From contig JAJVHV010000004.1 in assembly GCA_022072445.1 (NCBI GenBank), positions 1-64,000 of the forward strand: a stretch of 64,000 bases of DNA, read 5' to 3'. Below the pieces are notes generated by a model. The model made no database searches. It worked only from the letters and a program-made list of their open reading frames with translations, and had not been told where the DNA came from. This DNA is from Phycisphaerae bacterium. Its GTDB lineage: Bacteria; Planctomycetota; Phycisphaerae; UBA1845; Fen-1342. The translations under genes and the position numbers were made by a program. Below, in pieces: positions 1 to 64,000 of this stretch (position 1 is its first letter; each line of letters opens with the position of its first letter).

Positions 1-1
1 G

Positions 2-832
2 CCGAGCGATGCGGCGCGTGGCGGCGGGACCGCGGCAGAGAAGCCTGAGGGGTCGCGCAGCCCGCCGGTTGGAGGCGGCGATCGCGGGCCGGCGGCGGAT
101 GAGCCGCTGGTGCCGCGCACCGGCGGTGCGTCGCCGCTGCGCAACCCGGCGGTGGCCAGCCGGAAGCCGGCCGAACCGGCCGGGAAGCCGGGCGAAGCTG
201 GCAGTCAGCCGCGCGAACCTGCGGGCGCTTCGACGTCGACTCCGCCCGGTGGCGCTTCCTACGTCATTCAATCGGGTGACACGCTCATCTCGATCGCGCG
301 GGAAAAGCTGGGCGGCGACCGCGAGTGGCGGCGCATTCAGGAACTGAATCCCGGCCTCGACCCTGCGCGTTTGCTGGTCGGAACGTCCATCAAGCTGCCG
401 GGCAGCGCGGCAGGCAACGCTGCTGGCGGCGGCGCGGCGCCGGCCGCGGGCGATAGTGCCGCCGCCCGCCGCCCGGCCTCGGCGGTACCGACCAAGCCGG
501 CCGGTACACCGCCGGTCGAGCGCGGCTCGCCGCTGGTCGCGGAGAAGCCGTCGCAACCGGTGCGTAACGGTGCGGGCGGCAAGTCGGCGGCAAATCAGCC
601 CACGACGCAGCAGAAGGCCGAACGCTCGGCTGCGCCGCCGCGCTCGACCTACGTGGTCGGGCGTGGCGAATCGCTACGGACGATCGCGAAAAACGTGTTG
701 AAGGACGAGCGGCGCTGGCGCGAGATTTACGAGTTGAACAAGGCCCGCATCAAGAACCCCAACGTGCTCTTCGAGGGCGTCGAGCTGAAGCTGCCGGACA
801 AGAAGGCGAGCACGACTCGCAAGCGGGATTGA
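2..832 (+). CDS. LysM-domain protein, 5' end outside window
   Basis: The frame is open to the first bases of the window, so the N-terminus is missing; 276 residues are visible. A Pro/Ala/Gly-rich low-complexity region is followed by two LysM domains: one at visible residues about 86-134 (SGDTLISIA, then IQELNPGL and IKLP) and one at about 217-265 (GRGESLRTIA, IYELNKARI, LKLP). LysM modules bind the glycan backbone of peptidoglycan, so the protein is probably cell-envelope associated. The long linker between the modules is disordered-looking. An internal GTG at 110 could act as a start, but nothing favours it over read-through from upstream. The next gene, a parvulin-type foldase, starts 5 bases after the stop, so the two are probably co-transcribed. 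No catalytic domain is visible in the part present. Confidence 0.85.
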   Translation, partial: PSDAARGGGTAAEKPEGSRSPPVGGGDRGPAADEPLVPRTGGASPLRNPAVASRKPAEPAGKPGEAGSQPREPAGASTSTPPGGASYVIQSGDTLISIAREKLGGDREWRRIQELNPGLDPARLLVGTSIKLPGSAAGNAAGGGAAPAAGDSAAARRPASAVPTKPAGTPPVERGSPLVAEKPSQPVRNGAGGKSAANQPTTQQKAERSAAPPRSTYVVGRGESLRTIAKNVLKDERRWREIYELNKARIKNPNVLFEGVELKLPDKKASTTRKRD

Positions 833-837
833 GCCGC

Positions 838-1803
838 ATGAATGTGTCTGCTGTCGCCGCTCTGCTGTTGGTGCTTTCGCCCGCTCCTGCTCAGGACGTT
901 CCGGAGGCGTCCGCGCCGGACGGCGACGCGATCGCGATCATCAACGGACGGTCGCTGCCGCGCGGCGAGGTGATCGACCTGTTGATGCGCTCGCACGGGA
1001 TCGAGGCGCTGCAGCAACTGATCGTGCTGGAGCTGGCGCGGCAGGAGACGCGACGACTCGGCATCAGCGTGTCGGCCGGCGACGTGCAGTTGGAGTACGA
1101 CCGCTCGCTGGAGAAGATCGGGCGGCAGGTTTCTGACGGCGGCGCGGCGTTGACCGCCGAGCAAAAGCGCGCGGCGCTGGATCAACTGCTGGAGAAGCGT
1201 GGATTTTCAATGGCGGAGTTCATGGTGGGCATGGAGCGCAACGCGCATCTGCGGAAGCTGGCGGCGCGCGAGATACGCGTCGACGAGCGCATGCTGCGCG
1301 AGGAATTCGCCCGGACGCACGGCGAGCGCGTCCGCGTGCGGCACGTGCAGCTCAGCGACCTGCGCGAGGCGGAGGCGGCGCAGAAGCTGCTGCGCGAGGG
1401 CGTGTCGTTCGAGCAGGTCGCGATCCGCATGAGCCGCAACCCGGACACGGCGGCGAGCGGCGGCGACCTGGGGACAATCGGCCAGGGCGACGCGAACGTG
1501 CCGGCGGCGCTGCGCGAGGCGGCCTTTGCGCTCAAACCCGGCGAGGTGTCGAATCCAGTGCGCGTCGACAACGCGGTTCACATTCTCAAGCTGGTCGAGC
1601 GCGTCGCGCCGGCCGGCGTGAGTTTTGACGACGTGTGCGGCCAGGTGGAGGCGGCGCTGACCGACCGGCTGGTGACGGCCGAGATGAACCGTCTGGCGGT
1701 CGACCTGTTTCACAAGGCCCGCATTCGCGTCATCGACGCGCGGCTGCGCGACGAATACGAGGCGCTGACGCGGAAGTCGAAGGTCGACGCCGGCCTGCCG
1801 TAG
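838..1803 (+). CDS. Peptidyl-prolyl cis-trans isomerase, PpiC/SurA type
   Basis: 321 residues from the ATG at 838; a TTG nine bases upstream is in frame but would overlap the previous stop and spoil the signal peptide. The N-terminus (MNVSAVAALLLVLSPAPAQ) is a signal peptide with an Ala-x-Ala-like end. A helical N-terminal region resembling SurA/PrsA chaperone segments precedes a parvulin domain at about residues 165-260, seen as the RVRHVQLSD strand, the SGGDLGTIGQGD loop and the AFALKPGEVSNPV and HILKL strands. Family role: folding of exported proteins by proline isomerisation in the periplasm. It lies directly behind the LysM gene, consistent with an envelope-biogenesis unit. The substrate cannot be told from sequence. 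Confidence 0.9.
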   Translation: MNVSAVAALLLVLSPAPAQDVPEASAPDGDAIAIINGRSLPRGEVIDLLMRSHGIEALQQLIVLELARQETRRLGISVSAGDVQLEYDRSLEKIGRQVSDGGAALTAEQKRAALDQLLEKRGFSMAEFMVGMERNAHLRKLAAREIRVDERMLREEFARTHGERVRVRHVQLSDLREAEAAQKLLREGVSFEQVAIRMSRNPDTAASGGDLGTIGQGDANVPAALREAAFALKPGEVSNPVRVDNAVHILKLVERVAPAGVSFDDVCGQVEAALTDRLVTAEMNRLAVDLFHKARIRVIDARLRDEYEALTRKSKVDAGLP

Positions 1804-1843
1804 GCAGCACCGCCGATCGCGCGAAGTACCGCCCCGGGCGGAG

Positions 1844-1875
1844 TGCAGCCGAGGGCGGGTGCAGCCGAGGGCGGC
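1844..1875. repeat. Two tandem 16-bp units
   Basis: Unit tgcagccgagggcggg occurs twice in a row with one mismatch in the last base, in the short gap between two convergent genes. No function is evident. Confidence 0.6.
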
Positions 1876-1890
1876 TGCTCTACATGGGCG

Positions 1891-4398
1891 TCAGCGCGGG
1901 GCGGGCGCGGCGCCGTGTGCCTCGCCTGTCGCCGGTATCACCGGCAGCAGCACGTGCGACGGGTGTTGCGCGTCGTGGTAAATCGTCTGCTCGGCGGCGA
2001 CGAACTGAGTGTCTTTCTCGTTGTGCCCGCCGGTGTTCAGGTTCCGTGAGAACAGCGGGAACGTCGCCGACGCGACTTCGACGCGCAGCTTGCGACCTTT
2101 GCGGATCTGAATGCCGGTCTGCCAGAGGTCCAGCCGGTACTCGTAAATCTCTCCGGGCTCAAGCAGCTCGGGCTGGCGGGTCGAGTTCCGGAAGCGGGCC
2201 CGCTGCCGCGCCTCGCCCAGATTGAACACCTTGCCGTTCTCGTCGATCTCCGAGAGGCGCATGATCCAGTCGGTGTCTTTCGCGGAGGACGACGCGTACA
2301 GCACGGCTGAGACGGGGCCGGCGAACGTCAGCGGCTCGCTCAACGGCTCGGATTCGTAGACCAGAATGTCCTTGCGTTCGGCGAGCAGGCGCTTGTAGTA
2401 CGCGATGGCGGCGTCGCGCTTCTCCTCGGCCGATTTCTCTTTCTTCTGCCCGTCGGCCTGTAGCGTCGCTTCGTCATCGGGCGGGAAATACGGGCAGGGC
2501 GTCGGGTCGCCGGGGTCGTACGTGTAGCGATCCTGCGGTGCGCCGGCGGGCGGTGCCTGCGGCGAGAAGCGGCCGTCGCCCGACGTGGTGTTGGCGTTGC
2601 CGCCGCTGCTGAGATACCACTTCTCGAAGCGTGTTTGCGGCAGCGGATAGCGCGGGCCGTGCAGCCACTCGTTCTGCTCCATGACGAAGATGCTGACGAG
2701 CGGCTCGCGGTCGATGCCGTTGTCGACGCCCTTGAGCCAGTGGTCGAACCAGCGCAGGTAGTCGCGCTGCAGGTCGATGATCGCCTTCTCGGTGAAGTCG
2801 CGCTCGCCGACCAGGCGTGCGGCGGTGTCGGTGTGTCCCCAGGGCCCGAGCACGAGCTTCTGGTGCGGATGGTCGTGCGTGGCCATGCGCTGGTAATTCA
2901 GCTTCGAGCCGATGCCGTCGCCGTCGAACCAGCCCGACTGATGAAAGACGGGAATGCGAACGTCTTTGAGCTTGTCGAGGAAGTTGGCGTCTTCCCAGTA
3001 GCCGCCGTCGACCGGGTGCTCGATCCACTTGCGCCAGTACGGGTTTGCCTTGCCGAGGATCGCCTTGTCGAGGTCGATCACCGGCAGGGCGCGCAGCAGC
3101 TTGTGATACTGCTTCTCGCCGATCTTGCTCATGGCCTCGCCCGACAGGTCGGCCGTCGCGTTGCTCTCAAGCACGTCGGCCCACCAGATCGCGCCCCACA
3201 GGAAGAACGTGCCGTACTCGTAGGGGATGTTGTAGAACGGATCGGGCGGCGACACGTTGGGGATGATCGTCGCCAGGTGCGGCGGTTTCTGCGAGGCGGC
3301 CCACCACTGCACCCAGCCGACGTACGAACCGCCAATCATGCCGACTTTGCCGCTCGACCAGGGCTGCACGGCGAGCCACTCGATCGCGTCGTAGCCGTCT
3401 TTCGCTTCGTTGATGAATGGCTCCCAGACGCCCTCGGAGCCGAAGCGTCCGCGGCAGTCCTGAATGGCGCAGACGTAGCCGCGCCGCGCGTAATACCGCC
3501 CGGTCAGCTCGCTCATTTCCTTCTTGTACGGCGTGCGGATCAGAATGACGGGGTGTTTGCCGGCCGTGTCGGGGCGGTAAACGTCGGTCGCGAGCTTCAC
3601 GCCGTCGCGCATTGCGATCATCACGCCGCGCTGCTCGCTGACGGCGTGCGTGGGGGCCGAAAGCAGCGGGTCGGTCTGCGGCTCCTGGCGCAGGCTCTCG
3701 AAGCCTTCGCGGACGTAGGCGGCGTGCTGGGCCGGGACATCGCCGAGATAGACCCTTCCGGCGGCGTCGGCCCAGACGGTGATGTCGACGCCGGGCAGGT
3801 GATAGACGTAGCGCCGCAGCGTGTAGTCCTTGCCGCCGACGGAGCGCTCGACTTCGTCCTTGTATTCGAGCGACGCGTCGACGGTGATCTGGGGGATGAT
3901 GAGGAGCGGGAATTTCTGGTCGCCACCCTTGGCGAAATCGTACAGCCGCACGGCCTGGCTCATCAGTGCCGGCGAGAGGTTCTCGAAGAGCAGCGCACCC
4001 GGCTTCAGCGCCACGTCGGTGACCTTCTCCTTGTGCGTCACCTTCGCGACCGCGTCGGCACGCTGCACCGCGACCGGCCCCTGCGGCGTCTCCATCTGCA
4101 TGCTTTCCCAGACGCCGTGCGCGTCGCAGGCGATGCGCAACTTCATCTCGACCGTCTGGCCGGCGAGGCTCAGAACGGTGTGGCTCTCAAGCGTGCCGTC
4201 GGCCTTCTGGTCGAAGCGGATGGTGGCGAGCCGGTCCTCGTCCTTGTAGAGCACGTAGACGCCGGAATCGGCCGGCCCGGCCAGCGACGCAGGTGTTGTG
4301 GGTGCCGACGCGGCCTGATCCTGCGGCAGTGCCGCGGCCGGCGGGCACTGGATGATGCACCACGCGCCGACCGCCAGGATGAACACTCGTGCGAACAT
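1891..4398 (-). CDS. Secreted CocE/NonD-family alpha/beta hydrolase
   Basis: 835 residues with a signal peptide (MFARVFILAVGAWCII) and a good ribosome site AAAGGAG before the ATG. Residues about 1-260 form a poorly conserved N-terminal region. The catalytic domain follows: a MRDGVKLATDVYRP strand, the nucleophile elbow GGSYVG with Ser358, a candidate acid Asp in WFDGDG, and a candidate His in GPWGHTD. The C-terminal jelly-roll domain typical of cocaine esterase, glutaryl-7-ACA acylase and X-Pro dipeptidyl-peptidase relatives follows (RLSEIDENGKVFNLGEA, then YEYRLDLW). It hydrolyses an ester or amide outside the cytoplasm; the substrate is unknown. The gene is alone on its strand between a convergent foldase and the upstream regulator gene. 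Confidence 0.9.
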   Translation of the reverse strand: MFARVFILAVGAWCIIQCPPAAALPQDQAASAPTTPASLAGPADSGVYVLYKDEDRLATIRFDQKADGTLESHTVLSLAGQTVEMKLRIACDAHGVWESMQMETPQGPVAVQRADAVAKVTHKEKVTDVALKPGALLFENLSPALMSQAVRLYDFAKGGDQKFPLLIIPQITVDASLEYKDEVERSVGGKDYTLRRYVYHLPGVDITVWADAAGRVYLGDVPAQHAAYVREGFESLRQEPQTDPLLSAPTHAVSEQRGVMIAMRDGVKLATDVYRPDTAGKHPVILIRTPYKKEMSELTGRYYARRGYVCAIQDCRGRFGSEGVWEPFINEAKDGYDAIEWLAVQPWSSGKVGMIGGSYVGWVQWWAASQKPPHLATIIPNVSPPDPFYNIPYEYGTFFLWGAIWWADVLESNATADLSGEAMSKIGEKQYHKLLRALPVIDLDKAILGKANPYWRKWIEHPVDGGYWEDANFLDKLKDVRIPVFHQSGWFDGDGIGSKLNYQRMATHDHPHQKLVLGPWGHTDTAARLVGERDFTEKAIIDLQRDYLRWFDHWLKGVDNGIDREPLVSIFVMEQNEWLHGPRYPLPQTRFEKWYLSSGGNANTTSGDGRFSPQAPPAGAPQDRYTYDPGDPTPCPYFPPDDEATLQADGQKKEKSAEEKRDAAIAYYKRLLAERKDILVYESEPLSEPLTFAGPVSAVLYASSSAKDTDWIMRLSEIDENGKVFNLGEARQRARFRNSTRQPELLEPGEIYEYRLDLWQTGIQIRKGRKLRVEVASATFPLFSRNLNTGGHNEKDTQFVAAEQTIYHDAQHPSHVLLPVIPATGEAHGAAPAPR

Positions 4399-4466
4399 CG
4401 GTTTTGCTCCTTTGTGAACCGGCCGTCCGCTGGTCCGTCGTTTCCATCAGCCGCGGCGCCGGCGAA

Positions 4467-5132
4467 CTACGAGCCGTCGCTGCGCACAAACACGCGCCGG
4501 CGGACGACCGGCGTGAGATACGCTGTCATGCTGTAAAGCACGCCACGGCGGCGCACCTGGCCGCGCTCGAGAATGGACTCGATTTCGCGGATGCGGGCGC
4601 GGATGGCGCGGAAGTCGACGGGCGTCAGCCACGAACTGATGCGCCGCGAATACACGTTCAATTCGCCCGGCTGCGTCCGCAGCAGCCGACTGTCGACCGC
4701 GCTGCGAAACGTGCGATCCGCCATGCGCAGCACGGCGGCGGAGAGCTTCTTGAGCCAAACGGCGTTGCGGCCGGTCGCCGGGTCGTAATCGAATTCGAAG
4801 CGCGGCGCGACCAGGCGGTAGACGGTTTCGGGGACGCGGCGTCCGCGGCGGTAGCCGGCGACTTCGACCACGCCGGCGGCCATCAGACGCCCGACGTGGT
4901 AATAGAGCGAGCGCGGCGCGCGGCCCATGTGTCGCGCGAGCTGCGCCACCGAGCTGGGTCCGATCAGCTTGAGGAACTCGATCAGCTCGACGCGCACGGG
5001 CGCCAGCAGCGCGTCCCACTGGGCGGGCCGGCGGATGACGACCGTCGCGCCCGCGGCGGGCGGGCCGCGGCGGGCCGGCCGTGGCGACGTCGCGCTGCTC
5101 GTGCGGTGAGGCTCTTCCAATTCGACCTCCAT
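4467..5132 (-). CDS. Winged helix-turn-helix regulator, ArsR-like
   Basis: 221 residues from the ATG at 5132; a TTG at 5141 is in frame but the ATG fits the promoter and leader better. Residues about 35-115 form a winged-helix domain: LLAPVRVELIEFLKLIGPS, the recognition helix region VAQLARHMGRAPRSLYYHV, and a wing rich in Arg (GYRRGRRVPETVYRL). The C-terminal half (FEFDYDP onward) resembles no domain I can name. It is divergent from archease-rtcB, and a direct repeat GCAATA lies in the shared intergenic region, so control of itself or of RNA ligation is possible but unproven. It is not an RtcR-type sigma-54 activator, which is the usual rtcB regulator in enterobacteria. Confidence 0.75.
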   Translation of the reverse strand: MEVELEEPHRTSSATSPRPARRGPPAAGATVVIRRPAQWDALLAPVRVELIEFLKLIGPSSVAQLARHMGRAPRSLYYHVGRLMAAGVVEVAGYRRGRRVPETVYRLVAPRFEFDYDPATGRNAVWLKKLSAAVLRMADRTFRSAVDSRLLRTQPGELNVYSRRISSWLTPVDFRAIRARIREIESILERGQVRRRGVLYSMTAYLTPVVRRRVFVRSDGS

Positions 5133-5174
5133 GAACGTCAAGCCGTATTCTGGGCAAATCGTCAGTAATTTGCA

Positions 5175-5203
5175 ATATTATGAATTATTACAAAAATGTG
5201 CAA
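5175..5203 (-). promoter_or_regulatory. Promoter of the winged-helix regulator gene
   Basis: On the minus strand, TTGCAC (5203-5198) and TAATAT (5180-5175) are separated by exactly 17 bases in the only clearly AT-rich patch of this neighbourhood. The predicted start would lie near 5167, giving about 35 bases of leader before the ATG at 5132. GCAATA occurs twice, 28 bases apart, across this element and could be an operator. Confidence 0.65.
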
Positions 5204-5255
5204 TAGTTTGACTAGCTCCATGTTTCGTCCCGCCCCGAAACGACTAGCGCTGAAG

Positions 5256-5282
5256 CTCCCTGAACCCTGAACCCTGAACCCC
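5256..5282. repeat. Heptanucleotide repeat, (GGGTTCA)n on the minus strand
   Basis: Three full CCTGAAC heptamers plus flanks sit 14-40 bases upstream of the archease start. The minus strand has four G-runs separated by TTCA, a pattern able to form a G-quadruplex. Related heptamer-like tracts occur at 6808, 10611 and 48816. Confidence 0.75.
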
Positions 5283-5295
5283 ACGAAGTAGTACA

Positions 5296-5748
5296 ATGCC
5301 GTCCGTGTCCGTGCCCACCGGTTTCGAACTGTTCGACCACACCGCCGACCTCGGCGTGCGCGCCCACGCCGCATCGCGCTCCGGCCTGGTCGCCCCCGCC
5401 ACCGCCGGCCTCTACGCCTGCGTCGGACAGCTCGTACCCGGCGGCGACGCGCAACCCGTCGAATTCGTGCTCGAGGCCGCGGCGCCGTCCAACCCGGGCG
5501 CCTGTGCAAACCTGCTGCGCGACTACCTGGCCGAAGTGCTGCACGTGCTCGAGACGCGGCGGCGCATGCTCATCGATCTGCGGGTGGTAGAGTTTTCGCC
5601 GCTGCGCCTGCACGTTCGGGCGCAGAGCGTCTCCATCGACGACACCCGCAGCGACGCGCAGCGCGAGGTGAAGGCCGTCACGTATCACGCGCTGTCGATC
5701 GTCGACACGCGCGACGGATGCGCGGCGACGTTCATTGTCGACATCTGA
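5296..5748 (+). CDS. Archease-like protein
   Basis: 150 residues, matching the archease/SHS2 family in length. Visible hallmarks are the N-terminal FDHTADLGV, the central segment FEL to VLHVLE, the SPLRLHV strand, the EVKAVTYHAL segment containing the family's conserved Lys-Ala-Val-Thr-Tyr-His stretch, and a C-terminal acidic IVDI. Archease promotes multiple turnover of RtcB by helping guanylylate its active-site His. The rtcB gene begins 24 bases downstream, which makes the assignment secure. No strong Shine-Dalgarno precedes the ATG. The central part is somewhat shorter and more Ala-rich than in archaeal members. Confidence 0.88.
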   Translation: MPSVSVPTGFELFDHTADLGVRAHAASRSGLVAPATAGLYACVGQLVPGGDAQPVEFVLEAAAPSNPGACANLLRDYLAEVLHVLETRRRMLIDLRVVEFSPLRLHVRAQSVSIDDTRSDAQREVKAVTYHALSIVDTRDGCAATFIVDI

Positions 5749-5772
5749 TCCAGAAGCGAACGAAGGTGCGCC

Positions 5773-7368
5773 ATGCCCGACAACTACACCGGCCCGCTCG
5801 AACGCCTCGACGACTGCCGCTGGCGCATCCCCAGGTCCTACAAGCCCGGCATGCGCGTCGACGGCCTGATCTACGCTGACGACCGGCTCATCGACGCCAT
5901 CCGCGGCGACCGCTCCCCCGAGCAGGTCGCCAACGTCGCCATGCTGCCCGGCATCGTCCGCTACTCCCTGGCCATGCCCGACATCCACTGGGGCTACGGC
6001 TTCTGCATCGGCGGCGTCGCCGCCACCGACCCCGAGCAGGGCGGCGTCATCAGCCCGGGCGGCGTCGGATATGACATCAACTGCGGCGTGCGGCTGATTC
6101 GCACCGATCTGTCGCTGGCCGAGGCGCGGCCGCGCCTGACAGTCCTGATCGACCGGCTTTTCGCGACCGTGCCGGCCGGCGTGGGCCACGGCGGGCGCGT
6201 GCATTTCGACAAGAGGGAGATGCGCCGACTGCTGCAATCCGGCTCACGCTTCGTGATCGAGCAGGGCTACGGTTGGGATGCCGATCTGGCGGTGACCGAG
6301 GCGCACGGGCGGCTGGACGGCGCCGAGCCCGACGACGTGTCCGACCGCGCGCTGGAGCGCGGGCACGACCAGTGCGGCACTCTGGGCAGCGGCAACCACT
6401 TCATGGAAGTGCAGGTCGTGGACGAAGTGCACGACGAGCATGCCGCGGCGGTGATGGGGCTGCAAGCCGGCAACGTGTGTGTGATGATCCACTCAGGATC
6501 GCGCGGCCTGGGATATCAGGTGTGCGAGGACTATCTGAAGCTGCTGCATCGCGTCCCGGAGAAATACGGCATCGAGCTGCCCGACCGCCAGCTCGTCTGC
6601 GCGCCCGTGCACTCGCCGGAGGGGCAGCGCTATCTGGGAGCGATGCGGGCGGCGGCGAATTTCGCCTGGAGCAACCGGCAGATCATGACCCACCTGGCGC
6701 GCGAGGCGTTCGAGAGCGTCTTCGAAACACCCGCCGATCGGCTCGGCATGCACCTGGTTTATGACGTGGCGCACAACATCGCGAAGATGGAGCCGTATAA
6801 CGTCAGAGAACAGGGAGCAGGGAGCAGGGAACAGGAAGAAACGCGAAGGATCAGAGCCGCGACCGTAAGGGAGCGGGGAACTGAGGGCGGGAACGAAGAA
6901 ACCGAAAGCCCGAACCAATGCGAATCGCCGCACGTCGGCGATCCTGGCGTGAGAGTGCTCTGCGTGCATCGCAAGGGCGCGACGCGGGCGTTTCCGCCGG
7001 GGCATCCCGAATTGCCCGAGAAGTACTGTTCGATCGGCCAGCCCGTGCTCGTCCCGGGCGACATGGGCCGCTGCAGTTGGGTGCTCGTCGGTCAGCCCGC
7101 ATCGATGGAGCAGACGTTCGGCAGCTCCTGCCACGGCGCCGGGCGCCGCATGTCGCGCACCGCCGCGATCCGCGCATCGGCCGGGCGCGACATTCATCGC
7201 GAGCTGCTGGCGCGCGGCGTTTACGCCCGGGCGCGGGGACGCACGGGCCTCGAGGAAGAGCAGCCCGACGCGTACAAGGACGTGAGCCAGGTGGTCGACG
7301 TGCTGCACGCCGCCGCCGTCAGCCGCAAGGTCGCGAAGCTGCGGCCGGTCGGGGTGATCAAGGGCTGA
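5773..7368 (+). CDS. rtcB: RNA-splicing ligase RtcB with in-frame repeat insertion
   Basis: 531 residues, compared with about 400-480 for usual RtcB. It joins 2',3'-cyclic phosphate or 3'-phosphate RNA ends to 5'-OH ends using GTP and Mn2+. Conserved segments are present: DINCGVR with metal-ligand Cys104, GTLGSGNHF, MIHSGSRG, HNIAK with His334, VHRKGATRAFPPG, and SSCHGAGR with the guanylylation His454. Between HNIAK and VHRKGATRAF, where relatives have only a short loop, residues about 344-393 are extra, hydrophilic and low-complexity; they are encoded by a heptamer tract plus a dispersed repeat. Every catalytic motif flanking the insert is intact, so the enzyme is probably functional with a surface loop. 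Ribosome site GAAGGTG precedes the ATG; archease is upstream in the same unit. Confidence 0.95.
   Translation: MPDNYTGPLERLDDCRWRIPRSYKPGMRVDGLIYADDRLIDAIRGDRSPEQVANVAMLPGIVRYSLAMPDIHWGYGFCIGGVAATDPEQGGVISPGGVGYDINCGVRLIRTDLSLAEARPRLTVLIDRLFATVPAGVGHGGRVHFDKREMRRLLQSGSRFVIEQGYGWDADLAVTEAHGRLDGAEPDDVSDRALERGHDQCGTLGSGNHFMEVQVVDEVHDEHAAAVMGLQAGNVCVMIHSGSRGLGYQVCEDYLKLLHRVPEKYGIELPDRQLVCAPVHSPEGQRYLGAMRAAANFAWSNRQIMTHLAREAFESVFETPADRLGMHLVYDVAHNIAKMEPYNVREQGAGSREQEETRRIRAATVRERGTEGGNEETESPNQCESPHVGDPGVRVLCVHRKGATRAFPPGHPELPEKYCSIGQPVLVPGDMGRCSWVLVGQPASMEQTFGSSCHGAGRRMSRTAAIRASAGRDIHRELLARGVYARARGRTGLEEEQPDAYKDVSQVVDVLHAAAVSRKVAKLRPVGVIKG
6802..6951. repeat. In-frame repeat insertion inside rtcB
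   Basis: About 150 bases with no counterpart in ordinary RtcB. The 5' part (6808-6838) is a G-rich heptamer tract (cagggag units). The middle (6854-6876) is gagccgcgaccgtaagggag plus three bases, a copy of the dispersed element also found at 16684, 16738, 46021 and 46229. It is read as Arg-Ala-Ala-Thr-Val-Arg-Glu-Arg. Length is a multiple of three overall, so the frame is kept. Confidence 0.75.
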
Positions 7369-7523
7369 GGCGCGCGTTGGGTGTGCGGCGTGCGCGGCAC
7401 GCGGGCTGTGAATGTCAGGAAACCGGCGATTGCTGCCGTTTCTACGAGGGGACGAGCGCGGCTGCGGCGCACAGAATCTTGCGAAAAATGGCACCTAGCG
7501 ACCGAAATTCGGCCATTCAGCCC

Positions 7524-7551
7524 TTGACGATGCACTGCCCGATCGTACAAT
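7524..7551 (+). promoter_or_regulatory. Promoter of the histone gene
   Basis: TTGACG (7524-7529) and TACAAT (7546-7551) with a 16-base spacer. Predicted transcription start is near 7558, leaving about 60 bases of leader before the ATG at 7621. Confidence 0.7.
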
Positions 7552-7564
7552 CCGAAACTTGGAT

Positions 7565-7607
7565 TTGGCCCATTAGGGCCAAAGGAAACGGATTTCTGGC
7601 CTTTTTT
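7565..7607 (+). promoter_or_regulatory. Possible two-state leader structure before the histone gene
   Basis: A perfect 7-bp inverted repeat TTGGCCC/GGGCCAA (7565-7582) is followed by a second possible pairing, GGCCA (7578-7582) with TGGCC (7597-7601), which abuts six T residues (7602-7607). The two pairings share the same GGCCA, so they exclude each other, as in a terminator/antiterminator switch. The second stem is only 5 bp, so termination would be weak. The ribosome site CGGAG lies just after the T-run. Confidence 0.35.
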
Positions 7608-7620
7608 CGGAGTTTGCGCC

Positions 7621-7842
7621 ATGGCAAAGAAGTCAAAGGGAAGTGCGGGCGGCAAGAGCAAGAGCTCGCGGGACGTGCTCGTCGTCGCCAGCAAAGTGAA
7701 GGCCTACGTCAAAGGCAAGGACATGAACACGTCCGCCGAGGCCATCGATGCGCTGTCGAACTGCGTCTACGAGATTCTCGACTGCGCCACCACGCGCACC
7801 AAGGACAACGGCCGCAAGACGCTCAAGTCGTACGACCTGTAA
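7621..7842 (+). CDS. Small bacterial histone-fold protein
   Basis: 73 residues, with a Lys/Ser/Gly-rich basic tail (residues 1-17) and then a single histone fold. The core aligns by eye with archaeal HMfB: helix 1 VVASKVKAYVKG, a loop with MNTSAE, a long central helix IDALSNCVYEILDCATTRT, then the hallmark loop NGRKTLKSYDL, equivalent to the archaeal GRKT...ED motif that inserts into the minor groove. The protein stops right after that loop, so helix 3 is nearly absent, as described for short bacterial histones such as Bd0055 of Bdellovibrio. Expected role: DNA binding as a dimer. It has its own promoter and the ribosome site CGGAG. No chromatin partner is adjacent. Confidence 0.8.
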   Translation: MAKKSKGSAGGKSKSSRDVLVVASKVKAYVKGKDMNTSAEAIDALSNCVYEILDCATTRTKDNGRKTLKSYDL

Positions 7843-7910
7843 GCCGCGCCACGCTTGCCGCGCGTCGCTGCTTCAGCGCGCTCGGCTGGAACCTGGTCGA
7901 GAAACTGAAT

Positions 7911-7944
7911 CGCGGGCGGGGCGCGCCAACGCGCCCTGCCCGCG
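7911..7944. terminator. Strong hairpin between convergent genes
   Basis: Near-perfect GC stem with arms 7911-7925 and 7930-7944 around a short central loop, lying between the convergent histone and cyclase genes. It has no long T-run, only a short run on the plus side, so it is a terminator-like hairpin that may serve both directions. Confidence 0.5.
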
Positions 7945-8016
7945 ATGTTTCACTCCGGCGAGACGCGGCGACACAGGCTGCCGCCGCGGCATCCTTTCGC
8001 CCAGCCGCGCGCCGGC

Positions 8017-9018
8017 TCATTCCACAAACGTCACGCGATTGCGTCCTTCCGACTTGCTGCGGTAGAGCAGCTCATCGGCCCGTCCGAAGAGCGACGTCTC
8101 ATCATCATCGGGCCGCGCGATGGTCGCCCCCGCCGAGATGGTCACGTGCAGCGTCTGCCCGCCCACCTCCAGCCACGAGTGCTCGACCATCATGCGCAGG
8201 CGCTCGGCGATGTCGCGCACCTTGTCCGGCGCTCGCTGCCCGAGCAGCACGACGAACTCCTCGCCGCCCCAGCGGGCCGCCAGATCGTACGCTCGGCAGG
8301 TGTGCTTGAGCGTCCGCGCCACCATCTTGAGCACCTCGTCGCCGGTGGCGTGTCCGTGCGTGTCGTTGAAGCGCTTGAAGTGGTCGACGTCGCACATCAC
8401 CAGCCCGAACGCCAGCTTCTCGCGCCGCAGCTCGGACAGCCGGGCGTGCAGCGTGTTCTCGAGGTAGCGGCGATTCGCGATCGCCGTCAGCGGGTCGAGA
8501 AACGCCTCGGCCTCGAGGGTGTGAATCCGCTCGATGGCGGCGTTGGTCTCGGTCGCGTCGCTGAAGGTTTCGAACGCGCCAATGATGCGCCCCTGCCAAT
8601 CGCGCACCGGCAGCGCGAAGACGTGCACTGGCACGCGATGGCCGTCCTTGTGATGCAGAAACACGTTATCCGAGCGCGCCTGGCCGTCGACCATCACCGC
8701 CGCCAGCGGGCAGCCCATCGTGCACAGACAGTTGCCCTTTTCGTCCACGTGCCGCAGCAGCTTGTCGGCGCAGCACCGCCCCAGCGCCTCGGCCGCCGTA
8801 AATCCCGTGATCTTCTCCGCCCCTTTCGACCAGTAGCGGATGCGGCGTTGCAGGTCGGTGATGTAGATGCCGTCTTCGAGTCGATCGAGGACGGCCCAGT
8901 GGAAGCCGCCCAGGGCGCTTTCGAGAAACGAATCGAGCCCGGCCAGTTGTTGGGCGAGGACGACGGACTGCGGGAGGTCGTTGACGACGTCGCGGTCGGC
9001 GGTCGGCGTGGTGCTCAT
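8017..9018 (-). CDS. PAS-GGDEF diguanylate cyclase
   Basis: 333 residues from the ATG at 9018. A PAS domain (about residues 38-160) carries a Cys cluster at 82, 83, 97, 99 and 103 (GNCLCTMGCPL); this is common in PAS domains that may hold a cofactor, but none can be named. The GGDEF domain covers about 172-330 with DPLTAIANRR, the metal site CDVDHFKRFND, and GGEEF at 251-255. Arg242-x-x-Asp245 lies five residues before GGEEF and fits the inhibitory I-site. The protein should make cyclic di-GMP from two GTP, with product inhibition, under control of the PAS input. No membrane segment is seen, so it is cytoplasmic. It stands alone. Confidence 0.93.
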   Translation of the reverse strand: MSTTPTADRDVVNDLPQSVVLAQQLAGLDSFLESALGGFHWAVLDRLEDGIYITDLQRRIRYWSKGAEKITGFTAAEALGRCCADKLLRHVDEKGNCLCTMGCPLAAVMVDGQARSDNVFLHHKDGHRVPVHVFALPVRDWQGRIIGAFETFSDATETNAAIERIHTLEAEAFLDPLTAIANRRYLENTLHARLSELRREKLAFGLVMCDVDHFKRFNDTHGHATGDEVLKMVARTLKHTCRAYDLAARWGGEEFVVLLGQRAPDKVRDIAERLRMMVEHSWLEVGGQTLHVTISAGATIARPDDDETSLFGRADELLYRSKSEGRNRVTFVE

Positions 9019-9182
9019 CTGAACTCTCGCTGTTATCGGGCGGACAGCGCACAAGCGATGCGGTGGTTCGCTTCGGCTCGATGCCGCCGCGCGCTCATGC
9101 TCCGGTCATATCTTCGGATGATGACGGCAGCGACTTTGCCAAGCGATCTTGTGCTTGACACGCAGGCGCCGCCCGAAAACAA

Positions 9183-10553
9183 CTACGCCCGCGCCATCGC
9201 CACGGCCAGGTGCCGCGCGGCGCAATCGCTGATCTTGATGGGGTGGAAGCCGGGGATCTCGCTCATCAGCGTGTCGTTCAGCGGCCGCGTCCAGCTCGCC
9301 GGCAGCCGCGAAGCGCCCAGCATGGCGCCTGCGATGCAGCCGGCGGTCGCGCCGTTGCAGTCGGGGTCCCAGCCGCAACTGACCGCGATCGAGATCACGC
9401 GGCCGAAGTCCTCGCGGCCCAGCAGCAGCGCCGCGGTCACGGCCGCCGCGTTGTTGATCGTGTGCACTGCGTCCAGATCGCCGAAGGTGTCCCACAGCCA
9501 GTCGATGGCCTCTTCGAAGCGCGCCGCGTCAAAGCGCAGCGCCTCGCACCTGGCGATGGTCCGCCGGATGGCGTCGGCCAGCCGGCTGCGCTGCGGAATC
9601 TCGGCCAGACCGGCGCGGACGATGCGCAACGGATCGCTCAGGACGGCGGCCGCCGCGATCATCGCGGCGCAGAACATCTCGCCGTAGATGCCGTTCTTGA
9701 CGTGCGAGAGCGAGGCGTCGCGCCAGGCGTATTCGGCCGCCCCCTGGCAGTCTCCGGGGCAGGCCAGACCCCAGCCATCGGCGCGAATCTGCGCGCCGAT
9801 CCACTCGCGGTAGGGGTTGAGATAGCCGCGGACGAGTTCGAGCTGCGCAGCGCTCAGCGTGGAGCAATCGTGCGTCGCGCCGAGCAGCAGCAGGTTGCGA
9901 TACGCGGCCTCCTCGGCGGTGAAGCAGCGGGCCGCCGGCAGGTACGTCAACCACCAGCTCGCGACGTCGCGCGTGCTGAAGTCGGGGCCGACGCGTTCAA
10001 GAATGTCGAGGCCCATGATCGTGTAGCGCAAATCATCGTCCGACTCCATGAAGCTGATGCGGCCGCGCTGCGACGCCTCGCAGATCAGCGCGTCGATGCC
10101 GACGGCGGCGCACGCCCCGGGGTGATTGACGACGTAGTCGGCCAGCGGGTAGGCGTCGGCCGCCTTCAGATATTTCCGCACGTTCGCTGCGCTTCGCATG
10201 AAGACCGGCATCTCCAGCGGCTTGCCCAGCGCGCAGCCGCAGCAGCGCCCCAGCCAGCCGCCGTGAATCCGGTCGGCCAGCACCTCGTAGATCGCGGGCG
10301 TGACACTGACGCGGCCCTCGGCGGGTCGTTCGGCATGGATGCCCGCCAGGTCGGACGGCTCGCGGTACGGGAAGTCCGCCGTCGGCGCGAGGCGCGACAA
10401 CTCAGCGTAGAGCGAGGACAGCTCGCGCGGGCCCAGGCCGCCACGCTCAAACGTTCGCTCCATTGCGGCGACGTCGCAACCTTCCTCACGGCGTTGCCGC
10501 AGCTCGTCGCGTATCAACTGCGTCCATTGCGAGGCGGATGGAAAATCGATCAA
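9183..10553 (-). CDS. ADP-ribosylglycohydrolase family protein
   Basis: 456 residues; no signal peptide. The first 90 residues are a family-atypical N-terminal region. The catalytic all-helical domain begins at ADRIHGGWLGRCCGCALGKP. The first metal-ligand cluster is ESDDDLRYT and the second GWDPDCNGATAGCIAGAMLG, equivalent to the D-x-D-x-[NT]-x-A-x-x-G pattern of dinitrogenase-reductase-activating glycohydrolases, here with Asp-Pro-Asp-Cys-Asn. Expected activity is Mg-dependent removal of ADP-ribose from a protein or other acceptor. The family is broad and some members act on other N-glycosidic bonds, so the substrate is open. No ADP-ribosyltransferase is adjacent. Confidence 0.88.
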   Translation of the reverse strand: MIDFPSASQWTQLIRDELRQRREEGCDVAAMERTFERGGLGPRELSSLYAELSRLAPTADFPYREPSDLAGIHAERPAEGRVSVTPAIYEVLADRIHGGWLGRCCGCALGKPLEMPVFMRSAANVRKYLKAADAYPLADYVVNHPGACAAVGIDALICEASQRGRISFMESDDDLRYTIMGLDILERVGPDFSTRDVASWWLTYLPAARCFTAEEAAYRNLLLLGATHDCSTLSAAQLELVRGYLNPYREWIGAQIRADGWGLACPGDCQGAAEYAWRDASLSHVKNGIYGEMFCAAMIAAAAVLSDPLRIVRAGLAEIPQRSRLADAIRRTIARCEALRFDAARFEEAIDWLWDTFGDLDAVHTINNAAAVTAALLLGREDFGRVISIAVSCGWDPDCNGATAGCIAGAMLGASRLPASWTRPLNDTLMSEIPGFHPIKISDCAARHLAVAMARA

Positions 10554-10610
10554 GGTCGTGGGCTCCTGTCATCTCGCGCGTCGAAAGTCGGAGCGACATG
10601 GTACAGTCCG

Positions 10611-10663
10611 AGGGTTCAGGGGTCAGGGTTCGGGGGTCGGCGTTTGGGGTTTGGGGTCGGCGC
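10611..10663. repeat. G-rich heptamer-like tract
   Basis: The plus strand carries six runs of three to five G separated by short loops (agggttcaggggtcagggtt and continuing). It lies in the 135-base gap downstream of smpB and upstream of the ADP-ribosylglycohydrolase, both on the minus strand. It is potentially G-quadruplex forming. The same sequence style occurs at 5256, 6808 and 48816. Confidence 0.65.
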
Positions 10664-10688
10664 TAAGGGCCTGGCGGCGCACGGCCGC

Positions 10689-11153
10689 CTACCGGCGGCG
10701 CATGGCGCGGGCCATCTCGCGTTTCTGGTCCCGCTCCTTCAGCGACGCGCGCTTGTCGCCGTGGGTCTTGCCCTTGGCCAGCGCGACGGTGACTTTGCAG
10801 ATTCCGCGCTCGGTGAAGTATATTGCGAGCGGGATCATCGTAAATCCGCGTTGCGTGACCGCCTTGTGGAATTTGCGGAGCTCGCGGCGGTGGAGCAGGA
10901 GTTTCCGCTCGCGGGTGGGCTCGTGTTGAGCGTAACCAGCCAGTGGATAAGGAGATATGTTGCATCCGACCAGGAACAGCTCGTCGCCGCGGAAGCGTGC
11001 GTAGGCCTCGTCGAGCGATGCCTGTGCGGCGCGCAAGCTCTTGACCTCGCTTCCGGTCAGGGAAATTCCGGCTTCGAGCGACTCGAGGATGTCGAAATCG
11101 AACTTCGCCTTGCGGTTATTGATTCGGGGCGAGGGAAGTGGACCTTTGCCCAT
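10689..11153 (-). CDS. smpB: SsrA-binding protein SmpB
   Basis: 154 residues from the ATG at 11153, the usual family length. Hallmarks are NNRKAKFDFDILESLEAGI, LTGSEVKSLR, the DEAYARF strand, HEPTRERKLLLHRRE and the C-terminal basic tail AKGKTHGDKRASLKERDQKR, which mimics an anticodon stem in the ribosome. SmpB binds tmRNA and directs it to stalled ribosomes for trans-translation. The tmRNA gene is not in the window. An upstream in-frame start at 11192 would lie inside the promoter and is rejected. Confidence 0.96.
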   Translation of the reverse strand: MGKGPLPSPRINNRKAKFDFDILESLEAGISLTGSEVKSLRAAQASLDEAYARFRGDELFLVGCNISPYPLAGYAQHEPTRERKLLLHRRELRKFHKAVTQRGFTMIPLAIYFTERGICKVTVALAKGKTHGDKRASLKERDQKREMARAMRRR

Positions 11154-11164
11154 AGAGACGATAG

Positions 11165-11192
11165 ATTCTAATGAATAGCCGCGGCGCTGCAA
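11165..11192 (-). promoter_or_regulatory. Promoter of smpB, giving a near-leaderless mRNA
   Basis: Minus strand TTGCAG (11192-11187), 16-base spacer, TAGAAT (11170-11165). Only 11 bases separate the -10 box from the smpB ATG at 11153, so the transcript would begin within about 3-5 bases of the start codon. No Shine-Dalgarno is present in those bases. Confidence 0.55.
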
Positions 11193-11259
11193 CCTGCTGT
11201 TAACGCACGAGTAAAAGTGCCTGATCGATCAGCGCAGCGTCGCCAAGGCCGAGCCAGCG

Positions 11260-11859
11260 ATGTCCAGGGACGCGGAGCAGAGACTGATAGCTCGCGCACA
11301 GCGCGGCCACGCGGACGCGTTCTGTGAACTGGTCGAGACCTATAAGGAGCGTCTGTTCGCATTCGTTTGGCGGATGCTGCGGCACCATCACGAGGCCGAG
11401 GACGTGTGCCAGGCGGCGTTCGTGAAGGCGTACGAATCGCTGTCGAGCTATTCGTCCGAATACGCGTTCAGCACGTGGCTGTTCACGATCGGCTACCGCA
11501 TCTGTCTGAATTACATCCGCAAGAAGAAGGCGCTGCTGGGCGATTTTGATCTTGGAAGTCTGCGCGCCGCGCCGGATGGCGGGGTTGAGGCGCTGGCCAA
11601 CAGCGAGGAAGCCCGCCGGCTGCGCGACCTGATCTGGTCGGCGGTGGATCGGCTGTCGATGCCCCAGAAATCGACCGTGCTGCTCTTTTATCGGGAGAGT
11701 ATGAGCTGCGAGGAGATTGGTCGGATTCTCGGAATTCCGGCAGTGACGGTGAAAAGTCACCTGCATCGGGCGCGGGGTAAGTTGCGTACAATGCTTGGAG
11801 ACGAGCTGGTGCACGACTGGCTGGCGATTGAGTATCTTTCGGACTCGCATTTTGCGTGA
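11260..11859 (+). CDS. RNA polymerase ECF sigma factor
   Basis: 199 residues. Region 2 spans about 12-90 (AFCELVETYKERLFAF, the EDVCQAAFVKAYESL helix, STWLFTIGYRICLNYIRKKK), and region 4 about 125-185 (LSMPQKSTVLLFY, then CEEIGRILGIPAVTVKSHLH, a helix-turn-helix for the -35 element). The two-domain layout without region 3 marks an ECF (group 4) sigma factor. The anti-sigma gene begins 12 bases downstream and a PDZ protein follows, so regulation by sequestration at the membrane is likely. The signal and regulon are not visible. No self-matching promoter could be picked out upstream. Confidence 0.95.
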   Translation: MSRDAEQRLIARAQRGHADAFCELVETYKERLFAFVWRMLRHHHEAEDVCQAAFVKAYESLSSYSSEYAFSTWLFTIGYRICLNYIRKKKALLGDFDLGSLRAAPDGGVEALANSEEARRLRDLIWSAVDRLSMPQKSTVLLFYRESMSCEEIGRILGIPAVTVKSHLHRARGKLRTMLGDELVHDWLAIEYLSDSHFA

Positions 11860-11871
11860 GGCAAGGGACCG

Positions 11872-12546
11872 ATGACGTGCGCGGAATGTGAACGCCTGTA
11901 CGACGCGTACCTGGACGGGCAGTTGTCCGGGACGCTGCGGCTGGAGTTCGACGCCCATCGGCTGCGCTGCCGCCGCTGCCAGCAGACGATCGCCATGCTC
12001 GAGGCCTGCACGTTCGTGATCGGGTCGGATCGGCGCCAGCCGGCGCTTTCGCCCGATTTCACGGCGCGAGTCATGGAGGACATCGGGGCGCGCTCGGATG
12101 AGCGGCGCCGCGCTGTCCGCGTGCGGGCCACGCGCGTCGCGTTTGTGGCGGGGGGGCTGATCCAGGCGGCGGCGGTGGTGATCTTCGCGATCATGCTGCC
12201 GCGCGGCGGCGTCGCGCCGCGGTCGCCGCGTGCGGAGACGCCGGTGGTCGCGGAAGCCGGCTTGGCACTGACGGGTGTTGACGACCCGTCGATCGACCTT
12301 CGCGAGTATGTCTTCAGCAAGCTGGAGCGCGGCCTGCGCAGTACGCCGGCGAAGTGGACCGAGGACATGCGGCAACTGGCGGGTTATCTGAACGTCAGCG
12401 TGCCCGATTCGGTGGCGCGCGCGTCGGCCGATCCGCGGACGCTCATGCCGCTCTTCGCGATCGACAATCTCATTTCGCCCGCGCCGGGCGCCGCGGCGCC
12501 CGAACCCGCCGCCGATGACGAGTCCGGCGCGCGGTTCGAGGGTTGA
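11872..12546 (+). CDS. Zinc-finger anti-sigma factor, membrane anchored
   Basis: 224 residues. The N-terminal zinc anti-sigma motif is His29-x3-Cys33-x2-Cys36 (AHRLRCRRC), with further Cys at 3 and 6. One membrane helix follows at about residues 88-109 (RVAFVAGGLIQAAAVVIFAI). About 110 residues lie beyond the membrane. This matches anti-sigma factors that hold the cognate ECF factor at the inner membrane until a signal causes release. It lies 12 bases after the sigma gene. The C-terminal part has no recognisable sensor domain and ends in an Ala/Pro/Glu-rich stretch. Confidence 0.88.
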   Translation: MTCAECERLYDAYLDGQLSGTLRLEFDAHRLRCRRCQQTIAMLEACTFVIGSDRRQPALSPDFTARVMEDIGARSDERRRAVRVRATRVAFVAGGLIQAAAVVIFAIMLPRGGVAPRSPRAETPVVAEAGLALTGVDDPSIDLREYVFSKLERGLRSTPAKWTEDMRQLAGYLNVSVPDSVARASADPRTLMPLFAIDNLISPAPGAAAPEPAADDESGARFEG

Positions 12547-12570
12547 GAGACGTTCGCCGGCGGTGCCAGT

Positions 12571-14763
12571 TTGACGCGTCATGCCCCTCTCGTGCGGAGC
12601 CGCATCAATTTCTCCTGTATCGCGCTCATCGCGACGGCCACGCTGTCGGCAGCCGCGGGCGATCCCTCGGAGGATTCCAATTCACTGACGCCGCTCGTGC
12701 CCGCCGACGCCGGCCTCTACCTCGAGCTGCGCAACGCCGACGACCTGCTGATTCCGCTGACCGAGCCGCAAGTCTGGCTGACGCTGGCCGAGCTGGCCGG
12801 GCAGCGCGCCAATCCCGAGGACGCGGAGGCATGGCGGCGGCAGATCGAGAAGACCGTGCAGATGGATCCGCCGACCGCGATCCGCACGCTCTTCAAGCAG
12901 CGCGTCGCGTTCGTCGGCCGCGGACCGGGACGATCGCAGGATGCCGCCGTGCTCTGCCGGCCGGCGGCGGAGGTCTCGCCGTCCGAGCTTCTCTCGCGGC
13001 TGGGGGCGTCGCCGCACGAGAAGATCGGCGTGGTCGAAGTGCGTGAACTCCCGATGCGCGTGGGCGTGTCGGTCGTGGAGGGCGCGCTGATCTTCGGCGA
13101 TCTGGGGCCGGCCGGGAAGATGTTCGAATACGTCGTGCGGACGGCCGGTGCGCCGCCCGACCGGCGCGCCAGTCTGGCGCGGGACGCGGATTTTCTGGCG
13201 CTCGCGTCGCGCTTGCCGCGCGAGCCGGATGGCGTGCTGTTCGCGCGTCTCAGGCCCCGAACGGAGCTGGTGCACGCACCACCGGACAGCGCCCCGATCA
13301 GCAGCGCTCCGGCCAGCGGCGCGGCTTCGCGCGCCGTCGAGCCGAGCACGACGCAACCGGCCGGGGGCCGCGCCGCGCCCGAGCCGCCGCTGCCCGGTTC
13401 ATTCCACGGGGCCGCGAACATCCTCATGGCGCTGCAACGTGCCGATCGCCACCTGCACGTCAGCGTGGTCGGAGATGGACATCCGCAGCCGCCGCCCGAC
13501 GGCGTCGACGTCGTTCGCCACGTGCGCGGTCTGCCGGCGCGGACGCTGGTGGCCTGGGCGGGTGGGGTGAATTTCGCCGAACTGGTCGCGGCGGTCGATG
13601 GCATGCCGGAGCGCAGCGTGGCGCGCGTCGTCGTCAACATGCAGCGCCACGCGCCCGCGCTCGACGAACTGCGGCGGGCGTGCGACGGCACGGCGGCGCT
13701 GGCGGTGGGCGTCGTGCCGCCGGCGGCCGACGCGGCGATCAGCTCGCCGCCGGTCCCGGCGCTGGCCGTGCTGATCGGGCTGAAGCAGGAGCACGACGGC
13801 GTCTCGGCCGCGTTCGGCAACCTGGTCGAAACGACGACGATGGTGCACAACCTCATGGCGCTCCGCCCCGACGTCGACCTGCCCAGGCTGCTGCCGCCGG
13901 AGACCATCGAGCTGGCCGGTCGCCAGGTTCAGCGGCTGGACCTTTCGGAGCTGGTGCGTCGCCTCACCGGCGGACTGATGGAGCAATTCCAGTTCTGCTG
14001 GACGATCGACGGCGACGCGCTGATTCTGACCACGCATGAGGACTGGCTGCGGCAGATTCTCGTCGCGCGGCAGCGCGACGCGGCCGACCTGTCGCTGGCC
14101 CTGTCGCTGCTGCCTGGCGACGTGTCGCCGAGCACCAACGGCGTCGTGCTGATTCAGACCGGGCCGATCTCCGACCTGGGCGCGCTGTGGCTGCGGCACC
14201 TGGAGCGGCACGTGCCGGCGATTCTCCAGGAGCAGTGGTGGCGGCAGCGGCAGCCGGGCGGCGGGCGCGTCCGGCTGGGCATCGCCGGGGTTCAGGAGCG
14301 CGAGACGAACCGGCTGCGGCTGGATTACGTCGATCCGGCCGGGCTGGCGGCCGGCGTGTTGGAGAAGGGCGACTACGTCGTGGGCTGCAACGAGCGGCCG
14401 TTCGCGACCTCGCAGCCGTTTCAGGAATTGCAGCGCGGCCTGGAAGCACGGCCACACGCCCGCCGAATCGTGCTCGACGTGATCCGCGGCGATCGCAAGC
14501 TGCGCCAGCAGGTGTCGATTCCGTTTGTCGATCCGATCCAGGTGCTGCGCCGCGCGGTGGCGATCGGCCAGATCGCGCAGCGCGTCGTCTGTGTCGATGA
14601 CGGCACGCCGCAGTCCGGCTCTCACGGCCTGATTACGATCGAGCTGCGGCGCGGCGATCCGCCGCTGTTCGCGTTCGAGTCGCCGCGCGCGCCGCAGCCG
14701 ATCGGCGCCGCTACGTCCGGGCCGGCGCCGGCGTCGGACGCGGCGGCCGGGGGCGCGCCGTAG
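12571..14763 (+). CDS. Secreted protein with C-terminal PDZ domain
   Basis: 730 residues from a TTG at 12571; a GTG at 12592 is an alternative, and both leave a signal peptide (SCIALIATATLSAAAG). The N-terminal 500 residues read as a series of alpha/beta segments rich in Ala, Pro and Arg (LVPADAGLYLELRNADDLL, LIFGDLGPAGKMFEYVV) and match no family I can name; some motifs recall DUF3352-like planctomycete proteins. A PDZ-like fold sits near residues 565-640 (LRLDYVDPAGLAAGVLEKGD, then RRIVLDVIRGDRKL). No protease domain is visible. It lies 25 bases after the anti-sigma gene, so it may act in the same envelope-response pathway. Confidence 0.65.
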   Translation: MTRHAPLVRSRINFSCIALIATATLSAAAGDPSEDSNSLTPLVPADAGLYLELRNADDLLIPLTEPQVWLTLAELAGQRANPEDAEAWRRQIEKTVQMDPPTAIRTLFKQRVAFVGRGPGRSQDAAVLCRPAAEVSPSELLSRLGASPHEKIGVVEVRELPMRVGVSVVEGALIFGDLGPAGKMFEYVVRTAGAPPDRRASLARDADFLALASRLPREPDGVLFARLRPRTELVHAPPDSAPISSAPASGAASRAVEPSTTQPAGGRAAPEPPLPGSFHGAANILMALQRADRHLHVSVVGDGHPQPPPDGVDVVRHVRGLPARTLVAWAGGVNFAELVAAVDGMPERSVARVVVNMQRHAPALDELRRACDGTAALAVGVVPPAADAAISSPPVPALAVLIGLKQEHDGVSAAFGNLVETTTMVHNLMALRPDVDLPRLLPPETIELAGRQVQRLDLSELVRRLTGGLMEQFQFCWTIDGDALILTTHEDWLRQILVARQRDAADLSLALSLLPGDVSPSTNGVVLIQTGPISDLGALWLRHLERHVPAILQEQWWRQRQPGGGRVRLGIAGVQERETNRLRLDYVDPAGLAAGVLEKGDYVVGCNERPFATSQPFQELQRGLEARPHARRIVLDVIRGDRKLRQQVSIPFVDPIQVLRRAVAIGQIAQRVVCVDDGTPQSGSHGLITIELRRGDPPLFAFESPRAPQPIGAATSGPAPASDAAAGGAP

Positions 14764-14828
14764 TTCGCCATTGGCCCGCGGCGACGTCCGGATGGTGGGT
14801 AGGAGCGCTGTCGGGTGCGATTCCGTCG

Positions 14829-15188
14829 CTACTGCGTTGAGCGCCTGGGCCGACCCGGCGATCCGCGAATCTCACGGTGGCGCGCCCGGACGATGGCACC
14901 GAGCAGCAACAACGCGAGCGCCGCCGGCTCGGGAGTGATCATCGCGTCGGCGATCGGGCTCTGCATTCCGTAGCTGTTGCTCCCGATGCCGGCGCCCTCG
15001 TCGCCGAAGCCAAGCGCGATCTCCTTCGGCGTGACACCGCCCTCCAGCGACCAGATTCCGTTCGTGCCGATCCCAAGACGCACTTCGGAGCACGGGCCCC
15101 CGTTCGAGCTCACGTCGATGTAGCCCAGCAGCGTGTTGCCAAACGCGCTGACGCCATGAAGATCGCGCCCAGCCAGGAGACCACTTGA
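14829..15188 (-). pseudogene. Remnant of a PEP-CTERM exported protein
   Basis: Only the last 120 or so codons look real: GVSAFGNTLLGYIDVSSNG, IGTNGIWSLEGGVTPKEIAL, and then the sorting tail TPEPAALALLLLGAIVRARH, a PEP motif, hydrophobic helix and basic end. Upstream of about 15188 the frame turns into Arg/Ser-rich nonsense and soon runs into the end of hutU, and no start codon or signal peptide is found. It therefore looks like the 3' part of a gene broken when the hutU side was rearranged. PEP-CTERM tails direct proteins to exosortase processing. Confidence 0.5.
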
Positions 15189-15270
15189 TGTGCTCGCTCG
15201 TATCCTGCGACGGGCCGACTGACGAGCGGGGCACGCGGTCAACGACCGACAATCTGAACGGTCGCGGCAA

Positions 15271-17256
15271 TCAAGATTTCGCCAAGTCCACCGCCTTCTC
15301 CCGCGCCACCTGCTGCGCCAGCTCGTAGCCCGCGTCCGCATGCCGCATGACGCCCAGCGCCGGGTCGGCGGTCAGGACGCGCTGGATGCGGCGGTCGGCT
15401 TCGGGCGTTCCGTCGCAGACGAGGACCTGGCCGGCGTGGAGACTGTAGCCGATGCCGACGCCGCCGCCGTGGTGGAAGCTGACCCAGGTGGCTCCGCAGG
15501 CGGTGTTGGCCAGGGCATTGAGAATCGGCCAGTCGGCGATGGCGTCGGAACCGTCCTGCATGCCTTCGGTTTCGCGGTTGGGGCTGGCGACGCTGCCGCA
15601 GTCGAGATGATCGCGGCCGATGACGAGCGGTGCCGAGACGCGGCCCTCGCGCACCAACCTGTTGAAAATCAGACCCATCCGGGCTCGCTGGCCATACTTC
15701 AACCAGCAGATGCGGGCCGGCAGCCCTTGAAACGCGACCTTTTCGCGGGCCAGGCGAATCCAGCGGCAGAGATGCTCTTCCTGTGGAAAAGTATCGAGCA
15801 CGGCGTCGTCGGTGGCGGCGATGTCCGCCGGGTCGCCGGAGAGCGCCGCCCAGCGGAACGGGCCGCTGCCCTCGCAGAAGAGCGGGCGGATGTATTCGGG
15901 AACGAAACCGGGGATGCGGAACGCGTCGACCGGCTGGATGCCGAACGGCCGGCCGGCCGAATCGCCGGCGGTGGATCTGTAGCGCGCGTGCGCCTCGACG
16001 GCGTGTCCGCGGAGATTGTTCCCATAGTCGAATGTCACGGCCCCGCGGCGCTGGAGTTCGAGCATATGCCGGACGTGCTCGTTCATCGTGCGATAGCTCT
16101 CGCGCTCATACGCTTGTGGGTCGTCTCGACGCAGACGCAGCAGCGCGACATAGCGCGCGTCGCTCCACGGCTCGCCGCCGCGGCTGTGCGGGTTGGTCGG
16201 CCCGTGTCCGGCACCGACGGGAATCGCAGCGCTCCCGAGAATGCCGTTAGGAACGTAGCCGTTCAGCGGATCGTGCGCCGACGTCTGGTCGGTGAGCACG
16301 TCAGGCGTGATGTCGCGGCGGATCAGCTCGGCCAGCAGGTCGGCCGCGTTGGCCAGTACGCCGATGGAAAGCGCCTGGCCCGTGGCTTTCGCCTTGAGCG
16401 CCCAATCGAGCGCCTGGTCGATGCTCTCCGTCGACTTGTCGAGATAGCGGGTCTTGAGCCGCTTCTCGATCCGCGCCGGGTCGACCTCGGCGATCAGGCA
16501 GACGGCGCCGTTGAACGTCGCGGCGAGCGGCTGGGCGCCACCCATGCCGCCCAGGCCGCCGGTGACGACCAGTTTGCCGCGCAGGGTGGCCGCAGCGCCG
16601 GCCAGCGGATCGCTCGTCCGCGGCCCACGCTCACCGACGCGCGCGGATGCGGCCGGCGGCGCGTGGCGCCCTTCGGCGCCCGACCCCTCCCTGACGGTCG
16701 GGGCTCGGCTGGGCACACTCGGTTCGGTCGGAGATGGCCCCTCCCCGACGGTCGGGGCTCGGCCGGCGAAGTGCTTACGGGCGACGGCGGCGAAGGTCTC
16801 GTAGGTGCCCTGGAGAATACCCTGCGTACCGATATAGATCCATGAGCCCGCGGTCATCTGGCCGAACATCGTCAGGCCAAGGGCTTCGAGCCGGCGGAAT
16901 TCGTCCCAGGTGGCCCATTTCGGCACGAGCATCGCGTTGCTGATGAGCACGCGCGGCGCGTCCGCGTGCGTCTTGAGCACGCCGACGGCCCGGCCACTTT
17001 GAACCAGCAGCGTTTCATCATTCTCCAGACGCCGCAAGGCGGCGACGATGCGGTCGAAATCGGGCCAGGAGCGCGCCGCGCGGCCGCTGCCGCCGTAGAC
17101 GATGAGCTGCTCGGGCAGTTCGGCGACGTCGGGGTCGAGGTTGTTCATGAGCATGCGCAGGGCGGCTTCCTGCTGCCAGCCCTGGCAGGAGCGCTGCGGC
17201 CCGCGTGGGGCGCGGACAGTACGTGAACTGGTTGACGGCGCTGCGTCGGTGAGCAT
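15271..17256 (-). CDS. hutU: Urocanate hydratase with repeat insertion
   Basis: 661 residues, compared with about 555 in typical urocanases. It converts urocanate to imidazolonepropionate in histidine breakdown, using tightly bound NAD+ as an electrophile. Strong landmarks are [14 protein letters not shown], the [14 protein letters not shown] segment, the NAD loop [13 protein letters not shown] (about 233-245), [31 protein letters not shown] and [11 protein letters not shown]. After KHF (residue 163) an insert of about 55-60 residues breaks the usual short link to the NAD loop; it is encoded by two copies of the dispersed repeat. Two smaller extra segments follow at [12 protein letters not shown] and near [12 protein letters not shown]. 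All catalytic blocks are intact. No hutH, hutI or hutG is adjacent; hisD lies three genes upstream. Confidence 0.95.
16600..16767. repeat. In-frame repeat insertion inside hutU
   Basis: Two copies of the dispersed element, 16684-16713 and 16738-16766 on the plus strand (cccctccctgacggtcgggg, then ctcgg). They lie tandemly about 25 bases apart, followed by a Pro/Ala/Arg-rich stretch. On the coding strand both are read in the same phase as Arg-Ala-Pro-Thr-Val-(Arg/Gly)-Glu-Gly. The same phase is used in rtcB. The insert sits at a surface loop between two conserved blocks. Confidence 0.78.
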
Positions 17257-17318
17257 GGCGTGATCCTCCGACAGGACAATCTGCCATCATATCCGCTTCG
17301 ACGTTTGTACAACGCGGG

Positions 17319-17714
17319 CTATTCGGCGGTCTGCGCGAGGGGTATTCCGGCCTGCGCGGCGCGGATCAGCCCGCTGCCGGACGTCTCCAGGCGAGCGAGC
17401 TCCTCGCGGGTGTAGGGGAATACCTCGACCGGCATGTCGGTGTCGCGAAAGGCGTCGGCAAAGTGCGGCACGCGGTCGAACCAGCGCGGCTCGGCGTGCT
17501 GGCGCAGCACAATCAGCACATCGGCATCGCTGCCGGGGACGGCCTCCCGGCGCGCGAGCGAACCGAACAGCCGTACTTCGAGCACGTCGGGCTCGGCCAC
17601 GACGAGCCGCTGGGCGAGTTCCCGGAGCTGTTCAATTGCCAGCGCCCGGTCCAGATAGGTGACGCTCGACGAACCGCATGATCGTTTCAGATAAACCGAG
17701 GGCAATCTGGGCAT
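17319..17714 (-). CDS. MNT-type minimal nucleotidyltransferase
   Basis: 131 residues from the ATG at 17714, which overlaps the HEPN gene by 83 bases; a later non-ATG start near the LDRALAIEQL segment would fit the family's length better. The catalytic signature is Gly51-Ser52 and Asp63-x-Asp65 (LFGSLARREAVPGSDADVLI), which binds metal and NTP. Family members paired with HEPN proteins act as antitoxins, in studied cases by AMPylating the HEPN toxin. A downstream acidic residue in MPVEVFPYT is a plausible third ligand. The gene lies directly after HEPN in a two-gene unit between hisD and hutU. Confidence 0.85.
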   Translation of the reverse strand: MPRLPSVYLKRSCGSSSVTYLDRALAIEQLRELAQRLVVAEPDVLEVRLFGSLARREAVPGSDADVLIVLRQHAEPRWFDRVPHFADAFRDTDMPVEVFPYTREELARLETSGSGLIRAAQAGIPLAQTAE

Positions 17715-18042
17715 CGTCTCGACCGTAGGTTTCCGAGGGAGTGCCGCTGTCGATCCCGTTAGGATAGCGCGTCGGAATATAGTAGCGATCGAGGCTGCGG
17801 GCTGCCTTCTCGACGTCGGACGGAACGGCCACCGCCGGCGGCAGCAGCGCGATCAGATCGCGCAGTGCATGTCCCCATGCGTCGCCGCCTTGGTCCTGAA
17901 TCAGCGCTTTGAGCGCCTTCTCCGCGGCCTGCTGAGCGATAAAACAGGCCCAGTCGAAAATCCCCGCGCCGGCGTTGTGCCGCGCGGCATCACGATCGTG
18001 CAGCGCCTGCTTCCACCAATCGCGACTACGATTCGCTGGCAT
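17632..18042 (-). CDS. HEPN-domain protein, partner of MNT
   Basis: 136 residues, one HEPN domain. Landmarks are WWKQALHDRDAARH, FDWACFIAQQAAEKALKALI and the C-terminal ARSLDRYYIPTRYP, a signature of the HEPN subfamily that pairs with minimal nucleotidyltransferases. HEPN proteins of this kind can be RNases using an Arg-x4-6-His pair; Arg17-x4-His22 has the right spacing but is not at the usual C-terminal position, so I do not claim RNase activity. It overlaps the nucleotidyltransferase gene, as is common in HEPN/MNT toxin-antitoxin pairs. The pair could instead be a housekeeping nucleotide-transfer module. Confidence 0.85.
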   Translation of the reverse strand: MPANRSRDWWKQALHDRDAARHNAGAGIFDWACFIAQQAAEKALKALIQDQGGDAWGHALRDLIALLPPAVAVPSDVEKAARSLDRYYIPTRYPNGIDSGTPSETYGRDDAQIALGLSETIMRFVERHLSGPGAGN

Positions 18043-18115
18043 AGGCGTAGTTCATACCCGTCCGAATGCCACCTCCGCAAGCCGTACACGACTCAGACTC
18101 GCGCGCCAGCGCCGC

Positions 18116-19447
18116 TCACTCCGAACCCAGGGTCGGTCGGCCCTCGTCCACGCGCCGCCGGACGGATTCGGCGTGCGCCGTCAGACCCTCGGCGTCGGCC
18201 AGCGTGATGGCGTCGGGGCCCTCGCGGCGGATGGCGTCGGAGCCGAAGCCGACGACAGACACCCGGCGGGTGAAGTCCGCCACGGTCAGTCCGCTCGAGA
18301 AACGTGCCGTGCCGCCGGTGGGCAGGACGTGAGACGGGCCGGCGACGTAGTCGCCCAGGGCCTCGGGCGAGTGCGGGCCGACGAAGATCGCGCCGGCGTG
18401 GTGGCACAGGTTGGCGAGGGCTTCGGCGTCGCGCGTCTGAACGTGCAGGTGCTCGGGGGCCATCGCATTGGCCAGCTCCGCCGCCGCGGAGTTGTCGGCG
18501 ACGACGATCGCGGCGCCGAACTGGTCGAGGCTGCGGCGCGCGCCGGCGGCGCGCGGCAACGCGGCGAGCAGGCTGTCGATCTCGGCGCTGACTGCCGTGA
18601 CGGTCTGCGCGTCGAACGCCAGCAGGATCGCGATGCCCGGGTCGTGCTCGGCTTGCGCCAGCAGGTCGGCCGCGACGCAGCGCGGCGCGGCGCTTTCGTC
18701 GGCGATGATCATCAGCTCGCTGGCGCCGGCGACGCTGTCGATCCCGACGACGCCGAAGAGTTCACGCTTGGCGAGCTGCGTGTAGATGTTGCCGGGGCCG
18801 ACGATCTTGTCGACGGCGCGGATCGTCGCGGTGCCGAGTGCGAGCGCGGCGACGGCCTGCGCTCCACCGACGCGGTAGACCTCGCTCACGCCGAGTTCGG
18901 CGGCGACGCCGAGAATCGCCGGGTGTACGTCACCCGCATGGCGCGGCGGCGCGACGATGCAGATTTCGGGCACGCCGGCGACGTGCGCGGGCACGACGGT
19001 CATGATGATCGTCGAGATGAGCGGGGCCGCGGCGCCGGGGACCAGGCAGCCGACGCGCGCCAGAGGTTGAACGCGCGACTCCAGCCGCACGCCAGCGCGC
19101 GTCACGCACGCCGGCCGCGGCAGCAGCGCCGTCTGATACGCCCGAACGTTCGCGGCGGCGGCTTGGACGGCATTGCGCAGGTCGTGTGCGAGGGCACGGC
19201 GTGCCGCGTCGAGGGCTGTCGCCGGCACGCGAAGCTGATCGGGCGACAAGCGCGGGCCATCGAGCCGCACGGTGTGATCAAGCAACGCCGCGTCGCCGCG
19301 GGCGCGGACATCCGCGATGATCTCGCGGACGGCGCGCAGCGCGTCGGCGAGCTGTTCCGCGTGGGCGAGGTGATGGCGGCGGACAAACTCCAATGCATCG
19401 CGGCGACCGGCGGCAGATCGAGCGTCCATCAGTCGAATCATGGCCAT
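18116..19447 (-). CDS. hisD: Histidinol dehydrogenase
   Basis: 443 residues from the ATG at 19447; the frame stays open further upstream but that part is Arg-rich nonsense overlapping the next gene. It catalyses the last two steps of histidine synthesis, L-histidinol to L-histidine, with two NAD+ and a Zn ion. Landmarks are RVGCLVPGA, the YRVGGAQAVAALALGT segment, KIVGPGNIYTQLAKRE, SELMIIADE, AQAEHDP and SPEALGDYVAGPSHVLPTGG, which carries the family's zinc and substrate His. The gene is outside the his operon at 31-37 kb, being 73 bases ahead of the HEPN gene on the same strand. Confidence 0.96.
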   Translation of the reverse strand: MAMIRLMDARSAAGRRDALEFVRRHHLAHAEQLADALRAVREIIADVRARGDAALLDHTVRLDGPRLSPDQLRVPATALDAARRALAHDLRNAVQAAAANVRAYQTALLPRPACVTRAGVRLESRVQPLARVGCLVPGAAAPLISTIIMTVVPAHVAGVPEICIVAPPRHAGDVHPAILGVAAELGVSEVYRVGGAQAVAALALGTATIRAVDKIVGPGNIYTQLAKRELFGVVGIDSVAGASELMIIADESAAPRCVAADLLAQAEHDPGIAILLAFDAQTVTAVSAEIDSLLAALPRAAGARRSLDQFGAAIVVADNSAAAELANAMAPEHLHVQTRDAEALANLCHHAGAIFVGPHSPEALGDYVAGPSHVLPTGGTARFSSGLTVADFTRRVSVVGFGSDAIRREGPDAITLADAEGLTAHAESVRRRVDEGRPTLGSE

Positions 19448-19488
19448 CCAGTGTAGTGCCTCAGAGAAACCTGAGCATGTTGAACGCG

Positions 19489-19536
19489 GGTGGGGCGGGC
19501 AACCTGCCTGCCGGGCGGGCTGGAAGCCGCCCCACC
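19489..19536. repeat. Intergenic inverted repeat
   Basis: A perfect 10-bp GC stem, ggtggggcgg at 19489-19498 and its complement at 19527-19536, around a 28-base loop in the 128-base gap upstream of hisD. The gene before it ends at 19576 on the same strand, so the hairpin could act as its terminator, but no T-run follows. Confidence 0.5.
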
Positions 19537-19575
19537 CTGCCCGTGAACGCGCGGTCGTTTGTGAGGCGCGACACT

Positions 19576-22137
19576 CTAGCGGGAAAGGCACTGCAGGAAC
19601 GCGTCGATGTCGGCGGCGTTGACGGTTCCGTCGAGGTTGGCGTCGCCAGCGCCGGGCGCACAGGCTGCGCCGCCCGTCAGCAGGGCGACGAACGGATCGA
19701 CGTCGAAGCCGTTGATCGAACCGTCGCAATTGGCGTCGCAGGCGTCGAAACAGCGGACGCTGAGCCGCGCGACGTGGGAAGACGGCACGCCCGACGCGCG
19801 GCTGAAGTGCCCGCCGACGAGCAGCGCGCGCTGGACCGGCGGCGCCTGGGCGCGGCTGTCCAAGGCGCACAGCGCGACGACTTTCGCCGGCCAGACGTGC
19901 GAGACGCCGTCGAGCACGCCGCTCCAGATAACGCCGTTCCAGCGCGCCAGGCCGGCGACGGTCTGGCCGCCGGCGAGCGTGAAGGCGCCGCCGGCGACGA
20001 GTTCCGGTCCGTCGCCGAAGTCGAAGACTTCGATCGCGTCAACGTACGGAAAGCTCGATCCGCCCGAGCCGCCGAGCCCGCCTCCGACGCCGACCCACTC
20101 CGATCCGGTCCAGCGCGCCACAAGCTGCTGGATGCCGGCGATGAAGATGTCGCCGCCCGCGTAGAGCTCGGGCCCGTTTCCGTCGTCGAAGACGGCCAGG
20201 TCGAAGACGTCGATCGGCAGTCCGGTGCCGACGGCCGACCAGCGCTGGCCATCCCAGCGCGCGACGCCGGGAGAGAAGACTCCGTCGGCATGCGAAAAGC
20301 TGCCGCAGGCGTAAAGTGCCGCGCCGCCGCCGTCATCGAACACTTGCAGGTCGCGAACCGTGGGATTGAAGGCGCCGCCGTAGACGCCGCCGCGCAGCGC
20401 TGACCAGGCGGCGCCATTCCAGACGGCGATGTTGCTGGCGGGGATTCCGTCGGCGAGGGAGAACGAGCCGCCGGCGATGATGCGCGGCCCGTCGCCGGCG
20501 TCGAAGACGGCCAGGGCGCGCACGTCGACGACGCTGCCGCCGCCGAAGCCCTGGCCGACGGCGCGCCAGGCGCCGCCGTCCCAGGTGGCGATGCGTGCGA
20601 CGGGGCTGTCATCGGCGGTGGTGAAGTAGCCGCCCGCGAAGATGAGGCGCTGGCCGGTAAGCGGATCGGGCGCGTCGAGCAACGTGTGCACCGCGCCGTT
20701 CATGCCGGTGCCCAGCGAGGACCAGTGGTCGCGGTCCCAGCGCGCTACGTAGTTCACGGGCCGCCCGCCGGCCAGCTTGAAATCCCCGCCGATCACGTGG
20801 GTCGGCTCGCCAAAGAAATCGGTGGCGATGCCGCATTCGACGGCGGCGTCGAGCCCGTTGCCGACGGCGGACCACTCACCGGCGCGGCGCATGGCAAGTC
20901 GGTTGACGTTGCAGCCTTCGAGATTGACGAAGCCGCCGCCGGCGTAGAGTGCGGTGCCGCGCCCGTCGTCGTAAGCGGCCATGCAGTAGCCGGCGCCGGC
21001 GAAGTCGGCGTCCTTGACCCAGGCGTCGCCTTCAAAGCGATGAACGCCCCACTGGCTTGAAAGAAAGCCGGTGGCGTAAAGCCGCGGGCCGCCGCCATCG
21101 TCGAAGCCGAAGAGGACGTCGACGGCTTCATAGTTGGACGTGTCGCCGCCCAGGCCGTCGCCGACCGGGTGCCACTCCAGCCCATCCCAGCGTGCGACGC
21201 GTTTGGCGGGTTTTCCGCCGGCGGTGTGAAAATCTCCGCCGACGTAAAGCTGCGTTCCGTCGCCTGCATCGAAGACGGTCATGGCTTGTACGCCGTCGAA
21301 ACGCGATTCGACTCCGGTTCCGACAGGCGACCATTGCTGCCCGTTCCAGCGCGCGACGTGATGCGCGGCGACGCCGCCGGCTTCGGTGAATTCTCCGCCG
21401 GCGTAGAGCGCCGGGCCGCTGCCGTCGTCGTGGACGACGAGTTCGATGACGTAGCCGAATGGGTTCATTCCGCCGCCGACGTCGGACCAGTTCTGACCGT
21501 CCCAGCAGGCGATGTGATGGACGAGTTTGCCGGCGGCGGTCGTGAACGCCCCGCCGACGTAGAGTTTCGCCCCGCCGCCGTCGTCGAACACGGCGAGGGC
21601 GGCGGCCCAATCGTCGAGCGACCCGAGCCCATGCCAACGCGCGCCATCCCAGCGGGCAATGTTGTCGGCGCGGACGCCGCCAGCCGTCGCAAACAAGCCG
21701 GCGACGAAGAGCGATTCGCCGTGGCCGTCGTCGAAACGGGTCATGGCGTAAACGTCGGGGTGGCTGACGCCGGAGACGCCCGCGCCGAGCGGCGTCCATG
21801 TATTACCGTCCCAGCGCGCGATGTGGGCCGCGGCGACGCCGTCCGGGGATCGTCCGGCGAGGTCGAATTGACCGCCGGCGTAGAGCGCGGGGCCAAGTGC
21901 GTCGTCCCAGACGTAGAGGCTGCTGACGGTCTTGTCGAAGCCGGGGAAGCCGTAGCCGCCGGCGAACTCGGCGGTGCATTGAGCGTTTGCGACGGTCGAG
22001 AGGACTTGCGCGGCGATGAGCACGAGCAGAGCACGCGGGGCAGTCGGCGTCGCACTCAGGCGCGTGAAGCGGGAAGCGTCGGCGAACCGAAGTCGCGGAC
22101 CGACGTGCTCACCATGCTCCGGAAGCATATCGGGCAT
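19576..22137 (-). CDS. Secreted repeat protein with dockerin-like tail
   Basis: 853 residues with an unusually long n-region and a signal peptide ending near NAQC (residue about 53). About 13 units of roughly 55 residues follow, each of the pattern HIARWDGxxWxxLGxGV ... FDDGxGxxLYVGGxFxxAGG, probably a beta-propeller or linear beta repeat similar to delta-60-type repeats. The tail has two Ca-binding loops like type I dockerin: DANCDGSINGFDVDPFVALL and DANLDGTVNAADIDAFLQCL. It is predicted to be exported and attached to the cell surface or a partner by the tail. No enzymatic domain is visible. The same tail style recurs at 46307, 50033 and 51208. Confidence 0.8.
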   Translation of the reverse strand: MPDMLPEHGEHVGPRLRFADASRFTRLSATPTAPRALLVLIAAQVLSTVANAQCTAEFAGGYGFPGFDKTVSSLYVWDDALGPALYAGGQFDLAGRSPDGVAAAHIARWDGNTWTPLGAGVSGVSHPDVYAMTRFDDGHGESLFVAGLFATAGGVRADNIARWDGARWHGLGSLDDWAAALAVFDDGGGAKLYVGGAFTTAAGKLVHHIACWDGQNWSDVGGGMNPFGYVIELVVHDDGSGPALYAGGEFTEAGGVAAHHVARWNGQQWSPVGTGVESRFDGVQAMTVFDAGDGTQLYVGGDFHTAGGKPAKRVARWDGLEWHPVGDGLGGDTSNYEAVDVLFGFDDGGGPRLYATGFLSSQWGVHRFEGDAWVKDADFAGAGYCMAAYDDGRGTALYAGGGFVNLEGCNVNRLAMRRAGEWSAVGNGLDAAVECGIATDFFGEPTHVIGGDFKLAGGRPVNYVARWDRDHWSSLGTGMNGAVHTLLDAPDPLTGQRLIFAGGYFTTADDSPVARIATWDGGAWRAVGQGFGGGSVVDVRALAVFDAGDGPRIIAGGSFSLADGIPASNIAVWNGAAWSALRGGVYGGAFNPTVRDLQVFDDGGGAALYACGSFSHADGVFSPGVARWDGQRWSAVGTGLPIDVFDLAVFDDGNGPELYAGGDIFIAGIQQLVARWTGSEWVGVGGGLGGSGGSSFPYVDAIEVFDFGDGPELVAGGAFTLAGGQTVAGLARWNGVIWSGVLDGVSHVWPAKVVALCALDSRAQAPPVQRALLVGGHFSRASGVPSSHVARLSVRCFDACDANCDGSINGFDVDPFVALLTGGAACAPGAGDANLDGTVNAADIDAFLQCLSR

Positions 22138-22180
22138 TGTACCATCGGCAGATTCCAGTCCGGCGCGCGAACACCCATGA

Positions 22181-22654
22181 TTAGAGCCTATCCCAAATCC
22201 TGGGGGACCGGCCTATCTGCTCTGCAACGATCCGGACGCGCCGCTCGAGCAGGTCCTGCAGGCGTATCTGTGGCGCTGGGACATCGAGGTGAACTTCCGC
22301 GACGAAAAGACGCTGCTGGGCGTCGGACAGGCCCAGGTGCGACATCCCCAGGCGGTCGAAAACGTCCCGGCCGTCGCCGTCGCGGCCTATTCCCTGCTGC
22401 TGCTGGCGGCGGTGAAAGCGTACGGCCCCACCGGCGTCAGCAACGCGCTGCCGCCGCCCGCCTGGCGCCGCGCCGCTCCCGCGCCACGCCCCAGCACCAT
22501 GCAGCTGATCAATGAACTGCGTCACGAACTGTGGAACCAGGCCATCAGCTCCGCCGGTTTACACCCCTTCCCGACCACCACCCCTGAAAACCAAAAGGCC
22601 CAAAAACCTACTCCAAAAATCGCAACCAGCCTCTTCTATACCGTCGCCGGATAA
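22181..22654 (+). pseudogene. 3' remnant of an IS transposase
   Basis: A stop at 22178 opens a frame that starts with no usable start codon. It reads through AYLLCNDPDAPLEQVLQAYL, WRWDIEVNFRDEKTLLGVGQ and a C-terminal helix to a stop at 22654. The RWDIEVNFRDEKTLLG segment carries the Tyr/Arg-rich helix and final Glu expected near the end of an IS4-like DDE transposase. Everything before the last 150 or so codons is missing, so it cannot be active. It lies between two minus-strand genes, next to repeat-rich DNA. Confidence 0.7.
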
Positions 22655-22669
22655 AGAAAAGGCCAAAGT

Positions 22670-22698
22670 CGAGCCCCCGGCGTAAACGCCGGGGCTCG
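22670..22698. repeat. Palindrome 16 bases after the transposase remnant
   Basis: The sequence runs cgagcccccggcgtaaacgc then cggggctcg, an inverted repeat with arms of about 12 bases and one bulged C, around a central taaa. It could be a remnant of the IS end or a REP-like hairpin. Confidence 0.6.
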
Positions 22699-22718
22699 GA
22701 ACCCGACCCGTCAACACT

Positions 22719-22837
22719 CCGAACCCCTCCGCCGTCGACACTCCAAGCCCCACTCTTCAACACCCCGAGCCCCGCCCTTCAACTCTCCGAGCCCCGCCCT
22801 TCAACTCTCCGAGCCCCGCCCTTCAGGGCGGGAATCC
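22719..22837. repeat. Degenerate 22-24-bp tandem repeat
   Basis: Two exact units of ccgagccccgcccttcaact (plus ct) and a partial third lie at the 3' end, preceded by at least two diverged copies (ccaagccccactcttcaaca and ccgaacccctccgccgtcga). The last unit ends in gggcgggaatcccgc. There are no spacers, so it is not a CRISPR array. It fills the rest of the 759-base gap with the transposase remnant. Confidence 0.7.
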
Positions 22838-22896
22838 CGCAAGCAGCAGCCCCCCCCACTTGCCCGCGGCGTCGAATGCGGCGCGTCGCAGCCCGC

Positions 22897-25221
22897 CTAC
22901 AGAATCTCGTTCGCCGCCAGCGCCTTGAGCCGCCGCCAGCGCCGATCCACTTCCTCCTGCACTTCAGCCGCGGCCGCGGCGTACTCGGGCGAGGCGAGAT
23001 GGCGGAACGCGCCGCCCATGGCCTTGAACGCCTCCGTTACGGGGACTTTCTTGTTCTGTTTCTCGGGGTCGATCGTCACGTGGGTGATGCCGTGCTCAAT
23101 CTCGTAGAGCGGGTGCATGCACGCATTCACGCACGCTTCAACGGCGGCCGGCCCGACGTGCTCTTCCATGCCCCAGTTCAGCGGGCAGACGGAGAGCGCC
23201 TTGACGAATGCGAAGCCGCCGGCGCGGACGGTGGCCTGCGCTTTGCGCGCCTTGCGGATCATGTCAGCCGCGTGCGACTCTGCGGCGGTGGCGAGATAAG
23301 GCGCGAACGTCCCGCGCAGGATTTCGATGATGTCCTTGTGGTGCGTGCGCTTGCCCGTCTGTTGCTTGCCGACGTGCGCGTTGCTGTTCTTCTGCCCCTT
23401 GAATCCGCTGTAGCAGAGCTGCGCGCCGGTGTTCATGTAGCCCTTGTTGTCGTACTCGAGCACGATGAACGGATCGTTGCGCAGCGCCGCGCCGATCACC
23501 TGGTCCATGCCGATGTCGTCGCCGCCGTCGCCCGTCACGTGAATGACGGTGATTTCCTCGTCCAGCTCGCCGCGGGCCTTGAAGCGTTTGATCATCTCGA
23601 CCACGCCGGTGGCGGTAGAGGTGCCGTTGTGGAACAGGTTGTGGAAGTAGGGCACCTTGTAGCTGGTCAGCGGATAGCCCGTCGTCACGACCATCCCGCA
23701 GCCGGTGTGAAACAGCAGGATAACGTGCCCGTCGATGCCGCGCAGGAAGAGATTGAGCGTGGTGAAGATGCCACAGCCGGGGCAGGCGCTGTGCTTCTCG
23801 AAGCGCGTCGGCATCTTCGAGAGGTCCTTGAGATTCACTTTCGTGCCCATGGCCGCGTTCAGCGAGCACTCCTCGACGGTGAGCGGGACCATGGTCGGCG
23901 CCGGGTTGTAGCTGGTGTCGCCGGGCCAGGCGCCGTGATACCACTTGGTGGGTGCGAAGAGCAGCTCTTCGACGTCCTTAAGGACGGTTGCGTCGCCCCC
24001 GTTGCCGCGCGCCGCCGCCGCGGCTGACGCGACGCCCTCGAGACGGTACATCTCCAGCGCGTCGTCGCAGGTGAAGTTCAGTCCGCCGACGCCGTAGGTG
24101 CGCTGGATGATCTCGGCCAGGTTTCCCTGCCGCTGAAGCGACGCGCCGATTTCGTTCGCCAGATAGTTGCTGGCGCCGTACTGGCTGGCCCGCTCGGCGA
24201 CGACGATGCAGCGCGCCCGTTCCAGCGCGTCGACCACCTCGCGCTCCGGCCAGGGCCGCAACACGGTCGGAATCAGCAGGCCGACGTTCTCGCCGTTGCG
24301 ATCCAGTTGATCGACGGCGTCGCGCGCCGCTTCGCCGGCGGTATTCAGCGCCACCAGCACCTTGTTCGCGTCGCGCTTGCCGTAATACTCGAGAAAGTCG
24401 TAGCGCCGCCCGCTCATTTCGGCGAACTCGGCGAAGATCTTCGGAATCAGCTCGTAGGCTTTCTGGAACTTGAGGTCCATCTGCACTTTGCAGTTGATCA
24501 AGTCGTCATTCATGTACGGCCCGAACGTCCGCGGATGCTGCACGTCCAACAGGCTGAAGCGCCCGTTCTCGCCCTTCAGCGTGGCCTTGAACGGAGCCGG
24601 CCCAACGAACCGCCGCACGTCGTCGCGGCTCTTGAACACGTTGATGCGGCGGTTAGCGTGCGAGGTGTGAAAGCCGTCGTAGGCGACGATGGCCGGCAGA
24701 TTCACCGCCTCCGCGACGCGGATGGCGATGATGTTCATGTCGTAGCAGGCCTGCACGGTGGGCGCCATGAAGACGAGCCAGCCCCAGCCGAGCGTGGCGT
24801 ACAGGTCGGTGTGGCCGTTCTTGATGTTCAGCGGCGCGGACACGTCGCGCGTCGAGAGATTCAGCACCATCGGCAGGCCGAGGCCGGAGATGGCGGGCAT
24901 CTGCTCGGCCTTGAGCAGCAGGCCGTTCGCGCTGGTGACGTCCACCGCCCGCCCGCCCGCGACCGCCACCCCGGCGCAGATCGACAGCGCTGCCAGTTCG
25001 CTCGTCCCGACGATAAACGCGATATCGGTCTCGCCGTCGGCGTACGCCTTCGACACCGCCTCGCCCGCGTCGGACGACGGCGTGATGGGGTAATAACCCT
25101 CGGCGTCGTAACCAATGTCGATAATCGCCCGCGCGACGGCGTCATTGCCGGCGCCGATCCAGGGGATCTGCTCGGCCACTATTCGCGGACTGGTTTCCGG
25201 TCGGCTGATCAACGCAGTCAT
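22897..25221 (-). CDS. 2-oxoacid:ferredoxin oxidoreductase, fused alpha and beta subunits
   Basis: 774 residues from the ATG at 25221, preceded by GGAGG at proper spacing; a TTG two codons upstream is too close to that site. Residues about 20-390 match the alpha (PorA-type) subunit: GYDAEGYYPITPSSD, the TSANGLLLKAEQMP segment and RPWPEREV. Residues about 440-774 match the TPP-binding beta (PorB-type) subunit: Cys480-Pro-Gly-Cys483, GYPLTSYKVPYFHNLF, Gly564-Asp-Gly-Gly567 and NKGYMNTG. It should decarboxylate a 2-oxoacid (pyruvate is the likeliest) to an acyl-CoA, reducing ferredoxin. No gamma or delta subunit gene with [4Fe-4S] ferredoxin motifs is adjacent. Substrate specificity cannot be read here. 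Confidence 0.88.
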   Translation of the reverse strand: MTALISRPETSPRIVAEQIPWIGAGNDAVARAIIDIGYDAEGYYPITPSSDAGEAVSKAYADGETDIAFIVGTSELAALSICAGVAVAGGRAVDVTSANGLLLKAEQMPAISGLGLPMVLNLSTRDVSAPLNIKNGHTDLYATLGWGWLVFMAPTVQACYDMNIIAIRVAEAVNLPAIVAYDGFHTSHANRRINVFKSRDDVRRFVGPAPFKATLKGENGRFSLLDVQHPRTFGPYMNDDLINCKVQMDLKFQKAYELIPKIFAEFAEMSGRRYDFLEYYGKRDANKVLVALNTAGEAARDAVDQLDRNGENVGLLIPTVLRPWPEREVVDALERARCIVVAERASQYGASNYLANEIGASLQRQGNLAEIIQRTYGVGGLNFTCDDALEMYRLEGVASAAAAARGNGGDATVLKDVEELLFAPTKWYHGAWPGDTSYNPAPTMVPLTVEECSLNAAMGTKVNLKDLSKMPTRFEKHSACPGCGIFTTLNLFLRGIDGHVILLFHTGCGMVVTTGYPLTSYKVPYFHNLFHNGTSTATGVVEMIKRFKARGELDEEITVIHVTGDGGDDIGMDQVIGAALRNDPFIVLEYDNKGYMNTGAQLCYSGFKGQKNSNAHVGKQQTGKRTHHKDIIEILRGTFAPYLATAAESHAADMIRKARKAQATVRAGGFAFVKALSVCPLNWGMEEHVGPAAVEACVNACMHPLYEIEHGITHVTIDPEKQNKKVPVTEAFKAMGGAFRHLASPEYAAAAAEVQEEVDRRWRRLKALAANEIL

Positions 25222-25396
25222 GAACAACGCCTCCCTTCGAGGGTCAATAACGGGAGACGTATCCGCAATTCACGCGCCAGCAACGACCCAACATCCGAGA
25301 AACCTGAGTCCCCCTATGCCGCCCCGCCACACCACTCCTGCGCGATCCGGCGCCGGGGTGCGCGATCCCGCGCAGCTCCACGCGCGGGTCCGCCAG

Positions 25397-26422
25397 CTAG
25401 CGCGCCGTCGCGTACCGCCGCCGGATATTCGGTAGCAGGTACTCGTCGAACGTCCGCGCGGCGTCGAAGGCCGGTAACCAGCCCCAATCGCGCCGCGCGG
25501 CGCTGTCGTCCACGTCCTCGGGCCACGTGTCGATAATCGTCGCCCGCGCGTGGTCGCGCTCGAACGTGATCTCGGCCGAGGGAAACGCCTTCAGGGCGCG
25601 CTGCCGAACCTCCCCGGCCGACGGGCTGAAGGCTCCCACGTTGTAGACGCGGCGCGACAGCCGCTCGGCCGGCGCCGCCGCCAGCCGGCGCAGCGCCTCG
25701 ATCGCATCCGGCATGGCCATGAACGGAATCCGCGCGTCCTGCGACACGAAGCAGACGTAGGGCTTGCCCTGCGCCGCGGCGTGGATCATCTCCGGTGCGA
25801 AGTCGCTCGTGCCGCCGGAGGGCAACGTGAACGCGCTGATCAGCCCCGGAAAGCGGATGGCCCGAAAATCGACCCCGCTCGGGCTGCGTTCAGCCGCGAG
25901 CTGCCGATAGTGCATCGCGAAATATCGGCCGAGATGCTCGCAGTAGAGCTTGTTGCAGCCGTACATCGTGGTGGGAAAGTTCCACTGACCCTCGGCGACC
26001 CGGCCAGCCTCGATCTTAGTGGGCAGGTCGGGCAGACCGTAGACGGCAATGGAGCTGGGAAAAAGGAACTTCACCACGTGGCCGTGCCAGCGGGCCTGCT
26101 CGTGGGCGAGCTGGAGCAGGTTAAGCGTGCCGTTGACGTTGACGCTATGGGCCGCGTCGGGCGTGTATTCGGAACGCGTGCTGAGCAATGCCGCAAGATG
26201 GTAGATGGCGTGAATCTCGAACTCGCTCACCAAGCGCTTGAGCAGATTCTGGTCGAGAATGTCTCCGACCAGTGCCGCGCTGCAGGCCGGCCGAAGCCGC
26301 TCGTCGAGCGGTGACAGATCAAGGGCGACGACCGCGGTATCGGGCTGGTTGCCGAGTTCCGCGATCAGGCCGTGTCCGATCTCGCCGTTGGCACCGGTGA
26401 TGAGCGTGACGGGTTTGCGCAC
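25397..26422 (-). CDS. NAD(P)-dependent SDR-family epimerase/dehydrogenase
   Basis: 341 residues, an extended short-chain dehydrogenase/reductase. The Rossmann motif is GANGEIGHG (residues 10-18), the IYHLAALLS strand follows, and the catalytic pair is Tyr-x3-Lys in MYGCNKLY with a preceding Ser-Ser (FLFPSSIAVYG). The overall shape and the C-terminal LLPNIRRRY segment resemble the SDR-type L-threonine 3-dehydrogenase group, but the substrate is unproven. The gene stands alone between the oxidoreductase and a DUF6265-like gene, all on the minus strand. Confidence 0.85.
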   Translation of the reverse strand: MRKPVTLITGANGEIGHGLIAELGNQPDTAVVALDLSPLDERLRPACSAALVGDILDQNLLKRLVSEFEIHAIYHLAALLSTRSEYTPDAAHSVNVNGTLNLLQLAHEQARWHGHVVKFLFPSSIAVYGLPDLPTKIEAGRVAEGQWNFPTTMYGCNKLYCEHLGRYFAMHYRQLAAERSPSGVDFRAIRFPGLISAFTLPSGGTSDFAPEMIHAAAQGKPYVCFVSQDARIPFMAMPDAIEALRRLAAAPAERLSRRVYNVGAFSPSAGEVRQRALKAFPSAEITFERDHARATIIDTWPEDVDDSAARRDWGWLPAFDAARTFDEYLLPNIRRRYATAR

Positions 26423-26499
26423 GTTTCGGAGTCCTTGCCGCGCTGCGTTTCGGCCAGATTAGCGGAATCGTCCGGGCGATGCGAATGCGGCGGGCGAGC

Positions 26500-26967
26500 T
26501 CAGGGCGTGGCACGCCGATAGGCGAACTCCAGCGCGGGCATGCCGCCTTCGACCCGCGCATGTAGCTCGGTCTCGCCGCGGCGCTGGTAGGTGATCTTCT
26601 GCGGCGCGTCGTGCTCGGGGTTCTCGAACACCGCCTCTCGCGCGGCCGTCAGCCGCGTCAGACGGAAACGTGTCGGTGCTCGGCCCCCAGGCTGCGCGAC
26701 GTAGTGCAGGCGCCCGTCGATCGACTCGATCCGCAGGAACTCGAATTCGACGGTCTTGTCGCCGCGAATCGTGCGGCTAAAGCCGAAGAGCGTTCCTCCG
26801 GCCGGCTGCGACCAGAACTCCTCGACCGTGGCGCCGCCGCGCGTCATGGACCAGGCGCCTGACATCCACGCCAGGTCGGCGGCGGCCGCGGATTCGACGG
26901 CCGGTGCAGAGTCCTGGCCAGCGGCGGCGGCGACGAGCATTGCCAGGACAGATTGAAGCGGGATCAT
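26500..26967 (-). CDS. DUF6265-like secreted protein
   Basis: 155 residues from the ATG at 26967; the longer frame upstream is built from tandem repeats and is rejected. A short signal peptide (MIPLQSVLAMLVAAAAG) precedes one compact beta-rich domain: LAWMSGAWSMTRGGATVEEF, AGGTLFGFSRTI, then FENPEHDAPQKITYQRRG. The pattern W-x-x-G-x-W ... P-x-G-G-x-x-x-G ... F-x-N-x-x-H-D-x-P fits the DUF6265 family of unknown function, which has a lipocalin-like look. Nothing else is known from the context. Confidence 0.75.
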   Translation of the reverse strand: MIPLQSVLAMLVAAAAGQDSAPAVESAAAADLAWMSGAWSMTRGGATVEEFWSQPAGGTLFGFSRTIRGDKTVEFEFLRIESIDGRLHYVAQPGGRAPTRFRLTRLTAAREAVFENPEHDAPQKITYQRRGETELHARVEGGMPALEFAYRRATP

Positions 26968-27029
26968 GGGTTCGGCTCCAGGGGCTCGCGTTCGATGGTC
27001 GCATGCAAGCGGGCGACCGCGGCACAGCA

Positions 27030-27142
27030 GCCACGCGCTCCGCGGGCGCGGAGGCCACGCGCTACGCGGGCACGGAAGCCACGCGCTACGCGGGCACGGA
27101 AGCCACGCGCTACGCGGGCACGGAGGCCACGCGCTACGGGCG
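27030..27142. repeat. 24-bp tandem repeat, about 4.7 units
   Basis: Unit gccacgcgctacgcgggcac plus four bases (ggaa or ggag) occurs in two perfect copies, flanked by near copies on both sides. The unit length is a multiple of three and reads without stops in the minus strand as Pro-Arg-Ser-Ala-Trp-Leu-Pro-Cys. It lies between two minus-strand genes and reaches into the 3' end of the PEP-CTERM gene. No spacers are present. Confidence 0.85.
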
Positions 27143-27949
27143 GCGCGCCTTGCGGCGCAGCGCTGCCAGCGCGAGTGCCGCCAAGGCCAGCGAGGACGGC
27201 TCCGGCAATCCAACCTGCATCACGAAATCGGAGTGCTGCGAATCAAAGTCGTAGATGCCGGGCGCATACGCCGGATCGACGTCGCCATCCCACGCAAACA
27301 GGTCGTCACTGCTGCCCACGTCGTCGCTGCCCGGGCGGATGATCGGGTTATCGGTGATCAGCAGTCCCGCCTCCGGATTGCTCAGATCGACGGACATCCA
27401 GAGGTCGGGCGGCGAGAGCACCGGTGCTGCCAGATCGATGTGCACCAGAAACGCACCGGCCGTCAGGTTCGGAGCGACAATCGACGCGAAACTGGCGCCG
27501 CCGCCGCCGGCAAAGCCCGGCGCGATGGAATCGTCGCCGTCGTTGGCCCAGAAGCGGACGATCGCGTGGGTCGCGCCGCCCGGCAGAAAGTAACCGAAAC
27601 TCAGATCGGTGATTGCGAACGGGCCGGGCAGGCCGGTGTGGATGTCGTCGCCGACCTGGTGCGTCGCGGCGCGCGGCGCGAGGTCCGGAAAGTACGTGCC
27701 CGCCGTCGCCGTGTCGGAATAGGCCAGCGGCGAGTGCGCCGTGCTGCCGTCCGCCGGCACCAGCGAACCGTCGGGCTGCTGCACGAAGTAGAGCTGCTGG
27801 CGGACGACGTCGGGCGGGACGGCCTGTGTGATCAGCTCGCCATGTGCCGCCGGCGCGCTGACAAGCGCCACCAGCACCAGGCCGGCGGCGCATTGCCCGA
27901 TTCGGGTGCCGTTGAAAGCATCGGCCGCGCAATTGCGGGATCGTTCCAT
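27134..27949 (-). CDS. PEP-CTERM sorting-domain protein
   Basis: 271 residues. The signal peptide (CAAGLVLVALVSAPAAHG) starts after a 20-residue polar extension. The mature part is a beta-rich domain of about 200 residues with Asp/Gly-rich loops (FWANDGDDSIAP, FAWDGDVDP) and no recognisable enzyme motif. The tail is GLPEPSSLALAALALAALRR, a PEP motif, hydrophobic helix and basic end, the exosortase sorting signal. Such proteins are exported and often linked to extracellular polysaccharide in Gram-negative bacteria. The 24-bp tandem repeat overlaps its last few bases. Confidence 0.8.
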   Translation of the reverse strand: MERSRNCAADAFNGTRIGQCAAGLVLVALVSAPAAHGELITQAVPPDVVRQQLYFVQQPDGSLVPADGSTAHSPLAYSDTATAGTYFPDLAPRAATHQVGDDIHTGLPGPFAITDLSFGYFLPGGATHAIVRFWANDGDDSIAPGFAGGGGASFASIVAPNLTAGAFLVHIDLAAPVLSPPDLWMSVDLSNPEAGLLITDNPIIRPGSDDVGSSDDLFAWDGDVDPAYAPGIYDFDSQHSDFVMQVGLPEPSSLALAALALAALRRKARRP

Positions 27950-27998
27950 CGCTTCCTTCCCTCAAGACAAACGTGGGTCGTGCCGCACAGCGCGCCGG

Positions 27999-28889
27999 CT
28001 AGCGCTGCACGCCGCGCAGACCCGGCCCGATCAATACCTCGTTCATACTGCCGCTGCGGAAGCCCATCAGATCGAGCGTGACGTATCGGTAACCCAGGGC
28101 ACGAAGCCGCTGTGCGACCGCGTCGCGCAGTTGGGCGTCGGCGAAACGGGCCAGCTCGGCGGCGGGCACCTCGATTCTTGCCAGATCGTCGTGGTGCCGG
28201 ACGCGCAGCTCGCGGAAGCCCAGCTCGCGCAGGAATGCCTCGGCCGCGTCGATCCGACGTAGCTTTTCCTCCGTGATCGCCTCGCCATACTGCACGCGCG
28301 ACGACAGACACGGCGAGGCCGGCTTGTCGGCGACGGACAGACCGAGCCGAGCCGCGAGGCGCCGGACCCCCGCCTTGCCGACGCCCGCGTCGGCCAGCGG
28401 CGCCAACACGCCCCGCTCCGCCGCGGCGGTCAATCCCGGACGATAGTCGCCCAGGTCGTCGGCGTTCACGCCGTTGAGGACGGCGCGGAATCTGCGACGT
28501 GCGGCCAGATCGGCGAGCTGCGCGTAGAGTTCGGTCTTGCAGAAATAGCAGCGGTTCGCCGGATTCGCCAGGTAGTTCGGATCGTCGAACTCGCGCGTTT
28601 CGACGAATTCATGGTCGGCGCCAAGCTCGGCGGCCAGTCCGGCGGCCGCGGCAAGCTCATCTGCTGGAACGCTCGGGCTGCGGGCGGTGACCGCCAGTAC
28701 GTTGGATCGCCCCAGTGCCAGAACGGCCAGGCGCAGCACCACCGCACTATCGACCCCACCGGAGAACGCGACGATTGCCCGACCGACGCGTCGAATGCCG
28801 GCAAGCAGCGCGTCGAGCCGGGCGGCAGAAGAGTCGTCAGCGGTGGCCGAGTCCGGCGATTCGCAATCGGCAGCGCGCGGCGCGATCAA
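27999..28889 (-). CDS. larE: ATP-dependent sacrificial sulfur transferase LarE
   Basis: 296 residues from a TTG at 28889 that overlaps the previous stop (TTGA), suggesting translational coupling. The PP-loop ATPase motif is Ser43-Gly-Gly-Val-Asp-Ser48. The family motif NRCYFCKTELY (residues 112-122) and the sacrificial-cysteine segment SPCLSSRVQYGE with Cys194 are present. In lactobacilli LarE gives up its own Cys sulfur to make the nickel-pincer nucleotide cofactor of lactate racemase. LarA, LarB and LarC are not in the window, so the cofactor's user here is unknown. The short preceding gene encodes a zinc-ribbon protein. Confidence 0.9.
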   Translation of the reverse strand: MIAPRAADCESPDSATADDSSAARLDALLAGIRRVGRAIVAFSGGVDSAVVLRLAVLALGRSNVLAVTARSPSVPADELAAAAGLAAELGADHEFVETREFDDPNYLANPANRCYFCKTELYAQLADLAARRRFRAVLNGVNADDLGDYRPGLTAAAERGVLAPLADAGVGKAGVRRLAARLGLSVADKPASPCLSSRVQYGEAITEEKLRRIDAAEAFLRELGFRELRVRHHDDLARIEVPAAELARFADAQLRDAVAQRLRALGYRYVTLDLMGFRSGSMNEVLIGPGLRGVQR

Positions 28890-29398
28890 TAGAACACCGT
28901 CACGATCAGGTTCGGGTCGGCATGTTTGCCCTCAAACACGCCCACGCTGCTGGTGGCGAACTTGATCGCCACGTCATCGTGCGCATCGACCCATTCGTTG
29001 AGCTGCTGATTCATCATACTGATCGAGGCGTCGTTCAGCTTGCAATGAAACGTGCGGCAGCGCGTCGCCATCGCCGGATCGGCCAGCGTCGGCCGGCGGA
29101 ACTGGTACGCGCTCTCCACCGAGCGGCCGATCGGCGCGCCGCCAAACGCTCGGATCGGACGGGGTGCCGGGGCGGCGGCGGGCTGGTCGGCCGCGGCCAG
29201 TGCAATGGCGCTGGCGAGCGGCTCTGCTGCGATCGCCGCCGGTGCGAAAGCCGCGTCGGCCAAGTGCTTTTTTTCCTGTAAACAGTGTGGGCACAATAAC
29301 TTACCCATCCAGGTGCCAGCGGTGTGCTTGTCCAGGTGTTCCGGATAAATCGTCGCGCCGCACTCCTGGCAAGAACGGGTTTCGTCGGCGGCGGCCAT
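28886..29398 (-). CDS. Zinc-ribbon protein of unknown function
   Basis: 170 residues with an AGGAG ribosome site. Cys10-x2-Cys13 and Cys36-x2-Cys39 form a zinc ribbon (SCQECG and LLCPHC). An Ala/Pro linker of about 60 residues follows, then a C-terminal segment with CRTFHCKLND (a third pair-like Cys-x4-Cys) and SVGVFEGKHADPNLIVTVFY. I recognise no family. The stop overlaps the larE start by four bases, so the two proteins may work together, but nothing in the sequence states how. Confidence 0.75.
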   Translation of the reverse strand: MAAADETRSCQECGATIYPEHLDKHTAGTWMGKLLCPHCLQEKKHLADAAFAPAAIAAEPLASAIALAAADQPAAAPAPRPIRAFGGAPIGRSVESAYQFRRPTLADPAMATRCRTFHCKLNDASISMMNQQLNEWVDAHDDVAIKFATSSVGVFEGKHADPNLIVTVFY

Positions 29399-29562
29399 GC
29401 GGGGCTCCTGTCAAGTCGCAGTTCGTTCAGCCCGATATGCTCATTGGGAGTATACCCCACCGCCGAGCCGCGCGAAAACGGCGGCGCTTGATTTCCCGCC
29501 TGGGACAATCGTAGATTTGGCCGGCGGGTCGCGGTGCGCAGCTCAGAAATTCAGGTGGCCGG

Positions 29563-30000
29563 ATGAAAACAACCATGGTGCATTGCCGGGGCGCGTGGCT
29601 GCTGTTGCTGGGGATCGTCGCTACTCCGGGCTGTGTCAATGTCGGCGGACTTCTCGACGGTGCAACCGACGACACCGGCCCGACCGCCAGCGAAATCGAA
29701 GCCAACCTGACCAATACCAGGCCCGTGGCCGTCGCCGGCGACGATCAGATTGCCGACACCGGAGAACTGGTCGTCCTCAACGCCGCGGCTTCCAGTGACG
29801 CCGACGGTGACAACCTGATGTTCGTCTGGGCGCAGACCGACGGCGACGTGGACGTGCAGCTCCGCAATCCGTTCGGCTCGGTGACGACGTTTGAGGCGCC
29901 CGAAGAACTGACCGCGGCGGTGACGCTGACGTTCACCGTCACGGTGATCGATGGCGCCGCGGCCAGCGCCGACCAGGTGGTCGTCACGATCAACCCGTAG
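29563..30000 (+). CDS. Lipoprotein with PKD-like domain
   Basis: 145 residues. The signal peptide ends in a lipobox ATPGC (Cys at about residue 24), so the protein is probably lipid-anchored. The rest is one Ig-like/PKD-like domain (RPVAVAGDDQ, ASSDADGDNLMFVWAQ, LTFTVTVIDGAAASADQVVV), a common adhesion or spacer fold. There is no catalytic site. It is divergent from the zinc-ribbon gene. Confidence 0.8.
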   Translation: MKTTMVHCRGAWLLLLGIVATPGCVNVGGLLDGATDDTGPTASEIEANLTNTRPVAVAGDDQIADTGELVVLNAAASSDADGDNLMFVWAQTDGDVDVQLRNPFGSVTTFEAPEELTAAVTLTFTVTVIDGAAASADQVVVTINP

Positions 30001-30072
30001 CAGCGCGAATTCGGCTCACGTGAGCTGCGCCGGCAGCGCTCGATCCCGCGATTGCACGCTAATATCCGCTGC

Positions 30073-31590
30073 ATGAGCGACGAATTGGCGCCGGCGCGCA
30101 CCTCGGGCGTATTGCTCCATCTGACATCCCTGCCGGGCGCGTGGGGCGGCGACGCCGGGCCGCAGGCGCACGCATTGGCGGCGCGGCTGGCGCGGGCGGG
30201 GCAATCGTGGTGGCAGATGCTGCCGATTTCGCCGCCGGGACCGGGCATGTCGCCGTACGCGTCGTCGTCGTCGTTTGCGGGCAGCCCGTGGCTGGTGAGC
30301 CTGGAGCTGCTGCGGCGCGAGGGCTGGCTGTCGCGCGATGAAGTGCCGGTGGAGGCGGCGCGTGGCTGGCGAATCGAGTTCAAGGCTGCGCAGCAGGCGC
30401 GGCGGGGCGCGCTGCGGCGGGCGTTTGAGCGCTGGCGCACCGCCGGCGGACAGGAGAGCGAAGCGTTCGGCGCGTTCTGCCGGCGGCACAGCGAGTGGCT
30501 CGACGATTTCGCGCTGTTCAGCGTGCTGCGCGCCGCACACGGCGGACGGCCGTGGAACACGTGGGACGCGCCGCTGCGGCGGCGCCGAGCCGCGGCGCTG
30601 CGGGCGGTGGTGCGGACGCGGGATGCGGCGCTGAGCTTCGTACGATTCGTTCAGTTCGTGTTTGACCAGCAGTGGACGGCGTTGCGCGCGCACTGCCGGC
30701 GACTGGGAGTCGGGCTGATCGGCGACGTGCCGATCTTCGTCGCACACGACAGCGCCGACGTGTGGGCCAACCCGTCGCTGTTTCGGCTGGATCGCGGCGG
30801 GCGGCCGAGCGTGGTCTCGGGGTGCCCGCCCGACAGCTTCAATCCGGACGGCCAGCATTGGGGACACCCGCACTATGCGTGGGGCGCGCACGAGCGCAGC
30901 GGATTCGAGTGGTGGGTGCGGCGCGTGCGGGCGGTGATGGAGCGCTTTGACCTGGTGCGGATCGACCACTTCATCGGTCTGCACCGTACGTGGCAGGTGC
31001 CGGGGCGGGCGAAGACGGCGCGGCGCGGGCGCTGGGGGCCGTCGCCGGGCGCAGCGTTGCTGAGCGCGCTGCGGCGCGGGCTGGGCGGGCTGCCGTTTAT
31101 CGCGGAGGACCTTGGGCTGCTGACGCGCGAGGCGGCGGCGCTGCGCGATCGATTCGGGCTGCCGGGCATGCGCGTGCTGCAATTCGGATTCGATGGCAGC
31201 GACGCAGGCCGCTATCACCTGCCGGAGCGCTTCTCGCCGCGCTGCGTGGCCTACACCGGCACGCATGACAATCCGACCACGGTCGGCTGGTGGCACGAGC
31301 TGCGGCGCGGCGGCGACGTCGAGCGGCGACGGTTTGTGCTGCGCTACCTGGGTGTGGGCGGCAAGGAGCTGCATTGGGGCATGATCCGCGCGCTCTGCGC
31401 GTCGTGTGCCGGGATGGTGATCCTGCCGATGCAGGATATGCTCGGTCTCGACGATCGGCACCGCATGAACACGCCGGGAAAGGCGCGCGGCAACTGGGCC
31501 TGGCAGATGTCAGCCGCTGCGCGGCTGCAGCCGGCACTGGACCGGCTGGGACGGATGACGGCGGACTATGGGCGGCTCGGGCGCGGTTGA
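30073..31590 (+). CDS. malQ: 4-alpha-glucanotransferase (amylomaltase)
   Basis: 505 residues from the ATG at 30073; a TTG at 30052 is rejected because a -10-like TAATAT lies between them. This GH77 enzyme transfers alpha-1,4-glucan chains between maltodextrins. Landmarks are GVLLHLTSLPG, the VSGCPPDSFNPDGQHWGHP segment, the nucleophile Asp in RIDHFIG, the acid/base Glu in IAEDLG, and GTHDNPT. The C-terminal MNTPGKARGNWAWQM is typical. Its 3' end overlaps the convergent hisA/I/E gene by 25 bases. No glycogen synthase or phosphorylase lies nearby. Confidence 0.95.
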   Translation: MSDELAPARTSGVLLHLTSLPGAWGGDAGPQAHALAARLARAGQSWWQMLPISPPGPGMSPYASSSSFAGSPWLVSLELLRREGWLSRDEVPVEAARGWRIEFKAAQQARRGALRRAFERWRTAGGQESEAFGAFCRRHSEWLDDFALFSVLRAAHGGRPWNTWDAPLRRRRAAALRAVVRTRDAALSFVRFVQFVFDQQWTALRAHCRRLGVGLIGDVPIFVAHDSADVWANPSLFRLDRGGRPSVVSGCPPDSFNPDGQHWGHPHYAWGAHERSGFEWWVRRVRAVMERFDLVRIDHFIGLHRTWQVPGRAKTARRGRWGPSPGAALLSALRRGLGGLPFIAEDLGLLTREAAALRDRFGLPGMRVLQFGFDGSDAGRYHLPERFSPRCVAYTGTHDNPTTVGWWHELRRGGDVERRRFVLRYLGVGGKELHWGMIRALCASCAGMVILPMQDMLGLDDRHRMNTPGKARGNWAWQMSAAARLQPALDRLGRMTADYGRLGRG

Positions 31591-32891
31591 TCGGTCGCGG
31601 CGGGCTTGGCATCGCCCGGGCGGCGCGTCACGTGCAGCGTGCGGCGGTCGAGCTCGCGCTCGACTTCGGCGAGCCTCACGCCGGCGCGGGTGCAGGCCGT
31701 GAGGGTGAAGAAGAGCAGGTCGGCAGCCTCGGCGGCGACGGCGCCGCGTGCCGCGTTTTCAGCATCGAGCACCGCGCCGCAGCCATCGAGCGCCTGGATC
31801 AACTCGCCGGTTTCTTCGAGCAGCTTGGAATTCAGCAGCGCCGGGTCGTCGAACAGGCGCCGGGCGTAGGAGTCGGGCGGTGCTGACGTGCGGCGCGCGG
31901 CCAGCGTGCGGGCCAGCGCGGGCAGGCCGCGCGCGGCGCCCCAGCAAGTCCATGTGTCGCGGTGGCAGAAGCCGGCGCCATGCTGGCGGACGGTGAAGCG
32001 GAGCGCGTCGCGATCGCAATCGACGTCGACGCGCAGCAGTTCCTGCGTCGCACCCGACGACTCGCCCTTCAGCCAGCGGCCGCGCGTGCGCGAGTGATAA
32101 ACGCCGCGGTGCGACTCGACCGCCTCGCGCAGCGTTTCGAGGCTGGACCAGGCCAGACCCAGCGCCACGCCGTGCTCGTCGACGACGACGGTCGGCCAGA
32201 GACCGTCGGCGCGGTCCGACCGCAGCGGAGCGGCGAACGCGGCTGTGAGATCGAGCCGGCCGGTGTAGAGCGCCATGCCGACTTGGGCGTCGACGCCGAG
32301 CGCGTCGAGTGCGGCGACGTCGTCGGGCGTCGTGACGCCGCCGGCGTAGGTCAGTTCGGCGTCGCCGGCGGCGTCGCGCAGCGTGCGGATGCGCGGCAGG
32401 TCGATGCCGGCCATGCGGCCTTCGCGTTCGACAAACGTCACCAGAAAGCCGGAGACGTACGGCCGCAGCTCGTGCATGCAGTCGATGACAGTGCGGCCGG
32501 TCGGCGTCTGCCAGCCATGCACGACGACCTGGCCGTCGCGCGCGTCGAGCGCGGCGATGACGCGCTCGCGCGGCAGATCGCGCAGCACGTCGGGGCGGGC
32601 AGCGGTGCCCAATATCACGCGCGCCGCGCCGGCGTCGAGCCAGCGGATGGCAGCGTCGGCGTCGCGGATTCCGCCGCCGACGCGGCAGCGCGCCTTGCTC
32701 AGCAGATCGCGGATGGTGTCGGCGTTGCTGCCGCGGCCTAACGCCGCGTCGAGATCGACGACGGCGACTTCACCCAGCGGCGCGAAACGCGCCGCGATCG
32801 TGCGCGGGTCTCCGGCGTCGAGCGCCGGCTCGCGACCGCCGACGAGCTGCACGGCGTTTCCGTTCATCAGATCGATCGAAGCTATCAGCAT
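31566..32891 (-). CDS. hisA-hisI-hisE: Trifunctional HisA-HisI-HisE fusion
   Basis: 441 residues carrying three consecutive histidine-pathway steps. HisA (ProFAR isomerase) is about residues 1-222, a (beta/alpha)8 barrel with Asp7, Asp116, Thr152 and the phosphate loops VGGGIRD and YAGGV. HisI (PR-AMP cyclohydrolase) is about 230-318 with the RGVYHSRTRGRWLKGESSG motif and metal residues in VDVDCDRDAL, FCHRDTWTCW. HisE (PR-ATP pyrophosphatase) is about 322-420, with LLNSKLLEETGELIQAL and the EAADLLFFTLTAC helix. The stop lies in malQ's 3' end (25-base overlap). It follows hisF by 3 bases and ends the operon. HisIE fusions are common; fusion of HisA in front is unusual. Confidence 0.93.
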   Translation of the reverse strand: MLIASIDLMNGNAVQLVGGREPALDAGDPRTIAARFAPLGEVAVVDLDAALGRGSNADTIRDLLSKARCRVGGGIRDADAAIRWLDAGAARVILGTAARPDVLRDLPRERVIAALDARDGQVVVHGWQTPTGRTVIDCMHELRPYVSGFLVTFVEREGRMAGIDLPRIRTLRDAAGDAELTYAGGVTTPDDVAALDALGVDAQVGMALYTGRLDLTAAFAAPLRSDRADGLWPTVVVDEHGVALGLAWSSLETLREAVESHRGVYHSRTRGRWLKGESSGATQELLRVDVDCDRDALRFTVRQHGAGFCHRDTWTCWGAARGLPALARTLAARRTSAPPDSYARRLFDDPALLNSKLLEETGELIQALDGCGAVLDAENAARGAVAAEAADLLFFTLTACTRAGVRLAEVERELDRRTLHVTRRPGDAKPAATDQPRPSRP

Positions 32892-32894
32892 GGA

Positions 32895-33653
32895 TCACCC
32901 GCGTACGTGCTCGCCCAGCTCGCGCAGGCGGCGCTTGACGTCGGCCACGGTGGTGTGGCCGTCGTGAAAAATCGAAGCGGCCAGCACCGCGTCAGCGCCG
33001 GCCGAGAGCGCCTCGTGCATGTGCTCGGCCGTCGCGGCGCCGCCTGAGGCGATGATCGGCACGGAGACGGCGGCGGCAACGACGCGGATCAGCGGCAGAT
33101 CGTAGCCGCTGCGCGTGCCGTCGCGGTCCCAGCTCGTCAGCAGGATTTCGCCCGCGCCGGCACGCTCGGCCGAATGGCACCATGCGACTACGTCGCGTCC
33201 GGTCCGCTCCTGCCCGGCACGCACGGCGACTTCCCAGCCCTCGCCGCCGGCCCGCTTGACCGCGTCCACCGCCAGGACGGTGCATTGGCAGCCGTATCGG
33301 CCGGCCAGCTCCGACAGCAGCGCTGCACGCTCCACCGCGGCCGTGTTCACGCTGACCTTGTCGGCGCCCGCCTCGAGAAATGAAGTGGCATCTTCCAGCC
33401 GGCGAACGCCACCGCCGACTGTCAGCGGGATCGACAGCCGCGCTCGGACTCGCCGGACTGCGTCGAGCTGCGTGTCGCGCTGCTCGCGCGTCGCCGAAAC
33501 GTCGAGCATGACGATTTCGTCGGCCCCCTGCTGCTCATAGGCGGCGGCGAGTTCCACCGGGTCGCCCGCATCGCGCAGATTCTGAAACCGAACGCCCTTC
33601 ACGACGCGTCCGTCGCGGAAATCCAGACACGGAATGATGCGAACGGCAAGCAT
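32895..33653 (-). CDS. hisF: Imidazole glycerol phosphate synthase cyclase subunit
   Basis: 252 residues, a (beta/alpha)8 barrel. Catalytic Asp11 (PCLD) and Asp130 (LAVDAV) are present, with phosphate loops VGGGVRR and SGGAAT and the LLTSWDRDGT segment. It uses ammonia made by HisH to convert PRFAR to imidazole glycerol phosphate and AICAR. The gene lies 3 bases after hisH, and hisA/I/E follows at 3 bases. Confidence 0.97.
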   Translation of the reverse strand: MLAVRIIPCLDFRDGRVVKGVRFQNLRDAGDPVELAAAYEQQGADEIVMLDVSATREQRDTQLDAVRRVRARLSIPLTVGGGVRRLEDATSFLEAGADKVSVNTAAVERAALLSELAGRYGCQCTVLAVDAVKRAGGEGWEVAVRAGQERTGRDVVAWCHSAERAGAGEILLTSWDRDGTRSGYDLPLIRVVAAAVSVPIIASGGAATAEHMHEALSAGADAVLAASIFHDGHTTVADVKRRLRELGEHVRG

Positions 33654-33656
33654 CGA

Positions 33657-34259
33657 TCAACCCTCAGCGCCGAGCCAGCGGCGCAGCAGCGCGACGCCCC
33701 ACGCGCCCGACAGCTCCGGGTGAAACTGACACGCCAGCACTCCGCCGCGCTGCAGCGCCGCGACGAACCGGCTGCCGTAGTCGGCAGAGGCGGCGTGCCA
33801 GCCGGTCGGAGGTTCGGCGATGGCGTAGGAGTTCGCGAAATAGGCGTAGTCGGCGTGGAACGCATCAAAAACTGGCTCGGGCAGGACGCGGTTCCAGCCG
33901 ATCTGCGGAACGCGCACGGTGTCCGGCAGGCGCCTCGCGCGTGCGTCGAACAGCGCCAAGCCGCTGACGCCGGGGCTCTCGTCGCTGCCGGCGGCGAGTA
34001 ATTGCATGCCCAGGCAGATGGCCAGCGTCGGCCGCGCGTCACGCACGCGCTGCCGCAGGGCGTCGACGAGATCCGCCGCGTGCAACTGCTCCATCGCGGC
34101 GCCGAACGCGCCGACGCCGGGAAGGACAACATGCTGTGCCGCGGCGACATCAGCGGCGCGCTGTGTGACTTCGGCGCGCGCCCCCGCGCGGCGCAATCCG
34201 GCCAGCACGGAGGCCAGATTCGCGGTGCCGGTGCGTACGACCATGACGGCGTCGCGCAC
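33657..34259 (-). CDS. hisH: Imidazole glycerol phosphate synthase glutaminase subunit
   Basis: 200 residues from a GTG at 34259, one base after the hisB stop; an ATG at 34244 is an alternative and would match the usual N-terminus better. The class I glutaminase triad is Cys82 (AICLGMQLL), His180 and Glu182 (CQFHPELSG). Oxyanion region PGVGAFG and the ADYAYFANSY segment are normal. The usual N-terminal DYGMGN is RTGTAN here, so the interface to HisF may differ slightly. It supplies ammonia to HisF. Confidence 0.95.
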   Translation of the reverse strand: MRDAVMVVRTGTANLASVLAGLRRAGARAEVTQRAADVAAAQHVVLPGVGAFGAAMEQLHAADLVDALRQRVRDARPTLAICLGMQLLAAGSDESPGVSGLALFDARARRLPDTVRVPQIGWNRVLPEPVFDAFHADYAYFANSYAIAEPPTGWHAASADYGSRFVAALQRGGVLACQFHPELSGAWGVALLRRWLGAEG

Positions 34260-34260
34260 G

Positions 34261-34848
34261 TCAGAGCACTCCCTTCGTGCTGGGCACGTCGTCGGAGCCG
34301 TCGCGTGCCACGGCGCGGCGCAGCGCCAGGGACGTCGCCTTGAACGCCGCCTCGGCCTTGTGATGGTCGTTTTCGCCGCGCAGCACGTCGACGTGCAGCG
34401 TCAGGCGTGCGGCGCTGGCCAACGAGCGCAGCACGTGCGCGACGTTCTCGCAGGCCAGCGCACCAAGCGCGTCGCGCCGCAAGTCGAGCCGCACGTCGGC
34501 AAACGGTCGTCCGGAGAGATCGACGACGGCCCGCGCCAGCGCCTCGTCCAGCGGCGCGAACGCGTCGCCGAATCGCGACACGCCGCGGCGATCGCCGAGC
34601 GCCTGGTCCAGCGCGGCGCCCAATGCGAGCGCGCAATCTTCGGCGGTGTGGTGCTCGTCGACGTGCAGGTCGCCGATGCAGGTGAGCGTCAGATCGAATC
34701 GCGCGTGGCGTGCCAGCGCGGTCAGCAGGTGGTCGAGGAATCCGACGCCGGTGCGGATTTCGGCGGCCCCGGCGCCGTCGATGTTCAGACGCAGCGTGAC
34801 GTCGGTTTCGGCGGTCTTGCGCTGCACACTGGCGGTTCGAGGGGTCAT
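34261..34848 (-). CDS. hisB: Imidazoleglycerol-phosphate dehydratase
   Basis: 195 residues, the single-function form without a phosphatase domain, so histidinol-phosphatase must be encoded elsewhere. Mn-binding repeats are HVDEHHTAED (His66, His67) and RGENDHHKAEAAFKA; GVGFLDHLL is also typical. It removes water from imidazole glycerol phosphate to give imidazole acetol phosphate. The ATG overlaps the hisC stop by four bases (ATGA). Confidence 0.96.
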   Translation of the reverse strand: MTPRTASVQRKTAETDVTLRLNIDGAGAAEIRTGVGFLDHLLTALARHARFDLTLTCIGDLHVDEHHTAEDCALALGAALDQALGDRRGVSRFGDAFAPLDEALARAVVDLSGRPFADVRLDLRRDALGALACENVAHVLRSLASAARLTLHVDVLRGENDHHKAEAAFKATSLALRRAVARDGSDDVPSTKGVL

Positions 34849-35951
34849 GAGTGTGATGCTCCTGTGGGTCTCACTGCCGGCTCCAGCGCGGCCAGCAGCC
34901 GGTCAAACGCGCCTGCGTCGCCGGGACAGGTGATGCGCAACGTGTCGGTCAGGCCGGGGCGATCGGGAAATCGGCGGACGGCAATGCCGCCGCGGGCCAG
35001 GCGCTGGTGCACGCCGGCGGCGTCGGCGAAGCGCGACAGGACGAAGTTCGCTTGCGAGGGCAGCGGCTCAGCCCCAAGCCCGAGTAGATGCTGTCGCATT
35101 TGCTCGCGCTCGACGCGGACGCGATGCACAAACGCGTCGACGGCGGCGGCGCCCTGCTCGACCGCGGCGGCCGCGATCGCCAGCGCCGGGCGCGCCACGG
35201 AATACGGACTGCCGGCGACGCGCAGCCAGCCGATGATATCGGCCGGTCCGACGGCATATCCGACGCGCAGTCCGGCCAGACCCCACGCCTTTGACAGTGT
35301 GCGTACCGTGATGGCATTTGGCAGGCGCAGCGCGACCGGCGTCAGATCGACGTCGGCGAACTCGGTGTAGGCCAGGTCGACCATCAGCAGCGCGTGCGGC
35401 GCCGCGGCCGACAGGCGCCGCAGATCCGCTTCGCTCGCAATCGCGCCGGTAGGATTATTGGGCGAGACGACGGCGATCGCCGCGGTGCGCGGCGAAATCG
35501 CGGCGAGCACGGCATCGATCGGAAACGGGCCGCCCGGCCAGTCGACGCTGACGACGTCGGCGCCGGCCAGCCGCGCGTAGCGCGGGAACATCTCGAACGA
35601 CGGCACGGGCAGCAGCAGCTCGCGGCACGGGCCAAGCACGGCCCGCGCGGCGCGGTCGAGCGCTTCGTCGCCGCCCGCGGTGACCAGCACGTTCTCCGCG
35701 GCAACTCCCAGCCGCCGGGCGAGCAGTGCTTCGAGCGCCGCCGCGTCGGGATAGCGCCGCAGGACCTCCGGACCCGCAGCGTGCAGCACGTCGATCAGCG
35801 CCATGGATGGCACGGCGCCTTCGTTGCCGTCGAGAAAGAGATCGAGCGGCGCGGCGACGCGCGGCACACGATACGGCCTCTCGCCGGCGACCGCCGGATT
35901 GGGACGGATGGCGTGGCGAGCGAGCGAGACGTGAGGTGCATTTCGGGTCAT
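34845..35951 (-). CDS. hisC: Histidinol-phosphate aminotransferase
   Basis: 368 residues, PLP-dependent fold-type I. The Schiff-base Lys is Lys221 in TLSKAWGLAGLRVGY; the SPNNPTGA loop, DLAYTEF (PLP ring Asp) and the C-terminal RITCPG Arg that binds substrate phosphate are present. It moves the amino group from glutamate to imidazole acetol phosphate. Position: 15 bases after hisG and overlapping hisB by four bases. Similar sequences can serve aromatic amino acids, but the operon settles the role. Confidence 0.95.
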   Translation of the reverse strand: MTRNAPHVSLARHAIRPNPAVAGERPYRVPRVAAPLDLFLDGNEGAVPSMALIDVLHAAGPEVLRRYPDAAALEALLARRLGVAAENVLVTAGGDEALDRAARAVLGPCRELLLPVPSFEMFPRYARLAGADVVSVDWPGGPFPIDAVLAAISPRTAAIAVVSPNNPTGAIASEADLRRLSAAAPHALLMVDLAYTEFADVDLTPVALRLPNAITVRTLSKAWGLAGLRVGYAVGPADIIGWLRVAGSPYSVARPALAIAAAAVEQGAAAVDAFVHRVRVEREQMRQHLLGLGAEPLPSQANFVLSRFADAAGVHQRLARGGIAVRRFPDRPGLTDTLRITCPGDAGAFDRLLAALEPAVRPTGASHS

Positions 35952-35966
35952 GGGTTCATGCTCGGC

Positions 35967-36842
35967 TCAGGGGACGATCTGCGACGGTTGCGTGACGACC
36001 AGGTCGGTGGCGCCGCGCGCCCGCAGCGCCGGGATCAGCACCGGCAGATCGTCGCGCGGCACGGCCGCCTTGACGGCGTAACCCGCGTCGCCGTGCAGCG
36101 GGGCGATGGTCGGCTCGCGCATGCACGGGAGCGCCGCGACGACCGCCTCCAGATTCGCGGCCGAGACGTTGACCTCGAGCATGACGCGGCGACGGGCTTC
36201 GAGCACCGAATTCAACAGCAGCACCAGCGCGTCGATCCGGGCGCGGCGCGGCGGATCGTCGAGCGCCGCGGGATGCGCATAGAGCCGCGTCGAGGAGGCC
36301 ATCAGCACGTCGATGATCGTCATGCCGTTGGCCGCCAGCGTGGCGCCGGTCGCCGTATTATCGACGATCAGGTCGGCGTCTTCAGGCGGGAACACCTCGG
36401 TCGCGCCGTAGGAGCGGACGCAGGTCGCGTCGAGGCCGCGGCGGGCGATCCAGTCGCGCGTCAGGCGCTCATACTCGGACGCGATCAGCAGCCGCCTGCG
36501 GGGCAGCGCGCCGTCGTGCAGCAGTCCGACCGGGGCGGCCGCGACGAGCCGGACCGGATCGAGCCGTGTGTCGAGCAGCTCGACGAGGCGTGCGTCCAGC
36601 TCGGCGACCCAGTCGGCGCCGGCGAAGCCCACGTCGCGCGAGCCGATTTCGAGCATCTCGACGATGTTCTGCGGCTTGAGAATCTTGACCGTGCAGTCGG
36701 GCAGCGAGATGGTCGGCCGATAACTGCGGCTGCCGGCGCGCAGGCGGATGCCGGCGTCGGCCAGCAGCGCGAGCACTTCGTCGTGCATGCGGCCCTTCGG
36801 CAAGGCCAGCCGCAGCGCGGTAGATGAGGTGTCGTCCGTCAT
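35967..36842 (-). CDS. hisG: ATP phosphoribosyltransferase, long form
   Basis: 291 residues, the long HisG type that needs no HisZ. The catalytic part includes ALPKGRMHDEV, ILKPQNIVEMLEIGSRDVGF and the PRPP-binding segment DLIVDNTATGATL. The C-terminal 75 residues form an ACT-like domain for feedback by histidine. It performs the first committed step of the pathway. The ribosome site AGGAG is 5-6 bases from the ATG. It is the first enzyme gene after the leader and attenuator. Confidence 0.96.
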   Translation of the reverse strand: MTDDTSSTALRLALPKGRMHDEVLALLADAGIRLRAGSRSYRPTISLPDCTVKILKPQNIVEMLEIGSRDVGFAGADWVAELDARLVELLDTRLDPVRLVAAAPVGLLHDGALPRRRLLIASEYERLTRDWIARRGLDATCVRSYGATEVFPPEDADLIVDNTATGATLAANGMTIIDVLMASSTRLYAHPAALDDPPRRARIDALVLLLNSVLEARRRVMLEVNVSAANLEAVVAALPCMREPTIAPLHGDAGYAVKAAVPRDDLPVLIPALRARGATDLVVTQPSQIVP

Positions 36843-36881
36843 GTCTGCTCCTGTCGCAGACGCGGGCGCGGCGGGCGGCGC

Positions 36882-36913
36882 AAAAAAGCGACGCCGACCA
36901 GCGGCCGGCGTCG
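36882..36913 (-). terminator. his attenuator terminator
   Basis: On the minus strand, an 8-bp stem (36913-36906 with 36896-36889, CGACGCCG/CGGCGTCG) and a 9-base loop are followed by six T residues (36887-36882), an intrinsic terminator 40 bases before hisG. The 5' arm region CGCCGGCCG (36910-36902) can instead pair with CGGTCGGCG (36963-36955) at the end of the leader ORF, with one G-U pair, giving an antiterminator. Confidence 0.85.
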
Positions 36914-36944
36914 ATGGTGTTTTCGAGAACTGTCGCTGCCGCGA

Positions 36945-37019
36945 CTAGACCATCCGCCGACCGCGCTCGTGAGCGTGATGATGATGCGGATGGTGCCCGT
37001 TGCTCAGCAACACGAACAT
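36945..37019 (-). CDS. hisL: His leader peptide
   Basis: 24 residues: MFVLLSNGHHPHHHHAHE followed by RGRRMV and TAG. Seven of nine consecutive codons (residues 9-17) are histidine, the classic signature of a leader peptide whose translation senses charged tRNA-His. An upstream in-frame ATG at 37028 lies inside the -10 box and is not transcribed, so 37019 is the start. Stalling at residues 9-17 would free the antiterminator segment just downstream (36963-36955) and let transcription go on into hisG. No Shine-Dalgarno precedes the ATG. Confidence 0.9.
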   Translation of the reverse strand: MFVLLSNGHHPHHHHAHERGRRMV

Positions 37020-37026
37020 GAGCGGC

Positions 37027-37055
37027 ATTATACGAATTCGTACCAAGGCGATCAA
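37027..37055 (-). promoter_or_regulatory. his operon promoter
   Basis: TTGATC (37055-37050), exactly 17 bases of spacer, and a perfect TATAAT (37032-37027). Only seven bases separate TATAAT from the ATG of the leader peptide, so transcription should start at or right next to the A of that ATG, making the leader message leaderless. Confidence 0.85.
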
Positions 37056-37116
37056 GTGCTGCCCGTTGCGCTTGGAGTGGGGCAGGCATCGTGTCTGTCG
37101 CCTCTGGCACCACAAC

Positions 37117-37135
37117 AGCGGGCAGGATGCCCGCT
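37117..37135. repeat. Short inverted repeat after the macroglobulin gene
   Basis: Perfect 8-bp stem AGCGGGCA / TGCCCGCT with a 3-base loop, 16 bases beyond the stop of the minus-strand macroglobulin gene. It may stop transcripts, although the T-run is short. It lies in the 308-base gap that otherwise holds the his leader region. Confidence 0.55.
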
Positions 37136-37150
37136 CCGCACAGAGAGCAC

Positions 37151-40100
37151 TCAATCGCGGATTCCCAGCCGCATCTCGTCGCTGATCGCCCGCACCTCGG
37201 GCGCGTACATCGCGAAGCCCGTCGTCGGCAGCGCGTGAAACGTGCCGGGCGTTTCGGCCCGCAGGCGGTAGCGCAGCACGTGCTGGCCCTGTTCGAGCAG
37301 CCCGATAAAGAACACCACGCGTTCGTCGCGCAGCTCCAGATTCGCGCACAATCCGCCCGCCCAGCGCCCGCCGCTGCGCAGCTCGACCGGTTCGCATCCG
37401 GCCGGTTTGGGATCCTCGAATGCCAGGAAGTCGTAGATATTCCCGGACGTGATGTTCAGCACGACTTCGATCTGCTCGCCGGACGCGACCGCGTCGCCGG
37501 TCTTCAGCGGCACGCGCTGCCAGACGACGCGCTGCTCGCGCCGGCCGGATGCCGTCGGAGGCTCGGTCTGGCCGGCGGGCGGCGTGGCGAGCGCGCCGGC
37601 GGCGGGAATCACGACGTCCTCGACCTGCGGAATCAACCGGAAATACTCACGCCGGATCGCGATTTCGTTGCCGGCGGCAGCGATGTCCTCCTCGCGCGTG
37701 AAGTAGGACAGATAACACGCGTAATAGAGCGAACCGCGGCCGTCCTTGGAGATCGTCACGCGGTGCCGGCCGGGCGGAATGTGCAGCCCGTGCAGCTCGA
37801 TGCGGTTGTCGAGCGGAAACAGTTCGTCGTGAATCTGGAGCGTCTTCAGCTCGCGGCCGTCGAGCAGGATCGAAAGCGTGTAGTGCGGCGACGATTCGCC
37901 GCTGGCCTGCATGTAGTCGGCGATGGCGGCGATGGCCTGGGCGGTGTCGCGCGTGCTGCGCCAGTAGTACCCATGCCGGCGGTTGGCGAGCAGCCATTTG
38001 ACCAGGCGCGGCGTCAGCTCGCTGTGCGGCTCGATCGCGGCCAGCGCCTTGATCGCCCAGGCGTTGGTCTCGATGTCGCTGTTCCACCAGTACCACCAGC
38101 CCTCGGACACCGTCCGCACCCAGGCGGTCTCGTTCGTGTCGTCGCGCTCGACGAACTGGAGCAGATTGCGCAGCGTGCGCGCGGCGCGCTGCGCGTCGCC
38201 GGCGTGGTGATGCGTCAGGGCCAGCAGCGCCCGGCCGTAGTTCGTCAGTTTCCCGCGCTGCCCATCGAGGCGATCAAGCCACTTGCGGGTCTCATCGCTG
38301 GTCAGCCGCTTCTCGAGCGCGAGGATGTAGGCCATGTAGGCCTGCGTTACGAGGTCGCCCAGCTTCTCCTGCTTATCGGGCGGCTCCTGAAGCTCGGCGA
38401 TCACGAGTTGTTCGAGGAAGTCGATGGCCCGCTCGAATGCGCCGCCATCGACCGACACGCCGGCCGCCTTGGCCGCGCTCAGCCCCTGCAGCACGTAAGC
38501 GGTCTGGAACGGCGACGACTCGTCGTCGCGCCACCAGCCCCAGCCGCCGTCGTTGTGCTGCATGGCGTAAAGCCGCTGGAGGCCGGCGTCGACCATGCGG
38601 TCGAGTTCCTTCGTGTTGAAGACTGGCGAGTCGGACCAGGCCCAGCGCGCGCCCGCCGCCTCGGCGCTTTGCTGCTTGCGGCGCTGCGCGATGGTCTCGA
38701 GGTCGATCTTCATGCGCTGCAACGTGTCGCGCACCAGCACGCTCGGATAGAAGCGGCTCATGGTCTGCTCGACGCAGCCATAGGGATAGCCCGCCAGATA
38801 GGGCAGCGCGTCGAGCAGCGTTTCGGCCAGCGTGGGCGACGCCGTGATGACCAGGTGGGTCTTCTCCGCGTCGATCTCCTGCGGCAGGTCGAGCGTCAGC
38901 TCACGCTGCCCGGACTGCTCCGGCCGCAGCGAGCCGCTTTGCGCGATGGTCTTGTCGATGCCGTGCACCAGCACCGGGAAGCTCATGCGTGCGCCGTCGC
39001 TCTCTTCATCGGTCAGCGCCTTGACCGTGATCCGCGCCAGGCCGGGCTTGAGAACTCGAACGGGCCAGTCGAAGCGGTATTCGCCGCCCGCGGCAACCTG
39101 CGCCTCAAGAGTCAGGCGCCGTTCGCCCGTTTTCGGATCAACGCTGCCGGCGGCCCGGCTGTCGAGCGCGGCGAAAAGCTCGGCGGGCAGGCTGAGTTCG
39201 GCCGTGACGCGTTTTTCGTCGGAGAGATCGTTGTGCACGTTGGCGGAGAGCACGACCTCGTCGCGCTCGACGAAGAAGCGCGGCGACTGAAGCCGCACAA
39301 TGAACTGCTTGGTCGTGCGGGCCTCGCTGGTTGCCTTGCCGACGTGCGTCTGCGGTGTGATGGCGTGCGCGCGGACGTGCCAGGTGGTGAGCGACTGCGG
39401 GAACGTCACGTCCACTTCGGCGCGGCCGTTTTTGAGTGTGACGGCGGGTGCCCAGAGGGCCGTGTCGGCGAAGTTGGCGCGAATTTCGGGATCGACGATC
39501 GCGGCAGCGTCTGGCTGGCCGGCTTGGTTCAATGCCTCGCCGCCCATCAGCCCCAGGCGCGATTCGGCCGCTGGCCGGGCGAAGGAGAGGCTGTCGGCGA
39601 TGCCATTGGCGCTGTAGTCGAGGCCACGTAAAGCACCGCCCCCGCGACCGGCGGGGCCGAGTTCTCCTTCGAACAGATTGCCGGCCAGCTTCTGCTTTTC
39701 GTCGCCGCGGACGACGCCTGTGAGTGAAAGCGACCATTGACCCTGCCAGCCAGGGACCAATCCGTTGACGCCAACGAGCGTTTCGGGGCGTGTCAGGACG
39801 CCGAGGGACTGGAAGGCGTGGTCGGTGGAAGTATCGACCGTGGGCGCGTTCTGGCGGCGCTGTCCGTAGTAGAACGTCCGCGGGTCGGGGCCGAATTCGC
39901 CCTGGATGTAATGCAGGGCTTTGTCGTAGGCGGCGAGCACGACTTCGCCCTCGACGGGGCGCCCGCCGGCGTCGGCGGCTTCGACCACGACGTGGCCCAC
40001 GTCACCCGGGCGGTACTCGGATTTGTCGGTGGTGACATGCACATCGAGCAGGCGGTCGGCCGGCGGCACGAACACTTCGCGCAGTTGCGACTGCACGCGG

Positions 40101-43100
40101 CCGCTGCGGACGAGCGTCGCCTCGACGAAGAAATTCGGCACGTGCCGCGGCTCGACCGGAACGTCGACCACGGTAGACTTTCCGGTGAGCTCAATGAACC
40201 GGTAGTTCCGCAGAATGCCGTCGCGGGCGTCATCGCTGAAGAGCAGCCGGGCCTGAGCCTCGGCGACGTTGATCAGCAGGTGCGCCGTCTCGCCGACCGC
40301 GTAGGTGCGCTTGTCGGTGATGATCTCCAGGTCGTTGAATCGATGGGCGCGGCCGTCCGAGCCAGGGCCCATCACCCACACGACGGCGTTGCCCAGAATC
40401 TCCGCTCCGGCCGGGTCCTTCGTGGCGAACACGATGCGATAGTGGCCCTCGCGCGGCATCTCATAGCGAAACGACAGGCGGCCGTCGGCGTCGGTCGCGG
40501 CCGGCCAACGCGCCACTTCCACTTCGCTTGCAGCGTCGTTCCGCGGACCGCCGTACTGGATCTGAACGACGCGTACTTCGCCCTGGGCGGCGACGGGCGT
40601 GTCGTCGGCGGTGAGCGTGCGGACCTCGAAGAAAGCCTCGCGTGCCGGGCGGTACCAGCCGGCGTCGGCCTCGACAAAGGCGTAGAACGACTGCCGCGTG
40701 ACGATCAGGTGGCCACGGCCTTCGATTGTCCGGCGGCTGTCGTCGCGCACTTCGGCTTCGATCGTGTAGCGGTGATCGTCGTCGGGCTGGGCGGCGAGTG
40801 CGGGTGCGGTGTCGATTTGAATTTCAAAGGCGCCATCCTCGCCGAGTGTCGCCTCGCCCTGCACGACGAGATCTCGCAATGCGGCGCGGCGTGTGGCGTC
40901 GGGATCAAAGTCGCCGGGGGCGGCGGCGTAACCGCCGTTATAGGGATACCCCCACCACCATGGGCCGCAGCAGAATCGCCCCCAGCGGCCCCACCACGGC
41001 AGCCAGGGATAGGAGTACCAGCAGCGGCCGTAGCCGCGGCCGTAGAGCCAGTCGTACGCGGCGGCGCCCTGATAGACGTGTTGATACTCCTCGCGGTAGA
41101 CGCGGTAGCGCAGCGTGCCGTGCTTGACAGCGCCGCCGAAGTAATAGCGGGCTTCGACCCGGGCCTTGATCTTCTCGCCGAGGCGCGCCAGCTCGCGGGC
41201 GGGAGTGACAGTGACCTCGAATTCGGGCTTCTTGTATTCCTCGACGCGGAAGAGGCCGCCGTCGGCGTAGCGGCCGTCGGGCGCGCAATTGTCCAGGCGG
41301 ATCTGATAGACGCCGAGCGGCGGTTCTTCGGCGAGCTGGAACGCGCCGGTCGCGCCGCCCAGCGCGTCAGTCTTGAGCGTCAGCTCCCGGACCTGATTAT
41401 TGCGCGGATCGAAGATTTTGACGTTGATTTCACTTCCAGGCGGACCGGCAACGAGGGCACCGTCATGCCGGCGGCGCTCCCAGATGCGGAAGTTTACGGT
41501 GTGTCCGGGGCGATAGACGGGCCGATCGGTCAGGACGTAGAAGCGCGACATCCGCTCCTGCGCCGCGAAGGGATCGTGGTCTCTCCAGTTGTTGAAGAAC
41601 GAGAACGCCATGCGCCCGCCGGCGGCGCTGGCCATGGCGTCGATCTGCGAGTTGCCGCGCGGGTGGCTGCGTTTGGCGATGACGACGCCTTCGGCGTCGG
41701 TCTGGACGATTTCGCGGGTGAAGCCGGACTGTGATTTGCCCTTGTCGTCGTAGTCGTGCCAGTGCTCGAAGACGGTGACGTTCTGATTACCGAGCGGCTG
41801 GCCGGTGCGGGCGTCGGCCAGGTAGATCAGTCCCTGCCCGACGAGGTTCTTGCGAACGATCGCGATGTCGGTCAGCAGCACGAGGACGCGGGCCTGCGGC
41901 CCGTCCGGGGCGACGGTGACTTCGATGACGTACGCGCCCGGCTCGGTCAGCGGGGCGTCGGTTGCGCCGCTGCCGGCGCGCAGCCCTTCGGGCCGGTCGA
42001 CGCGCTGCGTCCAGCGGGCCACCTCCGCGCCGAGGTATTTCTTCCAGCGCTCGTCCTGGTGAAACAGGCTGGCCGTCTGCCAGCGGTAGCGCCAGTACTG
42101 CTCGCCCCTGGCTTCCATCGAGTCGGCGACGTACTTGTAAAGGTCGAATTTCCGGGCGACGAACTCCACCTGGTCGAGGTTGCGGAACGTGAACTCGACT
42201 TTCGGCGGTGCGCCCGGCAGGTGGACCGTGCCCGGATTGAGCTGAATCCCCGCGGCGTGCACATGACTCGCTTGCGTGTGAGCGGCTCCGACGCGCTCAT
42301 GTTTGGGGTATTGCTGCTCAAGCCGCTCATATTCACGCAGAGCCTCGGGGAACTGTTGCCGCGTCTGAAAGTACAGACCCAGGGCGTATTGCGCTTCGCC
42401 GCCCAGCCCGCACTGCGGGTATTTCTCCTGCAGGAGGCGCAACAATGCGACGGGGTTTTCGGCGGCGGGCAGCTTCACGACGCGCAGCTTTCCGCCCACG
42501 TAGGTGAGCGCCTCGTCCTCGGCCAACTCCCAGACGCGCTTGGTCTCGCGGCGCGTGTCCTGGCCAGGCGGCGCCGTCATGGTGTAGGGCCGGCCGCGGT
42601 CAGGATCGACGCCGTAGAGCGCCCGGCCGATCATCGCCCGGCGAAAGAGCGCTTCGCCGGCGTGAGCCTTGGCCGTCGAAGTGTCCAGCCGCTCGATTTC
42701 CTCGAGCACGAAACGGATTTTCTGACCGTCGCCCAGTTCAGCGGAGTACTGCGGCGGCGCGGGCGCGAAGCAGGGCTGTCCATCGGCTCCGACGGGCAAC
42801 CCCTGCGGTGGTTGCGAGTAGTCCCAGCCGTACCAGCCGCGCCACCCGCGGCCTAGACCGCCCCAGCGCGCCTCTTCGTAATCCGCGTCGTCGACGGCGG
42901 CCGAGTCATCCTCGTCGTCCCAGGCGTTCGTCCACCACCAGTAGCAATAGAACTGCGTTCCAAAGTCCTGCGCGCTCTGTCGCGCCAGAATCGTGGCCAG
43001 GTCGAAGTCGACGCCGATGCGCTCCGACTCGATCCGCGTCCGCGCTGGTGTCGTGTCATCGCTGCGCAGGTCGAGCGCCGCGGCCAGCTTGCTCAGCAGC

Positions 43101-43630
43101 TCGCGCGAGCGCTCGTAGCGGCGGATCGCCTCGGCGCGGTCTTTGCGCCACGTCGAGACGAATGTGCCCTGTGTCCACTGCCCGCGCAGATAGGTGCTGC
43201 CGCGCTTGGTCCCTTCGTGCGGGACGGCAACGTAGATGCCGGCGGCGAAGCGTTCGGCGACGGCCTGCTCGAACGTGCCGGGATTGAGCCGGGCGTATTC
43301 GGAGGCACGCTCCAGGGCGTTGTTCCAGTCTTGCAGCCTCAGGGCGCACGTGACCCCGCCTTCGACTGCCTGGCGGAAATCGGCCGAGGCGTGATCGGTC
43401 GCCAGCGAGCGCGCCGCGTCGTACACCTGCCGCGCCTCGGCCCAGTTCTGCTCCTTGGCCAGTTTTTCGGCCTTTTGAAGCGCGTCCGATACCGTTGCGG
43501 GCGCGTCCTGGTGTCGGGCGGCTGCGAGCAGCAGGCACAGCGCGGCCGCGGGGCAAAGTCCGAACGCGATGGTGCGCTGCCAGCGCTGCGCCGACGTGTG
43601 GCGGTGGTGCGGCCGGGCGATTGGCGACAT
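37151..43630 (-). CDS. Bacterial alpha-2-macroglobulin family protein
   Basis: 2159 residues with a signal peptide (IAFGLCPAAALCLLLAAA). Residues about 45-450 are helical and TPR-like. Macroglobulin domains follow, including FYVLTDRPVYRPGHTVNFRI, an MG2-type strand that precedes a bait-like region. The thioester motif is Cys1619-Val-Glu-Gln1622 (YPYGCVEQTMSRF), followed by the all-helical thioester domain to about 1950 and a receptor-like C-terminal domain. Such proteins trap proteases attacking the envelope. Two aromatic, Gly-rich insertions stand out, near residues 220-270 and 860-905. The usual partner gene, a PBP1c-like transglycosylase, is not adjacent. The ribosome site GGAGAG precedes the ATG. 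Confidence 0.92.
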   Translation of the reverse strand: MSPIARPHHRHTSAQRWQRTIAFGLCPAAALCLLLAAARHQDAPATVSDALQKAEKLAKEQNWAEARQVYDAARSLATDHASADFRQAVEGGVTCALRLQDWNNALERASEYARLNPGTFEQAVAERFAAGIYVAVPHEGTKRGSTYLRGQWTQGTFVSTWRKDRAEAIRRYERSRELLSKLAAALDLRSDDTTPARTRIESERIGVDFDLATILARQSAQDFGTQFYCYWWWTNAWDDEDDSAAVDDADYEEARWGGLGRGWRGWYGWDYSQPPQGLPVGADGQPCFAPAPPQYSAELGDGQKIRFVLEEIERLDTSTAKAHAGEALFRRAMIGRALYGVDPDRGRPYTMTAPPGQDTRRETKRVWELAEDEALTYVGGKLRVVKLPAAENPVALLRLLQEKYPQCGLGGEAQYALGLYFQTRQQFPEALREYERLEQQYPKHERVGAAHTQASHVHAAGIQLNPGTVHLPGAPPKVEFTFRNLDQVEFVARKFDLYKYVADSMEARGEQYWRYRWQTASLFHQDERWKKYLGAEVARWTQRVDRPEGLRAGSGATDAPLTEPGAYVIEVTVAPDGPQARVLVLLTDIAIVRKNLVGQGLIYLADARTGQPLGNQNVTVFEHWHDYDDKGKSQSGFTREIVQTDAEGVVIAKRSHPRGNSQIDAMASAAGGRMAFSFFNNWRDHDPFAAQERMSRFYVLTDRPVYRPGHTVNFRIWERRRHDGALVAGPPGSEINVKIFDPRNNQVRELTLKTDALGGATGAFQLAEEPPLGVYQIRLDNCAPDGRYADGGLFRVEEYKKPEFEVTVTPARELARLGEKIKARVEARYYFGGAVKHGTLRYRVYREEYQHVYQGAAAYDWLYGRGYGRCWYSYPWLPWWGRWGRFCCGPWWWGYPYNGGYAAAPGDFDPDATRRAALRDLVVQGEATLGEDGAFEIQIDTAPALAAQPDDDHRYTIEAEVRDDSRRTIEGRGHLIVTRQSFYAFVEADAGWYRPAREAFFEVRTLTADDTPVAAQGEVRVVQIQYGGPRNDAASEVEVARWPAATDADGRLSFRYEMPREGHYRIVFATKDPAGAEILGNAVVWVMGPGSDGRAHRFNDLEIITDKRTYAVGETAHLLINVAEAQARLLFSDDARDGILRNYRFIELTGKSTVVDVPVEPRHVPNFFVEATLVRSGRVQSQLREVFVPPADRLLDVHVTTDKSEYRPGDVGHVVVEAADAGGRPVEGEVVLAAYDKALHYIQGEFGPDPRTFYYGQRRQNAPTVDTSTDHAFQSLGVLTRPETLVGVNGLVPGWQGQWSLSLTGVVRGDEKQKLAGNLFEGELGPAGRGGGALRGLDYSANGIADSLSFARPAAESRLGLMGGEALNQAGQPDAAAIVDPEIRANFADTALWAPAVTLKNGRAEVDVTFPQSLTTWHVRAHAITPQTHVGKATSEARTTKQFIVRLQSPRFFVERDEVVLSANVHNDLSDEKRVTAELSLPAELFAALDSRAAGSVDPKTGERRLTLEAQVAAGGEYRFDWPVRVLKPGLARITVKALTDEESDGARMSFPVLVHGIDKTIAQSGSLRPEQSGQRELTLDLPQEIDAEKTHLVITASPTLAETLLDALPYLAGYPYGCVEQTMSRFYPSVLVRDTLQRMKIDLETIAQRRKQQSAEAAGARWAWSDSPVFNTKELDRMVDAGLQRLYAMQHNDGGWGWWRDDESSPFQTAYVLQGLSAAKAAGVSVDGGAFERAIDFLEQLVIAELQEPPDKQEKLGDLVTQAYMAYILALEKRLTSDETRKWLDRLDGQRGKLTNYGRALLALTHHHAGDAQRAARTLRNLLQFVERDDTNETAWVRTVSEGWWYWWNSDIETNAWAIKALAAIEPHSELTPRLVKWLLANRRHGYYWRSTRDTAQAIAAIADYMQASGESSPHYTLSILLDGRELKTLQIHDELFPLDNRIELHGLHIPPGRHRVTISKDGRGSLYYACYLSYFTREEDIAAAGNEIAIRREYFRLIPQVEDVVIPAAGALATPPAGQTEPPTASGRREQRVVWQRVPLKTGDAVASGEQIEVVLNITSGNIYDFLAFEDPKPAGCEPVELRSGGRWAGGLCANLELRDERVVFFIGLLEQGQHVLRYRLRAETPGTFHALPTTGFAMYAPEVRAISDEMRLGIRD

Positions 43631-43825
43631 GACGCTCTCCTTCCAACGACCGCGGGCGATCTGCCGATCGTCAGATTACCCGCGAATGCAGGCGCTCAGA
43701 CGCGGGCTCCAACTGAAAGTTCCCGCGGATCGGGCGGAGGCCGCCCGCTTTGCTTTCCCGCCGTGAGACGCATCTAATAACCCATGCCGCGGCGTGGCGC
43801 CGCGGCCGGAGGTCGCGTCGCCGGC

Positions 43826-44488
43826 ATGTTCAGCGGGATCATCGAGACCGTCGGGGAGGTCGCCGCGCTCGGCGCCGCCACGCGCGCCGCGGGCGACGGA
43901 CCGCTGGTCCGAACACTTGACGTTGAGGTCCCGAAACTCCTCGACGATCTGGCGCCTGGCGCCAGCGTGGCGGTCAACGGTGTTTGCCTCACGCTGGTTT
44001 CGACGCGTGCCGGAGGGGGAAGGTTCCACGTCGTCGTCGAGACGCTGAAACGCAGCAATCTGGGCGGTCTGCGAGCTGGCGATGCGGTGAATCTCGAACG
44101 TGCGCTGCGCGTCGGCGACCGCGTCGACGGGCACTTCGTTCAGGGCCACGTCGACGCCCTGGGGCGTGTCACGCGGATCGACCGCGATCGCGGCGAGTGG
44201 AAGCTCTGGCTGCGAACCGACGCGGGCGCGCTGCGGCTGATCTGCCCCAAGGGGGCCGTCGCGCTCGACGGCACGAGCCTGACGGTGGTCGACGCCCGCG
44301 GCGACGAGTTCTCGGTCGTGCTGATTCCGACGACGCTGGAGCGCACCACGCTGGGCCGCCGCCGGCCGGGCGACGCGGTCAACATCGAGACGGACATGAT
44401 TGCGCGGGCCGTCGCGTCGTATCTCGATCGCAGCGGTGGCGCGGACGAGCGAATTCGCGCTGCCCTGGGTCTGGAGCGGTCGCCATGA
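43826..44488 (+). CDS. ribE: Riboflavin synthase
   Basis: 220 residues from the ATG at 43826 (MFSGIIETVGEV), the canonical N-terminus; an in-frame ATG at 43784 is upstream of GGAGG and is rejected. Two lumazine-binding repeats are visible: VNGVCLTLV with HFVQGHVDALG, and ALDGTSLTVV with IPTTLERTTLG. It dismutates two 6,7-dimethyl-8-ribityllumazine molecules to riboflavin. Its stop overlaps the pdxA ATG (ATGA). No FMN riboswitch is seen upstream. Confidence 0.96.
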   Translation: MFSGIIETVGEVAALGAATRAAGDGPLVRTLDVEVPKLLDDLAPGASVAVNGVCLTLVSTRAGGGRFHVVVETLKRSNLGGLRAGDAVNLERALRVGDRVDGHFVQGHVDALGRVTRIDRDRGEWKLWLRTDAGALRLICPKGAVALDGTSLTVVDARGDEFSVVLIPTTLERTTLGRRRPGDAVNIETDMIARAVASYLDRSGGADERIRAALGLERSP

Positions 44489-45546
44489 TTCCGAAACCGG
44501 GCGAGCCGCGGCCGCTGATCGGCATCAGCATGGGCGATCCGTACGGCATCGGCCCCGAGGTGATTGTCAAGGCGCTGGCCGACGGCGAGCTGCGGCGCGA
44601 GGCGCGCTTCGTGATCTTCGGCCTGCACGACATCATGGAGCTGGCCGCCGACCAGGCCGAGGTGAACCCGTTCTGGTGGCGCGTGCCGCACGAACAGGAG
44701 CCGCGCGTCGGCAGCGGGGTGATGCTGGCGGATTTCGACGAGTTGAACGTCCGGCCGCCCAGCGCCGAGCGCGGGCCGGACGAGCTGTGCGGCGTCGCCT
44801 CGATGCGCTTCGTCGAGGAGGGGATTCGCCACTTGCGCGAGGGAGCCATCGACGCACTCGTCACCGCGCCGATCAGTAAGACTAGCTGGTCGATGGCGAA
44901 CTACGACGTGCCCGGCCATACCGAGTTGCTCGCGCGGCGATTCGACGCCAAACGCGTGACCATGATGTTCGCGGCGGCGGAATTGCGCGTCGCACTGGCC
45001 AGCGTGCACGTGCCGCTCTTCGAGCTGCGGAATCGGTTCACGATCGGACTGGTGCATCAGCCGATTGACCTGCTGCACGATGCGCTGCAGCGCTGGTTCG
45101 GCGTCGCCGATCCGCACATCGGCGTGCTGGGGCTCAATCCGCACGCCGGGGAGAACGGCTTGATCGGCGACGAGGAGCAGCGCGTCATCGCGCCGGCGCT
45201 GGACTTGGCGCGGGCCAGCGGAATTCGCGTGACCGGCCCGCTGCCGCCGGACACCGCGTTCGTGCCCGAGGTGTCGCGGCGTTTCGACGGGCTGGTAGCG
45301 ATGTATCACGATCAGGCGCTAATTCCGATCAAGATGCGTTCGTTTCACGAGGCGGTCAACGTGACGCTCGGCCTGCCGGTCATCCGCACCAGCCCCGATC
45401 ACGGCACGGCGTTCGACATCGCCGGACGGAACCGCGCTAATCCGGGCAGCATGATCGCGGCCCTGCGGCTGGCGATCCGCCTGGCCCGCAGCCGCGCGGC
45501 GCCGGAGAACGGCGCGGTTCTGACGCCGAACGTGGAGGCCGTCTGA
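44485..45546 (+). CDS. pdxA: 4-hydroxythreonine-4-phosphate dehydrogenase
   Basis: 353 residues. It oxidises 4-phosphohydroxy-L-threonine with NAD(P)+ in the DXP-dependent synthesis of pyridoxal phosphate. Landmarks are IGISMGDPYGIGPEV, the TAPISKTSW segment with metal His in PGHTELLA, GLNPHAGENGLIGDEE, AMYHDQALIPIK and RTSPDHGTAFDIAG. The ATG overlaps the ribE stop by four bases, and its stop shares one base with the next ATG, so all three genes are likely translationally coupled. Confidence 0.96.
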   Translation: MIPKPGEPRPLIGISMGDPYGIGPEVIVKALADGELRREARFVIFGLHDIMELAADQAEVNPFWWRVPHEQEPRVGSGVMLADFDELNVRPPSAERGPDELCGVASMRFVEEGIRHLREGAIDALVTAPISKTSWSMANYDVPGHTELLARRFDAKRVTMMFAAAELRVALASVHVPLFELRNRFTIGLVHQPIDLLHDALQRWFGVADPHIGVLGLNPHAGENGLIGDEEQRVIAPALDLARASGIRVTGPLPPDTAFVPEVSRRFDGLVAMYHDQALIPIKMRSFHEAVNVTLGLPVIRTSPDHGTAFDIAGRNRANPGSMIAALRLAIRLARSRAAPENGAVLTPNVEAV

Positions 45547-45971
45547 TGCGGATGCTGATCTGGCACTGTGAGTCGTTCCGCTCGGAGGTGACCGAAAAAG
45601 GCCGCTCGCCGCTGCGCGAGACCGTCGAAGACCCGGTTGTGTCGGCGGGAGAGTGCCTGCTGGTCTACGTGGCTGCGGAGCGTGGTGACGATCGCGACGT
45701 GTACACGGTCGCCAAGAGCGCTTCGGCGGAGATCACGGGGCTGGCGCGGCAGTTGAAGGTCGGCACGATCGTGCTGCTGCCCTTCGCGCACCTGTTCGTC
45801 GAGCTGGCGCCGCCGGAGGTGGCGCTGTCGCTGCTGACGCACGTTCAGGACATGCTGCGGGCCGCTGCCCTGGAGGTGCGGCGGTGCCCGTTCGGCTGGT
45901 TCAACACGCTCGACATCCGCGCCAAGGGACACCCCATCAGCCGCGTGGCGCGCGAAATCAGGCCGGAGTAG
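45546..45971 (+). CDS. Freestanding archaeal-type ThrRS editing domain
   Basis: 141 residues. By eye it matches the N-terminal editing domain of archaeal threonyl-tRNA synthetase over its whole length: MRMLIWHCESFRSEV, LLVYVAAERGD, IVLLPFAHLFVELAPPEVA, and the C-terminal CPFGWFNTLDIRAKGHPISR then VAREIRPE. That domain, related in fold to D-aminoacyl-tRNA deacylase, removes Ser from tRNA-Thr. The protein has no synthetase catalytic core. Its ATG shares a base with the pdxA stop (TGATG), so it is made with PdxA. Possible roles are editing of mischarged tRNA-Thr, including charging with a PdxA-pathway threonine analogue, or D-aminoacyl-tRNA hydrolysis. Confidence 0.88.
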   Translation: MRMLIWHCESFRSEVTEKGRSPLRETVEDPVVSAGECLLVYVAAERGDDRDVYTVAKSASAEITGLARQLKVGTIVLLPFAHLFVELAPPEVALSLLTHVQDMLRAAALEVRRCPFGWFNTLDIRAKGHPISRVAREIRPE

Positions 45972-46020
45972 TGAGACCGAAAGTGAACACGCGCCCCAAG
46001 CCCAACCCGAGGCGCGCCCC

Positions 46021-46051
46021 CAGCCGAGCCCCGACCGTAAGGGAGGGGTTC
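46021..46051. repeat. Dispersed element copy, intergenic
   Basis: cagccgagccccgaccgtaa followed by gggaggggttc. It is the same sequence as in rtcB and hutU, here outside any gene, and it is an inverted partner of the copy at 46229. Between them is the 335-base gap 45972-46306, in which I see no gene. Confidence 0.75.
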
Positions 46052-46228
46052 GATCAAGAGTTGCCATCGTCGATCGCAAGATCAACTTGACCCGCGTCTG
46101 ATGTTTCGGTTGGCGTCGAACTGTGCCGAGTTCGTTGGCAGTCGCTTCAGTCCCTCAGGTCGGCTGGGCTGGGGACCTTTGGGGGGTGGGACGGGACGAT
46201 CGTGCGCTCGAGGACCTCGATGCTCGTT

Positions 46229-46262
46229 CGAACCCCTCCCTCACGGTCGGGGCTCGGCTGGG
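46229..46262. repeat. Dispersed element copy, inverted
   Basis: gaacccctccctcacggtcg followed by gggctcggctggg, nearly the reverse complement of 46021-46051. The two arms lie about 180 bases apart, so the gap could form a large stem or reflect two insertions in opposite orientation. Confidence 0.75.
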
Positions 46263-46306
46263 TGCGCGTCCACGGTTCTGAGATTCACGCGGCTTCTTCC
46301 TGGAAT

Positions 46307-47869
46307 CTAGCACCCGCCGCCCGTCAGGCACGCGACGAACGCATCGACGTCAAACGCATCGACCGAGCCGTCGGCGTTCACGTCGTTGACGCAGACGTAG
46401 TCGCACCCGTGCGATGCTTCCCACGCTTCCCGATCGGAGAGCGCCAGCACGAACGGATCGACGTCGAACGAATCAACCAGCCCGTCGCAGTTCGCGTCGC
46501 CGCGGCGATCCGCCCAGCACGGGCCCTGGTCGCGAACGCAGGCCAGCGCGTATGGAATCTCTGGGTCTTCCGGCACCATGTGATAGGCGTTGCTGGTAAA
46601 CGCCACATAGCGGCCGTCGCCGCTGATCGATGGATACTGGTGTCCGGCCGGCCAATCCTCGAGGTTCTCGCGGGCCTCTTCGTTATGCCAGGTCAGGCTG
46701 ACCCGCAACGTGCGGCCGGTCCGTTGGTCATGGACAAACACGTCCGGGGCGCCGTTCGTGTCGCCTTCAACAAGATCGCTCATGCTGCCAGAGAACGCGA
46801 TGAAGCGCCCGTCATAGGAGAGCGAGGGTTGGCTCTCGTCGTCCCAGTAGTTGCCCAGACCTTGCGATGATCGACCGTCGGCTCTGACATCAAGCTGCTT
46901 GGTTTGGCCGGTTTCCAGGTTTGTGACGTACATGTGCTCGCCAATAAAGAGTTCCTGCGAATGTGCGACCAGGTACGTCGAAGAACTGCGGTAGGCCACA
47001 AAGCGGCCGTCGGGTGAGATTGCGGGGCGATCGCTGAAGCCGTCTTTGGTCCGAACCGATCCGCTGCGCGTCACGAGCCGCGTCTCACGTGTCAGGCGGT
47101 CGTGAACATAAATATCCGTATTGCCGCCCGCGTCCGTCGGATCGAAATCGAAGGCGCTTGTAAACGCTACCAGGCGGCCATCAGCCGAGATCGAGCAACG
47201 AAGGCTCCTCTCGTCCGCCTGAGTCCCATCCGATGCGACGCTGACGCGCTCGGTAGTTTGGGTCCACAAATCTCGCACAAAAACGTCGCGTCTACCGTTC
47301 GTATCATCAGGAACCAGGTTGTCCGCATCGGTCGAGAATGCGATGAAGCGTCCGTTGGCGGAGAGAGCGTTCATGAATACGACGACCTTCGCCTCCTGCC
47401 CTTGCGGCCCCACGTTCACGCGCTGGGTGACGCCGGTCAGGCAGTCGTGAACGAACAGGTCGCTAATGCCGTTGTTGTCGCCTTCGACCAGATTGCTGGC
47501 GAAGCTCTGGAATGCAACAAATCTTCCATCGGCGGATATGGCAGCCCCCTCGAAGCTGGACCCGTTTCCCAGCTCCCCTGCGGAGCTGACGCTGGCCAGG
47601 ATGATCGAGCCTGTCCAGCGATCGCGCACATAAACGTCCGCGACGCGATTCCGATCCTGCGGAACGAATTCGTGCCCGCTGTGAAACGCGACATAGCGCG
47701 CGTCGGGCGTCATCGCCACGAACTCGCCGGAGCCGAAGTACGTGTGATCCGGCAGATAACTGACCCACTCCGTCGTTTGAGCGACGCCGGAAGCGACGCG
47801 CACGACGACGCCGAAAAGGACGGCGGCTACGCTGACGCGGTACCGAATCTCATTCACGACGTTCTCCAT
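46307..47869 (-). CDS. Secreted WD40/TolB-like propeller with dockerin-like tail
   Basis: 520 residues from the ATG at 47869, which gives a normal signal peptide (VSVAAVLFGVVVRVASGVAQ); the frame extends 52 codons further but looks noncoding. About seven repeats of the form SADGRFVAFxSxxxNLVxxDxNGxxDVFVHDxxTGxTxRVS form a TolB/WD40-like propeller. The tail has two Ca-binding loops, DANCDGLVDSFDVDPFVLAL and VNADGSVDAFDVDAFVACL. The role is unknown. It is divergent from deoC. Confidence 0.8.
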   Translation of the reverse strand: MENVVNEIRYRVSVAAVLFGVVVRVASGVAQTTEWVSYLPDHTYFGSGEFVAMTPDARYVAFHSGHEFVPQDRNRVADVYVRDRWTGSIILASVSSAGELGNGSSFEGAAISADGRFVAFQSFASNLVEGDNNGISDLFVHDCLTGVTQRVNVGPQGQEAKVVVFMNALSANGRFIAFSTDADNLVPDDTNGRRDVFVRDLWTQTTERVSVASDGTQADERSLRCSISADGRLVAFTSAFDFDPTDAGGNTDIYVHDRLTRETRLVTRSGSVRTKDGFSDRPAISPDGRFVAYRSSSTYLVAHSQELFIGEHMYVTNLETGQTKQLDVRADGRSSQGLGNYWDDESQPSLSYDGRFIAFSGSMSDLVEGDTNGAPDVFVHDQRTGRTLRVSLTWHNEEARENLEDWPAGHQYPSISGDGRYVAFTSNAYHMVPEDPEIPYALACVRDQGPCWADRRGDANCDGLVDSFDVDPFVLALSDREAWEASHGCDYVCVNDVNADGSVDAFDVDAFVACLTGGGC

Positions 47870-48099
47870 GCCGGCGGAAGTGACCGGATCGAAACGCAAC
47901 GACGCGGATGCAGCTACCATCGGCAATCGCGTGACGAACCTGAGGATTCGAACGGCGCGAGTTCTGTTTCGCATCAGCCGCTTTGCACCATAGCGGGTCC
48001 GAAACGCACGCCCACTCACGCTCACGCATCGCTATCGCACGGCCCGCCCGCCGCAGTTACGATGACGCGACGAAACGCATCGTCGGACGAGGATTCGCC

Positions 48100-48789
48100 G
48101 TGACGCCCATTCCCCGCACGCGCGCCGAGCTGGCCCGCATCATCGACCACACGCTGCTCAAGCCCGAAGCCACCGCCGAGCAGGTCGACCGCCTGTGCGA
48201 CGAGTGCCTCGAACACGGCTTTTTCTGCGCGTGCCTCAACCCGGCGTGGGTGGAGCGCGCGGTTCGGCGGCTGGAGCGCGGGCGGACGGTGGTCGCGTCG
48301 GTGGCCGGATTCCCGCTCGGGGCGTCCCTGCCTGAGAGCAAGGCGCTTGAAGCGCGCCGCGCCGTCGAGCAGGGAGCACGCGAGGTCGACATGGTGGTCA
48401 ACCTCGCCGAACTGATCGCCGGCCGGCGTGAGGCGGCGGTGCGCGACATCGCTGCCGTCGTAGACGCTACAAAGCGCGCCGACAGCCGTGCCCTGGTCAA
48501 GGTGATTCTCGAAACCCGCGCGCTATCGGACGAGCAGATCATCCTCGGCTGCCGCTCCGTCGCCGAAGCTCAGGCCGACTTTGTCAAGACGTCGACGGGC
48601 TTTCACGCCGCGGGCGGAGCGACGGTTGAGCACGTGGCTTTGCTCCGCAAGCACTCGGCGCCGATACAAGTCAAAGCGGCGGGCGGCATCCGCGACCTTG
48701 CGACGGCCTTGGCGATGGTCGAGGCCGGCGCCGACCGCCTGGGCATGTCGGCCAGCGTCGCGGTGCTGCGCGAAGTCAATGCAGAATGA
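48100..48789 (+). CDS. deoC: Deoxyribose-phosphate aldolase
   Basis: 229 residues from the GTG at 48100, which has GAGG seven bases upstream; a longer frame back to 47983 lies across the divergent promoter region. The Schiff-base Lys is Lys163 in FVKTSTGF. Other landmarks are IDHTLLKPEAT, the ASVAGFPLG strand, EVDMVVNL, and KAAGGIRD. It cleaves 2-deoxyribose 5-phosphate to glyceraldehyde 3-phosphate and acetaldehyde in nucleoside breakdown. No other deo gene is nearby. Confidence 0.95.
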   Translation: MTPIPRTRAELARIIDHTLLKPEATAEQVDRLCDECLEHGFFCACLNPAWVERAVRRLERGRTVVASVAGFPLGASLPESKALEARRAVEQGAREVDMVVNLAELIAGRREAAVRDIAAVVDATKRADSRALVKVILETRALSDEQIILGCRSVAEAQADFVKTSTGFHAAGGATVEHVALLRKHSAPIQVKAAGGIRDLATALAMVEAGADRLGMSASVAVLREVNAE

Positions 48790-48815
48790 AGAATGATCCA
48801 CTCGTGCAGGGCGGC

Positions 48816-48890
48816 ACTGAATCCCGAATCCCGAACCCGACCCAAACCCCAGAACCTGGACCCCCTCACCCTGAAAAACGCCGAACCCCG
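48816..48890. repeat. C-rich heptamer-like tract
   Basis: ctgaatcccgaatcccgaac and further units (cccaaaccccagaacctgga) form a run of CCC/CCCC with AA, GAA or TGA spacers. The minus strand is G-rich and could form a quadruplex. It lies in the 210-base gap between deoC and the pilin-like gene. Confidence 0.6.
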
Positions 48891-48920
48891 GCTCTGAGGT
48901 CCGATTATGTGGCATTTCGC

Positions 48921-48949
48921 TTGAATCGGCGGCACGAAAGCCGCACAAT
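48921..48949 (+). promoter_or_regulatory. Candidate promoter of the pilin-like gene
   Basis: TTGAAT (48921-48926), 17-base spacer, CACAAT (48944-48949). A GGCCGGTC/GACCGGCC-type hairpin then lies in the leader (48956-48983) before the AGGAG ribosome site. The -10 is only a partial match. Confidence 0.45.
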
Positions 48950-48999
48950 AGAATAGGCCGGTCTCTGAACTGCCGGACCGGCGAGAGGAGCTCTGCGCT

Positions 49000-49962
49000 A
49001 TGCGTTCACGGCATGCGAATTCCGAATGTGCATTCACGCTGATCGAGTTGCTCGCCGTCGTGGCGATTATCGCCCTGCTGATCGGCATTCTCATCCCGTC
49101 GCTCTCAAAGGCCCGCGACCAGGGCAAGAACGCCAGCACGCGCGGCACGCTGAAGGCCATCGAAAGTGGGCTCGAAATGTTCCGCAGCGAGAACGCGGAC
49201 GAGTATCGAGTGACGGGCGGCTATCCGCGTTCGGACGCGGGCGACGACCCGACCGAGAGCGGTACGCAGGACATTTTCGGGTGTCAGTGGCTTGTGCGGC
49301 ACCTGATGGGCAAGGATTTCCGCGGGTTCGCGCCTCGGCGGCTGGCACCCGCCAATCTTCAGAACCGCGGCGCCGCCGACGAACAGATCAAGTGGTATGC
49401 GGACGGTCCCGACGGCCGGCCGATGGTGCAGCGCGTCGGTCCGTATATGAATCCCGACGGCGTGAAGGTCGTCGCGGTCAGCAAGGTGAAGGGAGCGCCG
49501 TCGTCGCTGCCGGGCATGGACGCCAAGGCGATGGAGCAGCCGGTCATTCTGGACGCGTTCGATCAGCCCATTCTGTACTACGCGGCGAATCAGCACGTCG
49601 CCAAGCAGGCCAACGCGCCGGTGGCGACGTACGACGGCTCCGAGCCGGGGATCTACAACTTCCACGATAACTCGGTCTTTACCGGAGCATGCCGCGGGAA
49701 CACGTGCAGCTTTCCGCCGTGGGACCTGGGCGGCGGCCAGCACCACGCGATTCAGGATTTCGGACCGAACGATCCGCCGAAGGCCACGAACATCGACGAC
49801 AAGAAGGACACATTTCCATATTTCATTCTGAACAAGGGTGTTTACGCGTCGACGAATCGTCGTTCGGCGATGCCGGTGCGTAAGGATTCGTTCCTGCTGA
49901 TGAGCGCCGGGCGTGACGCGAATTTTGGCACGTCTGACGACGTGAACAATCTCGAAAGGTAG
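49000..49962 (+). CDS. Type IV pilin-like / type II pseudopilin protein
   Basis: 320 residues. The prepilin signature is at residues 11-24, with cleavage likely between Ala11 and Phe12 of AFTLIELLAVVAIIALLIGI (Glu5 of the mature protein present). A helix with LSKARDQGKNAST follows, then a large globular part rich in Gly, Asp and Cys (CRGNTCSFPP) and a C-terminal segment GVYASTNRRSAMPVRKD. Planctomycetes carry many proteins of this style (DUF1559-like or GspG-like) that are processed by prepilin peptidase. No pilus assembly genes are adjacent. Confidence 0.85.
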   Translation: MRSRHANSECAFTLIELLAVVAIIALLIGILIPSLSKARDQGKNASTRGTLKAIESGLEMFRSENADEYRVTGGYPRSDAGDDPTESGTQDIFGCQWLVRHLMGKDFRGFAPRRLAPANLQNRGAADEQIKWYADGPDGRPMVQRVGPYMNPDGVKVVAVSKVKGAPSSLPGMDAKAMEQPVILDAFDQPILYYAANQHVAKQANAPVATYDGSEPGIYNFHDNSVFTGACRGNTCSFPPWDLGGGQHHAIQDFGPNDPPKATNIDDKKDTFPYFILNKGVYASTNRRSAMPVRKDSFLLMSAGRDANFGTSDDVNNLER

Positions 49963-50032
49963 ATTTCGGCACGAAAGCGGGGAACCACATCTGCCGGCCG
50001 TTCCGCGGCCGCAAACCGAAGGAGAAGCACTC

Positions 50033-50974
50033 ATGACTCGTAACGGGCTGCGGTCGCTGGCCGCGTTGTGTACGCTGGCATTGCTCTGGCCGGCGCTGGC
50101 GAGCGAACGGATCGTATTGATCGAGGATTTCACCGCGACGTGGTGCGGGCCGTGCGTCACGGCGTCGAGCCCCGCGCTGAATCTGCTCATCAACGATTAT
50201 CCGGACACGCTGATCGTCGTCGAGAACCACGTCAGCGACGGCATCTACTCGGTGGCCTTTGGCGAGAGCCGCGCGAACTTCTACAACGTCACCGGCATTC
50301 CGACCGTCTGTTTCGACGGCGTGACGCGCGTGGTCGGCGCCAATGATGTGACCTCGTCGTACAACACGTATGTCAACCGCTACAACACGCGGCGTGCCGA
50401 TCCGACCGACGTGACGCTCGCGCTGGGCGGGACGATCGTCAGCGGGCAGACCTATGAGTTCAACCTGGCCGTCGGCATCGAGCCGGGCGGCACGGCCAAG
50501 ACGATGCGGATCTACATGGTCGAAGTGCTCGACCACTATCCCGAATTCGCCGACCACTGGCGCAACACGCTGCGTCAGGCGGCGGCGACGCAGGACGTAA
50601 CGCTCAATCCTGGCGAAAGCACGATCATCACCCGGCAGTTCACGTTCGATCAGACCAGTTGGGGCAAGAAGACCGACATCCGCATCGTTGCCTGGGCGCA
50701 GACGCCGGCGACGTCCTGGCCGGCCGAGGTGCATCAGGCCGTCAAGGTGAGCTGGCCGTTCCCGCCGCTCGATCCGTGGGATCTCGGCGATCTGAACTGC
50801 GATGGTTCGGTGAACGGCTTTGACGCTGAGCCGTTCGCGTTGGCGATCCTGAGCCCGGTGCAGTACGCGATCAGCTTTCCGAACTGCGACCGCGATCTGG
50901 CGGACTGCAACCAGGACGGCTCGGTCAACGGTTTTGACATCGACACGTTCGTCGCCATCCTGACGGGCGGCTGA
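50033..50974 (+). CDS. Secreted thioredoxin-fold protein with dockerin-like tail
   Basis: 313 residues; signal peptide (SLAALCTLALLWPALA), ribosome site GAAGGAGAA. A thioredoxin fold begins at IVLIEDFTATWCGPC with the redox pair Cys38-Gly-Pro-Cys41 and continues with GIPTVCFDG (the cis-Pro loop, here Ile-Pro). Residues 130-240 form a beta-rich extension resembling Omp28-like proteins. The tail is a dockerin-like pair: DLNCDGSVNGFDAEPFALAI and NQDGSVNGFDIDTFVAIL. It probably acts on disulfides outside the cell. A strong terminator follows. Confidence 0.85.
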   Translation: MTRNGLRSLAALCTLALLWPALASERIVLIEDFTATWCGPCVTASSPALNLLINDYPDTLIVVENHVSDGIYSVAFGESRANFYNVTGIPTVCFDGVTRVVGANDVTSSYNTYVNRYNTRRADPTDVTLALGGTIVSGQTYEFNLAVGIEPGGTAKTMRIYMVEVLDHYPEFADHWRNTLRQAAATQDVTLNPGESTIITRQFTFDQTSWGKKTDIRIVAWAQTPATSWPAEVHQAVKVSWPFPPLDPWDLGDLNCDGSVNGFDAEPFALAILSPVQYAISFPNCDRDLADCNQDGSVNGFDIDTFVAILTGG

Positions 50975-51040
50975 TCACGAGAACATCTCGCGATCGCCAC
51001 GGGCCGTTCAACCCGATCGCGAGCAGTCACTCATCAAGTA

Positions 51041-51080
51041 CGACGCCGGACGGCGGTCATCCCGTCCGGCGTCGTTTTAT
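51041..51080 (+). terminator. Intrinsic terminator
   Basis: A 13-bp perfect GC stem, cgacgccggacgg (51041-51053) and ccgtccggcgtcg (51062-51074), with an 8-base loop is followed by TTTTAT. It lies about 70 bases after the thioredoxin-dockerin gene. Confidence 0.88.
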
Positions 51081-51145
51081 CTGCGCAGCGGATAGTCGAA
51101 CACATCTTCCGGCGTGCGACGTGCGGGACGCAGACCCGGGAACAT

Positions 51146-51196
51146 CCAGCCCCCGGAAGCGAGCGCGATTGCTCGCGCTCGCATGTCCGGGGCTGG
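51146..51196. repeat. Compound hairpin downstream of a minus-strand gene
   Basis: An outer pair, CCAGCCCCCGGA (51146-51157) with TCCGGGGCTGG (51186-51196), encloses an inner pair, GCGAGCGCGA with its near-complement. It ends 11 bases past the stop of the gene at 51208-52506, so it may terminate transcription or be REP-like; no T-run is seen. Confidence 0.6.
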
Positions 51197-51207
51197 CCCA
51201 GCGCAGC

Positions 51208-52506
51208 TTACTGGCAGCCGAGCAGGGTGAACGTCACCTCGCACTCACCCGCCGTGCTGCACGGGACGAGGAGCACGATCGGGTCCGGGCAGTCGGCCGC
51301 GACGTTGCAGCTCTTGCCCCACCACTCACTTCCGGCCGCGACCGGGCACGACGGGTTGCAGTCGGCGTCGGCATCGGCGACGTTGGTGACCTTGTACTTG
51401 CAGCGACGGCCCGAACCGCCGGTGAGCAGCTCGACGAAGAAGTCGACGTCAAAGCCGTTCACCGAGCCATCGAGATTCACGTCACCGGCGCACGGGCTGC
51501 ACTTGGTCCCGACGCCGATCAGCAGATCAACGAACGGATCGACGTCAAAGCCGTTGATCGAGCCGTCGCAGTTCACGTCGGCCGCGTCGCAGATAATCGT
51601 GCCGCAGGTTTCCGTGCACGGCACGCGGCCGGCGGCGCCATACAGCGTGATGCAAGCGCCGAGCGGATCCGGGCAGACGCCGAAGGTGTAGTCGTAGCAC
51701 TCGCCGCCCAGCGTGCTGTCGGCGAAGTTGTGGACCGCGTCCTTCGGGTTGTCGTCGTCATACTGCTTGGGACCCTGGAAATCGACCGACTTGGTGCCCC
51801 ACAGCATGGGCTGGCCGTTTTCCGACAGAACGATGAAGCCGCCGCTCGTGCCGTTGCTCAGCACGATCAGGTAGGCGCCGCTGCCGTCGGCCGGCAGCTG
51901 ATGGAACAGACCGAAATCGCACAGATCGGTCACGTCGGTGAAGTAGTAGCCGGTGTTGCAGGTGATCGAGCCGAAGTTGTACAGCACGCCGCTGTACGTG
52001 CTGCCGCTGTAAGCCGGGGCGGCGCAATCGAGCCAATCCTCGGCGGTCCAGACGGCGATGAGGCAGGGGGCGATGCCGCCCTGCAGCGGGCAGGGACCCC
52101 AGAACCAGGCGTACTGAATGCGCTCGGACACGGTGCCGTCGCAATCATCGCAACCCATGGTCATGTCGTTGGCGCAGAACGAGTTGTTGTACGCCGTGCC
52201 GAAGAACCAGCGGGCGCTGCCGAGACCGCAGTTGATGCTGGCATAGCACTCGTTCGGGAAACCGGGGACGAGTCCATCCGGCTCGAACGCGTCGAAGCAC
52301 AGCAGGGTCTGGCAGACGGTCTGGGCCACGCCACCGTCACCGAGGTTGTACCACGGCGAGGTGATCTGGCCATTCGGGGCGATGCGGGCGACCGACTTCG
52401 GCGCGATGAACTTGCCGTTGCCCAGGGGTTGAAGGCCCGGGCGTTGAGCGAGGGCGGTCAGACAACAACACGCTCCGACCGCCAGTACGACACACCATCG
52501 TCTCAT
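51208..52506 (-). CDS. Secreted Cys-rich protein with dockerin-like pair
   Basis: 432 residues from the ATG at 52506, with GGAGAA before it and a signal peptide (MRRWCVVLAVGACCCLTAL). The first 290 residues of the mature part are rich in Cys, Asp, Gly and aromatics (CYASINCGLGSARWFFG, GCDDCDGTVSERI), probably a beta sandwich with several disulfides. Two dockerin-like Ca loops follow, DVNCDGSINGFDVDPFVDLL and DVNLDGSVNGFDVDFFVELL, joined by a Cys-containing linker, and then a further Cys-rich tail to CQ. I recognise no enzyme family. A compound hairpin lies just downstream. Confidence 0.75.
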   Translation of the reverse strand: MRRWCVVLAVGACCCLTALAQRPGLQPLGNGKFIAPKSVARIAPNGQITSPWYNLGDGGVAQTVCQTLLCFDAFEPDGLVPGFPNECYASINCGLGSARWFFGTAYNNSFCANDMTMGCDDCDGTVSERIQYAWFWGPCPLQGGIAPCLIAVWTAEDWLDCAAPAYSGSTYSGVLYNFGSITCNTGYYFTDVTDLCDFGLFHQLPADGSGAYLIVLSNGTSGGFIVLSENGQPMLWGTKSVDFQGPKQYDDDNPKDAVHNFADSTLGGECYDYTFGVCPDPLGACITLYGAAGRVPCTETCGTIICDAADVNCDGSINGFDVDPFVDLLIGVGTKCSPCAGDVNLDGSVNGFDVDFFVELLTGGSGRRCKYKVTNVADADADCNPSCPVAAGSEWWGKSCNVAADCPDPIVLLVPCSTAGECEVTFTLLGCQ

Positions 52507-52887
52507 CGAGTTCTCCTTCCGAAGAGTTGGAGAGAAATGAAATGCCGGCCAGGTCCCAGCAACGCTGGCCGCTGCTTCCATCAGCGCACTCCCGACGTGG
52601 GCTGGCGCGCCACGACATCGGCAACCTGCGCCCGCAGAGCGGGCCGGCGAGGCCGAAAAACGGCGCGCAGTCAGCGCACAGAACACCCACGATCCGCGCA
52701 GCATGGCCGGCGGACACGGGTACGGCATCTGGATGTACGTATGACCGTGCCTGCAATGCACGGACGGTAGAAATGCGAACGACAGTGCAGACCGCGATTC
52801 CCAGCGCGCTTGCAGAGCCCGTTCGCCCAGTCTTGACATAAGTCTAACACATGAATTGCAGAAAGGCAAGTTTTTCGGACGGGGAAG
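52507..52887. other. Gene-free stretch, 381 bases
   Basis: It lies upstream of the gene ending at 51208 and downstream of the sarcosine oxidase gene, both on the minus strand. I see no ORF with coding character, no tRNA and no convincing -35/-10 pair. The best AT-rich patch is 52830-52875. It may hold the promoter for the Cys-rich dockerin gene. Confidence 0.5.
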
Positions 52888-54027
52888 TTATCCGAACGAT
52901 GCCAGTCGGCGAAGGGAGAGAAACTCCGCCGGCTCGCGCGTCGCGCCGTCGATGGCCAGGTCGGCCAGAATCGAGCCAATCAGCGGAGCGAACTTGAACC
53001 CGTGCCCGCTGAAACCGGCCGCAACGAACGTATGATTTGAACCGGGTGCGCGGTCGACAATGAAGTGCTCGTCGGGCGACATGGTGTACATGCAGACGGC
53101 GTGCCGCGTGGGAGTGGTGCCGACTCCGACCAAGTGCGCTCCGACGAAACGGGCGACAAGCGGCACGTCTTCGGCGCGCAGCGCGCGGTCGAGCGCGTCG
53201 GGATCGTGCACCGCATCCTGGCCGGTGTGAACGGCGACTTTGACGTCGCGGCCGTTCAGCGATGGAAAACCGTAGAAGAATCCAGCGCGCAGGTCGAAGG
53301 CAAAAACGGGACAGCCGTGATCGAGCTGCCACTGCGGCGCCGTCGCCGGAAACCAGAGTTGGACTTTGCGCTGCACGCTCAGATGGCGGGCGACGGTGGG
53401 AAGCAGGCGCGCCGCCCACGCGCCGCCGGCAATCACGAGTCGTCCGGCATGGTGCAGGCTATCGGCCGTCCGCACGCTGACACCTTCGGCACTCTCGCTC
53501 CAGCTTGTCACGCGCGTGCGCTCGCGCAGCGTAGCGCCGCGGGCGCGGGCCAGCTCGGCCAGCGTGCGCACGCAGGCTTCGACGTGCAGCAGGCCGGCGT
53601 CGGCCTCGAAGAGTGCCGTCAGATCCGGACCTGCGCGGAACGCCGCAAACCGCCCGCTGCCGAGCGCGTCGATCGGCACGTCGTCGATCGCCAGATCGTG
53701 AATCCGCCGTACGTCGCGCACGCCGCGCATCCGCGGGCTGTCATGCGCCCCGACCATCAGCAACCCGCAGCGCTCGAACAGCCGCCGTCCGCTCTCCTGC
53801 TCGATCTCGTGCCACTGCTGGTAGGCGCGGTGCAGCAGCGGGACGTAGTCGGCGTGTTCGAAATAGGCCTTGCGGATGATGCGGGTCTCGCCGTGCGAAC
53901 TCCCGCGATCGTGGCCGATGTCGTGCTGCTCGAGTCCCAACACCCGCTGGCCGCGCCGCGCGAGCTGCAAGCACGCGGCACTTCCCATCGCTCCCACGCC
54001 GATGACGATTGCGTCATACCGGGCCAT
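52888..54027 (-). CDS. Monomeric sarcosine oxidase-like FAD enzyme
   Basis: 379 residues, the family's usual length. The FAD Rossmann motif is VIGVGAMGSAACLQLARRG, followed by GLEQHDIGHDRGSSHGETRI. The covalent-flavin Cys is Cys312 in VCMYTMSPDEHF, and the C-terminal GFSGHGFKFAPLIG is typical. Family members oxidise N-methylated amino acids (sarcosine, N-methyltryptophan) with O2, giving formaldehyde and hydrogen peroxide. Substrate choice is uncertain. It is divergent from a PIG-L gene. Confidence 0.92.
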   Translation of the reverse strand: MARYDAIVIGVGAMGSAACLQLARRGQRVLGLEQHDIGHDRGSSHGETRIIRKAYFEHADYVPLLHRAYQQWHEIEQESGRRLFERCGLLMVGAHDSPRMRGVRDVRRIHDLAIDDVPIDALGSGRFAAFRAGPDLTALFEADAGLLHVEACVRTLAELARARGATLRERTRVTSWSESAEGVSVRTADSLHHAGRLVIAGGAWAARLLPTVARHLSVQRKVQLWFPATAPQWQLDHGCPVFAFDLRAGFFYGFPSLNGRDVKVAVHTGQDAVHDPDALDRALRAEDVPLVARFVGAHLVGVGTTPTRHAVCMYTMSPDEHFIVDRAPGSNHTFVAAGFSGHGFKFAPLIGSILADLAIDGATREPAEFLSLRRLASFG

Positions 54028-54133
54028 GGCCGGGCAGTTTATCCGCGTGCCGTCCGGCCGTCCTCTCCCCGCGCGTCGCGTCAGCGGCTAGCATGTCGCT
54101 CGAATCCGACCGCGTCAGCGTGGAGCAAGCGTC

Positions 54134-54904
54134 GTGAGCGCCGAGCAACTGGACATCATCTTCACCATGCCGCACCCCGACGATCTCGAAATCACGTGCG
54201 GCGGGACGATCGCGCAGCTGGTCGCGCTGGGTTACAAAGTCGGCGTCGTTCACATGACCGACGGCGAGCCCACGCCGCGCGGCACGCCCGAGGCGCGTGC
54301 GGCGGAGAGTCGCGCGGCGGCCGAGATTCTGGGCGTGCGCGTGATGAAAACGCTGCGGCTGACGAATCGCGAGCTGCTGGACGGTCCCGCGGCGCGCTAT
54401 GCGGTCGCGACCGAATTCCGGCGTTACCGGCCGCGCGTGGTGGTGGGCATGGCCGGCCGTACGCCGGGTGCGTCCCCCGATCACTACCAGGCGCAGCTCA
54501 TTCTCGAAGCGGCGCGGTTCTACTCGCAACTGACCAAGTGGGACGACAGGTTTGACGGCACGCCGCCGCACCGGATCGACTGGCTGTGGTATCGTCCGGT
54601 GGGCATCAGCGCCGAAGTGACGCACTGGCACTCGACGTTTGTGGTGGACACCAGCGCGGTGTACGGGAAGAAGATCGCGGCCATATCCTGCTACGCGTCG
54701 CAGTTCGATCCGCCGAGGCTGGCGCGGCTTCTGCACCGCGTTCGGGCCGCCGACGCCAGCGAGGGCGGGCGTTGCGGCTTTGAATACGGAGAGCTGTTCG
54801 CCCTGCCGCACGCCGTACCGATGAGCGATCCGCTGCGTCACTTTTCCGGGCTGACGCCGCCGATGGGGCCGCCGCCGACCGCGCGGACGGAAGGCCCCGC
54901 CTGA
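54134..54904 (+). CDS. PIG-L/LmbE-family N-acetylglucosaminyl deacetylase
   Basis: 256 residues from the GTG at 54134 with a GGAG site. The metal motif is His14-Pro-Asp-Asp-x-Glu19 (MPHPDDLEITCGGT), followed by VVHMTDGEP and the ASPDHYQAQ segment with a second His. These are features of Zn-dependent deacetylases acting on GlcNAc conjugates, such as BshB of bacillithiol synthesis and MshB of mycothiol. No thiol-pathway partner is adjacent. The protein is cytoplasmic. Confidence 0.9.
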   Translation: MSAEQLDIIFTMPHPDDLEITCGGTIAQLVALGYKVGVVHMTDGEPTPRGTPEARAAESRAAAEILGVRVMKTLRLTNRELLDGPAARYAVATEFRRYRPRVVVGMAGRTPGASPDHYQAQLILEAARFYSQLTKWDDRFDGTPPHRIDWLWYRPVGISAEVTHWHSTFVVDTSAVYGKKIAAISCYASQFDPPRLARLLHRVRAADASEGGRCGFEYGELFALPHAVPMSDPLRHFSGLTPPMGPPPTARTEGPA

Positions 54905-54934
54905 GCCGCCCGCATTGATAAGGGACATCGCCGC

Positions 54935-56419
54935 ATGAACCGATCACGAATCTTATCCGCGCTTGTCGCCGCGCGTCTTCCGGCGATCGCACTGACCTGT
55001 TTGCTATCCGCGACGGCGCAGGCCGACGAGGTCGCCTGGCCCGACACGATCGCCGCCCAGCGCGCCCGGGCATTCGTCGACGCCTTCAACGGCGACGACG
55101 ACGCGGCTCGCAAGTTCAACGAGACGCATCGCTCGCCGGCCGCGCTGGCCAAACGGCCGATGGAGCAGCGCGTGGCGCAGATGCGGCAGATGCGGGCGAC
55201 GCTCGGCAAGCTTGAGCCCATGAAGATCGTCGAGCACGGATCGTACAAGATCGACGTCGTGGCCCGCGCCGGCAAGGAGTTCGTCGCGATCCGCGTCGAG
55301 CTAGAGGCCGAGCCGCCGCACTTCCTCGACCGCGTGGGAGTCAGCCCGGCGGCGTCGCCGGAAGCCGCGACGCGCGACTACGCGGCGATCAAGCCGCTGC
55401 CGGAGCTGGTGGAGACGGTTCGCGGCGACACGCGGGCACCGGCCCTGGCGGTGGCGGTCGTCCGTGGCGGCAAGGTGGTCGACGAGGCGGTTGCCGGCGT
55501 GCGCGAGCTGAAGAAGCCGGAAAAAGCGGAACTGACCGACCGGTTTCACATCGGCTCGGTCACAAAGTCGCTCACGTCCACCGTCGTCGGCCGGCTGATC
55601 GAGCGGGGCGTGCTGCGCTGGGACCTGAAGCTCGCCGAAGGGCTGCCGGGGGTCGAGATGCGCGAGGAATATCGTGACGTCACGCTCGAGATGCTGCTCC
55701 AGCACCGCGGTGGGATTCGCGCCTATACGGACGGCTCGGAGGACAACTTCCGCGCCCGCCTCGCCGCCGGTACGACCGGCAGCGAAGCCCGGGCCCAGTT
55801 TGCGGCGTTCATCCTGAATGCCGAGCCGGTCGCGAAGCCCGGGTCGAGCACAAACTACTCGAACGCCGGCTACGGCGTGGCGGCGGCGATCGCCGAGCGG
55901 GCGGCGAAGAAGTCATGGGAGGAACTGCTCGAGGAAATCGTCTTCAAGCCGCTCGAACTGAAGGCGGCCGGTTTCGGCTGGCCGGTGAACGAGCAGCGCC
56001 GCGACCAGCCGCGCGGGCACTTCGGGCGCGGCGAAGCACTGACGCCGCAGCCCGACGGCGTCTACAACCTGGGCGCCTACCTCGCCCCGGCTGGTGACGT
56101 GCATTGCTCCATTCATGACCTGGCGCTCTACGCCGCCGCCCACCTCAAGGGACTGCGCGGCGAGGATGGTCTGCTGAAAGCTGAGACCATGAAGCGGCTG
56201 CACACGCCCCCCGCCGGCGCCGACTATGCCTGCGGATGGGTGATTCGCAAGGAGGGCGACTCGGAGGTGCACTGGCACAATGGCTCGGCCGGCACGTTCT
56301 ACGCGATGGTGATGATCTATCCGGCGGACGACGTGGCGCTGGTCGCGGCGGCCAACTGCAGCGCGGAGATCGAGCCGACGGTGGTCCGCATGCTGGAGGC
56401 GATTCACGACCGGCGCTGA
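54935..56419 (+). CDS. Secreted serine beta-lactamase-like hydrolase
   Basis: 494 residues; signal peptide ends near QADEV. Residues about 35-130 are a helical N-terminal domain. The class C beta-lactamase/esterase-like domain has Ser208-x-x-Lys211 (GSVTKSLT), Tyr308-Ser-Asn310 (NYSNAGYG) and a late HNGSAGTF, in place of the usual Lys-Thr-Gly. It may be an esterase, D-aminopeptidase or penicillin-binding relative rather than a true resistance enzyme. It begins 30 bases after the deacetylase gene. Confidence 0.9.
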   Translation: MNRSRILSALVAARLPAIALTCLLSATAQADEVAWPDTIAAQRARAFVDAFNGDDDAARKFNETHRSPAALAKRPMEQRVAQMRQMRATLGKLEPMKIVEHGSYKIDVVARAGKEFVAIRVELEAEPPHFLDRVGVSPAASPEAATRDYAAIKPLPELVETVRGDTRAPALAVAVVRGGKVVDEAVAGVRELKKPEKAELTDRFHIGSVTKSLTSTVVGRLIERGVLRWDLKLAEGLPGVEMREEYRDVTLEMLLQHRGGIRAYTDGSEDNFRARLAAGTTGSEARAQFAAFILNAEPVAKPGSSTNYSNAGYGVAAAIAERAAKKSWEELLEEIVFKPLELKAAGFGWPVNEQRRDQPRGHFGRGEALTPQPDGVYNLGAYLAPAGDVHCSIHDLALYAAAHLKGLRGEDGLLKAETMKRLHTPPAGADYACGWVIRKEGDSEVHWHNGSAGTFYAMVMIYPADDVALVAAANCSAEIEPTVVRMLEAIHDRR

Positions 56420-56473
56420 GCGCCGCGCCGGTCCTGGCGATGGGCGGCGAGCGACGGCTCCCGGGTGCGACCG

Positions 56474-57334
56474 CTATGGGATCGTGTGGCTGAGCGGCGG
56501 GCCGTCGTCGATCCGGACGAGCACGTCGCCCGAGCTGGGGGAGTCCTCGTCGAACTGCACGGTGAGGACGACGCGATCGAGGTTGCCCACCTCGAACTCG
56601 ATGTCGCCATCCTCCGGCAGGAAGTTGTCGTTTCCGGTCGGATCAAGCACCAGGCCGGCGATCGTGACGAGAAACTCGTCGTCGTCCGGGTTGGTCAGCT
56701 TTAACTCGGGACTGTCAAGCGTCAGCCGGCGATTGGCGTCGACGAACGCGGAGAGGTCGCCCTCAAAGATGCCGACATCGGCGATGATGAGCTGGCTGGT
56801 GATGGCCCCGGCGAGCTCGATTCCATCGTCGCCGCGCGTCAGCGTCAGGGTGAATCCGCCGCTGACCTCGTGGCCGTTCACCTTCAGGTTGAGGAGCGTG
56901 ATCGTCAGCGCGCCGCTGGCGCGTGTCGCGTTGACCTGCACGCCGCCGTTGACCGTCTGGCCGGCGGTCGCCGGTCCGGAGCAGCCCGCGGTGGTGTAGT
57001 CAAACGTGATGACCGCGGTGGTGGCGTTGGAAACCAGCGAGACGCGCGGGCATTGGCCGAACACATCGATCTGGCCGATGCTTGCGAGGTCGAGGCGCGA
57101 GTTCTCAAGTTCGGCGAATGTGCCGAGAACGCTGCCGAGCGCTTCGAGCATGCCGGTGACGGAGTTGATCGCGGCGCGGTCCGAATCGAAGAGCGTGTCG
57201 CTCGAGCTGTTATCGTTCGAGTTGCTGTTATCGCTCGAATTGTCATTACTGTTGTCGCCGTTCGGCGCCGGACAGCCGCCCAGTACGAGCAACACGGACG
57301 CCAGGGCCGCTACAAGAATCCACCGAATCGTCAT
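56474..57334 (-). CDS. Lipoprotein of unknown function
   Basis: 286 residues from the ATG at 57334, with GGAGA upstream; a GTG 15 bases earlier overlaps that site. The signal peptide ends in a lipobox LVLGGC, and the next 25 residues are an Asn/Ser/Asp tether (NSNDNSSDNSNSNDNSS). The rest is a beta-rich domain with AVITFDYTTAGCSGPATAG and DANRRLTLDSPELKL; the family is unknown. It is convergent with the hydrolase gene. Confidence 0.7.
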   Translation of the reverse strand: MTIRWILVAALASVLLVLGGCPAPNGDNSNDNSSDNSNSNDNSSSDTLFDSDRAAINSVTGMLEALGSVLGTFAELENSRLDLASIGQIDVFGQCPRVSLVSNATTAVITFDYTTAGCSGPATAGQTVNGGVQVNATRASGALTITLLNLKVNGHEVSGGFTLTLTRGDDGIELAGAITSQLIIADVGIFEGDLSAFVDANRRLTLDSPELKLTNPDDDEFLVTIAGLVLDPTGNDNFLPEDGDIEFEVGNLDRVVLTVQFDEDSPSSGDVLVRIDDGPPLSHTIP

Positions 57335-57498
57335 CACGGCAATCTCCACGCGCCTGTCAGGCCACGGCGTGTCGCTCGGTTGCCGACGTTGGCGGGGCGC
57401 CGTTACGCGGCGGGCACCAGCGGACAGACCGTCACGCCTTCCTATTCTATCGGCGAGATCTTACGCCTCGCTTGGCTGACCCGACAAGGCGGCGGGCG

Positions 57499-59298
57499 CT
57501 ACGCCGGCGTGAAGGGGATGCAGATCGGGATCATGAAAATCGCGATCGAACCGCACAAGAAGTCCATCGGCACGCCGATCCGCAGAAAATCGGCAAACCG
57601 GTATCCGCCCGGCCCGTAGACCATCATGTGCGTCTGATATCCCAGCGGCGTGGCGAAGCCCAGCGAGCCGGCGACCGTCACGGCCGCCACAAACGGCATG
57701 TAGCCCAGCTCGAGGTTCGTGGCCGTCTGCAGCGCGATCGGGAAAATGAGCGACACCGCCGCGCTGTGCGACACGATTTCGGTCAGGATGAGCGTGCTGG
57801 CGTAGATTCCTACCAGACTGAGCCAGGCGTTGTCGCGCGCCACGGCCGTCAGCGTGTTGGCCAGCGCCCGTGCCACGCCGGTCTTCTCAACGGCCGATCC
57901 GAGTGCGAAGGCCGCCGCGACGGCGATGATGACCTTCCACTCGACGCTGCGGCGCGCGGCGGCGGATGTGACGCAGCGCGTCGCCAGCATGACGCCGCTG
58001 GCGAGCATCGCAGCCTTGAGCATCGAGAGCCACTCGAAGCTGGCCAGCAGGATCATGCCGACCAGGATCGCGATCGCCAGGTAGGCGCGTTCGTACTGCA
58101 CGGGGGCCGAGTCTTCCACGCGGCTCACCAGATAGAAGTGATGCGAATTACGATGTTGCTGGGCGAACGACGCGTGCCCCTCGAGCAGCAGCGTGTCGCC
58201 CCCGCGCAGCACGATGTCGCCGATCTTGCGGTCGATGCGCTCGCCGCGCCGCGCGACGGCCAGGACCGCGGCGCCGTAGATCGAGCGGAAGCGCGCCGCG
58301 CGCACCGACAGCCCGACCAGCGGGCTGTCGCCGGCGACGACCGCCTCGATCAGGCAGCGGCGCGAGCGGGGCGCGTCGAGCTTGAAGATCTGATCCGTGG
58401 CCGGCTTCAAACCCCGGATGCGCTGCACGTCGACCATCGCGTCCACCACGCCGACGAACACGAGCCGATCTCCGCCGCGCAGCTTCTCGTTCGGAGCGAC
58501 CGCCACGAGCAGGTCGCCGTCGCGCTCGATCTCCGCGAGGTAGCCGTGCGCCAGTTGCCGCAGCCCGGCCTGTTCGATCGTCTTGCCAACCAGCGGGCCG
58601 CTGCTCTCGACGGTCATCTCGATGGTGTATTCGCGCGGATCGCCGAACTGCGATTCGTCCGGCCGGCGGCTCGGCAGCAGCCAGCGGTGCGTCAGCACCA
58701 CAAACAGCACACCCCCGATCGATATCGGCACGCTGATCCACGTCAGTTCGAACATGCCCATACCGTGGCCCTTGGCCTGCCGCAGCATGCCGTCCACCAG
58801 CAGGTTCGTCGCCGTCGAGATGATCGTCACCGTGCCGCTCAGCACCGCCGCATAGCTCAGCGGAATCATCAGCATTGAAACCGGGATTCTGTTCTTCTTG
58901 GCCCACTCATTGACGGCGGGCATGAACATGGCGACGACCGGCGTGTTGTTCATGAAGGCGCTGATGAACGTCACCGGAAACATCATCTTGCACAGGGCGC
59001 CGGCGATCGACGTGGGGCGGCTGAGGAACTTCTCGGTGATCAGGACGTTCCCGCCGGTCGCCTCCAGCCCGGCCACAACCACGTAGAGGACGGCGATCGT
59101 GATGATGCTTTCATTGGATAACCCCGCCAGCGCTTCCTTGGGCACCAGCACGCCCGCGACCAGCAGCAGCGCCACGGCGCCGACCAGCGCCACGTCGGTC
59201 GACAGCCGCGTCAGCGACAGCACCAGCAGAACCGCTACGACCACGCCGATCGTCAGCCAAGCCTGCCAGCCGAGCGCAGCCCACAACTCCCAAGGCAT
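57499..59298 (-). CDS. SLC13/CitT-type transporter with two RCK_C domains
   Basis: 599 residues. Two blocks of membrane helices (about 12-205 and 405-599) flank a cytoplasmic insert with two TrkA-C (RCK_C) domains, about residues 225-310 and 320-390 (YTIEMTVESSGPLVGKTIEQ; GDSPLVGLSVRAARFRSIYG). The membrane part has MNNTPVVAMFMP, ISTATNLLVDG and SHSAAVSLIFPIA, the paired Asn-Thr/Ser motifs of Na+-coupled dicarboxylate and sulfate carriers. The substrate is undetermined; members with this RCK insert are often annotated as sulfate or citrate carriers. The gene is alone on its strand. Confidence 0.9.
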   Translation of the reverse strand: MPWELWAALGWQAWLTIGVVVAVLLVLSLTRLSTDVALVGAVALLLVAGVLVPKEALAGLSNESIITIAVLYVVVAGLEATGGNVLITEKFLSRPTSIAGALCKMMFPVTFISAFMNNTPVVAMFMPAVNEWAKKNRIPVSMLMIPLSYAAVLSGTVTIISTATNLLVDGMLRQAKGHGMGMFELTWISVPISIGGVLFVVLTHRWLLPSRRPDESQFGDPREYTIEMTVESSGPLVGKTIEQAGLRQLAHGYLAEIERDGDLLVAVAPNEKLRGGDRLVFVGVVDAMVDVQRIRGLKPATDQIFKLDAPRSRRCLIEAVVAGDSPLVGLSVRAARFRSIYGAAVLAVARRGERIDRKIGDIVLRGGDTLLLEGHASFAQQHRNSHHFYLVSRVEDSAPVQYERAYLAIAILVGMILLASFEWLSMLKAAMLASGVMLATRCVTSAAARRSVEWKVIIAVAAAFALGSAVEKTGVARALANTLTAVARDNAWLSLVGIYASTLILTEIVSHSAAVSLIFPIALQTATNLELGYMPFVAAVTVAGSLGFATPLGYQTHMMVYGPGGYRFADFLRIGVPMDFLCGSIAIFMIPICIPFTPA

Positions 59299-59425
59299 CC
59301 GAAGCTCCTGACGGCGACGATCGGCGCGATCGCGGCGCGGCCGTAGGTTTATCAGACTCGGTTGCCCCGGGCAAATGCCTTGAGCGCGGAAGCACCGCGT
59401 GCTCGTCCGGCGGATTCCGATGATG

Positions 59426-59461
59426 AAAAAAGCCCGGCGGCGCAGCTTGTGCGCCGCCGGG
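59426..59461 (-). terminator. Terminator of the rpoC transcript
   Basis: On the minus strand, a 12-bp GC stem (59461-59450 with 59444-59433) around a 5-base loop is followed by six T residues (59431-59426). It lies 33 bases past the rpoC stop. Confidence 0.9.
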
Positions 59462-59494
59462 GATCGACGTTTCGGTACTTCGGTTCGTCGTGCG

Positions 59495-63895
<4,401 letters not shown>

Positions 63896-64000
63896 GGTCA
63901 GCTCTGTCCTCTTGTAGGGTGACCGGCGGGCTGCGCCGGGCCATTCGTCCGTTTTCGGGCCTACGTCAAACAACAAGGCGTCGGAGTCAGCGCGCGGCCG

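Follow-up and report, generated by a model that had tools for sequence, protein, structure and literature searches.

The window, a stretch of 64,000 nucleotides from a Phycisphaerae bacterium, carries a histidine biosynthesis operon in which the gene order after a short leader is hisG-hisC-hisB-hisH-hisF-hisA/IE, all on the minus strand. The first gene (35967..36842, ATG at 36842) encodes the long form of ATP phosphoribosyltransferase, with TIGR00070 and TIGR03455 over cut-off and the domains PF01634 and PF08029. It is followed on the same strand by hisC (34845..35951), for which TIGR01141 is the best family though below its cut-off, and by hisB (34261..34848; NF002111), hisH (33657..34259; TIGR01855) and hisF (32895..33653; TIGR00735), each over cut-off. 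The last gene in the run is a 441-aa ORF (31566..32891, minus strand) with PF00977, PF01502 and PF01503 in that order, an apparent HisA-HisI(PRA-CH)-HisE(PRA-PH) fusion closing the operon. On the other side of the leader, an ORF of 2159 aa on the same strand (37151-43630) encodes an alpha-2-macroglobulin-like protein with MG2, A2M, BRD, TED and bMG10 domains, and ends about 130 nt before the leader ATG.

The leader itself is compact. On the minus strand, a -35 box TTGATC (37055-37050) is separated by a 17-nt spacer from a -10 box TATAAT (37032-37027), whose end lies 7 nt from the ATG of a 24-codon ORF, MFVLLSNGHHPHHHHAHERGRRMV (37019-36945), which has no Shine-Dalgarno site and ends in a TAG at 36947-36945. 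The regulatory codons HHPHHHHAH (36969..36995, minus strand) are residues 9-17 of this peptide, seven His in nine codons. This run is the window's only stretch with at least 5 His in nine codons in any frame; simulated windows lead us to expect 0.05 such stretches, and 0 at a threshold of 6 or more, and a chance origin of the run is excluded. Three segments around the end of the ORF can pair in alternative ways. The 5' part of the His run constitutes region 1 and pairs with the end of the ORF, so that the His codons themselves take part in the structure. Region 2 (GCGGUCGGCGGAUGGU, 36949..36964, minus strand) has region 1 as its partner, or region 3 once region 1 is covered. Region 3 (ACCAUCGACGCCGGCC, 36903..36918, minus strand) is both the 3' side of the antiterminator and the 5' arm of an intrinsic terminator, a GC-rich stem-loop (3:4; 36913-36889, minus strand) followed on the same strand by a run of six T (36887-36882), 39 nt before the hisG ATG. 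The folding z-score of the leader is -2.4.

An earlier note on this DNA had described a complete His attenuator here, and the promoter, the 24-codon ORF with seven His in nine, the TAG and the terminator with its T6 are indeed all on the minus strand at the positions it gave. Two of its details need amending: the terminator stem, which it took to be 8 bp, has 11 bp and a 3-nt loop, and the pairing of the ORF end with the terminator's 5' arm is real but longer than it proposed, the 2:3 helix CGGUCGGCG/CGCCGGCCG being extended by GAUGGU/ACCAUC. The geometry downstream bears on a different way of working, in which alternative hairpins hide or expose the start region of hisG and thereby control its translation rather than its transcription. 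Some attenuators do act on translation, according to a recent survey (PMC9413887). However, a T run follows the 3:4 stem, whose end is still 46 nt short of the hisG start, and the hisG Shine-Dalgarno AGGAG (36852-36848, minus strand), a site that the leader does not have, lies outside that stem, which makes translational control very improbable.

The transcriptional switch was examined by folding with a masked ribosome in 59 leaders, the RNA being extended up to the terminator loop and thus still lacking arm 4. The median count of predicted 2:3 pairs is 0.9 with no ribosome, 17.6 with a ribosome on the His codons and 0 with a ribosome at the stop codon. When the spacer is shuffled, the mean in the same ribosome-mask folding is 8.5 pairs, versus 16.6 for unshuffled leaders. 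For the complete leader of the window, the predicted probability of the terminator is 1.0 both without a ribosome and with one at the stop codon, but falls to 0.0 when the ribosome sits on the first His and to 0.23 when it sits on the middle one, a prediction that agrees with the idea, already put forward in the earlier note, that stalling on His codons selects the antiterminator. In the window leader, the 2:3 helix (16.3 pairs) is already present ahead of arm 4, whether or not a ribosome is bound, and therefore the decision falls when arm 4 appears; without a ribosome, the terminator wins once arm 4 exists. At full equilibrium with a stalled ribosome, the terminator still wins in many leaders (median probability 0.99), so the switch in those relatives must be kinetic, i.e., co-transcriptional, as it is in the classical attenuation model. 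Because the terminator usually wins at equilibrium, we rejected equilibrium terminator probability alone as a test.

Comparison across leaders points in the same direction. Regions 1, 2 and 3 give mutually exclusive pairs in nearly all of them, and the partners within one leader pair better than partners borrowed from other leaders, a result equalled in 0 of 500 permutations for 2:3 and 5 of 500 for 1:2. The terminator core pairs are nearly invariant across relatives, and covariation is found mainly in an outer terminator pair, as changes from G-C to A-U. The leader combines three features of a ribosome-mediated transcription attenuator: a leader ORF with His codons, an intrinsic terminator and a predicted antiterminator that excludes it.

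The position of the promoter is the other distinctive feature of this leader. It is the only sigma-70-like site between 32500 and 37400, a region of 4.9 kb in which no other was found and 0.1 were expected. Of the 57 distinct leaders compared, 43 have a TTGAC whose first base lies 34-39 nt upstream of the leader start (0.26 in shuffles), and TANNNT starts in relatives cluster 12-16 nt before the leader ATG. The start codon of 20 leaders found with a covariance model had been picked partly by its distance to the promoter, and a blind rerun agrees: with the nearest in-frame ATG chosen blindly, TTGAC is in the expected place in 42 of 55 leaders. Shine-Dalgarno-like pairing energy is rarer than in shuffled sequences (9% of leaders versus 20% of shuffles). 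In established promoter geometry, a -35 box at such a distance means that transcription begins on the AUG or only a few bases away from it. Given this geometry and the -35 distance, the transcript of the window leader probably starts at or within a few nucleotides of its ATG. By sequence position, it thus resembles the leaderless attenuators of the Sinorhizobium meliloti trpL type, with a promoter that abuts the AUG and no Shine-Dalgarno site. A His attenuator of the classical sort, with a conventional 5' UTR, in which the promoter would be further upstream and the leader ORF translated by another route, has a precedent in Escherichia coli hisL, which works with a 5' UTR and has a -35-like TTGCTT about 70 nt before its ATG, and a minority of relatives do look Shine-Dalgarno-led. 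We nevertheless consider it unlikely in the window, as a perfect -10 and a near-consensus -35 recur at a fixed distance from the start in most leaders, the Shine-Dalgarno signal is below the level of shuffles and the region offers a single sigma-70-like site. Leaderlessness nonetheless appears to be common rather than obligatory among these leaders: the exact TTGAC is absent from the expected place in 14 of 57, and two acidobacterial leaders (L158 and L159) have a longer UTR with GAGG and are those that look Shine-Dalgarno-led.

The same arrangement is conserved in close relatives. Our sample of the same family comprised 27 genomes, seven of which have a TIGR00070 hisG, and the layout of His run, terminator and hisG is the same in all seven (L001-L007). 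The possibility raised in the earlier note, that relatives with the same hisG-hisC operon lack the His run and the terminator, is thus not borne out. The other 20 genomes, several of them at least 93% complete, have no match to TIGR00070 hisG, for which histidine auxotrophy or another form of the gene is a possible explanation. A wider scan based on a HisG alignment yielded 80 named loci from many phyla, with HisG 62-73% identical, and any short ORF with at least 4 His in nine codons within 450 nt upstream of hisG was scored as a leader. Of 77 related hisG genes, 35 have such an ORF, while the controls gave 0.5% of dinucleotide shuffles, 0/77 on the antisense strand and 0/76 downstream; some related hisG genes are without any recognisable leader. 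The same ORF scan found a His-rich leader upstream of none of 30 genes for the other, canonical planctomycete type of HisG. Two loci (L011 and L056), on contigs of equal length, duplicate L003 and L006 and were left out of the tree described below, but are still within the 35 of 77. The covariance model matched four of the loci that were searched again, of which L037 was known from the ORF scan and L040, L055 and L015 are new.

These results leave little room for the view that the terminator works as a constitutive filter, or simply closes the alpha-2-macroglobulin-like gene, and that the His run arose by coincidence or belongs to a metal-binding mini-protein. That gene does end on the same strand, just upstream of the leader. 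However, a His run and switchable pairings precede hisG in many phyla and in varied upstream contexts, they do not occur before hisG of the other type, and among leaders it is the nucleotide pairings that are conserved and not the peptide outside the His run; we find this explanation hardly credible. The recurrent element is instead best read as an attenuator.

The phylogenetic range of the element is wide. By record title, the phyla with a leader are Planctomycetota, Gemmatimonadota, Acidobacteriota, Myxococcota ("Deltaproteobacteria"), Pseudomonadota (L052, L060 and L074), Candidatus Sumerlaeota (L014) and Actinomycetota (L069), although nearly all carriers are metagenome-assembled genomes and phylum claims that depend on a single contig need caution. 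Two loci from the same sample series, L037 (binned as Coriobacteriia) and L039 (Gemmatimonadetes), have an identical HisG and leader; one of the two is probably misbinned, and L037 was left out of the actinobacterial evidence. The upstream regions of planctomycete hisG genes, where the earlier note had proposed to look, do hold further leaders: the covariance model, R1, which has one strong match in the source genome, picked out 23 carriers among the 392 Planctomycetota genomes sampled, with E-values near 1e-5 or below; they belong to 12 families, and the match lies before hisG each time. A 24th genome at this level (G147) was discarded because what the model matches there is a gene-end terminator, and weak matches in G147, G137 and G365 are likewise gene-end terminators and not leaders; matches outside a his context were left out of the counts. 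In other phyla, matches reaching 1e-5 were found in 25 of 150 Gemmatimonadota, 6 of 247 Acidobacteriota and 2 of 349 Pseudomonadota, counts that are lower bounds owing to strict filters; the matches were inspected by eye in part, and some members helped build R1. In the second of the two Pseudomonadota matches (L171), no His-rich ORF was seen. Wherever they were inspected, strong matches elsewhere lie before hisG. One gemmatimonad (L172) has the element twice in a single his cluster, before hisG and before hisB (G732:C13:264335-264466 and 261452-261589 (-)), both copies with a promoter close to the leader ATG.

What the element follows is a type of HisG and an operon layout, not the organism, and it is not confined to Planctomycetota. 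On the HisG tree, the leader label changes 9 times, versus 33 times in shuffles. A quick tree speaks against a clade of the seven HisG proteins of the same family (p-AU 0.002), an indication that operon and leader have moved between lineages. Leaders occur where hisC comes next after hisG, and none was found in 21 related loci with hisB or hisH directly after hisG; the element apparently travels with the hisG-first operon. Taken as a whole, the reading in the earlier note is supported but was incomplete, as it missed the leaderless start, the 1:2 pairing, the spread beyond Planctomycetota and the tie to one HisG type. The anatomy of the leader, its conservation, the exclusive pairings and the position of the promoter are established by computation.

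We propose, with a probability of roughly 0.88, that the his operon is governed here by a ribosome-mediated transcription attenuator, the leader peptide of which would be translated from a leaderless or nearly leaderless transcript; we infer where transcription starts, that the ORF is translated and that the system responds to histidine. RNA polymerase would begin the transcript on the leader AUG or no more than a few bases away, and the 5' end would be loaded with a ribosome without the help of a Shine-Dalgarno site. When charged His-tRNA is scarce, the ribosome would stall on the His run and cover region 1, leaving region 2 free for region 3; the terminator would then be blocked and hisG-hisC-hisB-hisH-hisF-hisA/IE would be transcribed. 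When His-tRNA is plentiful, the ribosome would reach the stop codon and cover region 2, the 3:4 stem would form and transcription would end before hisG. With no translation, 1:2 and 3:4 would both form and the operon would be off. A more ambitious proposal, to which we give slightly less than even odds, is that a single uncatalogued leaderless His attenuator, with CGCCGG/CCGGCG as the almost unchanging core of its terminator, has reached no fewer than six phyla along with hisG-first, hisG-hisC operons, and that the leaderless start is itself functional. The ribosome would load as the 5' end leaves RNA polymerase, coupling transcription and translation without a Shine-Dalgarno site, and the switch would depend on this mode of initiation as well as on His-tRNA.

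His attenuation is a textbook case of coupled transcription and translation, and its principle here is classical; what sets the element apart is its apparently leaderless start and its spread over phyla. If our reading is correct, the same attenuation logic operates in phyla without such described regulation, mostly on mRNAs whose first nucleotides are the start codon. This would open two questions to testing: how ribosomes manage to load on leaderless RNA in time to act on a terminator some 100 nt further on, and whether transcription is closely coupled to translation in planctomycetes. The covariance model can be used to annotate his leaders that are at present unannotated in metagenomic genomes.

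The literature available to us places documented His attenuation in gammaproteobacteria and a few Firmicutes. A survey from 2010 describes leader-peptide systems as then known only from Proteobacteria and Actinobacteria, to which it added Firmicutes (PMC2965389), and one from 2022 records RNA attenuators for his genes in Proteobacteria and in three lineages of Firmicutes (PMC9413887). Our literature search, which most subscription journals fall outside, found no published His attenuator in Planctomycetota, in keeping with the suggestion in the earlier note that this is a new occurrence, and no published combination of His codons, leaderless start, intrinsic terminator and several phyla. Rfam gave nothing relevant at gathering or relaxed thresholds; no T-box model matched the window, and the interval 36700-37200 gave none even when E was allowed to reach 5. 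In the same genome, a leaderless Trp attenuator was sought and rejected, the pattern having 7 matches versus 4 for the reversed pattern, near background, and no Trp-rich ORF lies within 420 nt upstream of either trpE-family match.

The closest functional parallel is hisL of E. coli and Salmonella (RF00514), which shares the His-rich leader ORF before hisG, the mutually exclusive antiterminator and intrinsic terminator, and the expected response to His-tRNA charging. The element is however no member of RF00514 as modelled, because the His_leader model stays below threshold in the window and in 19 related loci yet scores 131.6 bits on the E. coli positive control. Conversely, what our covariance model recovers of E. 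coli hisL is the ORF alone, at 20 bits. The terminator core and the operon order also differ, and the promoter here abuts the AUG, unlike in hisL with its 5' UTR. The Firmicutes leaders, which we liken by description and not by sequence, share a predicted His-codon ORF, terminator and antiterminator before his genes or hisZ/hisS, but belong to another phylum and have no leaderless start reported in the available text of the surveys (PMC9413887, PMC2965389). For the leaderless start, the nearest counterparts regulate other amino acids. Mycobacterial polycysteine uORFs are leaderless short ORFs in which a run of codons for one amino acid tunes a downstream operon (PMC4633059; PMC9031893, citing Canestrari 2020), but the amino acid is Cys and it is the translation of downstream genes that is controlled (PMC9031893), whereas here there is an intrinsic terminator. 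In S. meliloti trpL, again likened by description and not by sequence, the leader AUG is the 5' end of the transcript of an attenuator that governs a biosynthetic operon (PMC7298713), as we propose here, although its codons are Trp and not His, its operon is trpE(G) and its hosts are alphaproteobacteria.
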